A stretch of 64,000 nt of DNA. It comes from Enterovibrio baiacu (GTDB taxonomy: Bacteria > Pseudomonadota > Gammaproteobacteria > Enterobacterales > Vibrionaceae). Below, one piece after another: positions 1 through 64,000 of the stretch. The notes beneath the pieces were generated by a model. That model saw nothing but the letters and a program-made list of their open reading frames with translations. It did no database searches and was not told the DNA's origin. Every line of letters starts with the position of its first letter. Position 1 is the first letter of the stretch. A program made the position numbers and the translations under genes. The DNA is taken from the NCBI RefSeq assembly GCF_004120195.1, contig NZ_SCHN01000012.1:1-64000 (forward strand). Reading direction: 5' to 3'.

Positions 1-399
1 AACAAGGATGTAAGGAATACCAACTTGGCGACCTAGAAGGATGTGCTCACGAGTTTGTGGCATAGGACCATCAGTTGCCGCAACAACTAGGATACCACCG
101 TCCATTTGCGCAGCACCGGTGATCATGTTTTTAACATAATCGGCGTGTCCTGGGCAGTCTACGTGTGCGTAGTGACGAGTAGGAGTATCGTATTCTACGT
201 GTGAAGTAGAGATGGTGATACCGCGCTCGCGCTCTTCTGGAGCGTTATCGATAGATGCGAAGTCACGTGCAGAACCGCCGTATACTTTAGAAAGTACAGT
301 ACAGATTGCTGCAGTTAGAGTAGTTTTACCGTGGTCAACGTGGCCGATAGTACCAACGTTAACGTGCGGTTTCGTACGTTCAAATTTTTCTTTAGACAC
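1..399 (-). CDS. tuf: Elongation factor Tu (5' part, runs off the window)
   Basis: GTPase that delivers aminoacyl-tRNA to the ribosome. Only the first 133 codons are present; the gene continues beyond base 1. The protein begins [20 protein letters not shown] and carries the P-loop GHVDHGKT, the switch region RGITI and the DCPGH motif, all intact. The start is GTG (complement of 397-399), preceded by AGGAAGG about 9 bases upstream. It lies about 100 bases downstream of fusA, the usual end of the str operon. Whether this is the tufA or tufB copy cannot be told from this fragment. Confidence 0.97.
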
Positions 400-499
400 G
401 ATCGTGTTCCTTCCTAGTTATGAGCCGCACCTACCGTCGTAAGTGCGATCAGAAGTTTTTATCAATGCTGGCGAACAATGCCAGCATCAAAGCTACTAA

Positions 500-2596
500 T
501 CAACAACGCTGTGCGATGATTGAATCAGCAACGTTCTTTGGAACATCAGCGTATTCACTGAATTCCATAGAGTAAGATGCGCGGCCCTGAGTCGCTGAAC
601 GCAAGTCAGTTGCGTAACCAAACATCTCAGCCAGCGGTACCTGTGCGCGAATGATTCTCAAGCCAGCAGGACCATCGTCCATACCAGAAATCAAACCACG
701 GCGGCGATTCAAGTCACCCACTACATCACCCATCCAGTCTTCTGGAGTGGTGATTTCCACTTTCATCATTGGCTCAAGAATAACAGGTTGCGCTTCAAGC
801 GCTCCTTTCTTAAAGGCCATAGATGCAGCGATTTTAAACGCCATTTCGTTGGAGTCAACATCATGATAAGAGCCATCGAACAACGTGGCTTTCACGTCAA
901 GTACTGGGTAACCGGCAAGGACACCACTACTCATCTGCTCTTCAATGCCCTTAGCCACTGAACTGATGTACTCTTTTGGTACTGAACCACCAACGATTTC
1001 ATCAACGAAGACAAAGCCTTCGCCAAGTTCAGACGGCTCCAGTTTGATCCATACATGACCATACTGACCGCGACCACCAGACTGCTTAACGAACTTGCCT
1101 TCGACTTCAGCATTTCCACGGATGGTTTCACGGTATGCCACCTGAGGCTTACCTACGTTACATTCAACGCTGAACTCACGGCGCATGCGGTCAACAATGA
1201 TGTCGAGGTGCAATTCGCCCATACCAGAGATCAGGGTTTGCCCTGATTCAATGTCAGTTTCAACGCGGAACGATGGATCTTCTGCCGCCAGTTTACCCAG
1301 CGCGATACCCATTTTTTCTTGATCAGCTTGTGAACGAGGCTCAACAGCGATCTGAATAACAGGCTCTGGGAACTCCATACGCTCAAGAATCACTTTAGAT
1401 TCTAGTGCACAAAGTGTGTCACCCGTCGTCACGTCTTTCAGACCAATTGCTGCCGCAATGTCACCCGCACGGATCTCTTTGATCTCTTCGCGTTTATTCG
1501 AGTGCATTTGAACGATACGGCCAAAGCGCTCACGCTTTTGCTTCACAGAGTTATAAACTGTGTCGCCAGTATTCACCACTCCTGAGTAAACACGCAGGAA
1601 GGTTAACGTACCAACAAATGGGTCGGTGGCGATTTTAAATGCTAGTGCTGCGAATGGTTCGTTATCGTCAGCATGACGGTCGATCACATTGCCATCTTCG
1701 TCTTCACCATTGATCGCTTTCACGTCAATTGGAGAAGGAAGGAATTCAACAACAGCATCTAGCACCGCCTGAACACCTTTGTTCTTAAATGCAGAACCAC
1801 AAGTTGCCAGTACGATTTCGTTGTTTAGTGTGCGTTCACGCAAAGCTTGTTTGATTTCGGCTTCTGTCAATTCCCCATCTTCGAGGTACTTGTCCATCAG
1901 CTCTTCGTTTGCTTCTGCAGCAGCTTCAATAAGGTTTTGATGCCACTCTTCAGCCAGCTCTTGCATGTCTGCTGGGATATCTTCGTAACTGAAGGTCATC
2001 CCTTGATCAGCTTCGCTCCAGTTAATCGCCTTCATTTTGATAAGGTCGATAACACCACGAAACTCATCTTCTGAACCAATATTCAAATGAATAGGAACAG
2101 GGTTAGCACCTAGTCGATCTTTAATTTGATTAACTACGCGCAAAAAGTCTGCGCCTGTACGGTCCATCTTGTTGACGAAAACCATACGAGGAACTTGATA
2201 TTTATCGGCTTGACGCCAAACAGTCTCAGACTGAGGTTCAACACCAGATGAGCCACAGAATACAACGACTGCACCATCCAATACGCGCAATGAACGTTCA
2301 ACTTCAATGGTGAAGTCTACGTGTCCAGGGGTATCGATGATATTGATGCGATGCTCAGCGAATTGTGCATCCATACCACGCCAGAAGGTTGTAGTCGCAG
2401 CGGAGGTGATTGTGATACCACGCTCTTGCTCCTGCTCCATCCAGTCCATGGTTGCGGCACCATCGTGCACTTCACCAATTTTGTGAGAAAGACCGGTATA
2501 AAACAGGATACGCTCTGTTGTTGTAGTTTTACCTGCGTCTACGTGAGCACAAATACCGATGTTGCGGTAGCGCTCAATAGGGGTCTTACGAGCCAC
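500..2596 (-). CDS. fusA: Elongation factor G
   Basis: Ribosomal translocase GTPase, 698 residues, the normal length for gammaproteobacterial EF-G. The N-terminus [20 protein letters not shown] is followed by the P-loop [13 protein letters not shown], the switch [10 protein letters not shown] and NKMD. Domain IV ([11 protein letters not shown]) and the C-terminal domain V are present. It is the third gene of the str operon, 72 bases after rpsG and 100 bases before tuf. The protein ends QRC, so it has a C-terminal cysteine. Confidence 0.98.
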
Positions 2597-2668
2597 AGTA
2601 GTATCCTCTTACTAAGGTCAACCTTAGAATGTGGTTTAGGCGCGGCAAATGCCGCGCCTAAAAAGGTA

Positions 2669-3139
2669 TTACCAGCGGTAATGAGCAAACGCTTTGTTAG
2701 CGTCAGCCATACGGTGAACGTCTTCACGTTTCTTAACCGCAGTACCTTTGTTCTCAGATGCATCTAGCATTTCGTTAGCTAGACGTTGAGCCATAGATTT
2801 TTCACCACGCTTACGCGCAGCTTCAACCAACCAACGCATAGCAAGTGCGTTACGGCGAACCGGACGAACTTCTACAGGTACTTGGTAAGTTGAACCACCA
2901 ACACGGCGAGATTTAACCTCTACCGCAGGGCGAACGTTATCAAGAGCTTGTTCAAACAGAGCTAGGTGATCTTTACCAGAACGCTCAGCCATGATGTCCA
3001 ATGCACCATAAACGATTTTTTCAGCAGTCGACTTTTTACCGTCAACCATTACGATGTTTACAAATTTTGCCAGCAGCTCTGATCCGAACTTAGGATCCGG
3101 AAGGATTTTACGCTGACCAATTACGCGACGACGTGGCAT
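2669..3139 (-). CDS. rpsG: 30S ribosomal protein S7
   Basis: Primary 16S rRNA-binding protein of the small-subunit head, 156 residues ([20 protein letters not shown]...FAHYRW), full length for the family. It sits between rpsL and fusA. In Escherichia coli S7 autoregulates the operon by binding the rpsL-rpsG intercistronic region; here that region is 97 bases and could fold, but I did not establish the same structure. Confidence 0.98.
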
Positions 3140-3236
3140 GGAATTCTCCGTTGTCTTCTTCAGGTTTTATCCAAAACTTTTCAGTTTTTTCAAAATTACA
3201 AATTAATTAGTGTTTGGCCTTACTTAACGGATTCCA

Positions 3237-3709
<473 letters not shown>

Positions 3710-3790
3710 GATTTATACAACGATCAATGCTCAGTGCATTTTGTAAACACCGAGATATTACGTCTTTACGCTAGTTGATTGTGGTGATAT

Positions 3791-4081
3791 TCACCATTTC
3801 ATTTGCGTGACATACTGCTCCGTCAACGAGACAAAGTCTTTAATATCAACAAGTTCAAACTCACTGGCAATTTTACCTTCCAGCCCTCTCGCTTGAACAT
3901 CTTCCAACAGAACGTAAATTCGATGATTTGAAGAAAGAAGTGGCAGAAACCACTCTCCTTGCTCAATGGCGGCAACGACAGCATCTTCAGCGAGAAGGAT
4001 CGCGCTTGGCGCTTGTGCGTAATCGAGGCAAAGCTTCAACGAAGAAGAAGAATACGGTGAGGTATAGAGCGTGTGTAACAT
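3791..4081 (-). CDS. tusB: Sulfurtransferase complex subunit TusB
   Basis: DsrH-family subunit of the TusBCD complex, which relays sulfur from TusA to TusE for 2-thiolation of the wobble uridine of tRNAs by MnmA. 96 residues, MLHTLYTSPY...TQMKW, normal length. It starts 9 bases after the tusC stop, so the three tus genes form one transcription unit in the order D-C-B, as in E. coli. Confidence 0.93.
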   Translation of the reverse strand: MLHTLYTSPYSSSSLKLCLDYAQAPSAILLAEDAVVAAIEQGEWFLPLLSSNHRIYVLLEDVQARGLEGKIASEFELVDIKDFVSLTEQYVTQMKW

Positions 4082-4090
4082 CCGATGCCC

Positions 4091-4447
4091 CTAAAACTGG
4101 AGAACTTTGACACATTCAGTCAGTTGCGACGCAATCACACTGCGTTCGACAACATCTGCATCGATGATGAATGCTGCGTTTGTTAAGCCTCTTTCCGCTA
4201 AAGACTGCTCACAAACGTAAATGTCTTCCACATCGCACAACGACAGCATTTTGAATGTCGAAATATAGTCGCGACTGAGCACCACTGTAGGTTGTTGGTT
4301 CGCAAGCAACTGGAAAACACCATCACCCACAAAAAACAGTGCAATGTTTTCGCTGTAATTGGAGGTTGATAAAACGGCATCCAGCCCCTCGCGACCACTT
4401 GCAGAGCCATGTGGTGCAGTAGAAAAAACGAAACCGAGTTTACTCAT
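4091..4447 (-). CDS. tusC: Sulfurtransferase complex subunit TusC
   Basis: DsrF-like subunit of TusBCD, 118 residues, beginning MSKLGFVFSTAPHGSASGREG, a pattern typical of the family (hydrophobic first strand, then a small-residue loop). 7 bases separate it from tusD. Structural role in the TusBCD hexamer; the catalytic cysteine belongs to TusD. Confidence 0.94.
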   Translation of the reverse strand: MSKLGFVFSTAPHGSASGREGLDAVLSTSNYSENIALFFVGDGVFQLLANQQPTVVLSRDYISTFKMLSLCDVEDIYVCEQSLAERGLTNAAFIIDADVVERSVIASQLTECVKVLQF

Positions 4448-4454
4448 GGGTCAC

Positions 4455-4847
4455 CTAAAACTGCACAACGCGATCTGCGGTTAATAGAGATTCTGACAAA
4501 CCACCCAACCCTGCTTGGGTAAAGCCTTTTGCCATGTTGGACGTTGGTAACGCGTGCTGTTTTGCTTCGTCATCACTGATTTGACCGCGACGCAGTGCGG
4601 CCGCTACACAGGTTTCAAGCTCAACACCATGCGCAGATGACAAGGCCTGCCAAGCTGAAACCAAATCAAACTCATCGTTTGCAGGCACGGTCAAAGACGA
4701 CGCGTTGGACACACCATCTTGATAGAAAAACACACGCGTTAACGTGTGTCCTTTTTCTATCACAGCTTGTGCAAAGCGGTATGCCGAAAGTGATGCTTGG
4801 CGACCATAGACAGGCGCACTCACCACTAACACATAATTGAGGCTCAT
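4455..4847 (-). CDS. tusD: Sulfurtransferase complex subunit TusD
   Basis: DsrE-family subunit that accepts persulfide sulfur from TusA. 130 residues. The segment [15 protein letters not shown] contains the cysteine corresponding to the active-site cysteine of E. coli TusD. The start codon overlaps the yheO stop by four bases (ATGA), indicating translational coupling. Confidence 0.95.
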
Positions 4848-5563
4848 TTCTCCCCTTCCTCGCCTTTGCGTTGACGAATGTAGAGATACACAGTGTGCTT
4901 GGAAATGTTTAAGCGGTCTGCCACGCGGTTGATGGCGTCTTTGATATCGAAAATGCCTTTATCATAAAGCTCCATCACGATTTGGCGGTTCTTCGTGTTG
5001 TTCGATACCGACTTATCTGCGTTGATTTCTTCGATCGTGCGCTCGACCGTTTGGTCAACCAACTCATCAACATCACTGGCAAAGTTCACCGAAGATGCAG
5101 CTTGGCGTGCTTCTTCTGTCGGCATGAATGCCTGCAGTACTTGGGAGAATGGTGCATCCAAATTAATGTTAATACACAGCAAACCAATCACACGGTTGTC
5201 TGCATTACGAATAGCGACCGTGATGGATTTCATCAAGGTATTGCCCTTCGCACGCGTAAAGTAAGCACGAGAGAAATTTCGCTCGGATCCTTCGATATCA
5301 CGCAACATACGCAACGCAAGGTCTGTGATTGGCGAACCCACTTGGCGACCTGTGTTTTCACCATTGGCAATTTTGATGGCCGAAGTGTTCAAATCTTCCA
5401 ATGAGTGCAACACGATTTCACAGTGCTGACCAATCAACGCGGCTAAACCATCAACAACGGCTTCGTAAGATTTGAGGATCACGCGGTCTTGTACTGTGAA
5501 TGGATTGACCTCAATGAAGTCACTTTCGACAATTACATCCGCACCAAAACTGTCTGTCGGCAC
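4844..5563 (-). CDS. yheO: YheO-family transcriptional regulator (PAS-like plus HTH)
   Basis: 239 residues, very close to the E. coli YheO length. The N-terminal two thirds is the YheO/PAS-like domain ([29 protein letters not shown]). The C-terminal 60 residues form a helix-turn-helix ([20 protein letters not shown], then HTVYLYIRQ). The target is not known from sequence. It heads the tus transcription unit and overlaps tusD by 4 bases, as in enterics. Confidence 0.92.
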
Positions 5564-5672
5564 AGGCTTCTTTCCTTTTGTGGGTTATCGTCTATCGAGG
5601 GGTAAAAGATAAACGAAAGCTGTAAACTTTAAAATCTGGCAATAAGTTTAACAGACTTGGTTCAAGAAAATG

Positions 5673-5702
5673 AAAAAACCCCAGCACGAGACCGGGGTTT
5701 TT
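5673..5702 (-). terminator. Intrinsic terminator downstream of fkpA
   Basis: Read on the minus strand: AAAAACCCCG, loop, then GGGG followed by six T. It sits 31 bases after the fkpA stop, between fkpA and yheO. Confidence 0.85.
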
Positions 5703-5732
5703 AACGTTACATCAAACTAAACGCCAAGGGGA

Positions 5733-6524
5733 TTAACCTTGTGTTGTTCCTGCTTTCGCTGCGTCACCTTTGATTTCGATGAGCTCGACATCGAATACCA
5801 AGGTTGAGTTTGCTGGAATAGCAGGCGTGTCTTGCGCGCCGTAAGCCAACTCAGGCGGAATAACAAATTTGAACTTAGAGCCGACAGGCATCAACTGAAC
5901 GCCTTCCGTCCAACCAGGGATCACGCGGTTAAGTGGGAAAGTTGCTGGTTGGTCACGATCATAAGAGCTGTCGAATTGCGTGCCATCCGTCAGTGTGCCT
6001 TTGTAGTGAACAACGACGGTATCTTCAGCTGCTGGTTTCGCACCTTCACCCAACGTTTCAACTTGGTACATCAAACCAGAATCTGTGGTGGTCACGCCTT
6101 CCGTTTTTGCAAACGTCGCGCGGAATTCTTCGCCCGCTTTCACAGCAGCAGCGGCTTTTTCTTCAGCTTGCTTTTGCGCCATTTCCGCAACGCGCTGATC
6201 CAGTGATTGAAGTGCAGCTTGCGCTTCTTCATCACTCAATTTTGATTTGTCAGCAAACGCATCTTGTACGCCTTGTAGTACAAGGTCAGAGCTTAGGCTT
6301 AAGCCAATTTCTTCTTGCTGATCAAGGTTCGCTTTCAGGTATTGCGCCAACGATGCACCGATTGCATAAGCGGCTTTGTCATCTTCTGTTGCAAATGTCA
6401 CGGCTTCTACAGCAGCAGGAGCTTCAACCGCAGCTGTCGTTGTTTCTTTTGCTTCTTCTTGCTGACAGCCCACAGCCAGAGCGACGGTCGCAGCTAACAG
6501 TGACATTTTAAAAACTGATTTCAT
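5733..6524 (-). CDS. fkpA: FKBP-type peptidyl-prolyl isomerase, lipoprotein-like FkpA
   Basis: Envelope PPIase/chaperone, 263 residues. The N-terminus MKSVFKMSLLAATVALAVGC has a signal with Cys20 in a lipobox-like context (AVGC), so this homologue may be lipid-anchored, unlike soluble E. coli FkpA. An alpha-helical dimerisation domain occupies roughly residues 50-140. The FKBP domain (VVVHYKGTLTDGTQFDSSYD, then IPGWTEGVQLMPVGSKFKF) fills the C-terminal 110 residues. Divergent from the WD40 gene; followed by an intrinsic terminator. Confidence 0.94.
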   Translation of the reverse strand: MKSVFKMSLLAATVALAVGCQQEEAKETTTAAVEAPAAVEAVTFATEDDKAAYAIGASLAQYLKANLDQQEEIGLSLSSDLVLQGVQDAFADKSKLSDEEAQAALQSLDQRVAEMAQKQAEEKAAAAVKAGEEFRATFAKTEGVTTTDSGLMYQVETLGEGAKPAAEDTVVVHYKGTLTDGTQFDSSYDRDQPATFPLNRVIPGWTEGVQLMPVGSKFKFVIPPELAYGAQDTPAIPANSTLVFDVELIEIKGDAAKAGTTQG

Positions 6525-6643
6525 TGGTTACTCCGTTGGTATTCAAACCACATTTCTCTTATTCGCTTACGCGACAACGATGCGAAAGCCTGAAACGATC
6601 AATATACTCGACGTTATAGGGTCCCAAGAAAAGGAACACAAGC

Positions 6644-7627
6644 GTGATACGACAAATCGTCGCCACAATTTGCTTAATTCTGACACTGCTAGCACTTTCT
6701 GGGTGCTTTCACTCCTCACATGAAGCGCAACGTTGGACGTTGCAGCCGAATGGAGTGACCAGTTTCAGCTTAAGTCGTGAAGGCCGTTTTGGCCTTATGG
6801 CATCAACTGAACAAGGTATCGTGCTCTGGGATCTTATGCAAAACAAACAGTTGGCTGATTTCGGATATCAGGATCAAGATAAAAACACTGTGATCGCGAG
6901 TCAGATATCAGACAACAACCGCTACGCCATTACTGCCACATCGCAGAACTTTGCGGTCTGGGATTTAGCGTGGGGGCAAGCCGAAGGCCTGTGGTCCATA
7001 TCAGACGGCATCATTCGGGACCTTGATATCAGTAACAACGGGCAGAAAGTGTTGCTTGCATTGTCGAACGGCAAAGCCTTGTTCGTGGACTTAGGCACAG
7101 GAAGACGCTTAGAGTTCCTCGCGCATCAAGATAAAGTGAATAGCGTGTCTTTATCACCCAATGGCAAGTTCGCGCTGTCAGGAGGGAATGATCATAACGC
7201 CTTCTTTTGGAGCACAGAATCAGGCCAAGTGCTGAATGAATTTCCGCATTCACACCGCATTACCCGCGTTGAATTGCATCGCACGGGAAAATACGCCTTT
7301 TCAGCCGATGGAGACGACACAGCCATTGTGTGGGATCTCTCAACGGGTGAACCGCGTAGCGAGCTCAATATGTTCCACCGCCACCCGAACTTTTCTACAG
7401 CGCGTTTCTCAGATGATGGCGAAATACTCGTGACCGGGACGCCAGGAAGACGCGTAGAATCATGGGAGACCAAAAGCGGCGATAACCTCGGACGCTGGCT
7501 TGCAGAGGAACAACAAAATACGCGACCACCGAGTGCGGTGGTGTATGATGTCGCGATAGATCCAACAGGGCGCGTAATTTCCGCTACATCAGCCGGCATT
7601 GCACAAGCCTGGATATCGCAGGAATAG
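6644..7627 (+). CDS. WD40-repeat lipoprotein of unknown function
   Basis: 327 residues with a clear lipoprotein signal: MIRQIVATICLILTLLALSGC, lipobox LSGC, Cys21. The remainder is a series of WD-like blades ending in motifs such as GIVLWDL, NFAVWDLAWG, NAFFWSTESGQ and TAIVWDLSTGE, enough for about one seven-bladed propeller. The start is GTG with AAGGAAC upstream. Its stop lies 7 bases before slyX, suggesting cotranscription. A role as an envelope scaffold is inference; no catalytic motif is visible. It is not part of the E. coli fkpA-slyX arrangement. Confidence 0.85.
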   Translation: MIRQIVATICLILTLLALSGCFHSSHEAQRWTLQPNGVTSFSLSREGRFGLMASTEQGIVLWDLMQNKQLADFGYQDQDKNTVIASQISDNNRYAITATSQNFAVWDLAWGQAEGLWSISDGIIRDLDISNNGQKVLLALSNGKALFVDLGTGRRLEFLAHQDKVNSVSLSPNGKFALSGGNDHNAFFWSTESGQVLNEFPHSHRITRVELHRTGKYAFSADGDDTAIVWDLSTGEPRSELNMFHRHPNFSTARFSDDGEILVTGTPGRRVESWETKSGDNLGRWLAEEQQNTRPPSAVVYDVAIDPTGRVISATSAGIAQAWISQE

Positions 7628-7634
7628 TAACGAT

Positions 7635-7856
7635 ATGAACGAATTAGAGCGACTGCAACAGCAAATTGAAGACCTTGAAATCAAACAAGCATTTCAAGAA
7701 CACACCATCGAAGAACTTAACGATGCGGTCACTGAACAACAAAATGCCATCATGCGAATGAACACGCAGATCGCCTTTTTGGTGACGAAATTAAAAGCGA
7801 TGGAACCCGCTAACATCGCGAGCATGAACGAAGAAACACCGCCGCCTCACTACTGA
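7635..7856 (+). CDS. slyX: SlyX family protein
   Basis: 73 residues, a short coiled-coil protein (MNELERLQQQIEDLEIKQAF) ending in the typical PPHY tail. The start chosen is the ATG at 7635, which gives the standard SlyX length of about 72; a longer frame opens inside the preceding gene. Biochemical function is unknown in the family. Confidence 0.93.
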   Translation: MNELERLQQQIEDLEIKQAFQEHTIEELNDAVTEQQNAIMRMNTQIAFLVTKLKAMEPANIASMNEETPPPHY

Positions 7857-7861
7857 AAGCA

Positions 7862-7933
7862 TGCCCTAGGGACGAGGAAGAGCAGGTTAAAGGGACGAGA
7901 AAGAGCAAAGCTGATGAACCACTCTTTCTCTCC
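7862..7933. repeat. Short direct and inverted intergenic repeat beside iaaA
   Basis: Two copies of a 17-base unit (AGGGACGAGGAAGAGCA at 7868, AGGGACGAGAAAGAGCA at 7891) match at 16 of 17 positions with a 23-base period. The second copy is followed by its partial inverted complement: GAGAAAGAG at 7897-7905 pairs with CTCTTTCTC at 7922-7930. The left edge holds the palindrome CCCTAGGG. The element lies between the convergent slyX and iaaA genes and lacks a T-tract, so it is not a standard terminator. Confidence 0.6.
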
Positions 7934-7947
7934 GTATTCCCTTCTCG

Positions 7948-8913
7948 TTACTCGCTCACCACAGAAAGCGCTTCATCCGCAAAAATTGCCACCAGCGCAT
8001 TTCCCTCAGCATCTACCGTCGCACGATACATGCCCGGGCAGTTCAACTCGAAGTTCACCGAACCGTCCGCATCAATCGCAATGACGCCACCCTCGCCGCC
8101 GAGTGACAGAAAATCGCCGTGAATAACGTCGCGACACGCTTGTTCCACGCTGGCGTTGCCATATTGCATGCGCCCTGCAATGTCACTAGCCACGGTGCAG
8201 CGCATCAATAATTCGCCCATCCCCGTGGCAGATACAGCCACATTGCCATTGCGTGCAAAGTTCCCCCCGCCAATGATCGGCGTATCACCGACACGCCCCC
8301 AACGCTTGTTGGTTAAACCACCGGTGCTGGTTGCGGCTGCTAGATTGCCGTTTTTATCTAACGCCACAGCGCCGACCGTGCCGTGCTTTTTCTCATCCGG
8401 GTATCGCGCTTCTGAAAGCGCCACGCCGCCTGATTTTTTCATGACTCGCAGTTCTTTGTATCGTCTGTCGGTAAAGAAATAATCTTGTTCTATGTAGCTA
8501 TAACCGCACTCTTTGAACGCAAAAGATTCCGCCCCCTCGCCCGCCAGCATCGCATGCGGGCTTTTTTGCATGACGTCGCGCGCTAACTGAATTGGGTTTT
8601 TGATGTGACGAATCAAAGTAACAGCGCCTGCATCTAGCCCATTGCCATCCATCACACTGGCGTCCATCTCAACCGTTTCGTCATGTGTGAGCACCGACCC
8701 CTTACCCGCATTGAAAAGTGGGCTGTCTTCCATCACGGTGACTGCAGCAACCGTTGCATCAACCGCGCTGCCGCCTTGCTCAAGCACGGCATGACCCGCC
8801 AACACTGACTGCGCCAACGCTTTACGATAATCAGCGTCAAGTTCAGGGGTCATTAATCGGCGTTCGATGGTGCCTGCACCGCCGTGAATGGCGATTGAGA
8901 ATGGGTGGGTCAT
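7948..8913 (-). CDS. iaaA: Isoaspartyl peptidase / plant-type L-asparaginase
   Basis: Ntn-hydrolase of the plant-type asparaginase family, 321 residues, which removes isoaspartyl residues and hydrolyses asparagine after self-cleavage. The autoprocessing site is visible as KHGTVGAVALD with the nucleophile at Thr179, the same position as in E. coli IaaA. IHGGAGTIER at the N-terminus and GNFARNGNVAVSATGMGE in the beta subunit are family motifs. No signal peptide is evident. The gene sits between slyX and slyD, where enterics have no such gene, and short repeats flank both sides. Confidence 0.93.
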   Translation of the reverse strand: MTHPFSIAIHGGAGTIERRLMTPELDADYRKALAQSVLAGHAVLEQGGSAVDATVAAVTVMEDSPLFNAGKGSVLTHDETVEMDASVMDGNGLDAGAVTLIRHIKNPIQLARDVMQKSPHAMLAGEGAESFAFKECGYSYIEQDYFFTDRRYKELRVMKKSGGVALSEARYPDEKKHGTVGAVALDKNGNLAAATSTGGLTNKRWGRVGDTPIIGGGNFARNGNVAVSATGMGELLMRCTVASDIAGRMQYGNASVEQACRDVIHGDFLSLGGEGGVIAIDADGSVNFELNCPGMYRATVDAEGNALVAIFADEALSVVSE

Positions 8914-8982
8914 GGCGGTTCCTTCGTTAGGGGAAAACGGGGACTGGGTACTTCAAGATTTTGGATGTTGTCGCAATAGAGT

Positions 8983-9030
8983 CAAGCGCTTTGCGCTTCC
9001 TAGGACCTTCTTTTCCGAGAACCTAGGTCC
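8983..9030. repeat. Cluster of small palindromes upstream of iaaA
   Basis: AAGCGC-TTT-GCGCTT is followed by two CCTAGG-centred elements (CCTAGGACC at 8999, ACCTAGGTCC at 9021). A related CCCTAGGG lies on the other side of iaaA. Between the iaaA start and the slyD terminator; no coding potential. Confidence 0.4.
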
Positions 9031-9042
9031 TGCCCCAAACCC

Positions 9043-9082
9043 AAAAAACAAAAACGCCATCCAGTTTCCCGGATGGCGTTTT
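9043..9082 (-). terminator. Intrinsic terminator downstream of slyD
   Basis: Perfect 12-base stem (AAAACGCCATCC at 9051-9062 with GGATGGCGTTTT at 9071-9082, 8-base loop). On the minus strand it runs into TTTTTGTTTTTT, just after the slyD stop. Confidence 0.9.
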
Positions 9083-9114
9083 ATCAATCAAAAGCGCGAT
9101 GCGTTAAGGTGCGA

Positions 9115-9696
9115 TTAGTGAGAACCGCAACCGCCGCCGCCACAACACTCGTGGTCGTCGCCTTTGTCTTCGCCACCACAGCAACCACCTTCGTGGTCAT
9201 GGTCGTGGTCGTGACCACCGCAACAACCACCCGCTTGGTGGATGTGGCCGTGTTCGATCTCTTCTTCAGTCGCAGCACGAAGCTCAACAACTTCAACGTT
9301 GAACGTCAGTGTTTGGCCAGCCAGCATGTGGTTACCATCAACCACCACTTCGTCGCCGTCTACTTCAGTAACTTCAACTGGGATTGGACCTTGGTCAGTG
9401 TCCGCTAGGAAGCGCATACCAACAGTGATTTCGTCAACGCCTTGGAATACGTCAGCAGGAACACGCTGAACCATTGCATCCAAGTACTCGCCGTATGCGT
9501 CTTCCGGCGCTACGGTCACTTCAAATACATCGCCAGCTTCACGGCCTTCGATCGCGTTTTCTAGACCAACGATCAGGTTGTTGTGACCTTGCAGGTATTG
9601 AAGTGGAGACGCTTTGGTTGATTCATCAACCAAGATACCGTCTTCATTTTTTACTTGGTAAGCAATGCTTACTACCACGTCTTTAGTGACTTTCAT
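9115..9696 (-). CDS. slyD: FKBP-type prolyl isomerase / metallochaperone SlyD
   Basis: 193 residues. Residues 1-70 and 125-145 form the FKBP fold, with the IF (insert-in-flap) chaperone domain between them (EDAYGEYLDAMVQRVPADVF). The C-terminal 45 residues are a His/Cys-rich metal-binding tail with CCGG repeats and HDHDHDHE, consistent with the nickel-chaperone role for hydrogenase and other metalloenzymes known in E. coli. Followed by a strong terminator. Confidence 0.97.
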   Translation of the reverse strand: MKVTKDVVVSIAYQVKNEDGILVDESTKASPLQYLQGHNNLIVGLENAIEGREAGDVFEVTVAPEDAYGEYLDAMVQRVPADVFQGVDEITVGMRFLADTDQGPIPVEVTEVDGDEVVVDGNHMLAGQTLTFNVEVVELRAATEEEIEHGHIHQAGGCCGGHDHDHDHEGGCCGGEDKGDDHECCGGGGCGSH

Positions 9697-9806
9697 GTTA
9701 ACTCCGGAAGCAGTTATTCAAGTCCGGATGATCGCGGAAATTTATTCCCTAATGACCACCTGGTTAATTCGGCGCCGATAATACAGAAAACTTTCCTCCG
9801 CGACTA

Positions 9807-10016
9807 TCACTGCGGTTTAAATATCCCGATCACTTGTGCGTCCTGCTCTTCCGGACGGTGTTCATTTTTATCTTCCGATATCGGAGAGCGACGGTCTACA
9901 TGCCCGCATTTCACGCACTCAATCACCTCAACATGGTGCTCTTTCCACCAGCGAAGCGTATCGGATTCTTTACATTCAGGGCAGGTTGCACCTGCAATAA
10001 ATCGTTTCTTGCTCAT
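9807..10016 (-). CDS. yheV: YheV family putative zinc ribbon protein
   Basis: 69 residues with two CxxC pairs, Cys12/Cys15 (CPEC) and Cys34/Cys37 (CVKC), forming a small zinc ribbon. It matches the YheV family (DUF2387), including the FIAGATCPEC start and RRSP after the second pair. Function unknown. It lies between slyD and kefB, its conserved place in enterics. Confidence 0.93.
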   Translation of the reverse strand: MSKKRFIAGATCPECKESDTLRWWKEHHVEVIECVKCGHVDRRSPISEDKNEHRPEEQDAQVIGIFKPQ

Positions 10017-10059
10017 GTCTTTCCTTGTACGTCCTCATCAACACCGAACAATGCCAGTG

Positions 10060-11859
10060 TTACTCTCTGTTCCAGCTTTGGTGACGCTCTGTGTCACCTT
10101 TCATCTCAAGGTCAAACAACTCCTCAAGCTCTAAGCGTGCTTCTTTTACTCGCGATGCACCAATCACGTCATCGCTGTGGTGTGGCTGCATTTCATGTAA
10201 TCGCACTTCATCTAACTTTCTAAAAAAGGCTTCTGCACGCTTTGCTTTGTACGGGTGCATTCCTAATGCGATCAAGGTTTGTTTCCCCAAATCCAACGCA
10301 CTTAAAAAAGTTTCGCGCGAAAAGCCCGTCACGTTATGACCGAGCAGTTGGTTGGCTTCGACGCGGCTTCGTGCACGCGCGAACACTTTCAGGTTCGGGA
10401 AATGACGCTGACAAAGGTCCACAACCTCGATCACCTCTTCCGGCGAGTCAGTACATACGACGATGGCCTCTGCCGTTGCCGCCCCGGCTGCACGCAGCAA
10501 ATCGAGCTGTGTGGCATCACCGTAATACACCTTGTAGCCGAAGCGTCTGAGGAAAGCGATTTGAGAAGGATCTTGCTCAAGAATAGTCAGCTTGATTTTG
10601 TTAGCAAAGAGTAAACGCCCCACCATTTGGCCGAAACGACCAAAGCCAACAATGATGACGCGGCGATCACCTTCATGATCGAACTGGTCATTTTCAGGCT
10701 CTGCTACATCCGCATTCATCTTCCGTGCAAGCCACATTTTTTGTAGCAACAGCATCAGCGGCGTGGTCATCATCGACAAGCTCACCACCACCAGTAAGAA
10801 AGCATTCAATGATGGGTCAAGTAATCCCTCGCCGCGCGCTGCCGTAAACAGAACAAACGCAAACTCTCCGCCTTGACTAAGAAGAATCGCCACTTGGCTT
10901 CGCGTTCGTGCACTCCCACCAAAAAGTCGAACTAAGCCATAAATAATGGCGGCCTTCACGCCAATGAGCGCTGCGACTGCGCCGAGTATTTCTAGCGGAT
11001 ACTCAAACAGCAAACCAAGGTCAACGGCCATGCCGACCGCGATAAAGAACAGCCCCAGCAATAGCCCTTTGAACGGTTCAATCGCCACCTCAAGCTCATG
11101 ACGGTATTCGCTTTCCGCAAGCAGCACACCCGCCAAAAATGTACCCAATGCCATGGACAGCCCTAACGCCTGCATGCCAAGCGCAATACCAATGACCAAC
11201 ATCAGCGCCGCTATGGTAAACATCTCTTTGACGCGGCTCGTCACCACCCAACGCAGGATAGGTCGCAACAAGTAGTGACCGCCTACCAGCAATGCGGCGA
11301 TCGCGCCTAACATCATACCGACATCCAGCCAACTGCCGCTCGCCCCGCCTGTTAACGCAGGTAAAACAGCCAGCATGGGGATCACGGCAATATCTTGGAA
11401 CAGTAAAACCGCGAAGGCAGACTGACCTGATTCACTGCGCATCAAGTGTTGTTCTTCAATGATGCGCATCGCAATCGCAGTGGAAGACAACGCCAGCCCC
11501 ATGCCGACGACCAGCGCATCCACACGGTTCACGCCAAATGAATACACGATAAGGCCAATAACCACACAGCTGATAAAGACTTGGCTTCCCCCCAACCCCA
11601 AAATGGGTCGTCGCATTTGCAGCAGTTTTTTGGGATTCAGTTCCAGACCGATCAAGAACAACAGCAAGACCACGCCGAGTTCAGCAAAATGCAAAATCGC
11701 TTCAACATCGCTGATGAGCCTCAAGCCCCATGGACCAATCACGATACCCGCGATCAAATACCCTAATACAGAGCCGATTCCCAAACGTTGCGCCAACGGC
11801 ACGGCCACAACGGCAGCCGCAAGAAAGATAAGCGCATCAAGCAGGTAGTTATGTCCCAT
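10060..11859 (-). CDS. kefB: Glutathione-regulated potassium-efflux system protein KefB
   Basis: CPA2-family K+/H+ antiporter, 599 residues (E. coli KefB 601). The membrane domain of about 12 helices covers roughly residues 1-380. A cytoplasmic RCK/TrkA-N domain follows, with the nucleotide-binding motif VIIVGFGRFGQMVGRLL. The ATG at 11857-11859 is chosen because GGAGG stands 7 bases upstream and the length fits. This ATG overlaps the kefG stop by one base (TGATG), so translation is probably coupled. Protects against electrophiles by acidifying the cytoplasm. Confidence 0.95.
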   Translation of the reverse strand: MGHNYLLDALIFLAAAVVAVPLAQRLGIGSVLGYLIAGIVIGPWGLRLISDVEAILHFAELGVVLLLFLIGLELNPKKLLQMRRPILGLGGSQVFISCVVIGLIVYSFGVNRVDALVVGMGLALSSTAIAMRIIEEQHLMRSESGQSAFAVLLFQDIAVIPMLAVLPALTGGASGSWLDVGMMLGAIAALLVGGHYLLRPILRWVVTSRVKEMFTIAALMLVIGIALGMQALGLSMALGTFLAGVLLAESEYRHELEVAIEPFKGLLLGLFFIAVGMAVDLGLLFEYPLEILGAVAALIGVKAAIIYGLVRLFGGSARTRSQVAILLSQGGEFAFVLFTAARGEGLLDPSLNAFLLVVVSLSMMTTPLMLLLQKMWLARKMNADVAEPENDQFDHEGDRRVIIVGFGRFGQMVGRLLFANKIKLTILEQDPSQIAFLRRFGYKVYYGDATQLDLLRAAGAATAEAIVVCTDSPEEVIEVVDLCQRHFPNLKVFARARSRVEANQLLGHNVTGFSRETFLSALDLGKQTLIALGMHPYKAKRAEAFFRKLDEVRLHEMQPHHSDDVIGASRVKEARLELEELFDLEMKGDTERHQSWNRE

Positions 11860-12422
11860 CAAACCACCTCCGCCACAGGGTTGCACAACCAATCGGCATA
11901 CAACTCGGCGTGCGCCGCTCGGTCATCATCCGTCACGCGACGCGCCCAGTGCAGCACCAAGGGTTCCACCCAACGCATTTGACACAGCAACGCCGTGAGC
12001 TCAAAGGGCTGAAGCAATTCCGCCATGCTGTATTTGTTGTAACCGGTTTGACTAAAAGCCTCTGCCGCGCCACCCGTGGTGACAACAAAACGGCACGTTT
12101 TCCCTGCAAGGGCATTTCCCCCGCCGTGAGCAAAGCCTTTTCCGAGCACCACATCGATCCACTCTTTGAGGAGCGAGGGGCAGGAATACATTTGAAGAGG
12201 ATGTTGAAACACAATCACATCATGGCTGAGCAGTAACTCACGTTCGTAGTGAACATCAATAATGAAATCAGGGTACGTGGCGTAGAGATCATGGACGGTC
12301 ACGTGGTTTAACTGGCGTGCGGAGTCGAGCATGTCCTTGTTCGCGACAGACTCATAAGGGTCTGGATGCGCAAACAGCACTAAAACTTTGGATCGGAAAA
12401 GTGAGGCTTTGGTGGTTTCCAT
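11859..12422 (-). CDS. kefG: KefB ancillary protein KefG
   Basis: Flavodoxin-fold quinone-reductase-like protein of 187 residues (E. coli 184) that KefB needs for full activity. Family motifs are VLVLFAHPDPYESVANKDML, QHPLQMYSCPSLLKEWID and TTGGAAEAFSQTGYNKY. Directly upstream of kefB with a stop/start overlap. A TATAAT-like box lies upstream near 12472. Confidence 0.95.
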   Translation of the reverse strand: METTKASLFRSKVLVLFAHPDPYESVANKDMLDSARQLNHVTVHDLYATYPDFIIDVHYERELLLSHDVIVFQHPLQMYSCPSLLKEWIDVVLGKGFAHGGGNALAGKTCRFVVTTGGAAEAFSQTGYNKYSMAELLQPFELTALLCQMRWVEPLVLHWARRVTDDDRAAHAELYADWLCNPVAEVV

Positions 12423-12705
12423 CTCGCAGCAAAATCCTTTTAGCCGTATAAACGGTTCTTTTTATAGTCTTATTATAATGACACATATACCCAAGCAACC
12501 CGAATCCGATGTGGACCCGTTGCATAGAGACAACACCTCATCGCACGGTGTTGTCTGAACCCTTCCACCATACGGTAATTGGCGCGGGTTTTCACGGACT
12601 GATCGAGGCGCTTCACTCGGTAGGCTGGCAGCCTCAGTGCTTAACTGGTATAACTGCGCGAGAATTTTTTACCCCATTGCACGCGGCCGGAGCCGCCAAG
12701 TAGTC

Positions 12706-14628
12706 ATGATCACACTTTCTGATATCCAGCTTCTTCGCGGCGGCAAACCGCTACTTAATCAAGCATCCGCTACCATTCATCCGGGCGATAAAGTCGGCCT
12801 AGTGGGTAAGAATGGTTGCGGTAAATCAACGCTGTTCGCGTTGCTAAAAGATGAAATGACCTTGGACGCAGGTAGCTGCAACTTCCCAAGCGGTTGGGAA
12901 CTTGCGTGGGTCGCGCAAGAAACCCCAGCACTCGAGCGTCAAGCCATTGAGTACGTGATTGACGGTGACCGTGAATATCGCCAATTAGAAAATGCCCTTC
13001 GCCAAGCCGAAATCGACGATGACGGCCACAAGGTTGCGATTTTGCATGACAAGATTGACGCGGTTGGCGGATACAGCATTCGTGCCCGTGCAGCAGAGCT
13101 ACTCGACGGCCTTGGCTTTCGCCAAGATCAAATGGCATGGAACCTTACCCAATTCTCGGGCGGTTGGCGTATGCGCCTTAACCTTGCTCAAGCGCTATTG
13201 TGCCGCTCTGACCTCCTGCTGCTCGATGAACCGACCAACCACTTGGATTTGGATGCGGTCATGTGGCTTGAGAAATGGTTGCAGAACTACCGCGGCACCT
13301 TGGTGTTGATTTCCCATGACCGCGATTTCTTAGATCCTGTGGTTAACCGCATCATTCACATCGAAAACCAATTGCTGAATGAATACACGGGTAACTACTC
13401 AGCCTTCGAAACCATGCGTGCCGAGAAACTGGTACTGCAACAATCCATGTACCAGAAGCAACAAAAGCAAATGTCGCACATGCAATCGTATATCGATCGC
13501 TTCCGCTACAAGGCCAGCAAAGCACGCCAAGCACAAAGCCGAATTAAAGCGCTGGAGCGCATGGAAAAAGTGCTGCCTGCGCAGTTTGATAACCCGTTTA
13601 GCTTTGAGTTTCGTGAACCTGCCGCGCTGCCAAACCCTATCTTGATGATGGAGAAAGTGGCTGCGGGTTATGCCGACAACCTCATCCTAGAGAAAGTGCA
13701 CTTGAACCTCGTGCCGGGCAGCCGCATCGGTTTGCTGGGTCGAAATGGTGCGGGTAAATCCACACTGATTAAATTGCTGTCTGGCGAACTGCCAGCGCAA
13801 GCAGGTGAACTGCGTTACTCCCAAGGCGTGAAAATTGGTTACTTCGCGCAGCATCAGCTGGAAACCCTGCGTAACGATGAAACCCCGTTGCAGCACATGA
13901 ACCGTCTTGCGCCGCTTGCAACCGAGCAACAGCTTCGCGACTACTTGGGTAGCTTTGGCTTTATCGGCGACAAAGCCCTTGAGATGATTGGTCCTTTCTC
14001 CGGTGGTGAAAAAGCCCGTCTCGTGTTGGCATTGATTGTTTGGCAAAAACCGAACCTCTTGCTGCTCGATGAACCGACAAACCACTTAGATTTGGACATG
14101 CGCTCTGCGTTGACCATCGCTCTGCAATCGTTTGAAGGTGCCATGGTTATCGTCAGTCACGACCGTTATTTACTTCGTGCAACCACAGACGATTTATACT
14201 TAGTGCATGACAGACAAGTTGCACCGTTCAATGGTGATCTGCACGACTATCACCAATGGCTCGCAGAACAGCAACGCGCAGAGCGTCGCCAAGAACAGGC
14301 TGAATCCGCAAAGCCAGTGAGCGAAAACGCGCAAGTAAATCGTAAAGAGCAGAAACGTCTCGAAGCTGAGTTCCGCCGTGAAACCGCGCCAATTCGTAAG
14401 AAAATTGACAAGTTAGACACAAAACTCGAGCATTTCTCTGAGACAATCGCCGAGGCTGAATCAGCCCTATCAGAAGCATCAATTTATGAAGCGGCGAACA
14501 AAGACAAGCTAACAGACGTGTTACGTAAGCAGGCTGAAGCGAAATCGTCGTTGGAAGAGGTCGAATTGGAATGGATGGAACTTCAGGAACAACTGGAGGA
14601 AATGGAAGCGGCGTTCCAAGCCCGCTAA
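12706..14628 (+). CDS. yheS: ABC-F family ATPase YheS
   Basis: Ribosome-associated ABC-F ATPase with two nucleotide-binding domains and no membrane segment, 640 residues (E. coli 637). Walker A motifs are GKNGCGKST and GRNGAGKST; signatures are FSGGWRMR and FSGGEKARL; both Walker B motifs read LLLLDEPTNHLDLD. The inter-domain linker and a coiled-coil C-terminal domain (residues about 530-640) are present. The start MITLSDIQLLRGG is preferred over an upstream in-frame start because it matches the family N-terminus. Confidence 0.95.
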   Translation: MITLSDIQLLRGGKPLLNQASATIHPGDKVGLVGKNGCGKSTLFALLKDEMTLDAGSCNFPSGWELAWVAQETPALERQAIEYVIDGDREYRQLENALRQAEIDDDGHKVAILHDKIDAVGGYSIRARAAELLDGLGFRQDQMAWNLTQFSGGWRMRLNLAQALLCRSDLLLLDEPTNHLDLDAVMWLEKWLQNYRGTLVLISHDRDFLDPVVNRIIHIENQLLNEYTGNYSAFETMRAEKLVLQQSMYQKQQKQMSHMQSYIDRFRYKASKARQAQSRIKALERMEKVLPAQFDNPFSFEFREPAALPNPILMMEKVAAGYADNLILEKVHLNLVPGSRIGLLGRNGAGKSTLIKLLSGELPAQAGELRYSQGVKIGYFAQHQLETLRNDETPLQHMNRLAPLATEQQLRDYLGSFGFIGDKALEMIGPFSGGEKARLVLALIVWQKPNLLLLDEPTNHLDLDMRSALTIALQSFEGAMVIVSHDRYLLRATTDDLYLVHDRQVAPFNGDLHDYHQWLAEQQRAERRQEQAESAKPVSENAQVNRKEQKRLEAEFRRETAPIRKKIDKLDTKLEHFSETIAEAESALSEASIYEAANKDKLTDVLRKQAEAKSSLEEVELEWMELQEQLEEMEAAFQAR

Positions 14629-15083
14629 AGCAAGCTGCCACGCCTGATGGATTGTGGCAATTTTGCCTCCACCATTACAGCAAGCAAGAGGTCAAACACG
14701 CCAGCCTTAAACTGCAAGACGAGTTTAAGGGCAACGTGAATTTGGCCTTATTGCTCGTTTGGCTTGAAGACGCAGGCTTTACACTGTCTGCGCATTCACT
14801 TACTGCACTTCGACAATCCTTGACCCATTCTGAAACTTTACTGACACGCTACCGATTAATGCGCCGAGAACTCAAACCTCAGCTTTCGCGTGGCGCGTAT
14901 CAAAAGATGCTGAACTACGAACTCACCCTCGAAAAGTTTCAACAGCAAGAACTACTCGCGTGTATCAATCAACAACCTTGGCTCGATGAGGGCCCTTCGA
15001 CAGTTGAGCTCTACTGCGAGCAACTGGATATTGCTGCCCGCTATCTATACCCAACGTTGATGAAAGGGCTGAATACCCGTTAA
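14571..15083 (+). CDS. TIGR02444 family protein
   Basis: 170 residues, resembling the gammaproteobacterial TIGR02444 (DUF2390) family: LWQFCLHHYSKQEVKHASL, then VNLALLLVWLEDAGF. The most likely start is the ATG at 14571, inside the end of yheS in another frame, with GAAGAGG upstream; a TTG at 14652 is the main alternative, since the first 25 residues are low-complexity. Function unknown. Probably cotranscribed with yheS. Confidence 0.78.
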   Translation: MDGTSGTTGGNGSGVPSPLKQAATPDGLWQFCLHHYSKQEVKHASLKLQDEFKGNVNLALLLVWLEDAGFTLSAHSLTALRQSLTHSETLLTRYRLMRRELKPQLSRGAYQKMLNYELTLEKFQQQELLACINQQPWLDEGPSTVELYCEQLDIAARYLYPTLMKGLNTR

Positions 15084-15114
15084 ACCGCCCTTCATCAGAT
15101 TCGTCATCACACCA

Positions 15115-15717
15115 TCACATCCAAATGAACAACAAGCACGAAGCGGTTAATGCGCCCATGATACGATTAAAAATAACCCAGCTTCGTTCTGTTGAAAGCG
15201 CTTTGCCAACCCAAACGCCGAACCCTGCCCACAATGACGTCAGCGGAAAACCTACCGCCATGAATGCCATCACAATCACCAGCGCAGACCACCAATAGTC
15301 GCCCCCTGACAACGTAAATGTACCGACAGCACTCACGGCCATCGCCCACGCCTTCGGGTTCACATACTGGAACAATGCCCCTTCCATCAATGTCATCGGA
15401 CGACGATCGGACGATTCGCTTTCCGACGGCGCGCCAGCAATCGCAATGCGCCATGCCAGATAAAGTAAGTAACCACTGGCCGCCAACTTCATCCCCTCTT
15501 GCACCATCGGGTAGGTTTTAAATACCACGCCCAGTCCTGCCGCCACGACCGCAATAAGCGAAGCGACACCTAATGTAATGCCCACCAGATGTGGCACGGT
15601 GCGGCGATAGCCAAAATTCGCCCCAGACGCGGTTAGCATCATATTGTTCGGCCCTGGTGTACCCGTCATGGTTGCGGCAAATACCGCCAAGGTTACTAAA
15701 AACGAAACTTCCATCAT
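15115..15717 (-). CDS. LysE/RhtB family amino acid exporter
   Basis: 200 residues, about six transmembrane helices, with the N-terminal family motif GTPGPNNMML and a central hydrophilic loop around residues 85-105. Exports an amino acid or similar small molecule; the substrate cannot be deduced. Two consecutive ATG codons begin the frame, preceded by GGGAG. It is divergent from a MocR-type regulator gene, and a perfect 16-base palindrome lies 20 bases upstream, so regulation by that neighbour is likely. Confidence 0.9.
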   Translation of the reverse strand: MMEVSFLVTLAVFAATMTGTPGPNNMMLTASGANFGYRRTVPHLVGITLGVASLIAVVAAGLGVVFKTYPMVQEGMKLAASGYLLYLAWRIAIAGAPSESESSDRRPMTLMEGALFQYVNPKAWAMAVSAVGTFTLSGGDYWWSALVIVMAFMAVGFPLTSLWAGFGVWVGKALSTERSWVIFNRIMGALTASCLLFIWM

Positions 15718-15736
15718 GAATTGTCTCCCTGCTCAC

Positions 15737-15752
15737 ATTGTATCGATACAAT
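15737..15752. promoter_or_regulatory. Perfect 16-bp palindrome, likely regulator operator
   Basis: ATTGTATCGATACAAT equals its own reverse complement over all 16 bases. It lies 20 bases upstream of the exporter start, in the 124-base gap between the divergent exporter and MocR-type gene. This is the position expected for an operator of that regulator. Confidence 0.6.
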
Positions 15753-15832
15753 CCACACAACATTGTTGAAAAAGCCACCAAAAGTGGTTAAAAATAACGC
15801 TAACAGGGATCGGAAATCGGATCAAAAGGTTT

Positions 15833-15849
15833 ATTGTCACCATGACAAT
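15833..15849. promoter_or_regulatory. Inverted repeat over the regulator start codon
   Basis: ATTGTCA-CCA-TGACAAT, a perfect 7-base inverted repeat spanning the start codon of the MocR-type gene. The right arm is repeated once (TGACAATCATGACAAT). A possible autoregulatory site, or coincidence of the repeated first codons. Confidence 0.35.
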
Positions 15850-17224
15850 CATGACAATTACGCTAGATAAGCAAGGATTGCCGCTTTATCGACAGATCGC
15901 TGATGCGATTGCTGAGCAAGTCGCGGCCAACACACTGCAGCCGGGGACAAAGCTCCCCACCCACAGAGCACTCGCCGATGCATTGTCTGTCACCGTAGGC
16001 ACCGTGACGCGTGCTTATGCTGAAGCAGAGCGGCGTGGCATCGTGGAAGCCAAAGTGGGTGCTGGTACCTATATCTGCCATGCTGACAAACCCCTTTGGA
16101 CATTTGCACCACCGCCGACGCCAGGCATCATGAGCTTTGGCTACAATGTGCCGCCAGCCATTAATCGTGCTGATTTGATATCAGAAGCGCTTCAACAACT
16201 CGCCGCGCACCCCAATGAGCTCAATAATTTGATGCTCTACCAATCCCCGATGGGCATCGCGCATCATCGTGAGATTTTGTCTAAGTGGCTTGCGCAACAT
16301 AACGTGAAAACAGATCCCAACCGCCTGCTCTTTTGCTCAGGTGCGCAAAACGCCATGCAGCTTTGCTTAGTTACCCTATGCAGAGCTGGCGATACCATCT
16401 TGACCGATAAACTCACTTACCCCGGGTTATTGAGCCTTGCTAAACAACTTCGATTAACGGTCAAACCTGTCGAAATGGATGACGAGGGCATGCTGCCCGA
16501 ATCCCTCAAAACGGCGTATCAACAATATCAGCCACGTTTGGTGTACATGACGCCAACACTGCAAAACCCCACCACTGCCACCATGAGCGAAGAAAGACGT
16601 CATGACATCATTCGCGTCTGCCGCGAGTTGCAATTGGTGATATTGGAAGATGACATCAACGGCATCCTGCCCAAAGAAAGGCCAAACCCTATCGTTAACC
16701 TCGCCCCTGATGACGTTATCTACGTCGGTGGTTTAGCGAAAACGTTAGCGCCGGGGCTCAGGCTGGGGTTCCTTCAACTTCCAGAGCGTTACTACCCGCA
16801 CTTCGTGAACGCGCTTCAAAATCACAGCTGGATGATCAGCCCTTTGCTTACCGCCATGGCATCAATTCTGTTAGAAAATGGGGCGGCGAATCAGATACTC
16901 GAGACGATCCGCGATCAAATGGAAGCACGTTGGCGCATCGCGCAAGCGTATTTAAAAGACGTCGATTTTCGCTATCATCCCAACAGCTTTCATGGCTGGC
17001 TTCGACTGCCCGATGAATGGTCGTTGAGCGAGTTCCTCGCGGAAAGCAAAGCCCGAGGTGTAGAAGTGAAATCATCAGAACTGTTCGTGCCAGCAGGCTA
17101 TTCCGCGCCGCCTTACGTACGTATTGCATTGAGTGCGCCACCCGACAGAGAAACGCTGGAAAAAGGCCTTCATGAACTGGCTGACTTATTGGCGAACCCG
17201 CCTTTGTCCGATTTTGCGTTGTGA
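15842..17224 (+). CDS. MocR-type PLP-dependent transcriptional regulator
   Basis: 460 residues. Residues 8-78 are a GntR-type winged helix (LPLYRQIADAIAEQVAANTL, then LPTHRALADALSVTVGTVTR). The rest is an aminotransferase-like fold-type I domain. GLAKTLAPGLRLG carries the expected Schiff-base lysine at Lys300, with acidic residues LEDD at 269-271, so the PLP site looks intact. MocR proteins sense amino acids or vitamers; here the divergent LysE-type exporter is the likely target. The start could be the second ATG at 15851. Confidence 0.9.
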   Translation: MTIMTITLDKQGLPLYRQIADAIAEQVAANTLQPGTKLPTHRALADALSVTVGTVTRAYAEAERRGIVEAKVGAGTYICHADKPLWTFAPPPTPGIMSFGYNVPPAINRADLISEALQQLAAHPNELNNLMLYQSPMGIAHHREILSKWLAQHNVKTDPNRLLFCSGAQNAMQLCLVTLCRAGDTILTDKLTYPGLLSLAKQLRLTVKPVEMDDEGMLPESLKTAYQQYQPRLVYMTPTLQNPTTATMSEERRHDIIRVCRELQLVILEDDINGILPKERPNPIVNLAPDDVIYVGGLAKTLAPGLRLGFLQLPERYYPHFVNALQNHSWMISPLLTAMASILLENGAANQILETIRDQMEARWRIAQAYLKDVDFRYHPNSFHGWLRLPDEWSLSEFLAESKARGVEVKSSELFVPAGYSAPPYVRIALSAPPDRETLEKGLHELADLLANPPLSDFAL

Positions 17225-17234
17225 GAACCCGAGA

Positions 17235-18248
17235 ATGACAGCAGAAACATCGACAGCTTCTGTCGCACAAGACCACACTACACCTCACGACTTCGTGCCC
17301 ATGAAGTGGGGAAGCAACCCACACGTGCAAACCCTACTGCCACGTTTTGTTCGGCGCAAAGCGCTGTTTGAACCTGTTTGGCAGCGCATCGATACACCTG
17401 ATGGCGATTTTCTCGACCTCGCGTGGACGGAAGCGCCAGAAATCGCAAAAGGTAAACCGCTGGTGGTGCTATTTCATGGATTGGCAGGGTGTTTCTACAG
17501 CCCTTATGCCAATGGGTTGATGAAAGCGTTCAAAGACAAAGGTTGGCTGTGTGTGCTCATGCACTTTCGAGGATGCAGTGGCCTCATCAACAAAAGACCA
17601 CGAAGCTACCATTCCGGCGAAACCAGCGACGCCCGTTTTTTCTTGGAGCACATCAACCAACACTTCCAAGATGTCCCCCGTGTGGCGGTTGGGGTGTCGT
17701 TGGGCGGCAACATGCTGGTGCGTTATTTGGCGGAGTTTAAACACGAACCGCTCATCAAAGCGGGTTGCGTTATCAGCGCACCGCTCGATTTGCTGTCATG
17801 TTCAAGCCGCATTCAGCAGGGGTTTTCGAAGGTTTATCAAGCGTATTTACTGCGCTCAATGAATCGCTCACTGGTCAACAAACTGCAGCGCCACCCAGAA
17901 ATTGGTCATTGGAAAAGCGGTGAGAAAGTCCAGATATCGAGCGTGTATGAGTTTGATAAAACCGTCACCGCCCCGCTCCACCAATTCAAAAGTGCAGAAG
18001 ATTATTATCAGCAATGCAGTGGCTTAGGGGTACTGCACGACATTGCGACACCGCTAAAAGTGATCCATGCTAAAGATGATCCTTTTATGACTGATGCGGT
18101 GATCCCGACAACACCTTTACCTAACAATATTGAGTATCACCTTACGGAAAACGGCGGTCATGTTGGATTTGTGTCTGGCACGCCTCAAGCCCCTGAGTTC
18201 TGGCTTGAGAAAGAAGTGCCCCGCTGGCTGGCCCTGCACCTAACATAG
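17235..18248 (+). CDS. yheT: YheT family alpha/beta hydrolase
   Basis: 337 residues (E. coli YheT about 340). Contains LVVLFHGLAGCFYSPYANGL, the nucleophile elbow GVSLGGNML, a late acid DDPF and the catalytic-type histidine in ENGGHVGF. The family also has the N-terminal NPHVQTLLPR motif seen here. Substrate unknown. The chosen ATG lies 10 bases after the preceding stop; an in-frame upstream ATG at 17133 would overlap the regulator gene by 92 bases and is less likely. Ends a run shared with enterics apart from the inserted neighbours. Confidence 0.92.
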   Translation: MTAETSTASVAQDHTTPHDFVPMKWGSNPHVQTLLPRFVRRKALFEPVWQRIDTPDGDFLDLAWTEAPEIAKGKPLVVLFHGLAGCFYSPYANGLMKAFKDKGWLCVLMHFRGCSGLINKRPRSYHSGETSDARFFLEHINQHFQDVPRVAVGVSLGGNMLVRYLAEFKHEPLIKAGCVISAPLDLLSCSSRIQQGFSKVYQAYLLRSMNRSLVNKLQRHPEIGHWKSGEKVQISSVYEFDKTVTAPLHQFKSAEDYYQQCSGLGVLHDIATPLKVIHAKDDPFMTDAVIPTTPLPNNIEYHLTENGGHVGFVSGTPQAPEFWLEKEVPRWLALHLT

Positions 18249-18278
18249 CCATAATAAGCAGGGCGAGAGAGGTGAAGT

Positions 18279-19274
18279 ATGACATTTTCTCGCATTGTAA
18301 TTTACGCCATGGTAGGCGGCATATTTGCAACCACTGCATGCGCTGCCCCTGACCAAGAGACTGAAGCGGTCCGCTTCGGTCCACTGATTATGCAAACACA
18401 AGCCCCACTCCAAATCACGGGGCTTACCCCCATGATTTTTGATCCTTTTGCATTAGCAACGAACGAAACCGACGTTTTCGCGACAGGCACCGTTGCAAGC
18501 ATTTGGGCCAACACCCCTGAATATCAATTCGACTACTACCACAACCAATTTATGCTAGGCATGCTTCATGCACTTTCCGACGACACCAACGTCGGGCTTT
18601 GGTATCAATACCGGTATGCCGCAAACAATCGATTAGACGGGCTCACAGAAAAATTCCACAGCGTGTTTGGCATCGACCAAAATGGTCGCACTGAGGTCGA
18701 TGAAGACAGGTTCTATGTCTATGTGCCCGACAGCCAATCAGCACCCAGTGAAGACTTTATTGGGGATGCCGTGGTCAACGCGGTGAACCTTTACGCTGAA
18801 CACAATGTGTATCGTACCGAACATCATGCTTTCAGTGTTGGCGCAACGCTCTTCTTCAACCGCGTCGCGTCAGGCGAATTTGAGAACACGGCGTTTGAAC
18901 AATCACTGCAACTTAATTACGGCTTCCAGCAGCAAAAACATAAAGTTGCCGCCATGCTTTCCCTCGTGCATCGACCAGACAATCAGCAGCACGGTATCGA
19001 TCTTCGTCAATGGGGCGTTAACGGCGGCGTCAGTTACCAATACCAATGGTTCAAACACCATGAGCTTATTGCCGAATATCTTGTTTCAACGGGCAAAGCA
19101 CACGACAACCACCTTACTGAGTTAACTGACATCGTCCATGAATTCGCGCTGGGCTATCGCTACCTTTTTGGCAACAGTGCGATAGAATTAGGGGCACTTG
19201 AAAACATGTTTAATCACGACAACAGTTCAGATATCGTGTTTTCTGCCTCCTTTCGGCACCGTTTAACCTTGTAG
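18279..19274 (+). CDS. Predicted outer-membrane beta-barrel protein, DUF3187-like
   Basis: 331 residues with a signal-like N-terminus ([23 protein letters not shown]). Then [19 protein letters not shown], a start resembling DUF3187 proteins. Alternating hydrophobic strands rich in Tyr, Phe and His continue to the end ([20 protein letters not shown], then [11 protein letters not shown]), as in small outer-membrane barrels. AGAGGTGAAG stands before the ATG. Function unknown. It separates yheT from yheU, which are adjacent in E. coli. Confidence 0.75.
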
Positions 19275-19284
19275 GTATCCGCAC

Positions 19285-19503
19285 ATGATTGTTCCTTGGC
19301 AAGAAATCCCCGAAGAATCCTTGAGAGGATTAGTCGAGCATTTTGTATTACGTGAAGGCACGGACTACGGCGAACAAGAAGCCAGCTTCGAAGAGAAAGT
19401 CGAGCAGGTCTATAACTTGCTCAAACGCAAAGAAGCCGTAGTCGTTTATTCTGAATTACACGAAACGGTCGATATCAAATCGACCCGATCACTGAGCGCA
19501 TAA
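19285..19503 (+). CDS. yheU: YheU family protein
   Basis: 72 residues, identical in length to E. coli YheU, with the family core [20 protein letters not shown] and the SELHETVDI segment. Function unknown. 10 bases after the preceding gene and 68 bases before prkB. Confidence 0.95.
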
Positions 19504-19571
19504 CACGCGCTTGACCTCACCTCTACACCCTGTTAATTGTTGGCTATCTATTAAAATTGACAGGGTTTGTC

Positions 19572-20441
19572 ATGTCTGCAAAACACCCCATCATTGCAGT
19601 CACCGGTTCGTCCGGCGCAGGAACAACCACAACGTCTGATGCATTCCGTAAAATTTTCAACATGATGGACATCAACGCAGCGTGGGTAGAAGGCGACAGC
19701 TTTCACCGTTTTACACGCCCGGAAATGGACGTTGAAATAAGAAAAGCGCGAGAACAAGGACGACACATTAGCTATTTTGGCCCACAAGCCAACGACTTTC
19801 CGACACTTGAAGCCTTCTTTCGTGAATACGGCGAGCACGGCACAGGGAAATTCCGCCGCTATCTCCATACCTTTGATGAAGCTGTGCCCTACAACCAAAT
19901 GCCCGGCACCTTTACCGCGTGGCAAGATTTACCCGACAACACCAACACCATGTTCTATGAAGGATTACATGGCGGCATTGTCGATGGTGACATCAACGTT
20001 GCACAGCATGTGGATTTATTGATTGGCATGGTGCCTATCGTGAACTTGGAGTGGATTCAAAAGTTCGTTCGCGATACCCGTGACCGGGGTCATTCACGTG
20101 AAGCGGTCATGGATTCGATCGTGCGCTCAATGGATGACTACCTGAATTACATCACGCCGCAATTTAGCCGCACACACATTAACTTCCAACGCGTACCAAC
20201 GGTGGACACCTCAAACCCACTTAACGCGAAAGCCATTCCAAGCTTGGACGAAAGTTTTGTGGTGATCCGTTTTCGTGGCATCAAGAAAGTCGACTTCCCT
20301 TATTTGTTGTCGATGATCCAAGGGTCGTTTATGTCTCGCCATAACACCTTGGTCGTGCCGGGGGGGAAAATGAGTTTTGCGATGGAATTGATCATCAGGC
20401 CGCTGATTCAGCAATTGATCGAAACCGGAAAAATCAGCTAG
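19572..20441 (+). CDS. prkB: Phosphoribulokinase-like protein PrkB
   Basis: 289 residues, the exact E. coli PrkB length, with the P-loop AVTGSSGAGTTTTSDAFRKI and highly conserved PQFSRTHINFQRVPTVDTSN. The start MSAKHP is preferred to an in-frame ATG five codons upstream because it matches family proteins. The organism shows no other Calvin-cycle gene here; the substrate of this non-photosynthetic homologue is not established. Confidence 0.95.
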   Translation: MSAKHPIIAVTGSSGAGTTTTSDAFRKIFNMMDINAAWVEGDSFHRFTRPEMDVEIRKAREQGRHISYFGPQANDFPTLEAFFREYGEHGTGKFRRYLHTFDEAVPYNQMPGTFTAWQDLPDNTNTMFYEGLHGGIVDGDINVAQHVDLLIGMVPIVNLEWIQKFVRDTRDRGHSREAVMDSIVRSMDDYLNYITPQFSRTHINFQRVPTVDTSNPLNAKAIPSLDESFVVIRFRGIKKVDFPYLLSMIQGSFMSRHNTLVVPGGKMSFAMELIIRPLIQQLIETGKIS

Positions 20442-20538
20442 TCGACGCATTCGCGGTATTAATTGTGCGACAAAAAGAGAGATGTGTTCTGACAGGCCGC
20501 AGAAAATTGCATAATTATTAAGACATTCAAACACGAAG

Positions 20539-20564
20539 AAAAAGGAGGGAACTCCCTCCTTTTT
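20539..20564. terminator. Bidirectional terminator between prkB and yhfA
   Basis: AAAAAGGAGGG (20539-20549), loop AACT, CCCTCCTTTTT (20554-20564). A run of A on one side and T on the other lets it serve both convergent genes. Confidence 0.9.
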
Positions 20565-20566
20565 CG

Positions 20567-20971
20567 CTATTTAGCAATGATTTCGTAAGAATGTGTCATT
20601 TCGACACCTTTGCCTAGCATTAAACACACTGAGCAATATTTCTCCAAACTGTCTTTCACCGCACTTGCCACAAGCGCTTCATCCAATGCTGTGCCTGTCA
20701 CGACAAAGTGGATGTTGATCTTGGTAAATAAACGCGGTGATTGCTCGCGACGCTCAGCAGACAGCACGGCTTCACAACCTGCAATTGCCTGATTTGCATC
20801 TTCAAGAGCAGAAACGACGTCGACAGAGCTGCAACCGCCCGCACCTAACAGCACCATTTCCATTGGGCTTGGCGCATGCTCGCCACCATTGCCATCCATG
20901 ACCACGCTGTGCCCCGAATTCGACAAACCTAAAAAGGTCTTATTTCCGCTCCATTTGACGCTTGATTGCAT
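20567..20971 (-). CDS. yhfA: OsmC family protein YhfA
   Basis: 134 residues, an OsmC/Ohr fold with two characteristic cysteines: one in GAGGCSSVDV and one in KYCSVCLMLG. Members are peroxide- or hydroperoxide-related proteins; the YhfA substrate is undefined. Divergent from crp as in E. coli. Confidence 0.93.
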   Translation of the reverse strand: MQSSVKWSGNKTFLGLSNSGHSVVMDGNGGEHAPSPMEMVLLGAGGCSSVDVVSALEDANQAIAGCEAVLSAERREQSPRLFTKINIHFVVTGTALDEALVASAVKDSLEKYCSVCLMLGKGVEMTHSYEIIAK

Positions 20972-20997
20972 ATCATTCCTCTACTTACTTTCAGGGT

Positions 20998-21013
20998 CGT
21001 GATCTTGTCCACG
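20998..21013. promoter_or_regulatory. Candidate CRP-binding site between yhfA and crp
   Basis: CGTGATCTTGTCCACG keeps GTGA and CCAC in the spacing of the CRP consensus TGTGA-N6-TCACA. Its place in the yhfA-crp divergent region suits autoregulation, known for E. coli crp. One half-site is imperfect. Confidence 0.35.
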
Positions 21014-21207
21014 TTTTTAGCCTTTAATTGAAGGGGAAGTCCATATCAAAATCAAGAAATCGTGCAGGAAAAAGGATAAACTCAATGACTCAAACAGAGA
21101 GCTTGTAGCCTGACTGCTGAAACTTTATGCTATCCCACGGACTTGTGCCGCAGGACGGTGGGCTAAGGAAGACTCATCAGGCAACAACTGCAGAGGAAAT
21201 GAGATAT

Positions 21208-21840
21208 ATGGTTCCAGGAAAACCTCAAACAGACCCAACATTAGAGTGGTTCCTTTCACACTGCCACATTCATAAGTATCCGTCTAAGAGCACGCTTATT
21301 CATGCGGGCGAAAAGGCTGAGACACTTTACTACATTGTTAAAGGCTCTGTGGCTGTACTAATCAAGGATGAAGAAGGTAAAGAGATGATCCTCTCTTACC
21401 TAAACCAGGGCGACTTCATTGGCGAACTGGGCCTCTTCGAGGAAGATCAGGAGCGTACTGCTTGGGTTCGCGCTAAATCACCGTGCGAAGTCGCTGAAAT
21501 CTCATTCAAGAAATTCCGCCAGCTGATCCAAGTTAACCCTGACATTCTGATGCGCCTGTCTTCACAGATGGCTCGTCGTCTTCAGGTAACTAGCCAAAAA
21601 GTCGGTGACTTGGCATTCTTGGACGTAACAGGCCGCATTGCTCAGACTCTGTTGAATCTGGCAAAACAACCAGACGCGATGACTCACCCAGACGGTATGC
21701 AAATCAAGATTACTCGTCAGGAAATCGGTCAAATCGTGGGTTGTTCACGCGAAACCGTTGGCCGCATCTTGAAGATGTTGGAAGAGCAGAACCTAATTTC
21801 TGCACACGGTAAAACCATCGTGGTATACGGCACTCGCTAA
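21208..21840 (+). CDS. crp: cAMP receptor protein
   Basis: Global cAMP-responsive regulator, 210 residues, nearly identical to E. coli CRP. The cAMP-binding beta-roll includes [20 protein letters not shown]. The recognition helix is [16 protein letters not shown] with the conserved Arg, Glu and Arg contacts. The start [15 protein letters not shown] is chosen over an upstream frame because it matches the family exactly and has GAGGAAA before it. Monocistronic, ended by a strong terminator. Confidence 0.98.
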
Positions 21841-21856
21841 TCCACGTTCGGTCATG

Positions 21857-21886
21857 AAAAAAAGCCACGCTAACGTGGCTTTTTTT
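21857..21886 (+). terminator. Intrinsic terminator of crp
   Basis: AAAAAAAGCCACG, loop CTAA, CGTGGC followed by seven T; 17 bases after the crp stop. Confidence 0.95.
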
Positions 21887-22038
21887 ATGCCTAAATTTCG
21901 GCGGAATTAACATTTATTTGTTGTTCATGTGATCTGGGTAACGTTCATTTTTTCATCATCAGTGCATTTCGGTGCTAATTTCAATGCAGGATATGTACGA
22001 ACTTTTATGCATAATAAGCATGGCGAAGGAAAGCAGAA

Positions 22039-22233
22039 ATGGACATCGAAAATTTGGCGCTTGGGTCAGCACCTTCTACCCCTGGTTGGGTGCAGGCAAG
22101 CACGACGGAGTTGACGGGATTTAGTGGTCCCACCCATTATCAAATGCAACGTTTACTGGGTGAGGATGGCAACAAACAAAGCGTCACCAATAATGAAGAA
22201 TGGCCGACACACCTGCCGACCTCTCTTTGTTAA
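22039..22233 (+). CDS. Small open reading frame of unknown function
   Basis: 64 residues (MDIENLALGSAPSTPGWVQA...), with AAGGAAAGC before the ATG. It lies in the 490-base gap between the crp terminator and the DUF1338 gene. No family recognised, no signal or membrane segment, and no terminator after it. The good ribosome-binding site is the main support; it may be fortuitous. Apart from this and the crp terminator I see nothing in the gap. Confidence 0.3.
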   Translation: MDIENLALGSAPSTPGWVQASTTELTGFSGPTHYQMQRLLGEDGNKQSVTNNEEWPTHLPTSLC

Positions 22234-22333
22234 TCCGCTCAAGCATCTAACAGTCATGCAGACGCCATAGCCTGCATAGGCGCAGCTTTATCTTTCAAAT
22301 ACACTCATCGTCTTACTGACCTTGAGCGCTTTC

Positions 22334-23131
22334 CTATTTATCTGTGCTTTCGAAAATTTTGTCCGCAGACGCTTCGACAAAGCCTTGGTACAAATTCCCA
22401 TCTGCCAGCGGATAGCGCTTGGCAAACTCGTAAAAGCCCCCCGGAATGTCTCGCTCTTCGTCGCTGAAACGCACGGAAACTTTATCGGCCATTGTTGAAG
22501 ATTGCTCAAGGCACACTTGTGGGTCGCCCTTCACTTCGCCACCCGCTTCATTGATAGCAAAACCAGACTGACGCAATAAATCATTCACCGCTTTCACTTC
22601 ATCAAACGTGCTCAACTGATTTACGCTCACCGTGAAGTGATTCGCCCCAAAACCATGCGCCGCTAACCACCCTGCATATTCGCTTTCAGCCGCAAGCATT
22701 TCATAGGTTTTGCTGTCCAACAACCAAGGACGGCCACTGTACAAGAAAGAGGGATCTTTCATCGCATCATCATCAACCTGATCCACCAAGCTTCTCACCG
22801 CGGTTTGCAGTTCAGTGGAACATTGACCGACCAAGAGCTCACTGATAAACACTTTAGGAGCATCAGGGTTTGGATGTTGATAGTGGTGCGCGTAAAGCTT
22901 CTTACTTTCAAAGTGGTACTCACCCTTTGGCTCATAGCCAATCGCGATAAACGGCGCAGCCAATCTGTCTAACCCAACCTTGGGCAGCGCAAACGTGCGA
23001 AGTGCAATATGGTCATTCAGCAGCGGCGAGCCTTCTTCCAGCAAGCTGTGTACCTTCGCCGCAGACGGGCAAAGTCTCGTGGTGTAATCCTGCCAAAGCG
23101 CATCAAATAAAGCATGAACGCGTTCCATCAC
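22334..23131 (-). CDS. DUF1338 family putative non-haem iron oxygenase
   Basis: 265 residues, DUF1338, the family that includes 2-oxoadipate/2-hydroxyglutarate synthase HglS (YdcJ). Candidate iron ligands in family positions are His41 (NDHIALRTF), His164 (GANHFTVSVN) and Glu234 (GGFYEFAKRY). Last gene of a run argD-astA-astD-DUF1338, suggesting a part in arginine/glutamate or lysine-type amino acid breakdown, but the substrate is unknown. Two adjacent ATG codons start the frame with AGGAGG upstream. Confidence 0.88.
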   Translation of the reverse strand: MMERVHALFDALWQDYTTRLCPSAAKVHSLLEEGSPLLNDHIALRTFALPKVGLDRLAAPFIAIGYEPKGEYHFESKKLYAHHYQHPNPDAPKVFISELLVGQCSTELQTAVRSLVDQVDDDAMKDPSFLYSGRPWLLDSKTYEMLAAESEYAGWLAAHGFGANHFTVSVNQLSTFDEVKAVNDLLRQSGFAINEAGGEVKGDPQVCLEQSSTMADKVSVRFSDEERDIPGGFYEFAKRYPLADGNLYQGFVEASADKIFESTDK

Positions 23132-23180
23132 ATCCTCCTAGAGAGCGATATTCATCGGTAAAGTGGTGCGGGTTTATGAT

Positions 23181-23211
23181 CAGCCTGCAAAGCACGGCGC
23201 TTTACAGGCTG
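23181..23211. repeat. Strong intercistronic hairpin between astD and DUF1338 gene
   Basis: CAGCCTGCAAAGC (23181-23193) and GCTTTACAGGCTG (23199-23211) pair at 12 of 13 positions with a 5-base loop. No T-tract follows on the minus strand, so it may affect mRNA stability or decouple expression rather than terminate. Confidence 0.6.
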
Positions 23212-23225
23212 TAAGATGTCAAAAG

Positions 23226-24695
<1,470 letters not shown>

Positions 24696-24742
24696 TCACC
24701 ATCACGAACGAGGCGTTCATCAACGCCGTGCAAAAAGGCGGC

Positions 24743-25759
24743 TTATAGCGCAACCAATCGCACGGTATCGCCTTCACTCACCAAAAGGGCATTCGCCACT
24801 TCTTGACTGATCAGCGCTTCATTGCGCTCTTCATCGACGCCAATTTTGGTCGCTGTCGCTCGGAATGATTGAAAATCGTTATTACAGATAAGGTAATCTT
24901 GCGCGCTGCCGTGCTCGGCAATTTTCACCCTCGCGGTGAAAGAGCGACGAATGGAATCGATGTTCTGGCGCATACATTCCACTGTCGGGCCAGCATCGAA
25001 AATATCGACATACCCACGACAGCTAAAGCCTTCTTTTTCAAGCAAACGCAGCGCTGGGCGTGTTTTCTCATGCACTTGCCCAATGACTTCGCGTGCCTCA
25101 TCGCTCAGCAGGTTCACGTAAATCGGCAGTTTCGGCATGAGGTCTGCAATAAAACCTTTCTGACCGATACCCGTGAGGTAATCTGCCAAGGTAAATTCGA
25201 TAGAAAAGAAATGCTCTTTCAACCATGCCCAAAACGGAGAGTTACCGTCTTCGTCGGACACACCGCGCATTTCGGCAAAGATGATGTCGGAGAATTTATC
25301 GGGGAACTGCGCCAGCATCAAAAAGCGGCATTTAGACAATAAACGACCATTCAAGCCGCCGCGGAATTCGGGGCGCAAAAACAAGGTACAGATTTCTGTC
25401 GCACCGGTGTAGTTGTTACCGAATGTCAGCACTTCAACCACGTTATGCACGTTCAAGCGACGCGAGTGATGCACCACTTTACTGATGTGATAACTATAGA
25501 AAGGGTTCTCTAACCCAATAGCCGCTTCAATCCCTGTCGTCCCTGCTATTTCTCCCGTTTCGGTATCTTCAGCCACCATCAAGTAGCCTTCTGTACCCGG
25601 AGATGTTGCGTTACGTGCGAAGCTTTCAACAGAGTGATCGATACGACCACGAATCAATTCTTCGTTAACCGGTAACGAGGTAAAACCAATTCCAGACTCT
25701 TCCGCGCACAGCATAAGCGCGTCAAAATCAGATTCTCTGATTGGGCGAATTACCAGCAT
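24743..25759 (-). CDS. astA: Arginine N-succinyltransferase
   Basis: First enzyme of the AST pathway, transferring succinate from succinyl-CoA to arginine; 338 residues, normal length. Conserved N-terminus MLVIRPIRESDFDALMLCAE, LFLRPEFRGGLNGRLLSKCR and FAEMRGVSDEDGNSPFW. Lies between argD/astC and astD with short gaps, one holding a hairpin. Confidence 0.96.
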   Translation of the reverse strand: MLVIRPIRESDFDALMLCAEESGIGFTSLPVNEELIRGRIDHSVESFARNATSPGTEGYLMVAEDTETGEIAGTTGIEAAIGLENPFYSYHISKVVHHSRRLNVHNVVEVLTFGNNYTGATEICTLFLRPEFRGGLNGRLLSKCRFLMLAQFPDKFSDIIFAEMRGVSDEDGNSPFWAWLKEHFFSIEFTLADYLTGIGQKGFIADLMPKLPIYVNLLSDEAREVIGQVHEKTRPALRLLEKEGFSCRGYVDIFDAGPTVECMRQNIDSIRRSFTARVKIAEHGSAQDYLICNNDFQSFRATATKIGVDEERNEALISQEVANALLVSEGDTVRLVAL

Positions 25760-25788
25760 CCTACTTCCTCCTGATGCAGCAAACTTTG

Positions 25789-25810
25789 GTGGCGTTCAAG
25801 GGAACGCCAC
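25789..25810. repeat. Intercistronic hairpin between argD and astA
   Basis: GTGGCGTTC-AAGG-GAACGCCAC, a perfect 9-base stem, with no T-tract. Located 12 bases after the astC/argD stop inside the operon. Confidence 0.6.
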
Positions 25811-25822
25811 AATGGCGACAGC

Positions 25823-27040
25823 TTAGGCTGCCGCGAGTTTTGCAAGTGCGCGGTCGAGACGCGCTAAGCCTTCCTCGGCTTCTTCTTTGGTGATAACAAG
25901 CGATGGCGTCATACGCACAACATTGGTGCCTGCAACCAGCAATAGCAGTCCTTCGTCGCCCGCCGCCAGCAACACATCACGTGCACGGCCTTGCCACTCA
26001 TCATTAAGTGCTGCGCCGATCAGTAACCCTTTACCGCGGATCTCGCTGAACATCTTGTATTTCGCGTTAAGTGCTTCAAGCCCTTCACGGAACCAGCCTT
26101 CACGCTCTTTAACCCCTGCCAGCACGTCTGGCTTGCTGACTTCTTCTACCACGGCTTCCGCCACAGCACATGCCAGTGGGTTACCGCCGTAAGTCGAACC
26201 GTGCGTGCCCACCTTCATGTGCGCAGCCAGCGCTTCTGTGGTTAGCATGGCACCAATCGGGAAACCACCACCCAGCGATTTTGCTGTGCTTAGAATGTCT
26301 GGCGTCACACCGGTTTGCTCGTACGCGTAAAACGTTCCTGTACGGCCATTACCGGTTTGTACTTCATCAAAAATCAGCAGGGCTTTGTGTTTGTCACACA
26401 GTTCGCGAACACCCTGCAAGAACGCAGGATCAGGTGTAATGATGCCACCTTCGCCTTGTAGCGGTTCCATCATGATGGCGCACGTTTTGTCAGACATGGC
26501 GGCAGAAAGCGCCTCCAAATCGTTGTACGGCAAGTGCGTGACATTGCCAGGCTTAGGGCCAAACCCATCTGAATACGCGGTTTGACCACCGACCGTCACG
26601 GTGAAGAATGTGCGGCCATGGAAGCCTTGCGTGAAGGCAATGATCTCGCTTTTCTCTGGGCCATGAACATCTACCGCCCAACGACGCGCTAATTTCAATG
26701 CAGCTTCATTGGCTTCTGCGCCCGAGTTAGCAAAGAATACACGTTCAGCAAAGCTCACTTCCGTGAGCTTTTTCGCCAAGCGCAATGCAGGCGCGTTGGT
26801 CATGACATTGCTGAGGTGCCATAGCTTTTCAGCTTGCTCTTTCAACGCGTTAACCATGACGGGGTGACAATGCCCCAAACAGCTCACGGCAATACCACCA
26901 GCAAAATCGATGTACTCTCGGCCGTCCTGATCCCAAATACGCGCGCCCTTTCCTTTCTCAGGAATCATCGTCATGGGTGCGTAGCATGGCACCATGACTT
27001 CATCGAACAGTTTACGTTCTACTTTATGTTCGGCTGTCAT
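25823..27040 (-). CDS. argD: Acetylornithine/succinylornithine aminotransferase
   Basis: PLP-dependent class III aminotransferase, 405 residues. It interconverts N-acetylornithine (biosynthesis) or N2-succinylornithine (AST catabolism) with the semialdehyde. Motifs: [39 protein letters not shown] and the Schiff-base lysine in [15 protein letters not shown]. As the first gene of the ast run it probably serves as AstC; in vibrios one enzyme may serve both pathways, and the symbol argD versus astC cannot be settled from sequence. Confidence 0.93.
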
Positions 27041-27377
27041 CGCTCATATCCTTCTGTCGATTCTGCTATAAGCATAGTATTTACATTTCGTTAACCGCAT
27101 CAATAGCAGATAATTTTATATTCGTTGGTGACGTAACGTGGAAATTCACCCTTGGGCCATATTTATGCGCAATATGGGGCGATTAATTAATACAGGAAGT
27201 GGCAAGAGTGTCTTTCCTTGTGGGAAAGAAAGGTGACCTGTCCCGCGCAGACTGAATAAGGTTTCAGTGTTAACGGTACGAAAACAGCGAAATGAAAATG
27301 TAAAATCGGTGAGGTTGATCGTCTTTCAACAACGCGCGCGGGCGGCGCGTTGAACATGAAAGCAGGTAAATCGGAGA
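27041..27377. other. Intergenic region with several structured elements
   Basis: 337 bases without a convincing gene between pabA and argD. Three inverted repeats are visible. They are CCATATT-TATGCGC-AATATGG near 27160-27180; TCTTTCC-TTGTG-GGAAAGA near 27211-27230; and CAACGCGC-GCGGGCG-GCGCGTTG at 27330-27352, downstream of pabA but without a T-tract. The argD promoter must lie at the low-coordinate end. A small RNA here is possible but not shown. Confidence 0.4.
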
Positions 27378-27971
27378 TTAAACGTTTGAAGAAAGGAAGT
27401 TTGCGAGCAGTTGATGACCTTGTTCAGTCATGATGCTTTCAGGGTGAAACTGCACGCCCTCCAGCGGCAATTCGCGGTGACGAATTCCCATGATTTCATC
27501 AAACTCGCCATCGCGTTCTGTCCACGCAGTGATTTCAAACGCGTCTGACAATGACGCGCGTTCTACCACTAGCGAATGGTATCGCGTGACCGTAAGCGGA
27601 TTATTCAGGCCTTGAAAGACACCTTGGTTTTGATGCACCACTGGGCTGGTTTTCCCATGCATGACTTGGCGCGCTCGCACCACGTTTGCACCAAAAACTT
27701 GGGCCAACGCTTGATGCCCTAAGCACACACCCAAAATCGGTAACTTCCCCGCGAAATGCTGAATGGCGTCAAGGGAAATGCCCGCATCATCAGGCGTACA
27801 AGGACCAGGAGAAATAACGAGATGTGTCGGCGACATGGCCTCAATATCAGCGAGCGTCAAGGTGTCGTTGCGGCGCACCACAACGTCCGCGCCCAACTGA
27901 CAGAAATACTGATACAGGTTGTAAGTAAAAGAGTCGTAATTATCGATAATTAACAGCACAAGCATTCCCAT
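27378..27971 (-). CDS. pabA: Aminodeoxychorismate synthase, glutamine amidotransferase subunit
   Basis: 197 residues. Class I glutamine amidotransferase with Cys in [16 protein letters not shown] and the HPES histidine/glutamate pair (VQFHPESIM). Provides ammonia to PabB for 4-amino-4-deoxychorismate on the folate pathway. It stands alone beside argD rather than next to trpE, which argues for PabA over TrpG. The start is uncertain among ATG 27971 (AGAGG 6 bases upstream, chosen) and ATG 27965. Confidence 0.92.
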
Positions 27972-28050
27972 CACATCCCTCTCGCGTTACGTCAGCGAGA
28001 TTGGGCGCAAATGCTATCACAGCTTCTCGTGACTGCACCAGATGGGGCAG

Positions 28051-29019
28051 CTAAAACTCATTGATCGGCAAAATCGGGGTTGGCCAAGGGTTGTGAAGCC
28101 ACTCGCGATAAAGGCCTGTCAGCTCGTCACTGTGTTCGTCAATTAAGTGAATAATCCGCGGATCAATCAGGGTTCCCGCTTCTTGAGTGACCGCATAAAT
28201 ACCTCGCTGAACCCGCTCTTCAATGTTGCCATCACAACCTTCAATGGCTTTATCAAGTAGCTCGGCCGCAATGGCGACGCGGCATTCTTCAGGGATTTTA
28301 TCCCCTTCGATTTCTGGAAACCCTGAACCGTCCCAACGGGTATTTTTGTATGTCAGTAAGCTCACCGACACCGCGGCAAACCCATTCGTGGCTTCTGAAA
28401 GTAACAACATACTGCGACAATCTGGGGTGCTATTACCGCCCCCGTCATCCCATAATTCTCCCAAAGCACAAAGCGGATAGGCCAAGCTGATGTCTTCGGC
28501 TTTGGCTTTGGTTAACCCGTATTTGATGGCCAACCATTCGCAGCATTGCGCAATGCGCGGCGCAGAAATCTCCACTTCGTTGTTGTGCAACGCCGCCACT
28601 GCGGCAATTTGATTCATGACCAACTGGTAATTCTCCCGCATGGCCGTTGCGCGCGCTTCACCAAGTAAATGACCCACGCGGCTTTTCACCAATTCAGGCG
28701 ACACAGGTTTGATCAGAAAATCCGCCGCCCCACTTTTCAAGCCTTCCACTTCGCTTTGGTATTCATCAAGCGCAGAGACGATGACAATGGGAATGTGGCT
28801 CACGGTGCGCTCTTGTTTCAAAATACGGCACACCTCATAACCGTTCATGCCCGGCATCATGATATCGAGCAAGATAAGATCCGGCTTTTGCTGCATGGTG
28901 AGCTCAATGGCGCGCTCCCCATTTTTGGCAAAAATAAGGGTGTATTGCTCTTGCAGTATGGTACGCATGACATGCAGATTGCTCGGCTCGTCATCCACCA
29001 CCAGCACTTTATATGCCAT
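28051..29019 (-). CDS. Response regulator with degenerate HD-GYP-like output domain
   Basis: 322 residues. Receiver domain at 1-120 with DD at 9-10, phosphoacceptor Asp52 (LLDIMMPGMNG) and Lys104, all intact. Residues 130-310 align with HD-GYP c-di-GMP phosphodiesterases: RWDGSGFPEIEGDKIPEECR keeps the GYP portion, but LCALGELWDD stands where LHDIGK carries the metal-binding HD, and the HHE before the GYP segment is replaced by YKN. Probably catalytically inactive, perhaps a binding or scaffold domain. The start overlaps the upstream kinase gene by 11 bases with AAGG upstream; the two form one unit. Confidence 0.88.
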   Translation of the reverse strand: MAYKVLVVDDEPSNLHVMRTILQEQYTLIFAKNGERAIELTMQQKPDLILLDIMMPGMNGYEVCRILKQERTVSHIPIVIVSALDEYQSEVEGLKSGAADFLIKPVSPELVKSRVGHLLGEARATAMRENYQLVMNQIAAVAALHNNEVEISAPRIAQCCEWLAIKYGLTKAKAEDISLAYPLCALGELWDDGGGNSTPDCRSMLLLSEATNGFAAVSVSLLTYKNTRWDGSGFPEIEGDKIPEECRVAIAAELLDKAIEGCDGNIEERVQRGIYAVTQEAGTLIDPRIIHLIDEHSDELTGLYREWLHNPWPTPILPINEF

Positions 29020-32000
29020 AACCTTGTACTCCAGATTCTTGCGCTGCGGGCACATGTTCTAACACTGTCAGGAAGATGTCGTAGGCATCATCCAGCTCGA
29101 AGTTTTCGATAGCAGCGACAAAGGTTGCCAACAAAGGAGGCTCTACATAGCTTGCCATGGCGGGCACCAATTCCTTGTAAAGCACATCGTCAAACTGGCC
29201 TTCCGCCAGCTTAGACACAAACTCTTCGGTCTTCTTGTTAAACGTTGCAGGCGCCATGGGAGTGGCTTCCGCATCATTCATCTCTTCTCTGCGCACACCG
29301 AGGTAGGCCAACACATTGTCGAACGATACAGATAAACAGTCGTTCAATGATTCCAACTGGTGACCAAGCTCAGACACATCGCCGTCTTGCAGCGCGGCGA
29401 GCAGTTTCCTCATGTCATGGGGAAGCTTTTCAAAGCCAATGCACTCAGCCGCGTCAATGGCCGTTTTGAAGTAGTCCTCAAGGCTATCAGGCTGTTCCTG
29501 CACCATGCGTTTGACCACGACGGGCATGTCGAGGTAGTTGAGACGAAACTCTCTCACGATGCTGAGAAGAATGTCTGACGTCGGCCATTGCTGGAACGCC
29601 CATGATTCATTGAAATAGACCTTCTCTTCTTGGGTGACGGGTTGGGTCAATACAGTGACATTGCTGCTCTCATCAATGCCCATGCAACGTTTCAGCACAT
29701 CAAATACCGCTTCGCACTCAAACGGTTTATTGATCACGTCATCAAATCCGCGCCCTTGCCATTCATCGGTGGAAGTTGAGTCGACAGCCAGTTTCATGGC
29801 AATCACCCGAACAGGTTCTTTGCGCGAGTCACCCGCCCACTCACGCAGCGTTCTTGGTGAAGGGTATACCTCTTCCGACACATAAGCGTCCATCAGCACC
29901 ACATCGACTTGCTGCGTGCGAATTAAATCTTCGGCGGCATCCATGTCCGTGAAGGTCAGGACTTTCACCCCTTGGCGTAGCAGCATGTCGCGAAGTTCTT
30001 GCTGATTGCGCTGTACATCATCAATCACCAACACCTCAAGCGGCGGCAAGGCATAATGCTGCACCGTGTCTCTGTCGATAGATTTTGCGCCGTGCTGTAC
30101 GGCAATCAGCGGTAAATCGGCGTACACCACCGAACTTTGAATGGACTCACCATCAAACCATAAATTCCCTCGCATCAATTCGATGAGCTGGGTAATCAAG
30201 GTGGCAGAGAGGGTTTGCCCGGTGTGGACGCTTTTCTTTCCCAGAATGTCATTCGGTTGCACCGCATAGCTGGCAACCGCAAACCGCACCATGTCGTTCA
30301 TGGGAAGAACATGCAAAGACACATTGCCGTTTTCGGTATTGGTCAACGCACTGCGCATCATGTTCTGTAGTAACTGCTTAATACGGCGAGAGTCTCCCAC
30401 ATAGCTATCAAGCAGCGCGTCGCTGTAATGGAGGCTGACGTGAAGTTCACGCGCTTGCACGGTCTCACGGGCGATGAATTCGATCTGTCGGCAAAGCTGA
30501 ACCAGTGAGAACTCACCCACGTCGAGCGGTAAGGATTGGCTTTCGAGTTTGGAGGTATCAAGAATGTCATTGATAAGTTTCATCAGGCTATTGCCCGACT
30601 CTTTAATGACCTCAAGGTGATGTCGGTGAATCGGATCTTTTTCCGCATCAATGAGGATGTCTGCCAACCCCAAAATCGAGTTCATGGGCGAGCGGAATTC
30701 GTAGCTCATGTTGGCGAGGAAGGAGGCTTTCGATTGCGAGGCCTTCTCGGCCAATCGTACCTTCTCTTCCACGTCTTCCTCGGCTTGACGCTTATCGGTG
30801 ATATCAACAATGACACCATCAATCCAGGTGCTGCCATCCTCTGCGCGATAACTCAGCCCAATTTCCCAAAACCATTTTTCCTCATCGCCACGGGTCGAAA
30901 AGCGGTATTCACAGTCGTATTTTCCATTACGACGGGACACGTTTTCGCGCACTTTTCGGTAGTTCGCCGCGTCGGCTGGATGAATACGATCAACGAAATG
31001 CGAGACCCCATTTTCTCCGGTGAGCACGGACGCACTGTATCCAGTGATCGATTTCGCCGCGTCACTGATGTACACCATATGCCGCGTGCCGCCTGTCATT
31101 TCACGAAATGCCATACAGGGCAGATTGGCGATCAAAGAGCGGTATTGTTTGGCATTTTCTCGCAGCGCCCATGCGAGATGACGCTGTTCAGAAATGTCTG
31201 AAATCACCGCGACAAAACTGTTGTCCGCAGCACCTTGGTGAAAGCCAATGGCCAACCGGATCGGGAACGATGTGCCATCTTTTCGTTTAGCCATGACCTC
31301 ACGGGTTGACCCCACCACGTCCGATGAACGGCGCTCAATGAAGTTGTGGATATACATGTCATGGCGATGTTGATGTTCATCAGTCACCAAAATGCGCACG
31401 TTCTTACCGATGGCTTCAGATGCCAGCCAACCGAAAATACGCTCAGCCGACGCGTTAAAAAAGGTGATGTGCCCTTTGCTATCAATCGCGACGATGGCAT
31501 CGGTGATGGTGTTCATCACACGATCCAATTCTTCGTCTTTCACAGAAAGGTGCTTGACGCGCGCCTTGAGCATAAACAGCGCGTTGGCGATCTGGCTAAA
31601 AATGGCAATAAACACAAAGCCGAAGATCAACATCATCAACGCATCACGACGATCAAAGGGGGCGCTTTCAACCCGAACGGGTTGCCCTGACAACGTCAGG
31701 GTGTCGCGCATGATCAAAGCGACCGTCAGAGAAGCCACTGTCAGGGTGGCGCCGCTGAGCAACGCACTGCTCATGTCTCGGTTCCACTTTGCTTGTTTAT
31801 GGCGACCAAAGCGCTGCCACAGCGCTGTACCTACCAGCAGTGAGCAAATGCCGAGCGCCATGGTGAACATCGACATATCAAACTGAGCAATCGACACGCC
31901 GTTAATGGCGGCAAAGCCAAAGGTGTGCTGGATCATCACCGCAAGAGAGATCAGCCCGGTGGCCATGAGTATTTTAATCGGAGGGTTGGATTTGTACGCA

Positions 32001-32347
32001 ATCAATCGAAACGCATACAGGCAAAGTAAAAACGTAATCACCGGCGGGAACAACAAGAAGGCAGGCACAAACCCAAGATCTTGATAAACCGACACGGACA
32101 GGACATTCACCACCTGCATCACCCAAAGCGAGAAGGCGAGCGTCAGGGCGTTTACCGGCAATGGCGTAAACTGCCAGACAGGCTGCCGCCTCGCTTGCAA
32201 TGGGCGATACAGAAAGGCCAGCGCGGCTACAACGAATGATGCACCACCTGCAAGCAGCAACATCCATGGATCGGTATACCCTTCCAGCAGAGGCTGGTCT
32301 GTCACTGGCGGCAGAAAAAAGAGAGTCAGTGATTCGATTATCGACAT
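29009..32347 (-). CDS. Hybrid sensor protein with MHYT-like, PAS, HisKA-like and receiver domains
   Basis: 1112 residues from the ATG at 32347. Seven predicted membrane helices (about residues 27-258, MHYT-like, with IQHTFGFAA resembling the MHYT motif). PAS near 275-395 and 400-520. HisKA-like helix at 537-600, but the H-box reads NMSYEFRSPMN, so Tyr549 replaces the phosphoacceptor His. The ATPase region (610-745) has a weak N-box and no recognisable G-boxes. Receiver 771-890 keeps Asp776, Asp777, Asp820 and Lys874. A C-terminal HPt-like helical region (930-1020) lacks its histidine. Likely a pseudokinase acting by binding. Confidence 0.87.
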   Translation of the reverse strand: MSIIESLTLFFLPPVTDQPLLEGYTDPWMLLLAGGASFVVAALAFLYRPLQARRQPVWQFTPLPVNALTLAFSLWVMQVVNVLSVSVYQDLGFVPAFLLFPPVITFLLCLYAFRLIAYKSNPPIKILMATGLISLAVMIQHTFGFAAINGVSIAQFDMSMFTMALGICSLLVGTALWQRFGRHKQAKWNRDMSSALLSGATLTVASLTVALIMRDTLTLSGQPVRVESAPFDRRDALMMLIFGFVFIAIFSQIANALFMLKARVKHLSVKDEELDRVMNTITDAIVAIDSKGHITFFNASAERIFGWLASEAIGKNVRILVTDEHQHRHDMYIHNFIERRSSDVVGSTREVMAKRKDGTSFPIRLAIGFHQGAADNSFVAVISDISEQRHLAWALRENAKQYRSLIANLPCMAFREMTGGTRHMVYISDAAKSITGYSASVLTGENGVSHFVDRIHPADAANYRKVRENVSRRNGKYDCEYRFSTRGDEEKWFWEIGLSYRAEDGSTWIDGVIVDITDKRQAEEDVEEKVRLAEKASQSKASFLANMSYEFRSPMNSILGLADILIDAEKDPIHRHHLEVIKESGNSLMKLINDILDTSKLESQSLPLDVGEFSLVQLCRQIEFIARETVQARELHVSLHYSDALLDSYVGDSRRIKQLLQNMMRSALTNTENGNVSLHVLPMNDMVRFAVASYAVQPNDILGKKSVHTGQTLSATLITQLIELMRGNLWFDGESIQSSVVYADLPLIAVQHGAKSIDRDTVQHYALPPLEVLVIDDVQRNQQELRDMLLRQGVKVLTFTDMDAAEDLIRTQQVDVVLMDAYVSEEVYPSPRTLREWAGDSRKEPVRVIAMKLAVDSTSTDEWQGRGFDDVINKPFECEAVFDVLKRCMGIDESSNVTVLTQPVTQEEKVYFNESWAFQQWPTSDILLSIVREFRLNYLDMPVVVKRMVQEQPDSLEDYFKTAIDAAECIGFEKLPHDMRKLLAALQDGDVSELGHQLESLNDCLSVSFDNVLAYLGVRREEMNDAEATPMAPATFNKKTEEFVSKLAEGQFDDVLYKELVPAMASYVEPPLLATFVAAIENFELDDAYDIFLTVLEHVPAAQESGVQGYGI

Positions 32348-32477
32348 GCGTTTTACCGAGTTTGCGCCTAATACATTGAGCAAGCACACAAATGATTATT
32401 TTTGAGAAAAATAAACAACTTTCGAGACATCTTTTAAGCTTAGTCAAGATTTGGCAGGTAACCCATTAAAACGAAGG

Positions 32478-32507
32478 TAAAAAAAAGGGCTCCCGAGGGA
32501 GCCCATT
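32478..32507 (-). terminator. Intrinsic terminator downstream of the secreted nuclease gene
   Basis: On the minus strand GGGCTCC-CTCG-GGAGCCC is followed by nine T. It lies 17 bases after the nuclease stop, separating it from the sensor gene. Confidence 0.93.
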
Positions 32508-32523
32508 TCAATGGTGTTTTACG

Positions 32524-35340
32524 TTATTTTATTTTGCACTGAAACCCACGGAACACCGCGACGGTTTTCTCATCAATCACCGTATCACCACACGGAATAT
32601 CAATGAATCCCCACAGACGAACACTCAGCGACACGGTGTCGCCGTATGCCACGCCCATGTCTTGCAGGAATGGGCTGTCTTGTGTGTATTTGCGGTTTTT
32701 CTTCCCGCGTAACCATGGACGGTCGCTATCAACGCTTCCATTGATGGCAGGCTGCACCCAGAACACGCTCTTGTTTTTAAAGCGCAGTTTGAACATCTCT
32801 GCCGCTTCTTCGTAATTCAAACTGATGATCACAGGGTCGTGGTCTGACGAAGAGTATGGATTGGTGGATTTCACCAGATCACCCGTAAAGCGGCCTGAGT
32901 ACTGGAACAAGGTGCTTTCAACCGCATTGATGTGCCAGTCTTCTACACCGGTTAGCTTGCTTACCACGCCTTGGTTACCGACTGCGTGGTCAAGGCTACC
33001 CAACTCACCATCAAAGGTGTATGAGAAGGCGTCATCGCCCAAGAACGATGTTGCAAGGTTCACGTAGCCAAAGCCATTACCCACTTCACGCGCAGTCTCA
33101 TCCAACGTCACACCAGCAATTGAAGTGCCTGCCGCTGTTACAATCTTACGTTCTGCAGATGCAGCGTCGTAATCCGTCATGACACGCATTGGGTCTTCTT
33201 GGCCATACGCATTGAAATCACCCAGCGCGATAATGTCGCCATCGATGTCAGCCAATGCATTGCCTAGCGTTTCTGCAGCAGAAACACGGAACTCGTTACA
33301 ACGGCCTTGAAGGTCGGCCGGATCATCATCGAATTCACCGGCAATCCAATCTTCGTAGCAACCTGAGCCTTTCGATTTGAAGTGGCTGACCGCGATAGAC
33401 AATGTTTGCTCATCCACCACGTTAAAGGTTTGTACTAAGCTATCGCGCTGGAATTTATCCAGTTGGCGTGTTTCGCCCTCAGGGCTATCACCCGAGATGT
33501 GTTGCTCTGGCATGCGCACAACCACTGCATTACCCGATGGAGACACCACCGCAGCACGGTAAATCAACGCCACTTGAATCGCATCGCTCCCTAAGAAAGC
33601 ACCTTGATTGAGGTCTTCAACCGCGGGGGTCACATAGGTGTAGTGGTCTGCTTCGTCCGCAAAGCGCGTGTTCAGCTCGGTCACCAAATCCGCCAATGCC
33701 CCGTTGTCACCAAAACCGTTGTTCTCGATTTCCATCAAGCCGACGATGTCAGCATCCATGGCTTCCAGCGCGTTCACGATTTTCGCGCGTTGCAGTTCAA
33801 ACTCGACCGCGTCTTTGGTGCCACGGTTACAACCGCGCGATGCATCCGCATCTGCTTGGTCATCACAGGTGACATTCAAATCACCGCCCACAGCACTCGC
33901 ACTGGTGAAATAGTTAAGCACATTGAAACTTGCGACTTTAAGGTTGGTGTCAGCGAACTCTTCAGGAGCAGCTGTTCGATCCTCCTCACGCACAAAATCA
34001 CCCGCCGTGATTTCATTGGTTGCCACCAAGCGGTATTTGCTGAAGCTATACCCCATCACACCTTCAAGGTTGGTGACGACATCGCCAATGCGAATATACC
34101 CTTGGTCTGCATCCAGCCCAGGGAAGTACGGCACGACGCCATTTGGCGCGTTGGTGTCTGTTTCAATGTAAAGCTGGTTTTGTGCATTTTCAGCTGCCAG
34201 CGCTGCGGCTTCTGCAGAGCCTGCCACGTAAAGCTGTGTTGGCTTGACCAGTGGAGCTTCATGCGACAACACCATGTTGTTTCGGAACGCATCAAAGTCA
34301 AAACCAAAGTTACGCGTGACCACCATGTCACTGCTTTGAGTGAGGCGCACTTTCATGCCTTCATAACGCTCAAGGGCGTCTTCAAGCACTTCGTCTTCTC
34401 CCACTTCAATGTCTGTCGCCGCCAGCTCGCCAACGGTATCAATCACTTCCCATTGATCGCCCTGCGCATCTAGCTCTGTCAGGTTGAAGAACTCTTTAAC
34501 CTTACCGCCCGCACACACTTGCATGCCCGGCTCAATCCCCGTCGGCTCGCTGCCGGTGAAGATGTACAAACCGTCAGAGGTTGATGGGTCCCCATCGCCA
34601 TTCGCGTCTTGCAGCCAAAAGCCTTTGTACAAATCGGTAGTGACTGCGGTGACGACACCGCTGACATAGTACGTGTCTTCGCTTTCAAAGCTGCCGTCTG
34701 GTACCAACGGGCTCTTATCGCCGCTGCCCTGAACAGCATAAATTGGCGTCAGCGTTTGGTCTTCACACGTGAAGGCATTCCCGCCTCCACCGCCGCCATC
34801 GCACGCATCGAGGCCGCTACAGCCCAAACCATCAAACGTATCGCGGTCAAAAGATTGCCATTCAGCAGACACATCGAACGTCGCGGTCAGGTCGGTTCGC
34901 CCCACGCTATCGGCTTGACGACGAAGGGTGACATCTTTGGCGTAGTTACTCCCTAACGCGAGCTCTCCAAGACTATCGATGACATTATCATTGCCATCCA
35001 CGAGCGCCACCACGTCGTTACCGTTAAAGTTAACCGACCCCGAGGTGATTTGACTGACGTCGGTGATGTCTGACGATGCATTGCTGTTGCCTATCACCAG
35101 AGAGTCTCCGGCAGCCAACGCACCACTCAAGGCAATGGTGGAACCGAAAGACGTGTTGTTATTGGACGCGATTTTTACGGCCCAATTGTCGAGAGACACA
35201 CTGTCACTGCCAAGGTTCGTGATTTCGACGGCTTTGTTGTTTGATGAACCTTCGACATATTCCGTAATCAGCACATCTGCACTTGCAGGAAGTGCAGCGC
35301 TTAACGCTAGAGCCAATGGACTCCATGTTGAAATCTTCAT
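32524..35340 (-). CDS. Secreted ExeM/Xds-like extracellular nuclease
   Basis: 938 residues with a signal peptide (MKISTWSPLALALSAALPASA, cleavage near 21). A lamin-tail-like domain (residues 22-170; VLITEYVEGSSNNKAVEITN) is followed by a Cys/Gly-rich linker and an OB-fold-like region (about 195-310). The endonuclease/exonuclease/phosphatase domain at 466-845 has FNVLNY, LMEIENN, LGDFNAYG and SSDHDPVI with the catalytic His834. The C-terminal 90 residues are unassigned; no GlyGly-CTERM anchor is seen. Resembles Vibrio cholerae Xds, which degrades extracellular DNA for phosphate or biofilm remodelling; orthology is inference. Confidence 0.9.
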   Translation of the reverse strand: MKISTWSPLALALSAALPASADVLITEYVEGSSNNKAVEITNLGSDSVSLDNWAVKIASNNNTSFGSTIALSGALAAGDSLVIGNSNASSDITDVSQITSGSVNFNGNDVVALVDGNDNVIDSLGELALGSNYAKDVTLRRQADSVGRTDLTATFDVSAEWQSFDRDTFDGLGCSGLDACDGGGGGGNAFTCEDQTLTPIYAVQGSGDKSPLVPDGSFESEDTYYVSGVVTAVTTDLYKGFWLQDANGDGDPSTSDGLYIFTGSEPTGIEPGMQVCAGGKVKEFFNLTELDAQGDQWEVIDTVGELAATDIEVGEDEVLEDALERYEGMKVRLTQSSDMVVTRNFGFDFDAFRNNMVLSHEAPLVKPTQLYVAGSAEAAALAAENAQNQLYIETDTNAPNGVVPYFPGLDADQGYIRIGDVVTNLEGVMGYSFSKYRLVATNEITAGDFVREEDRTAAPEEFADTNLKVASFNVLNYFTSASAVGGDLNVTCDDQADADASRGCNRGTKDAVEFELQRAKIVNALEAMDADIVGLMEIENNGFGDNGALADLVTELNTRFADEADHYTYVTPAVEDLNQGAFLGSDAIQVALIYRAAVVSPSGNAVVVRMPEQHISGDSPEGETRQLDKFQRDSLVQTFNVVDEQTLSIAVSHFKSKGSGCYEDWIAGEFDDDPADLQGRCNEFRVSAAETLGNALADIDGDIIALGDFNAYGQEDPMRVMTDYDAASAERKIVTAAGTSIAGVTLDETAREVGNGFGYVNLATSFLGDDAFSYTFDGELGSLDHAVGNQGVVSKLTGVEDWHINAVESTLFQYSGRFTGDLVKSTNPYSSSDHDPVIISLNYEEAAEMFKLRFKNKSVFWVQPAINGSVDSDRPWLRGKKNRKYTQDSPFLQDMGVAYGDTVSLSVRLWGFIDIPCGDTVIDEKTVAVFRGFQCKIK

Positions 35341-35540
35341 TTGCTGTCCTTATTTGCGTGTGAAGTCATAAACACAGCGAATATGTAACAGCAAGAGATG
35401 TCATTTAAGTGATGAACACCCCAAGTCCATGAATAGAGACAGGAGGTGTCTACTCATTTCTTGATGTTAATTCAGCATTCAACAGGAAGAGAAAGCGTCT
35501 TTTTGAAATATTACAGGTAGGTATCTCGAGGGATAATGAC

Positions 35541-35568
35541 AAAAAAAGCAGCGAAATCGCTGCTTTTT
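35541..35568 (-). terminator. Intrinsic terminator of the rpe-gph-trpS unit
   Basis: AAAAAGCAGCG-AAAT-CGCTGCTTTTT, 30 bases after the trpS stop. On the minus strand it ends in seven T. Confidence 0.93.
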
Positions 35569-35597
35569 GATTTGATTGGACGAGAACGCGTTCTGGC

Positions 35598-36614
35598 TTA
35601 TGGGCGAGTCACAAAGCCTACTGCTTCGTACACTTTCTTCAAGGTCACAGCGGCACGCTCAGAGGCTTTCTCGGCACCGGCTTTCATGACTTGATCCAAG
35701 TAAGCACGATCTTGACGGAATTCCGCATAACGCTGTTGAACGGGCTCAAGCATAGCAACAACGGCTTCTGCCGTGTCGGTTTTCAGGTGACCGTACATCT
35801 TGTCTGCGTAGTCTGCTTCAATCTCTGCAAACGTCTTGCCTGTCGCAACAGACATCAGGCCCATCAAGTTCGCCACACCCGGCTTGTTTTGAATATCAAA
35901 CAGAACACGTGGTGGCTCTTCTGAATCGGTCATCGCGCGTTTGATTTTCTTCGCGATGGATTTCGGGTCTTCAAGCAGACCAATCACGTTGTTGCGGTTA
36001 TCGTCAGACTTCGACATTTTCTTCGTCGGGTCCTGCAGGCTCATCACACGCGCACCCACTTGTGGGATGTACGGTTCTGGCACACTGAACACATCACCGT
36101 AGACATTGTTGAAACGGGTCGCGATATCACGTGCCAGCTCCAAGTGTTGCTTCTGGTCATTGCCCACCGGTACTTGGTTCGCTTGATACAGAAGAATGTC
36201 TGCAGCCATCAAGACTGGGTAGCCGAACAAGCCCGCATTAATGTTTTCTGCATGACGTGCTGACTTGTCTTTGAACTGGGTCATGCGGTTAAGCTCGCCC
36301 ATTTGCGTGTAACAGTTCAGCACCCAGCCCAATTGCGCATGCTCAGGCACGTGCGATTGAATGAACAAATTACTTTTCTCTGGCGTGACACCCACAGCCA
36401 AACATAGCGCTAGCGAGTCGAGCGTTGCCTCACGCAGTTTTTCCGCTTCCTGACGAACAGTGATCGCGTGCAAGTCTACGATGCAGTATTGGCAATCGAA
36501 GTCATCTTGCATTTGTTCCCACTGACGCAAAGCACCGATGTAGTTGCCGATACTGAGTTCACCTGAAGGTTGAACACCGCTAAGTACAATGGGTTTGGTC
36601 GTTGGGTTACTCAT
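35598..36614 (-). CDS. trpS: Tryptophanyl-tRNA synthetase
   Basis: Class I aminoacyl-tRNA synthetase, 338 residues. The HIGH-like motif is [13 protein letters not shown] and the KMSKS motif is KKMSKSDDN. The start [18 protein letters not shown] is preferred to an in-frame start 14 codons upstream; AGGAAC lies upstream. Last gene of the rpe-gph-trpS unit, as in E. coli. Confidence 0.97.
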
Positions 36615-36693
36615 GTTCTTTCTGTTCCTGTCAGTAAAATCAGCCAGAGTGACCACACCCTGACTGTAAGCTCGAGAAAATCGAAGGTTTAAT

Positions 36694-37392
36694 TTACGCT
36701 GTTTTTTCGGTACTGAGAACCGTTAAAAGTTGGTCAAAGTGATCTGCCACGCTATCTGGCGCACTATCACTGATAGGCTCGCCGTAGTTGTAGCCATATG
36801 TCAGACCAAAAGACGCGATACCTGCATTCTTTGCGGCAAGAATATCGTTCTTCGAGTCACCAACCATCAGCATTTGATCAGCGGTTAGGCCGTGTTTGTC
36901 ACGCAATGAAAACAAACCTTCAGGATCCGGTTTGTTGGTTGGCAACGAATCACCACCAATCACGTCGGTGAAATAGTGTGCCAACCTCAAGTCAGCAAGG
37001 ATTTCTGGAACAAACTCATAAGGCTTGTTTGTCACAACACCTAACACGAAGCCAGCATCTTTAAGCGCTGCCAGGGTGGTTTTCACACCAGGGTAAACGA
37101 TGGTTTTGTCGTGGCCGTTGTTCGCATAATGGAAGTTAAAACGCTCACGTACTTGGCGGTAAAGCGATTCATCGATATCAGGACGAATCGTCACGCTTTG
37201 GCTAAGCGCGCGCTTGAGCATGATCTCTGCACCGTTACCAATCCAGTTACGCACTTCATCATCCGTGGCAGTGTGCAGATTGAAATCTGCCAGTGCCATA
37301 CGAATGCCTTCCGCCAGATCAGGCACGCTATCAACCAGCGTTCCGTCTAAATCGAATGCGATGTATTTGATGTTTTCAAATCTTGCCGTCAC
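36694..37392 (-). CDS. gph: Phosphoglycolate phosphatase
   Basis: HAD-superfamily hydrolase that dephosphorylates 2-phosphoglycolate from DNA repair; 232 residues. Motif I is [11 protein letters not shown], motif II VVTNKP and motif [17 protein letters not shown]. Starts 3 bases after rpe, so translationally coupled. Confidence 0.95.
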
Positions 37393-37395
37393 GAA

Positions 37396-38070
37396 TTATT
37401 GTCCTACTTTGCTCAGTTCTGCGCGCATTTCATCAACCACGGCTTTGTAGTCTGGTTGACCGAAGATGGCGGAGCCTGCCACAAACATATCAGCGCCCGC
37501 TTCTGCGATTTCGCGAATGTTGTCGACTTTCACACCGCCATCAATTTCAAGGCGGATATCACGGCCGCTTGCATCAATACGACGGCGCACTTCGCGCAGT
37601 TTATTTAATGTTTCAGGAATAAAGGATTGGCCGCCGAAACCCGGGTTCACCGACATCAATAGCACCATGTCGATTTTGTCCATGATGTGGTCAAGGTGGT
37701 GCAGCGGCGTTGCAGGGTTAAAGACCACACCGGCTTTACAGCCATGCTCTTTGATCAACTGCAAGGTACGGTCAACATGGTCACTAGCTTCAACATGGAA
37801 AGTGATCATGCTAGCACCCGCTTTTGCAAAGTCAGGGATAATGCGATCAACCGGTTTCACCATCAAATGCACGTCGATTGGCGCCGTGATGCCGTAATCG
37901 CGAAGCGCTTTACAGATAGGTGCACCGAATGTCAGGTTCGGCACATAATGGTTATCCATAACGTCGAAGTGAACAACGTCAGCACCTGCTGCCAATACTT
38001 TTTCGACATCTTCACCTAAACGCGCAAAATCCGCCGAAAGGATCGACGGTGCAATAAGAAAATCCTTCAT
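37396..38070 (-). CDS. rpe: Ribulose-phosphate 3-epimerase
   Basis: TIM-barrel epimerase of the pentose phosphate pathway, 224 residues. [14 protein letters not shown] at the N-terminus, metal ligands in [36 protein letters not shown] and EIDGGV. First gene of the rpe-gph-trpS unit; the order after dam differs from E. coli only by the DUF2970 gene. Confidence 0.97.
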
Positions 38071-38321
38071 CCTGTAGCCTCACTCATACCAATTACCTTA
38101 AGTCTCTGTGTACGGTTCGCAAAAACCTAGGGTAATGGGTAGCGCGTTAATCGTATTCGGGGTTGCAGCAAAGTCGGCGCAATTCTACCCGATTGAACGT
38201 CGTCTGTCTTATCAGATGCGTTGATAGATAGCATTAGCAAACAGTTTTACCAATGGCACACAGGGGAAGCGAGTTTGTCAGCTAAGCTGGTGGAATAGCG
38301 ATAAAACAAGAAGAAGAGAAA

Positions 38322-38534
38322 ATGCCGGAGACAGACAATAAGAAAGAAGATGTTGGCTTTATCGATATTGTGAAGAGTGTGTTTGCGGCAATGTTTGGGG
38401 TGCAATCAGACAAGAACCGACAACGGGACTTTAAGCAATCAAGCATGGTGCCTTACATCGTTGTCGGTGTGGTGTTTGTGGTGCTTTTTGTACTTGGACT
38501 CATGGCTATCGTGTCAGTGGTGATATCAGCATAA
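38322..38534 (+). CDS. DUF2970 family small membrane protein
   Basis: 70 residues, one transmembrane helix near residues 43-68 (VPYIVVGVVFVVLFVLGLMA), with a charged N-terminal half containing IVKSVFAAMFGVQSDKNRQRDF. Matches the DUF2970 pattern. Function unknown. Lies alone on the plus strand between rpe and dam, with its stop 19 bases from the dam stop; the 250 bases upstream show no other feature. Confidence 0.85.
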   Translation: MPETDNKKEDVGFIDIVKSVFAAMFGVQSDKNRQRDFKQSSMVPYIVVGVVFVVLFVLGLMAIVSVVISA

Positions 38535-38553
38535 ACACCCACACTTCGCGTAT

Positions 38554-39387
38554 TTATGGCAATTCAGGACTGTCGCCACTGAACAGCGCTAACAGCTCAT
38601 CAACCTTGTTACGCCCACCCGCATTTCGGCTGATCGTGCGCTTTACGCGTACCACATTCAGCACCGCACCATGATAGAGACTACGCGTAAGCTGCGTGTC
38701 ATGGTTAGACACCAGCACAGGGACATTCTTTTCCATGGCCGCTTTGCGCGCAATTTCACCCAACAACGCTTGATCATCCAAACTAAAACCGCCACTTGCG
38801 TAAGTGGTGAAATTCGCGGTGGTTGAAAGCGGAGCATACGGTGGATCGCAGTAAATCACGCTACCACGACGCGCCGCTTTAAAGCTCTGCTGATAACTCT
38901 CACACACAAACGTCGCTTTCTTGGCTTTCTCTGAGAAGTACTCAAGTTCCGCTTCAGGGAAGTAAGGCTTTTTGTACGAGCCAAACGGCACGTTAAAGCC
39001 ACCTTTCTTGTTGTAACGACACAGGCCATTGAATCCATGGCGGTTCATGTAAAGAAAATACAGTGAACGCAGGTATGGATCGGTCGTGGCGTTAAACTCT
39101 TCGCGGATGGCAAGAAAAGCAGGTTTTTGATTGTACTCTGGCGTAAACAGTTTTCGCGCGTCGTCGATATAACGTTCCGGCGATTGCTTAACGAGGTTGT
39201 AGAGATTAATCAAATCTGGGTTGATGTCAGCCAGTCGATACTGCTCGTAGTCTGTATTCAAAAATACAGACCCGGCCCCAACAAAGGGTTCGATCAGCTT
39301 TTTACCTTCCGGCAGGTGCTTGCGGATGTCTTCAACCAGAGAGTATTTCCCTCCGGCCCACTTCAGAAAGGCGCGATGCTTTTTCAT
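38554..39387 (-). CDS. dam: DNA adenine methylase
   Basis: GATC adenine N6-methyltransferase of the D12 class, 277 residues. N-terminal FLKWAGGKYSLVEDI and EPFVGAGSVFLNT for AdoMet binding; catalytic DPPY at 181-184. Used in mismatch repair and replication control; the damX-dam neighbourhood is standard in this group. Confidence 0.96.
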   Translation of the reverse strand: MKKHRAFLKWAGGKYSLVEDIRKHLPEGKKLIEPFVGAGSVFLNTDYEQYRLADINPDLINLYNLVKQSPERYIDDARKLFTPEYNQKPAFLAIREEFNATTDPYLRSLYFLYMNRHGFNGLCRYNKKGGFNVPFGSYKKPYFPEAELEYFSEKAKKATFVCESYQQSFKAARRGSVIYCDPPYAPLSTTANFTTYASGGFSLDDQALLGEIARKAAMEKNVPVLVSNHDTQLTRSLYHGAVLNVVRVKRTISRNAGGRNKVDELLALFSGDSPELP

Positions 39388-39491
39388 TAATGTGTATCCA
39401 CTACCACTGCTGCTTGAAAGGGGGCGGATTGTATCTCATTTTTAGCCATCAATCAGCGTAAATTCACGCCCCGATCAAAGTGAAGGTAAGG

Positions 39492-41039
39492 TTAGTTGGC
39501 AAGCGCAATCTCTTTATGGATTTGCGCAAATGATTTAACCCAAGGCGTCAAACGACGAACATTGGCTGACAATTCAAGTTCAGCGCGTCGTGCGGCATTC
39601 ACTGATGGATAATCCCCAATCAGGATCATGTACCACGCTTCGTCGTTACGTACTGTTTCGTAAACACGCGCTGTGTTTTCGATGTCGTACTGTTGAAGGA
39701 AATCAACCACTGCTGCTTTTGACTGCAATGCTGCAAGCTGCAGTGCGTAGCGCGTCTCTGAAATAGCCAACAACTCCGCATTCGAAAGCGTTACGTTCAC
39801 CGCTTGAGGCGCAGGAGCAAGTGGCGCGGGCGCGGGCGCGGGCTCGGTATTCGCAGCGGGCGCTTGCGTTGCCGCAGGTTCTGCCGCTGGAGCATCTTCA
39901 GAGACTGTCGTTGCTGGCGCTGGGTTTTGCTCTACAAGCTCTGGGATCAAGGCTTCCTCAACGGCGGCTGTTCCATCACCACCAATGGCTTGGTCGTCGA
40001 TAATGGCATCAACCACACGATCAGGTACCACGATGCGGCGGTTTTCATCACGGCGACCCACCGTCATTCCTTCCACCGTTGGGTCTTCAGGCAGCGCGAT
40101 ATTGTCGTCGACAGCATCCGCATTCAGCACGACCGTCTCGTCACCGTCAGCATTGGCAGCGTTTTGCTTGGCCATTTCAGCTTCTTTTTCGTCAAGCAGC
40201 TCTGACAGCTCTTTCACACCATCAGGAATGACGTCTGTAGCTTCCACGTTTTCTGTCGATTGTTGTGTCAGTGTCCACCAAACAATGCCCGCACCCGCGA
40301 CCAAAAGGAGGAAAGCAAGTATCAGTAAAGGGAGTAACGAACGACGTTTTTTCTCTTCCATCGAAGATGTCTCCTGCTGCTCTAGCCCTTTCAGGGCACC
40401 GGGTAAAGGTGGCAATAGTGCGGCTTTTTGTTTGAGTGCGCGTCGCTGTGCCGCATCAAGTTGGCGACTCACCATCATGACTTCAATAAACATTTCCCGC
40501 TCGTTTTCTGCGAGCGGGCTAATTTCTAGCTCAAGTGGTTTAACCCCTTGACCATACGATACTTTCTGCAGCCATTTGTTTAACTTACCACGCAAGCTAA
40601 ACAACAATACGTTGATTTGCCAATTTTCACGCTGCTGCGCTTCCGTCACCAGCGCCCAAAGTTCTGCGATTAACGTGGCACTCAATCGGTGCGCTTCATC
40701 AATGACTATCAGGGTATGAATACTTTGGCCTTCGAGCATGTACTCAAGGCTTTGCAGCATAGGATCGTTTTCGTTGAACACACCATCGCGCACAATTTGG
40801 CGCAGGATGATGGCACGGTGTTGCGCATCCTGTTGGCTGGGATTACAAATTAGGAGAGATTGATTAGGCTCGTTTGCCCAATTTTCGAGATAGCGTTCAC
40901 TCAGCCAGGTTTTACCTGCGCCAGATTCACCTGTCACTTGAACAAGGTTAGAACTAAATCGAGTAAGAAATTGAATTCTAGACAAAAGTTGGATCTGGGT
41001 ATCCAAATCCAACGCAATCATGTCGTGGGAGCCTGTCAT
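39492..41039 (-). CDS. damX: Cell division protein DamX
   Basis: 515 residues. An AAA/ExeA-like ATPase domain with P-loop GESGAGKT (37-44) and IVIDEAHRL precedes a single membrane helix (about 237-260, LLPLLILAFLLLVAGAGIVW). A Pro/Ala-rich linker follows, then a C-terminal SPOR domain (about 430-505) that binds septal peptidoglycan. A TTG two codons upstream is possible, but the ATG at 41037-41039 is chosen. 12 bases after aroB. Confidence 0.92.
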   Translation of the reverse strand: MTGSHDMIALDLDTQIQLLSRIQFLTRFSSNLVQVTGESGAGKTWLSERYLENWANEPNQSLLICNPSQQDAQHRAIILRQIVRDGVFNENDPMLQSLEYMLEGQSIHTLIVIDEAHRLSATLIAELWALVTEAQQRENWQINVLLFSLRGKLNKWLQKVSYGQGVKPLELEISPLAENEREMFIEVMMVSRQLDAAQRRALKQKAALLPPLPGALKGLEQQETSSMEEKKRRSLLPLLILAFLLLVAGAGIVWWTLTQQSTENVEATDVIPDGVKELSELLDEKEAEMAKQNAANADGDETVVLNADAVDDNIALPEDPTVEGMTVGRRDENRRIVVPDRVVDAIIDDQAIGGDGTAAVEEALIPELVEQNPAPATTVSEDAPAAEPAATQAPAANTEPAPAPAPLAPAPQAVNVTLSNAELLAISETRYALQLAALQSKAAVVDFLQQYDIENTARVYETVRNDEAWYMILIGDYPSVNAARRAELELSANVRRLTPWVKSFAQIHKEIALAN

Positions 41040-41051
41040 ATACAAACCCGC

Positions 41052-42128
41052 TTAACGTGTCGCAATGACCTCTGCAAGCGTCTCGGTAGTAACGTTCGCA
41101 ACCACTTCCGCCGTTCCAATCGAGGTCGGCAGAACAAATCGTAGTTGCCCGGAAAGCACTTTTTTGTCGCGTTTCATGTGCTTGATAAAGGCATCATAGT
41201 CCATGGTGGCGGGTGCTTTCACGGGGAGTTTTGCATTTTCAAGCAAGGAAGTGATACGGCTAACATCTTCTTGCGAAAGTAGTTGTTGAAGGTGGGCTGT
41301 TTGCGCCGCCATGACAGTGCCTGCTGCAACAGCCTCACCGTGCAACCAGTTGCCGTACCCCATCTCAGCTTCAATCGCGTGCCCAAAAGTATGGCCAAGA
41401 TTCAACAGTGCTCGAACACCGGATTCTTTCTCATCTTCAGCAACGACGTCTGCCTTGATTTGGCAACAGCGCTTGATGGCATAAACCAACGCATCAGCGT
41501 CGAGTGCATTTAATGCCTCAAGGTTTTCTTCCAGCCACACAAAGAAAGGTAAGTCAGCAATGATGCCGTATTTGATCACCTCAGCAATGCCCGCGGCGAA
41601 TTCACGCTCGGGAAGGGTTGCCATCACATCGATGTCAATCACCACAGCTTTAGGTTGATAAAATGCACCAATCATATTTTTCCCGAGCGGGTGATTCACT
41701 GCGGTTTTACCGCCAACAGACGAGTCAACTTGGGAAAGTAAGGTGGTAGGAACTTGAATAAAATCCACACCGCGCTGGTAACAAGCGGCAGCAAAACCGA
41801 CAACATCACCAATTACACCGCCGCCCAAAGCTACGATAAGCACGTCGCGGGCGTAGTTACCTTCTAGCAAGAAAGTATTGATGACATTAAACGTGTCGAG
41901 GGTTTTGTACTGCTCACCATCAGGCAGTGAGAGCAAAGCTGGCGTGCCGCCAGCTTCTTTCAAGGTATCCATGAGCTTTTCAGCATACAAAGGTGCGATG
42001 GTTTCATTTGTCACCACCACAACCTGACGGCCCTGAGCATCAGTAAAGAAAGCGGGATCAGATAATAATCCGGCCCCAATAGAGATAGGGTAACTTCTAT
42101 CGCCCAGGTTTACGTCAATCCTTTCCAT
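41052..42128 (-). CDS. aroB: 3-Dehydroquinate synthase
   Basis: Second enzyme of the shikimate pathway, 358 residues, NAD- and metal-dependent. Motifs: [35 protein letters not shown]-type segment [19 protein letters not shown] and [20 protein letters not shown]. Follows aroK by 30 bases. Confidence 0.97.
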
Positions 42129-42158
42129 GGAATACCTTTTTGCGTCGAGATTTAGTGC

Positions 42159-42677
42159 TTAGTGATCTTCAAGCAATTCAATGATCTGGTTAGCGACCAC
42201 TTTGGCGCTTTGATCATCAGTGCGAACCACATAGTCAGCAATCTCTTCGTACAAAGGATTGCGTTCGCCAGCTAGCTCTTCCAGAACTTCACGAGGTTGT
42301 TCGGTTTGGAGTAGCGGACGCTTCTTGTCACGCTGAGTACGTGCCAATTGTTTTTCAATCGTGGTTTCTAGATATACCACGATGCCACGAGCAGACAGAC
42401 GATTGCGGCTCTCTTTGCTCTTGATGGAGCCACCACCGGTCGCCAGAACGATGCCCTGCTTTTGGGTCAGATCGTTAATGACGTTCTCTTCGCGGTCGCG
42501 GAACCCCTCTTCACCTTCTACATCAAATACCCATGCGATATCAGCACCAGTGCGTTCTTCGATCACGGTGTCCGAGTCAAAAAATTCCATGTGTAGTTGC
42601 TGAGCAAGGTGACGACCAATTGTGCTTTTGCCAGCCCCCATTGGACCTACAAGAAAGATATTTCGTTTTTCAGCCAT
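42159..42677 (-). CDS. aroK: Shikimate kinase I
   Basis: 172 residues. P-loop GPMGAGKST, substrate-binding [19 protein letters not shown] and ATGGGSI. The start [14 protein letters not shown] matches E. coli AroK and is chosen over an in-frame ATG 12 codons upstream. The Shine-Dalgarno is weak. Forms the aroK-aroB-damX-dam unit. Confidence 0.97.
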
Positions 42678-42860
42678 TTTAAGCAGTTTACGCGCGGTTA
42701 ATGAAAACAACACCGCCCGCAGGCTCGTAATCGAAAGCCCGAGGCGCCAATTTCCTCACAGATAATTCGTGATCAGACCAAAAATTATCTCAGGTCACCA
42801 TGCCTTTTGGCAACTTAAAATACACCCAAGCGTCGGTTTAAATTCTATAAGGCCCGATGT

Positions 42861-42927
42861 TTGAAAGGAAAAATGGCTGAAACGGACATTTGGTCCCGTT
42901 TGCAGCCATTGAGGTCTTTTCCTTCAA
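42861..42927. repeat. Long imperfect inverted repeat between pilQ and aroK
   Basis: The left half, TTGAAAGGAAAA then ATGGCTG then AAACGG, is mirrored by the right half CCGTTT, then CAGCCAT, then TTTTCCTTCAA. The whole 67 bases can fold into one long hairpin with small bulges. It lies 33 bases past the pilQ stop. No clean T-tract follows on the minus strand, so it could be a pilQ mRNA 3' structure, a leader element of aroK or a repeat element. Confidence 0.65.
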
Positions 42928-42959
42928 TTTAGGTTTTTAACCGCATGAAGCGTAAACAC

Positions 42960-44705
42960 TTACTGGGTAACAATTCTTGGTGTAACAAAGATTAATAGCT
43001 CTCGTTTACCCATGGTTTCGTAGTTACGGCGGAAGAGTTGACCCAATCCAGGAATATCACCAAGCAATGGCACTTTATCCACGCCTTCCATCATTTCGTG
43101 CTGGTAAATACCACCGAGCACCACGGTTTCGCCATCATTAACCAGCACTTGCGTGCCGATTCGCTGTGTATTTATCGCCATGGCTTCACCCGTGCCGGCT
43201 TTCACTGTGCCTGCAGGTTTATCCTGGGTGACTTCCAAATCCAGCACCAATTTGCTGTCTGGCGTAATCTGTGGCGTCACTGCCAAGCTCAATACCGCTT
43301 TCTTAAATGACACTGCAGCAGCACCGCTCGACGACGCTTCAAGGTAAGGCAATTCAGTACCTTGCTCGATATACGCCGCGCGTTTGTTTGTTGTGAGCAG
43401 ACGCGGGCTGGAGATGATTTCAGCACGAGACTCCGCTTGCAGCGCGGAAAGCTCAAGATCGAGCAACAAATCTTTACCCAGATTTGCGACTTGGAATGCA
43501 ATGCTCGCTGCATTTGGGCTGGTTGCAGCCAAATTAACGTTAAGCATGTCATCAACATTCAGTGCATCTTGCTCGCCATCGCCGCCCATGTCGGTGCGAT
43601 CAGAGTGCTGTAAGTTCCCTTCAATGCTGCCGCTGGTTGAGAAATTACCGTTTTGGTTACTTACCCCCCAACGCACACCAATTTCTTCCAATGTCCCTTC
43701 ATCAACGGTCACGATACGCGCTTCGATCTCAACCTGATCAACAGGCACATCCAAGGTCTCAATCAGTGATTTTATGATCTCAATGTTGTCGGACAGATCT
43801 TTTATCACCAGTGCGTTAGTGCGGGGATCAAACGCCAAACTGCCTCGTTCAGACAACAAGCTGATACCTTCATCTTCGTCACCATCACCGCCGTCTAACA
43901 AGGTTTTCAGATCTTCCGCGTTAGCGTATTTAATCTGAATCACTTCAGAACGCAGTGACGCGAGCTCTCTTTCATGACGACGCTTCTCAAGCACCAAGCG
44001 TTCTTGTTCATCCAATTCAGCTTTAGGCGCGACTAACAAGATGTTGCCTGTTTTTCGCTTATCGAGCCCTTTCACTTTCAAGATGGTATCCAGTGCTTTC
44101 TGCCACGGCACATCATCAAGGCGCAAGGTTAAGCTACCGTCGACGCTGTCAGACACCACCAAATTGAAGCCATTGTGCTCGGCAACCATCTGCAAGACGG
44201 AACGCACAGGAATGTCTTGGAAGTTAATCGATATATGAGAGTTCCCTGATGCGGCTGTTTTTTTCTTCGTATTGCCCTTAACCACTGTGGCTTGCGGGGC
44301 AAGTTCAATGGTCAATATATTGTTGGTTTGATAATAGTCATAAGCAAAGTCATTTTGCGTCGCGATGTTTAGCCAAGCATCATCGTCGCGAGATTCAACC
44401 GCCATCGATAGCGCAGTTTTACTCAATCCTTGTAGGCTTTTTGAACCCACTAAGTTGTCAATCACCCGCGTATCTTTAAGGCTGATCTCTAAGCTTTGTT
44501 TGTTCTTTTTGAAATCGGTAACCACTGCATTGTCAGCCAAGGTCAATGAAAACAACGTACTGCCTTCTTCATTTTTGCTGACATCAATCTGCTGTAGCTC
44601 ATTGGCTGCTATCGCAAAGGAAGAAAAGAAAAACAGTGACGCGACGCTTAGCACCAGCCCCCTTTTCCTTAGCTTGCCTTGGCATCCCTTCCTCAGGCTT
44701 TTCAT
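42960..44705 (-). CDS. pilQ: Type IV pilus secretin PilQ
   Basis: Outer-membrane secretin for type IV pilus extrusion, 581 residues with a signal peptide (about 1-33). An AMIN-like domain (about 35-130), the STN/N0 domain (INFQDIPVRSVLQMVAEHNG), an N1 domain and the secretin core follow; the core has VPLLGDIPGLGQLFRR and ELLIFVTPRIV. Shorter than Pseudomonas PilQ, with only one AMIN-like module visible. Last gene of pilMNOPQ; its start overlaps the pilP stop by 4 bases. Confidence 0.95.
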   Translation of the reverse strand: MKSLRKGCQGKLRKRGLVLSVASLFFFSSFAIAANELQQIDVSKNEEGSTLFSLTLADNAVVTDFKKNKQSLEISLKDTRVIDNLVGSKSLQGLSKTALSMAVESRDDDAWLNIATQNDFAYDYYQTNNILTIELAPQATVVKGNTKKKTAASGNSHISINFQDIPVRSVLQMVAEHNGFNLVVSDSVDGSLTLRLDDVPWQKALDTILKVKGLDKRKTGNILLVAPKAELDEQERLVLEKRRHERELASLRSEVIQIKYANAEDLKTLLDGGDGDEDEGISLLSERGSLAFDPRTNALVIKDLSDNIEIIKSLIETLDVPVDQVEIEARIVTVDEGTLEEIGVRWGVSNQNGNFSTSGSIEGNLQHSDRTDMGGDGEQDALNVDDMLNVNLAATSPNAASIAFQVANLGKDLLLDLELSALQAESRAEIISSPRLLTTNKRAAYIEQGTELPYLEASSSGAAAVSFKKAVLSLAVTPQITPDSKLVLDLEVTQDKPAGTVKAGTGEAMAINTQRIGTQVLVNDGETVVLGGIYQHEMMEGVDKVPLLGDIPGLGQLFRRNYETMGKRELLIFVTPRIVTQ

Positions 44706-45232
44706 TCTGTACCCTTATGTTTGTTATTAAGTGCCAATCTGACGTTTCTTACTTGCCAACACCCCAACCCATCAGGCAGGTGCTCTGTCAGCGATAGCGT
44801 TTGCTGACTGATGCTATCAACACGTCCGCGATTGCTGCCAAGCATGCGGCCAATGCCAACACGGTGAATACTGTTGTCCGGCGATGCCACCAGTGCCCAA
44901 TAACTGCCAGGTGCGCCGATAACGCCTTTGAACGTCAAAGACGACAATTCAAAGCGTTCGAGAGGATCATTTGTCGGTAGACGTTCTGGTTGCCAGCAAT
45001 CGCCTTTCGCCAACGCTTCTTCTTCCGCCGCCATGGGCAACACAAAAGGATCGGTTTTCACCGGCGGTGCAAATGCTAGCGGCGAGAAAGTTGGCTTAGG
45101 TGGTAAAGGCGTTGCAGTAACCTCAGCCGAAGCATAGGTCTTACTGATAAATCGCTCTAAGTCGTCATGGCCTTTGTCACTGCCACAACCGGAAAGCACT
45201 GCCGCCATCATCAACAGGGAGACACGTTTCAT
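44702..45232 (-). CDS. pilP: Type IV pilus assembly lipoprotein PilP
   Basis: 176 residues; lipobox LSGC with Cys16 (MKRVSLLMMAAVLSGCGSDKG). The C-terminal HR domain (LTFKGVIGAPGSYWALVASP) docks to PilQ. Overlaps pilO and pilQ by 4 bases each, so the cluster is translationally coupled. Confidence 0.93.
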   Translation of the reverse strand: MKRVSLLMMAAVLSGCGSDKGHDDLERFISKTYASAEVTATPLPPKPTFSPLAFAPPVKTDPFVLPMAAEEEALAKGDCWQPERLPTNDPLERFELSSLTFKGVIGAPGSYWALVASPDNSIHRVGIGRMLGSNRGRVDSISQQTLSLTEHLPDGLGCWQVRNVRLALNNKHKGTE

Positions 45233-45819
45233 TGCGTTTCTCCTTGTCCGCCGATATAGCGATAGGTGTGAGCAGACACGGAGAACATCAACTCTCCCTT
45301 GTTGTCCTTTTGTCGTGACAGCTGAAAATCTTGCAGCGCAACAATGCGTGGCATTCTGGCGAGTGCTGCTGAGAAATTACCGATCTCGTGATAGGGCCCA
45401 GACAGCTCCATCTCTAAAGGCACTTGATAGAGCCATCCAACCTGTTTACCCGCCTTCCAATTCAAGGTTTCAAAATTCAAGTTAAACTGAAGCCCCGTAT
45501 CGTTGATGCCAGCGAGTAACAGAGCAAGTTCATCTTCTGCCGGGAGTTGAAGCGCGAGGTGATCGTAGAAAGATTGCAGCTCATTGATCTGCTCTTCCAC
45601 ATTCGGCAAAGCCGCCACTTTTTCCGCTTTTATGCGAAACTGTGTCCGCAATAAGTTCTCTTCTTGCTTCGCGTTCGTCGCGTCATCCAGCAGTGGCATC
45701 ACCAAAAAAAAGGCACCGGCCACAAGCGCCATGACAGAGAAGATACCCAGCAACACATGTTGTGCCATTGCTGACCATTCAGGGATCTCATCAAGTTCCC
45801 AATCACGCCAATCAGCCAT
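45229..45819 (-). CDS. pilO: Type IV pilus inner-membrane platform protein PilO
   Basis: 196 residues. One membrane helix near 25-47 (LLGIFSVMALVAGAFFLVMP), a coiled coil, then a ferredoxin-like periplasmic domain (VPLEMELSGPYHEIGNFSAA). Pairs with PilN in the alignment complex. Overlaps pilN by 8 bases. Confidence 0.93.
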   Translation of the reverse strand: MADWRDWELDEIPEWSAMAQHVLLGIFSVMALVAGAFFLVMPLLDDATNAKQEENLLRTQFRIKAEKVAALPNVEEQINELQSFYDHLALQLPAEDELALLLAGINDTGLQFNLNFETLNWKAGKQVGWLYQVPLEMELSGPYHEIGNFSAALARMPRIVALQDFQLSRQKDNKGELMFSVSAHTYRYIGGQGETQ

Positions 45820-46399
45820 TCTTCTTCGCCTCTATTGGTAAACTCGGAAGGATAAAACCCGCCAACTCAAACGTGGCACTGAATTGCTTTGCCACCATTT
45901 GGTCTTCGCTGGCGTTATTCACGATGGAGTGCATCTGAACATGCGTTGCGCCTTTGTGGGTTTCAAGCAGCGCTAACAACGTTGCCAATTGGGCATTGGA
46001 CCGGCTGCGCCCTCTTAGCGTGACTTTTCCTGCTTTCAATGACACGTCGTCCAGCACGACCCCTTCCGGCGTGATTTCAGGTAATAAATTGAACAAGAGT
46101 ATTGAGTTGTTTCTTTGCTGCTGGAGAGAATTCACCAACATCAAGCGTCGCTGAAGCTCTTCCCGCTCCACCGCTCTTTTTGAAAAACGTTGTAGTGTCT
46201 GATTCAAGGTGGTGATTTCTTGCTGAATGCGTGCATTCCGTGCCTCTTGACGCTCAATTTGCATATTGGCATACCACGACGCGCCACCGAGCAAGATGGC
46301 CACAGAGACAGCCGCCGCCCCCAAGTGATTGAAGAATGTGCGTCGTTGTTTGAGGCGACGCGTTTCTCGCCAAGGCAATAAGTTAATTGACTGTCGCAT
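45812..46399 (-). CDS. pilN: Type IV pilus assembly protein PilN
   Basis: 195 residues. The N-terminus MRQSINLLPWRETRR carries the INLLPWR motif that binds PilM, followed by one membrane helix (about 25-45) and a periplasmic domain. The start at 46397-46399 is chosen for this motif, although the frame is open further upstream inside pilM. Overlaps pilM by 17 bases. Confidence 0.94.
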   Translation of the reverse strand: MRQSINLLPWRETRRLKQRRTFFNHLGAAAVSVAILLGGASWYANMQIERQEARNARIQQEITTLNQTLQRFSKRAVEREELQRRLMLVNSLQQQRNNSILLFNLLPEITPEGVVLDDVSLKAGKVTLRGRSRSNAQLATLLALLETHKGATHVQMHSIVNNASEDQMVAKQFSATFELAGFILPSLPIEAKKNG

Positions 46400-47327
46400 C
46401 TTCCATCCCGCGCAAAGCCAATCCAATGGCTGTCGTCCAAGTCGAAGGAGGTTCGTCCAACCCTTCAACCAATTTTTGTGTGAGTGACATCGTCATCAGA
46501 GGATTGAACGTGTCAACATGCCATGAGAGATGCGCTTCTAGGTGGAGCGCGTCCACATCGGAAAGCCCTTCCCCCGATAACACAAGGTTTGACACGTGCT
46601 TACCCGGAAATTGGGTCGCCGCAAGTTGATATTGTCGTTGGATGGTATCGGCAAGCGTTTCTGCGTAGCGATTACGCCCTAACAAAGAATCCGCCCCCAA
46701 ACTCTCGTTAGGCAACGGCAACTCTCGGAAAAAGGGGTCGGAAAGGTTGTCACCTAGGCATATTTGCAGGCGCTCATGGCTGATATCGACAAACAGCTCA
46801 GTGCCCGTTGCTTCACCTTTCTCGCTGTGATGTTGATGAAGCCGCATGAGTGCATGCGCTTGAAGCTCTATCACAGACAATTCAAAACCGGCTTCTGACA
46901 AGGCATCAAGGGAATCTTTCAGTGCCACTTTCCGACACGCATACACCTCAACGCCATCGCCATTGGGGAGCACGCGATAGTCGTAAAGAAGCTCATCCAT
47001 AGGCAGGCCAAGGCTTTCAGCCAACATCATGCCTACCTGAATGTACTGTTCGTTTTCGGGTAAATCGGTTGGAACGGCGATCCTTTTGAGGACGACTTTG
47101 CTCTGTGGCACACCTAACACTTGCTGAGAAGGCCATTGCCAAGGTGTTTTAATTTCTTTGCGAAGTCTCTTTTTTAGAAGACGCAAAGCATCCGTCAGAG
47201 AATTACCGCCATACTTTTCTGATACCAAAGCATTCACGCGATATGCATCGCCATGCTTTTGAATAAATGCAGCTCTGACAGCATGCGTACCAAACTCGAT
47301 ACCTAATGCCGTGGTTTGACCAAACAT
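46383..47327 (-). CDS. pilM: Type IV pilus assembly protein PilM
   Basis: Actin-like cytoplasmic ATPase, 314 residues from MFGQTTALGIEFGTHAVRAA. The start is uncertain: an ATG ten codons further upstream (47357) lacks a ribosome-binding site, whereas AAGAAGG stands before 47327, though 11 bases away. Motifs are degenerate relative to PilM of Thermus (LFVDISHERLQICLGD, then NLVLSGEGLSD). First gene of pilMNOPQ, divergent from mrcA as in many gammaproteobacteria. Confidence 0.9.
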   Translation of the reverse strand: MFGQTTALGIEFGTHAVRAAFIQKHGDAYRVNALVSEKYGGNSLTDALRLLKKRLRKEIKTPWQWPSQQVLGVPQSKVVLKRIAVPTDLPENEQYIQVGMMLAESLGLPMDELLYDYRVLPNGDGVEVYACRKVALKDSLDALSEAGFELSVIELQAHALMRLHQHHSEKGEATGTELFVDISHERLQICLGDNLSDPFFRELPLPNESLGADSLLGRNRYAETLADTIQRQYQLAATQFPGKHVSNLVLSGEGLSDVDALHLEAHLSWHVDTFNPLMTMSLTQKLVEGLDEPPSTWTTAIGLALRGMEDATVN

Positions 47328-47474
47328 CTGAAATGACACCTTCTTAAAAGTCAGCATCAAGTAACTTTTTTGAAAGTTCTCTCAGCAGGTTCGATATTTT
47401 TTGTTCAGTTATCTTTATACTAGCGACACTAATCTATTGAACAGCTCGACAAAAAACGTTACGGGAAATATCTA

Positions 47475-49985
47475 GTGAAGTTCATTAAGCGACTGCTTAT
47501 CCTTGCAATAATTTGCATATTACTTGGAGTGGGTACAATTTTCGGGTTCTACCTTTACGTCAAGCCAGAGCTACCCGATGTAGCCACGCTGAAAGACGTA
47601 GAACTCCAAACCCCAATGCAAATTTACAGTGCGGATGGAAAACTCATCTCTCAGTTTGGCGAGAAGCGTCGAATTCCAGTCACCTACGATGAGATCCCAC
47701 AAGATCTGATCGACGCGCTGATTGCCACCGAAGACAGCCGCTTTTATGAGCACCCAGGTATCGACCCAATTGGTATCACGCGAGCTGCACTCGTCGTCGC
47801 CATGTCTGGCTCAGCGAAACAAGGCGCCAGTACCATCACGCAACAACTTGCGCGTAATTTCTTCCTTTCTAACGAAAAGAAAATAATGCGTAAAATCAAA
47901 GAGATATTTATTGCGATCCACATCGAGCAACTTCTTTCCAAGCCGGAGATAATGGAGCTTTATGTCAATAAGATCTTCTTGGGATACCGCTCTTACGGCT
48001 TTGGTGCTGCCGCACGTGTTTACTTCGGAAAAAGCCTCGACCAGCTCACGCTAAGTGAGATTGCAACGCTAGCAGGTATGCCGAAAGCGCCGTCTACAAT
48101 GAACCCGATTTACTCGGTTGATCGCGCAACAACGCGCCGCAACGTCGTGCTCGGGCGTATGTTGAGCGAAGGCTACATTACCCGTTCTGAATACGAACAA
48201 GCGAAAAACGAAACTATCCAGTCCCGTTACCACGGCGCTGAAATCGAGCTGAATGCCCCTTACGTGGCTGAGTTGGCGCGTTCTTGGGCGGTAGAAAAAT
48301 ACGGTGAAGGCGTTTACGAATCAGGCATGAAGGTTTACACCACGGTCGATTCTCGTCTTCAAAATGCCGCGCAGCATGCTGCTATTTCTAACCTCCTGTC
48401 TTATGACCAACGCCACGGCTATCGCGGTGCGGTCGCGACATTGTGGGGAGAGAAGAGCGCAGCGTGGGATGCCGATAAAATCCAAGCACACCTGAAAAAG
48501 CAACCTAGCTACGGCGAGTTAAAGCCAGCAGTTGTTGTTAAGGTCGAAGAGAAAACCGCAAACGTTGAATTGCAAACAGGCGAGGTGGTGACGCTTCCTT
48601 GGGACGGCATTAAATGGGCACGTCGTTATGTTACAGATACACGTCAAGGCCGCGCGCCGAAACGTGCTGGTGATGTATTGAATGCTGGCGAGCAAATCTG
48701 GGTCCAGCAAATCGGCGAAGATTGGCACCTAAGCCAAGTGCCAGATGCAAACACTGCGATGGTCGCTATGTCACCAGAAAACGGCGCTGTGAAAGCCTTG
48801 GTTGGTGGGTTTAACTTCGTCCACAGCAAATTCAACCGTGCAACCCAATCTGTCCGTCAGGTGGGTTCAGGTATCAAGCCCTTTATCTATTCTGCGGCCA
48901 TTGATCAGGGCATGACGCTGGCGACACTCGTGAACGATGCGCCAATCAACCGCTGGGATTCGAGCCAAGGCACCGCATGGCGTCCTAAGAACTCGCCACC
49001 AACGTACACAGGCCCAACACGTGTGCGTATCGGTCTTGCGCAATCTAAGAACGTCATGGCCGTGCGTGTGCTTCGTCGAGTCGGCCTTGATGAATCCATC
49101 GATTTTCTGACGCGCTTTGGCTTTAAACGTAACGATTTGCCACGCTCTGAAACCTTGGCATTGGGTGCGGGCAGCTTGACGCCGATGGAAGTTGCACAAG
49201 GCTACAGTGTGTTTGCTAATGGCGGTTACTACCTCAAGCCGTACTACATCAGCAAAGTGGATGACCCATTTGGCGAACCGCTTTTTGTTGCGAATCCACA
49301 AACCATTTGCCGTGAAAATTGCGATGCCGCGGTGAGCAAGCGAGATTCAGACAACCTTCAGGAAGAAGAAAGCCTGCTTGATCAAACCGCAGACATGGAA
49401 AACGAACCGTCGTTTGCACCGCAAGTGATCAGCGAACAAAACGCATTCCTTGTCCGCGAAATGCTTGAAGCCAACATCTGGGGCGGCGGCAGCTGGCGCA
49501 ATGGAACAGGCTGGAACGGTACGGGATGGCGTGCGCAAAAGCCGCTAAATCGACGCGATATCGGTGGTAAGACAGGCACCACCAACGATTCGAAAGATGC
49601 GTGGTATTCGGGCTTCGCCCCAGGTTTGGTTGCAACGGTTTGGGTGGGCTTTGATGACCACTCACGTAACCTAGGTCGCACCTCAAACAACGCAAACCTT
49701 GGCAAAGAGCAAATTGCGGGCGCAGAAGCAGGCGCTAAAACCGCCCAACCTGCGTGGATTGATTTTATGGTTGATGCGGTCGCCGATGTGCCGGAACAAC
49801 GTAAAGTCACGCCGTCAGGAATTGTGAAAGTCCGTATTGACCGTGCCACGGGTTTGCTTACCCGCAAAACCGACGGCAGCTCGATGTTCGAGTACTTCGA
49901 GAAAGGCTCTGAACCGAAAGATTACGTCTCTGCGGCAGCAAGCAGCGGCAACATCTACGAGAGCGAAGGCGAAGAGTTGTTCTAA
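47475..49985 (+). CDS. mrcA: Penicillin-binding protein 1A
   Basis: Bifunctional class A PBP, 836 residues. N-terminal membrane anchor (about 7-30), transglycosylase domain (ATEDSRFYEHPGIDPIGITR, QGASTITQQLARN), an OB-like insert, and a transpeptidase domain with SGIK (active-site Ser in VRQVGSGIKPF), the SKN-like AQSKNVMAVRVL and KTGTTND. Start is GTG. Followed by a strong terminator. Confidence 0.96.
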   Translation: MKFIKRLLILAIICILLGVGTIFGFYLYVKPELPDVATLKDVELQTPMQIYSADGKLISQFGEKRRIPVTYDEIPQDLIDALIATEDSRFYEHPGIDPIGITRAALVVAMSGSAKQGASTITQQLARNFFLSNEKKIMRKIKEIFIAIHIEQLLSKPEIMELYVNKIFLGYRSYGFGAAARVYFGKSLDQLTLSEIATLAGMPKAPSTMNPIYSVDRATTRRNVVLGRMLSEGYITRSEYEQAKNETIQSRYHGAEIELNAPYVAELARSWAVEKYGEGVYESGMKVYTTVDSRLQNAAQHAAISNLLSYDQRHGYRGAVATLWGEKSAAWDADKIQAHLKKQPSYGELKPAVVVKVEEKTANVELQTGEVVTLPWDGIKWARRYVTDTRQGRAPKRAGDVLNAGEQIWVQQIGEDWHLSQVPDANTAMVAMSPENGAVKALVGGFNFVHSKFNRATQSVRQVGSGIKPFIYSAAIDQGMTLATLVNDAPINRWDSSQGTAWRPKNSPPTYTGPTRVRIGLAQSKNVMAVRVLRRVGLDESIDFLTRFGFKRNDLPRSETLALGAGSLTPMEVAQGYSVFANGGYYLKPYYISKVDDPFGEPLFVANPQTICRENCDAAVSKRDSDNLQEEESLLDQTADMENEPSFAPQVISEQNAFLVREMLEANIWGGGSWRNGTGWNGTGWRAQKPLNRRDIGGKTGTTNDSKDAWYSGFAPGLVATVWVGFDDHSRNLGRTSNNANLGKEQIAGAEAGAKTAQPAWIDFMVDAVADVPEQRKVTPSGIVKVRIDRATGLLTRKTDGSSMFEYFEKGSEPKDYVSAAASSGNIYESEGEELF

Positions 49986-50007
49986 GCCCTCTCTGAGTTA
50001 AAAAGCA

Positions 50008-50033
50008 AAAAGGCGCTCTCCAGCGCCTTTTTC
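50008..50033. terminator. Terminator between mrcA and oxyR
   Basis: AAAAAGGCGCT-CTCC-AGCGCCTTTTT, 23 bases after the mrcA stop. Runs of A and T on both sides let it serve convergent oxyR as well. Confidence 0.92.
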
Positions 50034-50091
50034 GTTTCTGCTATATCTGCATTGATGCGAGATACATTTACAAACCTATACAGACAGCCAC

Positions 50092-50994
50092 CTAAGCCGC
50101 GTTACAGTGCGCGCTCATGGTTTCGCTAATGATGCTGGCAAGCTTCTCATAGCGCGCTCTTAGCGGCGAACCTGGGCGGTAATCCAGCGTAATCAGACGC
50201 TGAGGCTCAGGGTCTACCGCTTTAATGTACACCACACCATCTCGACGCAGCGTGTCTGGCACAGAAAGCTTCGGCAATAAGGTAATGCCGGTTTCTGCTG
50301 CCACCATGTTTCTCAACGTTTCTAAGCTCGTTGCTCTGAATCGTAAATCTTCATGCGCACCGGCGGCAAAACAAAAGCCCATCGCTTGGTCACGCAAACA
50401 ATGCCCATCCGCCAGCATCAGCAAGGTTTCACCTTGCAACTTTGGCATTGGGATTTCCGCTTCATCTGCCCAGCGGTGACTTTCAGGCACGGCTAGGATC
50501 ATCGGCTCATGGTAAAGCGGGATCTCTTTGAAGTGCTCCGTTTCGCGCACTGACGCGAGGATCACACAGTCCAATTTTCCCTCTTCCAACTGCTGAACCA
50601 ATTGGTGGGTTTGTGCTTCATGGAGGAAAAGCTCTAACTCCGGGAAGGCTTGCTTGAGGGCCGGCACAATGTGTGGCAACAAATATGGCCCCACCGTTGG
50701 AATAAAGCCGATATGCAGTGGGCCAGACATGTCTTCGCCCTGTTGGCTCGCCATTTCCGTCAACACTTTCACTTCCATCAGGATCTTCTGCGCTTGTTTA
50801 ACCAGCGACATGCCCGCATCGGTAAACAGGACTTTACGGCTAGTGCGTTCAAGTAATACCACGCCTAACTCATCTTCCAGTTTACGAATTTGTCCACTGA
50901 GAGTAGGTTGACTGACAAAGCAAGCCTCTGCGGCTTTTCTAAAATGCTGGTGCTCTGATAGCGCCACCAGATACTCAAGATCGCGAATGTTCAC
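50092..50994 (-). CDS. oxyR: LysR-type hydrogen peroxide sensor OxyR
   Basis: 300 residues. Winged HTH at 1-60 (FRKAAEACFVSQPTLSGQIR). The redox cysteines are Cys199 and Cys208 (DGHCLRDQAMGFC), exactly the E. coli numbering when translation begins at the GTG at 50992-50994. That GTG has GGAG 6 bases upstream, whereas the ATG four codons earlier has no Shine-Dalgarno, so the GTG is chosen. Divergent from the peroxiredoxin gene across an OxyR-type operator. Confidence 0.95.
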   Translation of the reverse strand: MNIRDLEYLVALSEHQHFRKAAEACFVSQPTLSGQIRKLEDELGVVLLERTSRKVLFTDAGMSLVKQAQKILMEVKVLTEMASQQGEDMSGPLHIGFIPTVGPYLLPHIVPALKQAFPELELFLHEAQTHQLVQQLEEGKLDCVILASVRETEHFKEIPLYHEPMILAVPESHRWADEAEIPMPKLQGETLLMLADGHCLRDQAMGFCFAAGAHEDLRFRATSLETLRNMVAAETGITLLPKLSVPDTLRRDGVVYIKAVDPEPQRLITLDYRPGSPLRARYEKLASIISETMSAHCNAA

Positions 50995-51008
50995 TGCTTG
51001 CTCCATTG

Positions 51009-51045
51009 ATAGATTTTACTTATTGAAATGATAAACCCAATCAAT
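51009..51045. promoter_or_regulatory. OxyR operator between oxyR and the peroxiredoxin gene
   Basis: Two half-elements, ATAGATTTTACTTAT (51009-51023) and ATAAACCCAATCAAT (51031-51045), separated by 7 bases. They fit the E. coli pattern ATAGnTnnnAnCTAT-N7-ATAGnTnnnAnCTAT, the first at 9 of 10 fixed positions, the second at 7 of 10. It lies beside the oxyR start, fitting autoregulation and induction of the divergent gene. Confidence 0.65.
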
Positions 51046-51142
51046 TAGAACTATCCAGTCTTAAAATACTAATATAGCTACATCAACCGGGAACACCGGA
51101 TTTAGAAAACAACTTAAAGAATAATATCCAAGGGGTAACAAC

Positions 51143-51874
51143 ATGGAATTTGTAAATAAAGAAGGTCAAAACGTACCAAGCGTTACTTTCCCAACCCGTC
51201 AAGGTGACGCATGGGTAAACGTGACCACGCAAGAACTGTTCGCAGGCAAAACCGTTGTGGTTTTCAGCCTACCAGGCGCATTCACACCAACATGTTCTTC
51301 TAGCCACTTGCCACGCTACAACGAACTGTTCCCAGTATTCCAAGAGTACGGCGTAGACGAAGTACTTTGTGTATCTGTTAACGACACCTTCGTAATGAAC
51401 GCATGGAAAGCTGACCAAGAAGCAGAAAACATCCGATTCATCCCAGACGGCAACGGTGATTTCACCCGCGGTATGGGCATGGCAGTGCCGAAGAACGACA
51501 TTGGTTTCGGCGAGCGTTCATGGCGTTACAGCATGCTGGTGAAAGACGGCGTGGTTGAGAAAATGTTCATCGAGCCAAACGAGCCAGGCGACCCGTTCAA
51601 AGTGTCTGATGCCGACACCATGCTGAACTTCTTGGCACCGAACCACAAACTGCAAGAATCAATTACAGTATTCAGCAAACCAGGTTGCCCATTCTGTGCG
51701 AAAGCGAAGCAACTTCTGATTGATAACAAGCTACAGTTCGAAGAAGTGATTTTGGGTCAGGATGCCACCACTGTAAGCCTACGCGCTGTAACAGGCCGCG
51801 CTACAGTACCGCAAGTCTTCATCGGCGGTAAGCACATCGGTGGTAGCGAAGAGCTAGAAGCTTACCTCGCTTAA
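51143..51874 (+). CDS. Hybrid peroxiredoxin-glutaredoxin (Prx5/Grx)
   Basis: 243 residues. Residues 1-165 are a Prx5-type peroxiredoxin with peroxidatic Cys51 ([15 protein letters not shown]). Residues 173-243 are a glutaredoxin with CPFC at 182-185 and [19 protein letters not shown]. The fused domain lets glutathione reduce the peroxidase directly. Next to oxyR with an OxyR site, so expected to be peroxide-induced. Confidence 0.96.
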
Positions 51875-51883
51875 TCCTCCAAA

Positions 51884-51909
51884 CAGGGCGGCAATCGCCG
51901 CCCTGGTTT
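51884..51909 (+). terminator. Probable terminator after the peroxiredoxin-glutaredoxin gene
   Basis: CAGGGCGGC-AATC-GCCGCCCTG, a perfect 9-base GC-rich stem 10 bases past the stop. The following T run is short (GGTTTCCC), so efficiency is uncertain. Confidence 0.6.
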
Positions 51910-52018
51910 CCCAATCAATCGTTTAATACACACCTTCTACCCACATGACAAGGCTGCGGTGGCTGACTTTCTGCACCTTAAATTTGGGAAAAATAATGCG
52001 TTCGTCTGGAGTAATAAC

Positions 52019-53470
52019 ATGAAAACCCTAAACGTTGATGTGGCAATCATTGGTGGTGGTACCGCAGGTCTCGGTGCGTATCGTGCAGCAAAAGCCCATG
52101 CTGACAATGTCGTCATGATTGAAGGCGGCCCTTACGGCACAACCTGTGCGCGTGTTGGTTGCATGCCATCAAAACTGCTCATTGCCGCTGCTGAAGCTGT
52201 TCACCACATTGAAAAAGCGCCAGGTTTTGGTATTCATCCTCAAGGCGAGATCCTTATCAATGGCCGCGAAGTCATGGACCGTGTAAAACGCGAACGTGAC
52301 CGCTTCGTAGGCTTTGTATTGGAAGGTGTCGATGACATCCCTGCGGAAGACAAAATCGCAGGTTATGCCAAATTCATTGATAACAACACGTTAGTTGTCG
52401 ACGACCACACCCGCATTGAAGCAAAACGCATTGTTATTGCAACAGGCTCGCGCCCTGCATGGCCAGCACCTTGGAATGATTTGGGTGACCGACTGATCGT
52501 GAATGACGATGTGTTTGATTGGGATGACCTTCCAAGCTCAGTTGCGGTCTTTGGACCGGGTGTTATCGGCTTAGAGCTCGGCCAATCACTGAAACGACTG
52601 GGTGTCGACGTGGTGATGTTTGGTGTTGGCGGCCAAGTGGGTCCGCTAACAGACCCAACGGTCATGGCATATGCGGATAAGACCTTTAACGAAGAATTCT
52701 ATTTAGACCCAGACGCGAAAGTCGAAGAAATGGTGCGCGAAGGCGATAAAGTCCACATTCGCTACATCGACAAGCAGGGTGAAACCCAACGCATCGCCGT
52801 TGATTATGTATTGGCAGCAACAGGCCGTCGTCCGAATGTCGACAAGCTCGACATCGAAAACACCGGCATGGAACTCGATGCCCGCGGTGTGCCGACCGCC
52901 GACCCGTACACCATGCAAACCAGCGTTGCGTCTATTTTCGTCGCGGGTGATGCCAGCAACCAATTGCCGTTGCTGCATGAAGCCGCAGACCAAGGTCGAA
53001 TCGCCGGTGATAACGCGGGCCGTTTTCCTGACATTCGCGCAGGACTGCGTCGCAGCAAGATCTCAGCGGTGTTCTCTGACCCTCAAATCGCGATGGTCGG
53101 TGAAACCTATAAAGAAATCACAACACGCTTAGGGACGTGTGGGTGCTTTGAAACGGGTACCGTCTCTTTCGAAGGCCAAGGCCGCTCACGTGTGATGCTG
53201 AGAAACAAAGGTGTATTGAACGTCTATGGCGAACAAGGCACTGGCCGTTTCTTAGGTGCAGAAATGATGGGCCCGAACGCTGAGCACCTTGCACACCTGC
53301 TTGCTTGGGCGCACCAAAACAAAATGACCATTTCGCAGATGCTAGACATGCCATTCTACCATCCCGTGATTGAAGAAGGTGTCCGCACCGCCCTTCGAGA
53401 CCTAAATGCCAAGCTGCACTTAGGCCCTGAAATGATTAAACACTGCTTGGATTGCGGTCCAGGCTGTTAA
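52019..53470 (+). CDS. Dihydrolipoamide dehydrogenase-like flavoprotein disulphide reductase
   Basis: 483 residues. FAD site GGGTAGLGAYRAA, redox-active CX4C at Cys43/Cys48 (TTCARVGCMPSKLL), NAD(P)-binding GPGVIGLELGQSL, second FAD motif IFVAGDA, and a C-terminal dimer segment with His in FYHPVIEEG. The last ten residues add three cysteines, CLDCGPGC, not part of standard Lpd. Not linked to 2-oxoacid dehydrogenase genes; the substrate is unknown. The ATG at 52019 has TGGAG upstream and matches the family N-terminus. Confidence 0.9.
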   Translation: MKTLNVDVAIIGGGTAGLGAYRAAKAHADNVVMIEGGPYGTTCARVGCMPSKLLIAAAEAVHHIEKAPGFGIHPQGEILINGREVMDRVKRERDRFVGFVLEGVDDIPAEDKIAGYAKFIDNNTLVVDDHTRIEAKRIVIATGSRPAWPAPWNDLGDRLIVNDDVFDWDDLPSSVAVFGPGVIGLELGQSLKRLGVDVVMFGVGGQVGPLTDPTVMAYADKTFNEEFYLDPDAKVEEMVREGDKVHIRYIDKQGETQRIAVDYVLAATGRRPNVDKLDIENTGMELDARGVPTADPYTMQTSVASIFVAGDASNQLPLLHEAADQGRIAGDNAGRFPDIRAGLRRSKISAVFSDPQIAMVGETYKEITTRLGTCGCFETGTVSFEGQGRSRVMLRNKGVLNVYGEQGTGRFLGAEMMGPNAEHLAHLLAWAHQNKMTISQMLDMPFYHPVIEEGVRTALRDLNAKLHLGPEMIKHCLDCGPGC

Positions 53471-53505
53471 TTCACCACCCCTTGCCAACACTACATAGTG
53501 TTTTT

Positions 53506-53532
53506 GCCCTTCGCTTGCGAGGGGCTTTTTTT
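53506..53532 (+). terminator. Terminator of the flavoprotein gene
   Basis: GCCCTTCGC-TT-GCGAGGGGC followed by seven T, about 35 bases after the stop. Confidence 0.85.
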
Positions 53533-53622
53533 ATGGCGAGGATTTGATCCCTCGTATTGCGAGAAACTCAACAACTGATTATCTTTAGGAACATCAACCC
53601 AAGCCCCACATAGCCTTAGAGA

Positions 53623-53901
53623 ATGCCGATGAGTTGCCGCTACTGTAAAGACCCCGCGATATCTCTCAGCGCCAAACTGGGCCGTTGTAAGCGCTGCATG
53701 CTGCAACTCACAGTGATGAATGTGGTGCTTTGGCCAATATGGTTGGTCGGGTTCAGTGAAACCCCAACATCTGTCGAATCCATTTCTCTCTTGTTTGCCG
53801 CAGGTGCAAGTGCTGGCTTACTCGCATTGCACCTCATTGTCATGCCCTTTCGAAAACCGTTACCTGAAAAAGAAAAAACCGGCACAGGGCCGGTTCAGTA
53901 A
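53623..53901 (+). CDS. Small zinc-ribbon/membrane protein, DUF3624-like
   Basis: 92 residues. Two CxxC pairs at the N-terminus (CRYC, CKRC) with LGRCKRCMLQL between and after them, then two hydrophobic helices (about 28-45 and 52-75). Resembles the vibrio DUF3624 family from memory; the assignment is tentative and function unknown. The convergent arg-operon terminator overlaps its last codons. Start ATG at 53623; an internal ATG two codons later is also possible. Confidence 0.75.
   Translation: MPMSCRYCKDPAISLSAKLGRCKRCMLQLTVMNVVLWPIWLVGFSETPTSVESISLLFAAGASAGLLALHLIVMPFRKPLPEKEKTGTGPVQ
53868..53895 (-). terminator. Terminator of the argCBGH(A) operon inside the neighbouring gene
   Basis: AACCGGC-ACAGG-GCCGGTT. 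Read on the minus strand the stem is followed by TTTTTTCTTTTT. It is about 55 bases past the argH(A) stop and lies within the last codons of the convergent small gene. Confidence 0.8.
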
Positions 53902-53949
53902 TTCTTCTTTTTCACACGCTTATTGCGCTACTCGCTAAGCGAACTGCGA

Positions 53950-55827
53950 TTACGCGACGTTAGATTTTGCAATCAAACGATCTTGGTCATAAGTGAATTC
54001 AAGTGCCACTTCATCACACGCATGCAAGCGAGGACAACGGTCACAGTCTTTCATGACCTTCTCTGGCAACAAAGATTTCGACGTTGGAATGAAGCCCATT
54101 CGCATGAAGAACTCAGGCACACGGGTTAACACAAACACCTTCTTAATGGCCATGTTGCCGGCTTTTTTCAGCAAGTGTTCGACAATCGCACTGCCCTGTC
54201 CTTGATGCTGCCAACCGGCTTCCACACCCAGTGAGCGCACTTCAGCAAGACCGGAGTCGTACACATACAAAGAGGCACAACCCGTAACTTCCCCTTGGTG
54301 CTCTGCAACCGCAAACGAACCAATATCACGCACCAATTCGTTGCGTTCACGCGGCAGGTTTTCACCCAAGCCCGCCCAGTACACCACCATGCCTTCAATG
54401 GCATCCAAGTCGGTCAAGCGTGCGCCACGCACTTTCACGCGTGGAGAGTAACGTTTTTCCAAACGCTTCTCGGCCTGACTGATGGCAAATTCCACCTGAT
54501 TCGGCGCAACACCACCAAGGGCACAACGCTTATCAAGGCAGGATTCAATGGTCAGAATCGGGTAAACATCTTCGTCAATCACCGAAGAGAATTGCTTCAT
54601 CTCTTCCAGTGACAGCTCTTCCAATGCACAGCCTTTTTCGATTGCTGCGACAACAGCAACGCCCACAATATGGTGAGCTTCTCGGAAAGGAATGCCCTTG
54701 GCTACCAAGTAGTCCGCAAGCTCTGTGGCGTTTGAGTAGCCCTGCATTGCCGCCTCAAGCGTACGATCTTTGTTGATTTTGATGCCGTCAAAACACAGCG
54801 CCGCCATTTCCAAGCAGTCATGCCATGTGTCTAACGCGTCAAACAGGCCTTCTTTGTCTTCTTGCATGTCTTTGTTGTAGGCAAGCGGCAAGGCTTTCAC
54901 TGTCATCATCATCGCAGACATTGCACCGTAAACACGGCCAGTCTTACCACGAATCAATTCAAGCGCATCGGGGTTTTTCTTCTGTGGCATCAAGGAGGAA
55001 CCCGACGTCACTGTGTCTGCCAACTCAACGAAGTTTGATTCGCCCGAGTTATAGAAGATCAGATCTTCTGCCATGCGTGACAAGTGGAGCATGGACACAG
55101 ATGCCACTGACATCAGCTCCATCACATGGTCACGGTCAGAGACCGAATCTAAGCTGTTGCGGGTCGCACGACGGAAGCCCAAGCTGTGCGCGAGTGCTTC
55201 ACGATCAATAGGGTATGCCGTTCCCGCCAATGCACCAGAGCCCAATGGGCAGGTATCAAGACGGTTAAGTGCATCACTCAAACGCGAGTAGTCACGTTCA
55301 AGCATTTCCACATAGGCCAAACACCAATGTGCAAATGTCACAGGCTGCGCACGTTGTAAGTGGGTGTAACCCGGCAACACCGTGTTTTGGTGCACAGACG
55401 CAACCTGCACCATTTGGTTTTGTAGCTTATCAAGAGAAAGGAGAAGCTGTTGACCCTGCTGGCGACACCACAGTTTCAGATCTGTCGCGACCTGATCGTT
55501 ACGCGAACGTCCGGTGTGAAGCTTCTTCCCTAAATCGCCTACGCGTGCGATCAGTTGTTGCTCCACCCAACTATGGATATCTTCTGCATCAGAGCGAAGA
55601 ATCTGCTCTGGATCTTCCATCACGGCCAACTTTAGCTCGTTCAATGCGAGCTCAAGACGCTGCTGCTCTACCTCGGTGAGAACACCGACCGAGCGCAGCG
55701 CTTTAGACCAAGCGATAGAGCCAATGATGTCTTGCTCCGCGAGGCGATAGTCAAAACGCAACGAATCGTTGAATTGCTTAAATCGAATGTCGGCTGCTTG
55801 ACTAAACCTTCCGCCCCATAACGCCAT
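53950..55827 (-). CDS. argH: Bifunctional argininosuccinate lyase / N-acetylglutamate synthase
   Basis: 625 residues. Residues 1-460 are argininosuccinate lyase (signature [29 protein letters not shown]). Residues about 465-625 are a GNAT acetyltransferase domain ([33 protein letters not shown]), the short N-acetylglutamate synthase known as argH(A) in Vibrio and Moritella. One protein thus makes the first precursor and catalyses the last step of arginine synthesis. Last gene of argCBGH. Confidence 0.95.
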
Positions 55828-55859
55828 ATTTCCGTCTCCTTACCCTTATTGCTTCCTGT

Positions 55860-57071
55860 CTATTTTTGTTTTTTTTCGTTTAGCGCGCGAATGCGGCTCG
55901 ACAGCGAGTAAAGACGGATAAAGCCACCAGCATGGCTGTGGTCGTAAACATCATCTTCACCGAAGGTAGCAAACTCTTCCGAATACAAGCTGTTAAGCGA
56001 ACGCTTCTGCACTACTGTAGCTTGTCCTTTGTACAGTTTCACCACAACTTCACCCGTGACGGACTCAGCCAGAGAATCTGCGGCAGCTAGAATAGATTTG
56101 CAAAGCGGCGTAAACCAGCGGCCATCATAAATGAGATGCGACGCTTTTAGGCCTAATTCTTCACGGAATTCGAAACAATCTTTGTCCAGTACCAATTGTT
56201 CAACACCACGAAGCGCTTCCATCATGATGGTGCCGCCCGGGGTTTCATAACAACCGCGAGACTTCATGCCAACCAGACGGTTTTCAACGATGTCGATACG
56301 GCCAACACCGTGACGCGCACCTTTTTCGTTCAAGGTCGTCAGTACTTGGTACGGCGACATTTTCTCGCCATCAACCGCAACCACTTCACCTTTCTCTACC
56401 AACAGAGACACGGTTTCAGCTTGGTCTGGTGCTTGCTCTGGATCGACCGTCCACACCCAGCAAAGCTCGTTTGGTTGGTTCCACGTGTCTTCAAGTACGC
56501 CGCCTTCGGTTGAGATGTGCCATGCGTTTGCATCACGGCTGTAGATTTTCTCAAGGCTTGCAGTACAAGGAATGTTGCGCTCTGCAAGGTAATCCAGCAG
56601 CGCTTCACGGCTACGTAGATCCCACTCACGCCAAGGCGCAACCACTTTAAGTTGTGGTGCCAGTGCCGCGAATGCACTTTCAAAACGTACTTGGTCGTTA
56701 CCTTTACCCGTACAACCGTGACACAGTGCATCAGCACCCACTTCCAATGCACACTCAACTTGCGCCTTCGCGATGATTGGACGCGCCATTGACGTACCTA
56801 GCAGGTACTTACCTTCGTAAACAGCACCGGTCTTTAGGCTTGGGTAGATGTACTCCGCCACCATTTCTTCTTTCAGGTCAGCGATGTAACACGCTGATGC
56901 ACCTGATGCCAACGCCTTCTCTTCAATGCCAACCAGCTCTTCTTCGCCCTGGCCTACATCGGCAACGAACGCGATAACTTCACAGTCATAGTTTTCTTTA
57001 AGCCATGGAATGATTGCCGACGTATCAAGACCGCCAGAATATGCGAGTACGACTTTGTTAATGTTGCTCAT
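55860..57071 (-). CDS. argG: Argininosuccinate synthase
   Basis: ATP-dependent ligase joining citrulline and aspartate, 403 residues. N-terminal P-loop [28 protein letters not shown] and [20 protein letters not shown]. 32 bases before argH(A). Confidence 0.97.
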
Positions 57072-57132
57072 GTTACTTCTCCTTGTGTGCCGCTCTGACG
57101 GTCAGTACAGGCGGTCAACTTCAGTAATGTGT

Positions 57133-57912
57133 TTAAAGGGTAAAACGGGTGCCAATGCTGTTGCCGCTGAATAACTCGGCCAGCTTATCGGGGTAACGCC
57201 AGCTCGCCACTTCAATCGGGCGACCCAGTGCTTCAGCAGCTTCAAACGCCGCTTTTACCTTCACGATCATGCCATCAGTAATGACACCGCTTTCAATCAG
57301 TTCGTTTGCCAACGCCACATCAAGCGTTGGCATCAATTTACCTTTGCCGTTCAAAACGCCACTGACGTCTGACAGCAAGACCAATTCCGCATCTAACGCA
57401 GCCGCTACCGCTACCGCAGCTTGGTCAGCGTTCACGTTCATCAGTTGTCCGTTATCATCCAAGCCAATTGAGCTAATGATAGGCACACAACCTGTCGCTA
57501 AAATCGCCTGCAATAATGCAGAGTTTCCTGGTGCTGCTTTACCCACACACCCCAATTCAGGATCCAGCTGTGTGATTTGACAAAGGCCACCATCTGCAAG
57601 GCTCAAGCCCGCCGCATTAATGCCGCTTCTTACCGCTTGGCCCTGTAGCAATTTATTTGCTGTTCCCGCAAGTGCACCGGCAACCACGTTAATCTGATCG
57701 CTTGGCGTGACACGCAGGCCTTGTTTCTTTTCGACTTTCAGGTTGAGGCCATTCATGAGCTCATCAACCAAGTAGCCACCACCATGAACCACCACCAAAT
57801 CACGGTGCGCTGATTCTTTATATTCACTGATGGCATTGAACAGTTTCTCGAGCGTTTCTTCACAAGAAAGCGCTGCACCGCCTAGCTTTACTACCAAAGG
57901 ACGTAAACTCAT
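57133..57912 (-). CDS. argB: Acetylglutamate kinase
   Basis: Amino acid kinase family, 259 residues, phosphorylates N-acetylglutamate. VKLGGAAL and [11 protein letters not shown] at the N-terminus, NVNADQAA in the nucleotide domain. The start [12 protein letters not shown] has AGGAGAG upstream and leaves 10 bases to the argC stop. The short form without an N-terminal helix is usually not arginine-inhibited; that is family knowledge. Confidence 0.96.
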
Positions 57913-57922
57913 CACCACTCTC

Positions 57923-58930
57923 CTAAACGATCGCCGTAAGAGGCGCAAAGCCGAAACGAATGTTTATGCACTGCATCGCTTGGCTTGCAGCACCTTTTAA
58001 TAGATTGTCGATCGCCGAGGTAAGCACCACGTGCTGCCCTTTCACAGACCAGCCAATGTCGCAAAAGCCTGTGTTTTGAACAGATTGCAGTTTTGCACTT
58101 TGGCCGGCACCGAGTGGACGAACCAAAGGTTGGTCAGCATACGCTCCCTCAAGTGCTTGTGTTACCGCACTTTCATCCACGCCATCAGCCAGCTTTGCCG
58201 TGATGGTCGCTAGGATACCGCGTTTGAAGTTGCCAAGGTGCGGCGTAAAGATAACTTCTCGACCAAGATGCGCAGAAATCTCAGGTTGGTGACGGTGTGT
58301 GAACACGCCATACGCATGCAGACTCACTTCGCAAAAGCTGTTGGTCATTGACGCTTTGCGGCCTGCACCAGATACCCCACTCACTGCACTAATGACGGGC
58401 CACTGAACTTCATCAAGTAACCCTGCATCGATAAGCGGTTTTAATGCCAATTGAGAAGCCGTTGGATAGCACCCCGGTACTGCAATCAAATCTGCCGATG
58501 CAATGGCATCTGCATTCCATTCAGCAAGGCCGTAAGCCGCTTGATCGAGCAACTCTGGGAAGGTGTGGGCAAAGCCATAATAAGTGGTATAGAAATCATC
58601 GGACTTCACACGGAATGCACCAGACAGGTCGAAGACTTTACAACCCTGCGCGAGGAACGAGGCCGCCAGATCATGGCTCACTTCGTGGGCGGTCGCTAAC
58701 AACACGACGTCCGCATTTTTTGCAATAGTATCAACGTCTACCAAAGGCTGTAGCGGCAAATCAATCAGCCCTTTCAACTGACCATGGAGATCGCTGATAG
58801 GTGTGTTGGCATCGGCACTGTTCTTCGATACGTATAACCCAGCTAACTCAAGCTCTGGGTGTAGATGGACCATCTTGGTCAGCTCGGCACCGGTATAGCC
58901 ACTAGCGCCGACAATCACAGTCTTTAACAT
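57923..58930 (-). CDS. argC: N-acetyl-gamma-glutamyl-phosphate reductase
   Basis: 335 residues. NADP-binding [14 protein letters not shown], catalytic Cys in [13 protein letters not shown] and a His in HHRHQPEI-like THRHQPEIS. The start [14 protein letters not shown] matches the family; the frame is open 25 codons further upstream through the leader region but that extension is not conserved-looking. First structural gene of the operon, behind an ArgR operator and a putative leader peptide. Confidence 0.96.
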
Positions 58931-58971
58931 GGAAAATCCGTTTATATAATCGGTAGAGAATTGTTGTGTTT

Positions 58972-59007
58972 CAGCTCGCTCAGCTGCGGGAGGGGTGCGC
59001 GTCACCC
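58972..59007 (-). promoter_or_regulatory. Hairpins in the argC leader mRNA
   Basis: Between the leader-peptide stop and argC two hairpins are visible: GGGTG-ACGCG-CACCC (complement of 58993-59007) and CAGCT-GAGCG-AGCTG (complement of 58972-58986). A third overlaps the end of the leader frame (CGTTA-ATT-TAACG). CACCCCTCCCGC lies between them. No T-tract follows, so a Rho-dependent or translational mechanism is more likely than an intrinsic terminator. Confidence 0.5.
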
Positions 59008-59016
59008 GGCGTTAAA

Positions 59017-59070
59017 TTAACGTCGGCGTCGTCGTAGAAGAAGAGGGGTCTGTGAGTAATAATCCATCAT
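59017..59070 (-). CDS. Putative arginine-rich leader peptide of argCBGH(A)
   Basis: 17 residues, MMDYYSQTPLLLRRRRR, ending in five consecutive arginine codons (CGA CGA CGC CGA CGT) immediately before TAA. AAAAGG lies 9 bases before the first ATG. It is the first reading frame after the argC promoter and ArgR operator, 86 bases before the argC start, and hairpins follow it. This is the layout of an amino-acid attenuator in which arginyl-tRNA supply would set ribosome position. Function is inferred from architecture only. Confidence 0.65.
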   Translation of the reverse strand: MMDYYSQTPLLLRRRRR

Positions 59071-59106
59071 CGTATCGTACCTTTTCACTGCATCCGTGAG
59101 CGAATT

Positions 59107-59145
59107 TTTTAATTGTTATTCATTTAATATGAATTTATATGTGCT
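59107..59145. promoter_or_regulatory. ArgR operator (two ARG boxes)
   Basis: On the minus strand AGCACATATAAATTCATA, 3 bases, then AATGAATAACAATTAAAA. Against the ARG box TGAAT-N4-ATTCA the first matches 7 of 10 and the second 9 of 10 fixed positions, and the 3-bp spacing is canonical. It adjoins the -10 element of the argC promoter, the right place for ArgR repression. Confidence 0.75.
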
Positions 59146-59173
59146 TTTTATCGTGATAAGTGACTAATGTCAA
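59145..59173 (-). promoter_or_regulatory. Putative sigma70 promoter of argCBGH(A)
   Basis: TTGACA (complement of 59168-59173), 17 bases, TAAAAA (complement of 59145-59150). The ARG boxes begin at its -10 and cover the expected start of transcription. Confidence 0.65.
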
Positions 59174-59405
59174 CTCTTTGTACAAACAAAAAACACAAAG
59201 GCTGGATGCAACGCAAATTCGGCGTTTTTCGCCACTTTCAGTTGTAATTTTGTTACATCTCGCTGTATGCCTTGCTATCGCTGGGATGAACGACAAAAAG
59301 TCGACAATTCAACACATGGATGATTGACCTTAGGTGCGTATATTGGCTAGATTGAGTGACTATGATTGCAATTTGGATGTAACAAAGTTACGAAACGGAT
59401 GCCTT

Positions 59406-62036
59406 ATGAATGACAAGTACGACGCGCTAAAAAGCAACGTCAGCATGCTTGGTCACTTGCTGGGAAACACCATCAAGGATGCCCACGGTGACGAATTGCT
59501 GGCAAAGGTAGAAGAGATCCGTAAGCTCTCTAAATCTGCCTCTGCAGGAAACGACGAAGATCATGCAAAACTGATCGACGTGCTTCAAAGCCTACCGAAC
59601 GATCAGCTTCTTCCTGTTGCTCGCGCTTTTAGTCAGTTCTTGAACTTGACCAACATCGCAGAACAATACCACTCAGTCTCTCGCCACTGCGAAGAAACCG
59701 TCTGCAGCCCAGATGCACTGGACGGACTATTCCAACGCCTAAAAGGTAGCGACATTTCTCCTGCCGACACAGAGAAAGCGATTGATGACCTAAAAATAGA
59801 GTTGGTATTGACGGCGCACCCAACGGAAATTGCTCGTCGTACAACCATTCATAAGCTCGTACAAATCAACAAATGCCTTTCCAAACTAGAGTTGGGTGAC
59901 ATTTCTTACAGCGAGCGCAATAAAACAGAACTTCGCCTTGAGCAGCTTATCGCGCAGGCTTGGCACTCTGACGTTATTCGCCAACAACGCCCAACGCCGC
60001 TTGATGAAGCTAAATGGGGCTATGCGGTTATCGAAAACAGCTTGTGGCAAGCGGTGCCTGAGTTCCTTCGTCAATTCGACCTCAAGCTTAAAAGCCACAT
60101 TGGCCGTGGCCTGTCTGTCGATGCATCACCGATTCAGATTTCAAGCTGGATGGGCGGTGACCGCGACGGTAACCCATTCGTCACCTCTGACGTGACCCGT
60201 GAAGTGTTGCTTCTTTCCCGTTGGAAAGCGGCAGACCTTTATCTAACAGACATTCAAGAACTCATCAGCGAATTGTCGATGACCCGTTGTAATGACGTGG
60301 TTCGCGCAATGGCAGGTGACGAGCACGAACCGTACCGCGCGATTTTGAAATCTCTGCGTAAAACACTGACCAACTCCCTTGATTACCTCGATGCGAAAAT
60401 CAAAGGTCAGCGCGCAGAAGATAAAGACATCCTGACGCACATTGACCAGCTTTGGACGCCTCTTCACGCGTGTTACCAATCGCTGCACGAGTGCGGCATG
60501 GGCATCATCGCTGATGGTTTGCTACTTGATACGCTTCGCCGTATTCAATGTTTTGGCGTTAACCTTATCAAGCTGGATATCCGCCAAGAAAGCACCCGTC
60601 ATGCTGACGCGCTGTCTGAAATCACCCGTTGCCTAGGCATGGGCGATTACAGCCAATGGAGCGAGCAAGACAAACAAGCCTTCTTGATCCGCGAGCTTAG
60701 CTCGAAGCGCCCTCTTCTTCCGCGTAACTGGGAACCGTCTGACGACGTACAAGAAGTCCTTGATACCTGCCGCGTAGTGGCACAACAGCCACGTGAAGCA
60801 TTGGGCTCATACGTGATCTCTATGGCGCGCACCGCCTCAGACGTACTTGCGGTTCACCTTCTGCTTAAAGAAGCAGGTTGTCAGTTCCGCATGGATGTCT
60901 GTCCATTGTTCGAAACCCTAGAGGATTTGAACAACGCTGAATCCGTGATCAATCAACTGCTGAGCATTGATTGGTACCGCGGCTTTATCCAAAACTTCCA
61001 AATGGTCATGATCGGCTACTCAGACTCTGCGAAAGATGCAGGTGTGATGGCGGCAGGCTGGGCGCAATACAAAGCCATGGAAGCATTGGTTAGCGTCTGT
61101 GAAAAGGCTGGCGTTGATTTGGTGCTGTTCCACGGTCGCGGCGGTTCAATTGGTCGTGGCGGTGCACCTGCGCACGCAGCATTGCTGTCACAACCACCAC
61201 GCAGCTTGAAGGGCGGCCTTCGCGTGACAGAACAAGGTGAGATGATTCGCTTCAAACTGGGTCTACCAGATGTGGCGACAAACAGCCTCAACCTTTACGC
61301 AAGTGCGATCCTCGAAGCAAACTTACTACCACCACCAGAGCCAAAACAAGAATGGCGTGATCTGATGGAAACCTTGAGCGAAGTGTCATGCGAAGCATAC
61401 CGTGACATCGTTCGTGGTCATTCTCAGTTCGTTCCTTACTTCCGCTCAGCCACACCAGAGCTAGAGCTTGGTAAACTGCCTTTGGGTTCGCGTCCTGCAA
61501 AACGTAATCCAACGGGCGGCGTTGAAAGCCTACGTGCCATTCCTTGGATTTTCGCATGGAGCCAAAACCGTCTTCTATTACCTGCATGGCTAGGTGCGGG
61601 ACAGGCAATTCAATTCTCTATCGATCATGGCCACCTCAAGCAGCTTGAAGAGATGTGTAGTGAATGGCCATTCTTCTCAACGCGCCTTGGCATGTTGGAA
61701 ATGGTCTTCACCAAAACCAGCCCTTCTATCTCGAAGTACTACGATGAGAAATTGGTTGATAAAGAGCTTTGGTCTTTGGGTGAGCAATTGCGTGAACGCC
61801 TAAACCAAGACATCAAAGCGGTGTTGATGGTAGAAAACAGCGATCACCTGATGGCGCAAAACCCTTGGGGTGCAGAAGCCATTCGCCTGCGTAACATCTA
61901 CGTTGAACCATTGAACATGCTTCAGGCCGAACTGCTTTGCCGTACACGCGCGACGGAAGGTGAAACCGCCGCATTGGACGATGCACTGATGGTGACCATC
62001 GCAGGTATCGCAGCAGGTATGCGCAATACTGGATAA
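59406..62036 (+). CDS. ppc: Phosphoenolpyruvate carboxylase
   Basis: Anaplerotic enzyme forming oxaloacetate from PEP and bicarbonate; 876 residues (E. coli 883). Motifs: [16 protein letters not shown] with the catalytic His, [38 protein letters not shown] and the C-terminal RNTG. The ATG at 59406 ([15 protein letters not shown]) is chosen; an in-frame ATG-less extension upstream from 59334 is not family-like. Followed by a strong terminator. Confidence 0.97.
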
Positions 62037-62060
62037 ATGAGAAATTGTTCCAAAAATAAG

Positions 62061-62088
62061 AAAGGCTGCATTCTTGCAGCCTTTTTTA
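62061..62088 (+). terminator. Intrinsic terminator of ppc
   Basis: AAAGGCTGCA-TTCT-TGCAGCCTTT with further T; 25 bases after the ppc stop. Confidence 0.93.
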
Positions 62089-62120
62089 TTTTCCGTGCGT
62101 CTTTTTCCATTGTTGTCGCA

Positions 62121-62138
62121 TTGATAATGTTATTAATA
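62121..62138. promoter_or_regulatory. Candidate LuxR/HapR-type quorum-sensing regulator site upstream of aphA
   Basis: TTGATAATGTTATTAATA matches 15 of 18 positions of the LuxR/HapR core TTGATAAATTTATCAATA. It lies about 250 bases upstream of aphA, between the ppc terminator and aphA; the rest of this 350-base gap shows no gene. HapR/LuxR repression of aphA is established in vibrios; here it is inferred. Confidence 0.5.
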
Positions 62139-62389
62139 TGTTGAAGTGCTTAGACGATGTGCATACATAGCGCATCGCATGGCCGCGACGACGGTAAATA
62201 ACCGTTCTAATTCCCACGTACTATGTCTTTTTCAGTATCCGCACCATTTTTGGATACGACGTTGGCAAGGGGCATGGCGAGGGTAATTGGATACGTTTCG
62301 ATCCGCCCAGTTTTGTGGAATAAACAAACTCGCCAAAGAGCGACATCCCAGGGCACCGGATCGTCTTTTTATGATTTTGGATAGAAGAG

Positions 62390-62962
62390 ATGTCACTACC
62401 ACACGTAATTCTCACGGTACTAAGTCACCGGGATGCTACTGGTTACGATATAACCAAAGAGTTTTCTAACGCCATCGGTCAATTCTGGAAAGCCAGCCAC
62501 CAGCAAGTGTATCGCGAACTTAATAAGCTCGCAGATATGGGCGCTGTTAGCTGCAAACTCGAACCTCAAGACGGCAAACCTGATCGCAAAGTCTATTCCA
62601 TCACGGACATCGGCAGACAAAGTTTGTATGAGTGGTTCTTGTTACCCGCTAAACACCCAACTGACCGCGATGAAGTGTCTGCAAAGCTTCTGACTTGCAG
62701 CCTTTTTGAACCCGCACCTATGATTCAACATATGCATGCATTGATCGATGAGTCGCGCCTCCAGCTAAGCCAATATCGCGATCTGGAAAAGAATCACTAC
62801 GCTGATTCTGCGCTTCTAACGCGAGATGGACGCCTTGAGCGCCTGACGCTACGTCGAAACATTTTGCGTAAGGAAGCTTGGTTAACGTGGGCTGAAGAAG
62901 TATTGATTGAACTAAACGCCATGGAAGCCTCTGTGCTAGAACCTAAGTTGGCCATGCGTTAA
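62390..62962 (+). CDS. aphA: PadR-family regulator AphA
   Basis: 190 residues. N-terminal winged helix (MSLPHVILTVLSHRDATGYD, ATGYDITKEFSNAIGQFWKAS, HQQVYRELNKLADMGAV) and C-terminal antiparallel coiled-coil (RLERLTLRRNILRKEAWLTW). Strong resemblance to V. cholerae AphA, the low-cell-density master regulator that activates virulence and biofilm genes. About ten residues longer than I recall for V. cholerae. Monocistronic. Confidence 0.93.
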   Translation: MSLPHVILTVLSHRDATGYDITKEFSNAIGQFWKASHQQVYRELNKLADMGAVSCKLEPQDGKPDRKVYSITDIGRQSLYEWFLLPAKHPTDRDEVSAKLLTCSLFEPAPMIQHMHALIDESRLQLSQYRDLEKNHYADSALLTRDGRLERLTLRRNILRKEAWLTWAEEVLIELNAMEASVLEPKLAMR

Positions 62963-62980
62963 GTCATATTCACTACCCAC

Positions 62981-63009
62981 AAAAAAAACCGTCGTTATCG
63001 ACGGTTTTT
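62981..63009. terminator. Bidirectional terminator between aphA and metF
   Basis: AAAAACCGTCG-TTAT-CGACGGTTTTT inside flanking A and T runs, 19 bases after the aphA stop and about 70 past the convergent metF stop. Confidence 0.95.
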
Positions 63010-63081
63010 CTTTTTCTGCAGTCCACCCAAAGTATTCATTCGGGCCAGCCTTCTTTAATTCGATGTATTGCTGAGCGGGTA

Positions 63082-63990
<909 letters not shown>

Positions 63991-64000
63991 CTACACAGCC

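Follow-up and report, generated by a model that had tools for sequence, protein, structure and literature searches.

A leader peptide gene with tandem CGA codons before argC in Enterovibrio and its relatives: a probable arginyl-tRNA-sensing attenuator

Textbook accounts of gammaproteobacteria ascribe the control of arginine synthesis to ArgR and feedback inhibition. Does the argC operon of Enterovibrio baiacu carry, in addition, a leader peptide that would read the supply of arginyl-tRNA? An earlier note on this DNA had seen a 17-codon frame ending in arginine codons between an ArgR-type promoter and argC, and had proposed an arginine attenuator. We followed this up in the window, that is, the whole 64,000-nucleotide stretch of contig NZ_SCHN01000012.1 (assembly GCF_004120195.1), and in the argC-upstream regions of other genomes. 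On this comparison we consider an undescribed arginyl-tRNA-sensing leader-peptide attenuator of argCBGH(A) to be probable.

The leader frame and where it occurs

The features of the locus are collected in Table 1. The promoter, the ARG-box-like sites, the AAAAGG and the 17-codon frame with its terminal arginine codons were all found at the positions first described, and the three hairpins claimed after the leader are present as short inverted repeats. The promoter layout is also visible in the compared Enterovibrio/Grimontia loci; a promoter consensus scan did not report TTGACA-N17-TAAAAA at this site. ARG-box-like matches to the consensus include a third, overlapping one at 59122-59139, but each box is weak alone because 12 matches of the same stringency occur in the window against 7.5 expected. 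The frame ends at 59017 in CGA CGA CGC CGA CGT TAA. Its second ATG (59067) is the aligned start in the other Enterovibrio/Grimontia loci, with the exception of the near-identical E. norvegicus DSM 15893, and the window peptide may therefore be 16 residues long rather than 17. That strain is the nearest named relative, its argC being 97% identical among the best 80 of 84 related loci. By Pfam domains, a divergent PEP carboxylase gene lies upstream of the leader, and argH, at the far end of the operon, carries a fused GNAT acetyltransferase domain (argH(A), 53950-55827); argC itself begins at 58930.

Table 1. Features of the argC leader region and operon in the Enterovibrio baiacu window
Feature	Position	Strand	Remarks
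Sigma-70-like promoter TTGACA-N17-TAAAAA	59145-59173	-	sole match in window, 0.02 expected
Two ARG-box-like sites, 3 bp apart	59107-59124; 59128-59145	-	2 mismatches; 3 mismatches
AAAAGG, Shine-Dalgarno-like	59080-59085	-	9 nt 5' of first ATG
Leader peptide gene MMDYYSQTPLLLRRRRR, 17 codons	59017-59070	-	alternative start 59067
Conserved dicodon CGA-CGA	59029-59034	-	in frame in 105/106 regions with the hexamer, 13.5 expected
Helix 1:2, CCGACGTT (59019-59026) with AACGCCGG (59006-59013)	59006-59026	-	spans last Arg codons and stop
Hairpin 2:3, GGGTG (59003-59007) with CACCC (58993-58997)	58993-59007	-	excludes helix 1:2
Third hairpin, CAGCT-GAGCG-AGCTG	58982-58986 with 58972-58976	-	no T tract after
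C-rich block CCCCTCCC, candidate Rho contact	58988-58995	-	sequence
Spacer from leader stop to argC, 86 nt	58931-59016	-	C 27, G 17
Operon argC, argB, argG, argH(A)	53950-58930	-	ORFs and Pfam domains

The comparison set comprised 255 argC-upstream regions, 217 of them distinct once 38 near-identical ones had been dropped; L274-L281 (fragments or distant matches) were left out of the 217 and L304-L331 were counted apart. Not every argC-bearing genome contributed upstream DNA (292/296, 130/148 and 144/185 did so in three sets), sampling was uneven, and family and genus labels were entered by hand from tables, with some assignments resting on tool labels. A strict rule asked for an ATG-started frame 6-30 codons long that has CGACGA in frame within its final six codons and stops 55-160 nt ahead of argC; such frames were found in 97 of the 217 distinct regions against 0.1 expected from dinucleotide shuffles. 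When any two adjacent arginine codons were accepted, the count was again 97, against 4.3 expected, and the pair was CGA-CGA in 97/97. A looser rule (an ATG frame of up to 45 codons with the dicodon anywhere) yielded leader frames in 105 of the 217 regions. Indeed, 105 of the 106 regions that contain the hexamer CGACGA have it within such a frame, where 13.5 are expected if the flanks are shuffled; among 24 clade representatives picked from the leader-bearing loci, the hexamer is in frame in 24 against 2.9 expected. In the one region that lacks such a frame, L073 of Aeromonas salmonicida, the sequence is otherwise the same but the start codon reads ATA, and this leader, its arginine codons still kept, is possibly decaying.

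When 61 family genomes were scanned independently for a Photobacterium-type leader, 16 places were found, 10 of them directly before argC. Within the E. baiacu genome, a run of four CGN codons and a stop is nothing rare, occurring at 18 places and thus as often as the reversed pattern (18), and a search for the pattern SD-ATG-CGACGACG gave five matches at four places, one of which is the argC leader; the others are known as matched letters alone. Shine-Dalgarno-like matches of at least four bases accompany 58 of the 105 leaders, against 38.9 in shuffles. Taken by comparison of sequences, the short frame before argC is a real conserved leader peptide gene, not a chance frame, and the frame tests favour its translation. 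Gene order was ruled out as an explanation of the leader, which is found with either ppc or argE upstream (39/40 and 22/39, respectively, among 80 named loci).

First noticed in one genome, the frame and its arginine codons are kept in the close relatives (14 of 17 distinct regions of the Enterovibrio/Grimontia group) and, as the counts above show, well beyond them. Of the three misses in this group, L017 is a 43%-identity fragment, and L015 and L016 are loci whose argC is divergent. Leaders were found in 30/30 distinct regions of Photobacterium, 2/2 of Veronia and 6/6 of the Salinivibrio-like group g9, with one each in g3, g4, g8 and g11; they also occur in Moritella (7/7), Motilimonas (4/4), the Aeromonas family (14/17, plus 1/4 Aeromonadaceae MAGs/Tolumonas) and the families f17 (6/7), f6 (8/9), f7 (6/9) and f16 (2/2). 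The single case in f11 (1/2) is possibly chance. No leader was found in the 42 distinct regions of Vibrio sensu stricto, the 13 of typical Aliivibrio, the families f12 (0/7), f19 (0/7), f10 (0/6), f27 (0/5), f21 (0/5) and f3 (0/4), the single or paired regions of g2, f5, f9, f15, f26 and one other group, or 28 regions from outside the order. In Vibrio sensu stricto, TTG-started frames (e.g. MHNIFTSTIDRKTIRR) were rejected as leaders since they overlap the promoter itself. An Aliivibrio frame, MCNVQVTLNGIFLQ, was rejected since it holds no arginine codon and its ATG is ATA in L261. Three Aliivibrio loci (L053, L056 and L261) carry an inverted repeat, AAGGAAA...TTTTCCTT, in the last 120 nt before argC, with no arginine frame.

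Helices and output after the leader

As a whole, the 220-nt leader of the window folds no better than its shuffles (z 0.49), and neither Motilimonas (z +0.85) nor f6 (z -0.55) shows unusual folding downstream of the leader stop. Helix 1:2 of the window, which contains one A-C mismatch, is predicted by RNAalifold on 13 Enterovibrio/Grimontia sequences that show little variation; in this group a helix between CCGACGTT and AACGTTGG is predicted to compete with a GGG..CCC pairing, and the third hairpin is paired in 13/13 sequences with zero variation.

The Photobacterium leaders were tested with 28 distinct sequences of 29 aligned, two of these being the g8 and g3 relatives. Here ACCAAGCG, which makes up codons 2-4 of the leader, pairs with CGCTTGGT, located a few nucleotides past the stop, with 92.4% of cells paired against at most 39.7% when the arms are slid by 1-3 columns. 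The compensatory hairpin changes that had been named as support for the attenuator appear in part: both partners have changed in 15 cells, where shuffles give 3.2, but neither the pairs with changes in both partners (2, shuffles 1.8) nor the pair types (5, shuffles 5.9) are more numerous than in shuffles. Hairpin 2:3, GGTGC...GCRCC, starts in the GG of the CGCTTGGT segment; its arms were found in 29/30 loci, and all 5/5 pairs form in 20/20 distinct sequences, where 3.3 are expected and 500 shuffles reached a maximum of 9. Because both use the same GG, helices 1:2 and 2:3 are mutually exclusive. The alignment thus supports two competing helices with covariation in Photobacterium, and the CGACGA hexamer lies outside both of them.

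In both designs, that of Photobacterium and that of Enterovibrio/Grimontia, a ribosome held at CGA-CGA would block the first helix. When the ribosome was modelled as a mask on the RNA, the accessibility of the C-rich block showed no consistent difference between a ribosome at CGA and one at the stop, with opposite changes between clades, so we infer the switch from the anatomy.

The output step may differ between clades. A hairpin followed by a T tract before argC was found in 0/14 Enterovibrio/Grimontia and 1/30 Photobacterium loci, and terminator-like sites number 7 across all 105 leaders against 5.0 shuffled; the earlier remark that no T tract follows the window's leader thus holds for all 14 leaders of its clade. 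In f17, the CGACGA codons form the 5' arm of a hairpin, CGACGA...TCGTCG, with the T-rich tract GTCTTTT/TCTTTTC immediately after it, in 4/6 leaders (L202, L203, L247 and L250), such that a terminator-like hairpin is built from the putative regulatory codons themselves. We take this as the strongest hint of an action on transcription. Blocks resembling the C-rich block of the window occur in Veronia, Aeromonas, the Salinivibrio-like g9 and roughly half of the Photobacterium loci. More C than G is found in 79% of the 105 spacers between leader and argC, the window's own spacer standing at the 91st percentile of 86-nt windows. Over the last 90 nt, the share of regions with more C than G is 78% where a leader is present and 21% where it is absent, a contrast that may partly reflect base composition because the leaderless set is largely Vibrio and Aliivibrio. 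The C-richness of the spacers fits Rho.

The lack of a terminator in the window's clade would also suit control beyond transcription, with translation of the leader altering argC initiation or mRNA stability in place of termination. The leader of speF offers a parallel, its orf34 acting through RNase G, access to the ribosome binding site and Rho (PMC6386406). The consensus folds, computed on segments that stop short of the argC ribosome binding site, show no helix covering it, however, and single-sequence folds show none that is shared; the f17 hairpin likewise speaks for termination. We therefore regard translational coupling or mRNA-decay control as an unlikely account of the leader. For the attenuator reading, Rho or translational control is what we infer as the output in the window's clade.

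According to this attenuator reading, the operon transcript would start at the ArgR-controlled promoter and first encode a throw-away peptide of 12-20 residues (longer in f7). When arginyl-tRNA is scarce, the ribosome would stall at the tandem CGA, which would be read only, and badly, by the inosine tRNA-Arg. Thus stalled, it would block helix 1:2 over the leader coding sequence, so that hairpin 2:3 could form after the stop and RNA polymerase would continue into argC, argB, argG and argH(A). With arginine in good supply, the ribosome would complete the leader and depart, helix 1:2 would re-form, the C-rich segment would be exposed, and Rho would stop transcription. In f17, a stalled ribosome would presumably hold open the hairpin of which the CGA codons form the 5' arm.

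The CGA-CGA pair

Outside the arginine codons the leader peptides diverge, as in M[DE]KFSTPLLQRRRRR, MNQA......SLRRR, MPLA...ALSARRR, MNRFSWFRRDSI, MKTNFSHNSRRRSHL, MFCHLICNRR.. and MYLIAIQFTVTDPKVNYLRR. In Enterovibrio/Grimontia the ratio pN/pS, 0.55, is below that of the shifted frames; it is 0.57 in Motilimonas, 0.76 in Photobacterium, 0.88 in the Salinivibrio-like group and, over few sites, 2.67 in Aeromonas; constraint on the peptide appears weak. In f7, three loci (L210, L211 and L253) have longer leader frames about 120-230 nt before argC and share F[CTS]SPLAGY before the arginine pair and GTAGC[AG]CACTTTTTACCTTTGT after it, the SPLAGY motif being shared in these three f7 loci only. Across the leaders compared, what stays constant is the dicodon CGA-CGA, not how long the arginine run is. 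The earlier note had named synonymous changes in that run as support; the pair shows none across the leaders. In the 35 long open reading frames of the window, by comparison, CGA is a minor codon (79 of 798 arginine codons, 9.9%) and CGA-CGA makes up 1 of 50 Arg-Arg pairs.

A fixed codon pair in an unconserved peptide is also what a constitutive pausing leader would display, in which CGA-CGA is slow at all arginine levels through poor inosine-adenine decoding and serves transcription-translation coupling or mRNA protection, with ArgR alone sensing arginine. In a Salmonella his-leader assay CGA is a poorly read codon, and de-attenuation was high for Arg-Arg pairs that include it (PMC4046918). 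Against such a role, the leader is attached to an arginine operon and further arginine codons follow the pair in many clades (CGC in 55, CGA in 12 and CGT in 1 of the 105 leaders, the rest having His, Asp, Cys, stop or others at this place), and we judge constitutive pausing to be quite improbable. More improbable still is that CGACGA is kept for its role in the RNA or DNA, with an incidental frame: the pair lacks synonymous change, the hexamer is a hairpin arm in f17, and the following arginine codons and stop pair downstream in Enterovibrio/Grimontia, but the hexamer lies in frame far more often than expected, both over all regions and among clade representatives, the tested Photobacterium helices do not contain it, and leaders differ in length by whole codons.

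The codon choice is consistent with an arginyl-tRNA attenuator, for which the slowness of CGA-containing Arg-Arg pairs in the his leader also speaks. CGU, CGC and CGA are read by one shared inosine tRNA (PMC3711424), inosine 34 has been confirmed in tRNA-Arg(ACG) of V. cholerae (PMC12588516), and attenuation theory expects regulatory codons to be chosen for sensitivity (PMC1183508). More tentatively, and with doubt outweighing confidence, we suggest that the attenuator is ancient, predating much of the order's diversification and having disappeared from Vibrio sensu stricto, Aliivibrio and others; that, keyed to CGA-CGA, it reports decoding by inosine 34 of tRNA-Arg(ICG), that is, charging together with TadA modification; and that its output has been exchanged between an intrinsic terminator in f17 and a Rho-type step in Vibrionaceae.

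Comparison with known systems

The leaders hisL, trpL, leuL, thrL and pheL combine codons for the product amino acid with competing helices before the first gene and an intrinsic terminator at the end. Like them, the argC leader is a short frame between promoter and first gene, as its position and the conservation of the frame attest, and carries adjacent codons for the product of its operon (CGA-CGA in 105/217 regions, before an arginine operon). Mutually exclusive helices are likewise found in Photobacterium; in the window's clade, helix 1:2 is a prediction from sequences of little variation. Unlike those leaders, it has no intrinsic terminator in the window's clade (0/14), and for this reason we do not class it as a his/trp-type member. 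Nor do we class it with the arrest peptides TnaC and SpeFL, because the peptide is not conserved: outside the arginine codons the sequences diverge. In Rfam, the window gave no match at gathering score, and the two weak matches in the region (E 0.35 and 0.4) are unrelated.

No description of an argC leader peptide was found in the open-licence literature searched, and the list of E. coli leader peptides in the cited part of PMC7815308 (hisL, trpL, leuL, thrL, pheL) contains no arginine leader. An attenuator of this kind, known for histidine or tryptophan, is thus probably undescribed for arginine synthesis. The closest relative in arginine sensing is orf34/SpeFL of Salmonella speF, also a short leader frame with two consecutive arginine codons, by which arginine is sensed; there, the ribosome stalls when arginine runs short and the RNA downstream folds differently, with Rho involved (PMC6386406), a sequence of events that for argC is proposed only. 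The two differ in that speF encodes ornithine decarboxylase and SpeFL has 34 residues with a conserved domain (PMC6386406), whereas the leader described here precedes argC, encodes an unconserved peptide and has CGA-CGA as its fixed feature. In arginine synthesis itself, tandem arginine codons (CGG) in E. coli argA have been proposed as an arginyl-tRNA sensor, but that proposal is a model prediction within a coding region, does not concern a leader peptide and entails positive feedback (PMC10325894).

If the attenuator reading is right, several families carry a second, tRNA-based arginine sensor before argC, the question of why arginine lacks attenuation becomes directly testable, and the leader offers a natural case of a slow codon pair fixed by selection for regulation. 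It would stand beside repression by ArgR, whose ARG-box-like sites the argC promoter also carries: ArgR senses free arginine at the DNA, whereas the argC leader would sense charged tRNA on the RNA.
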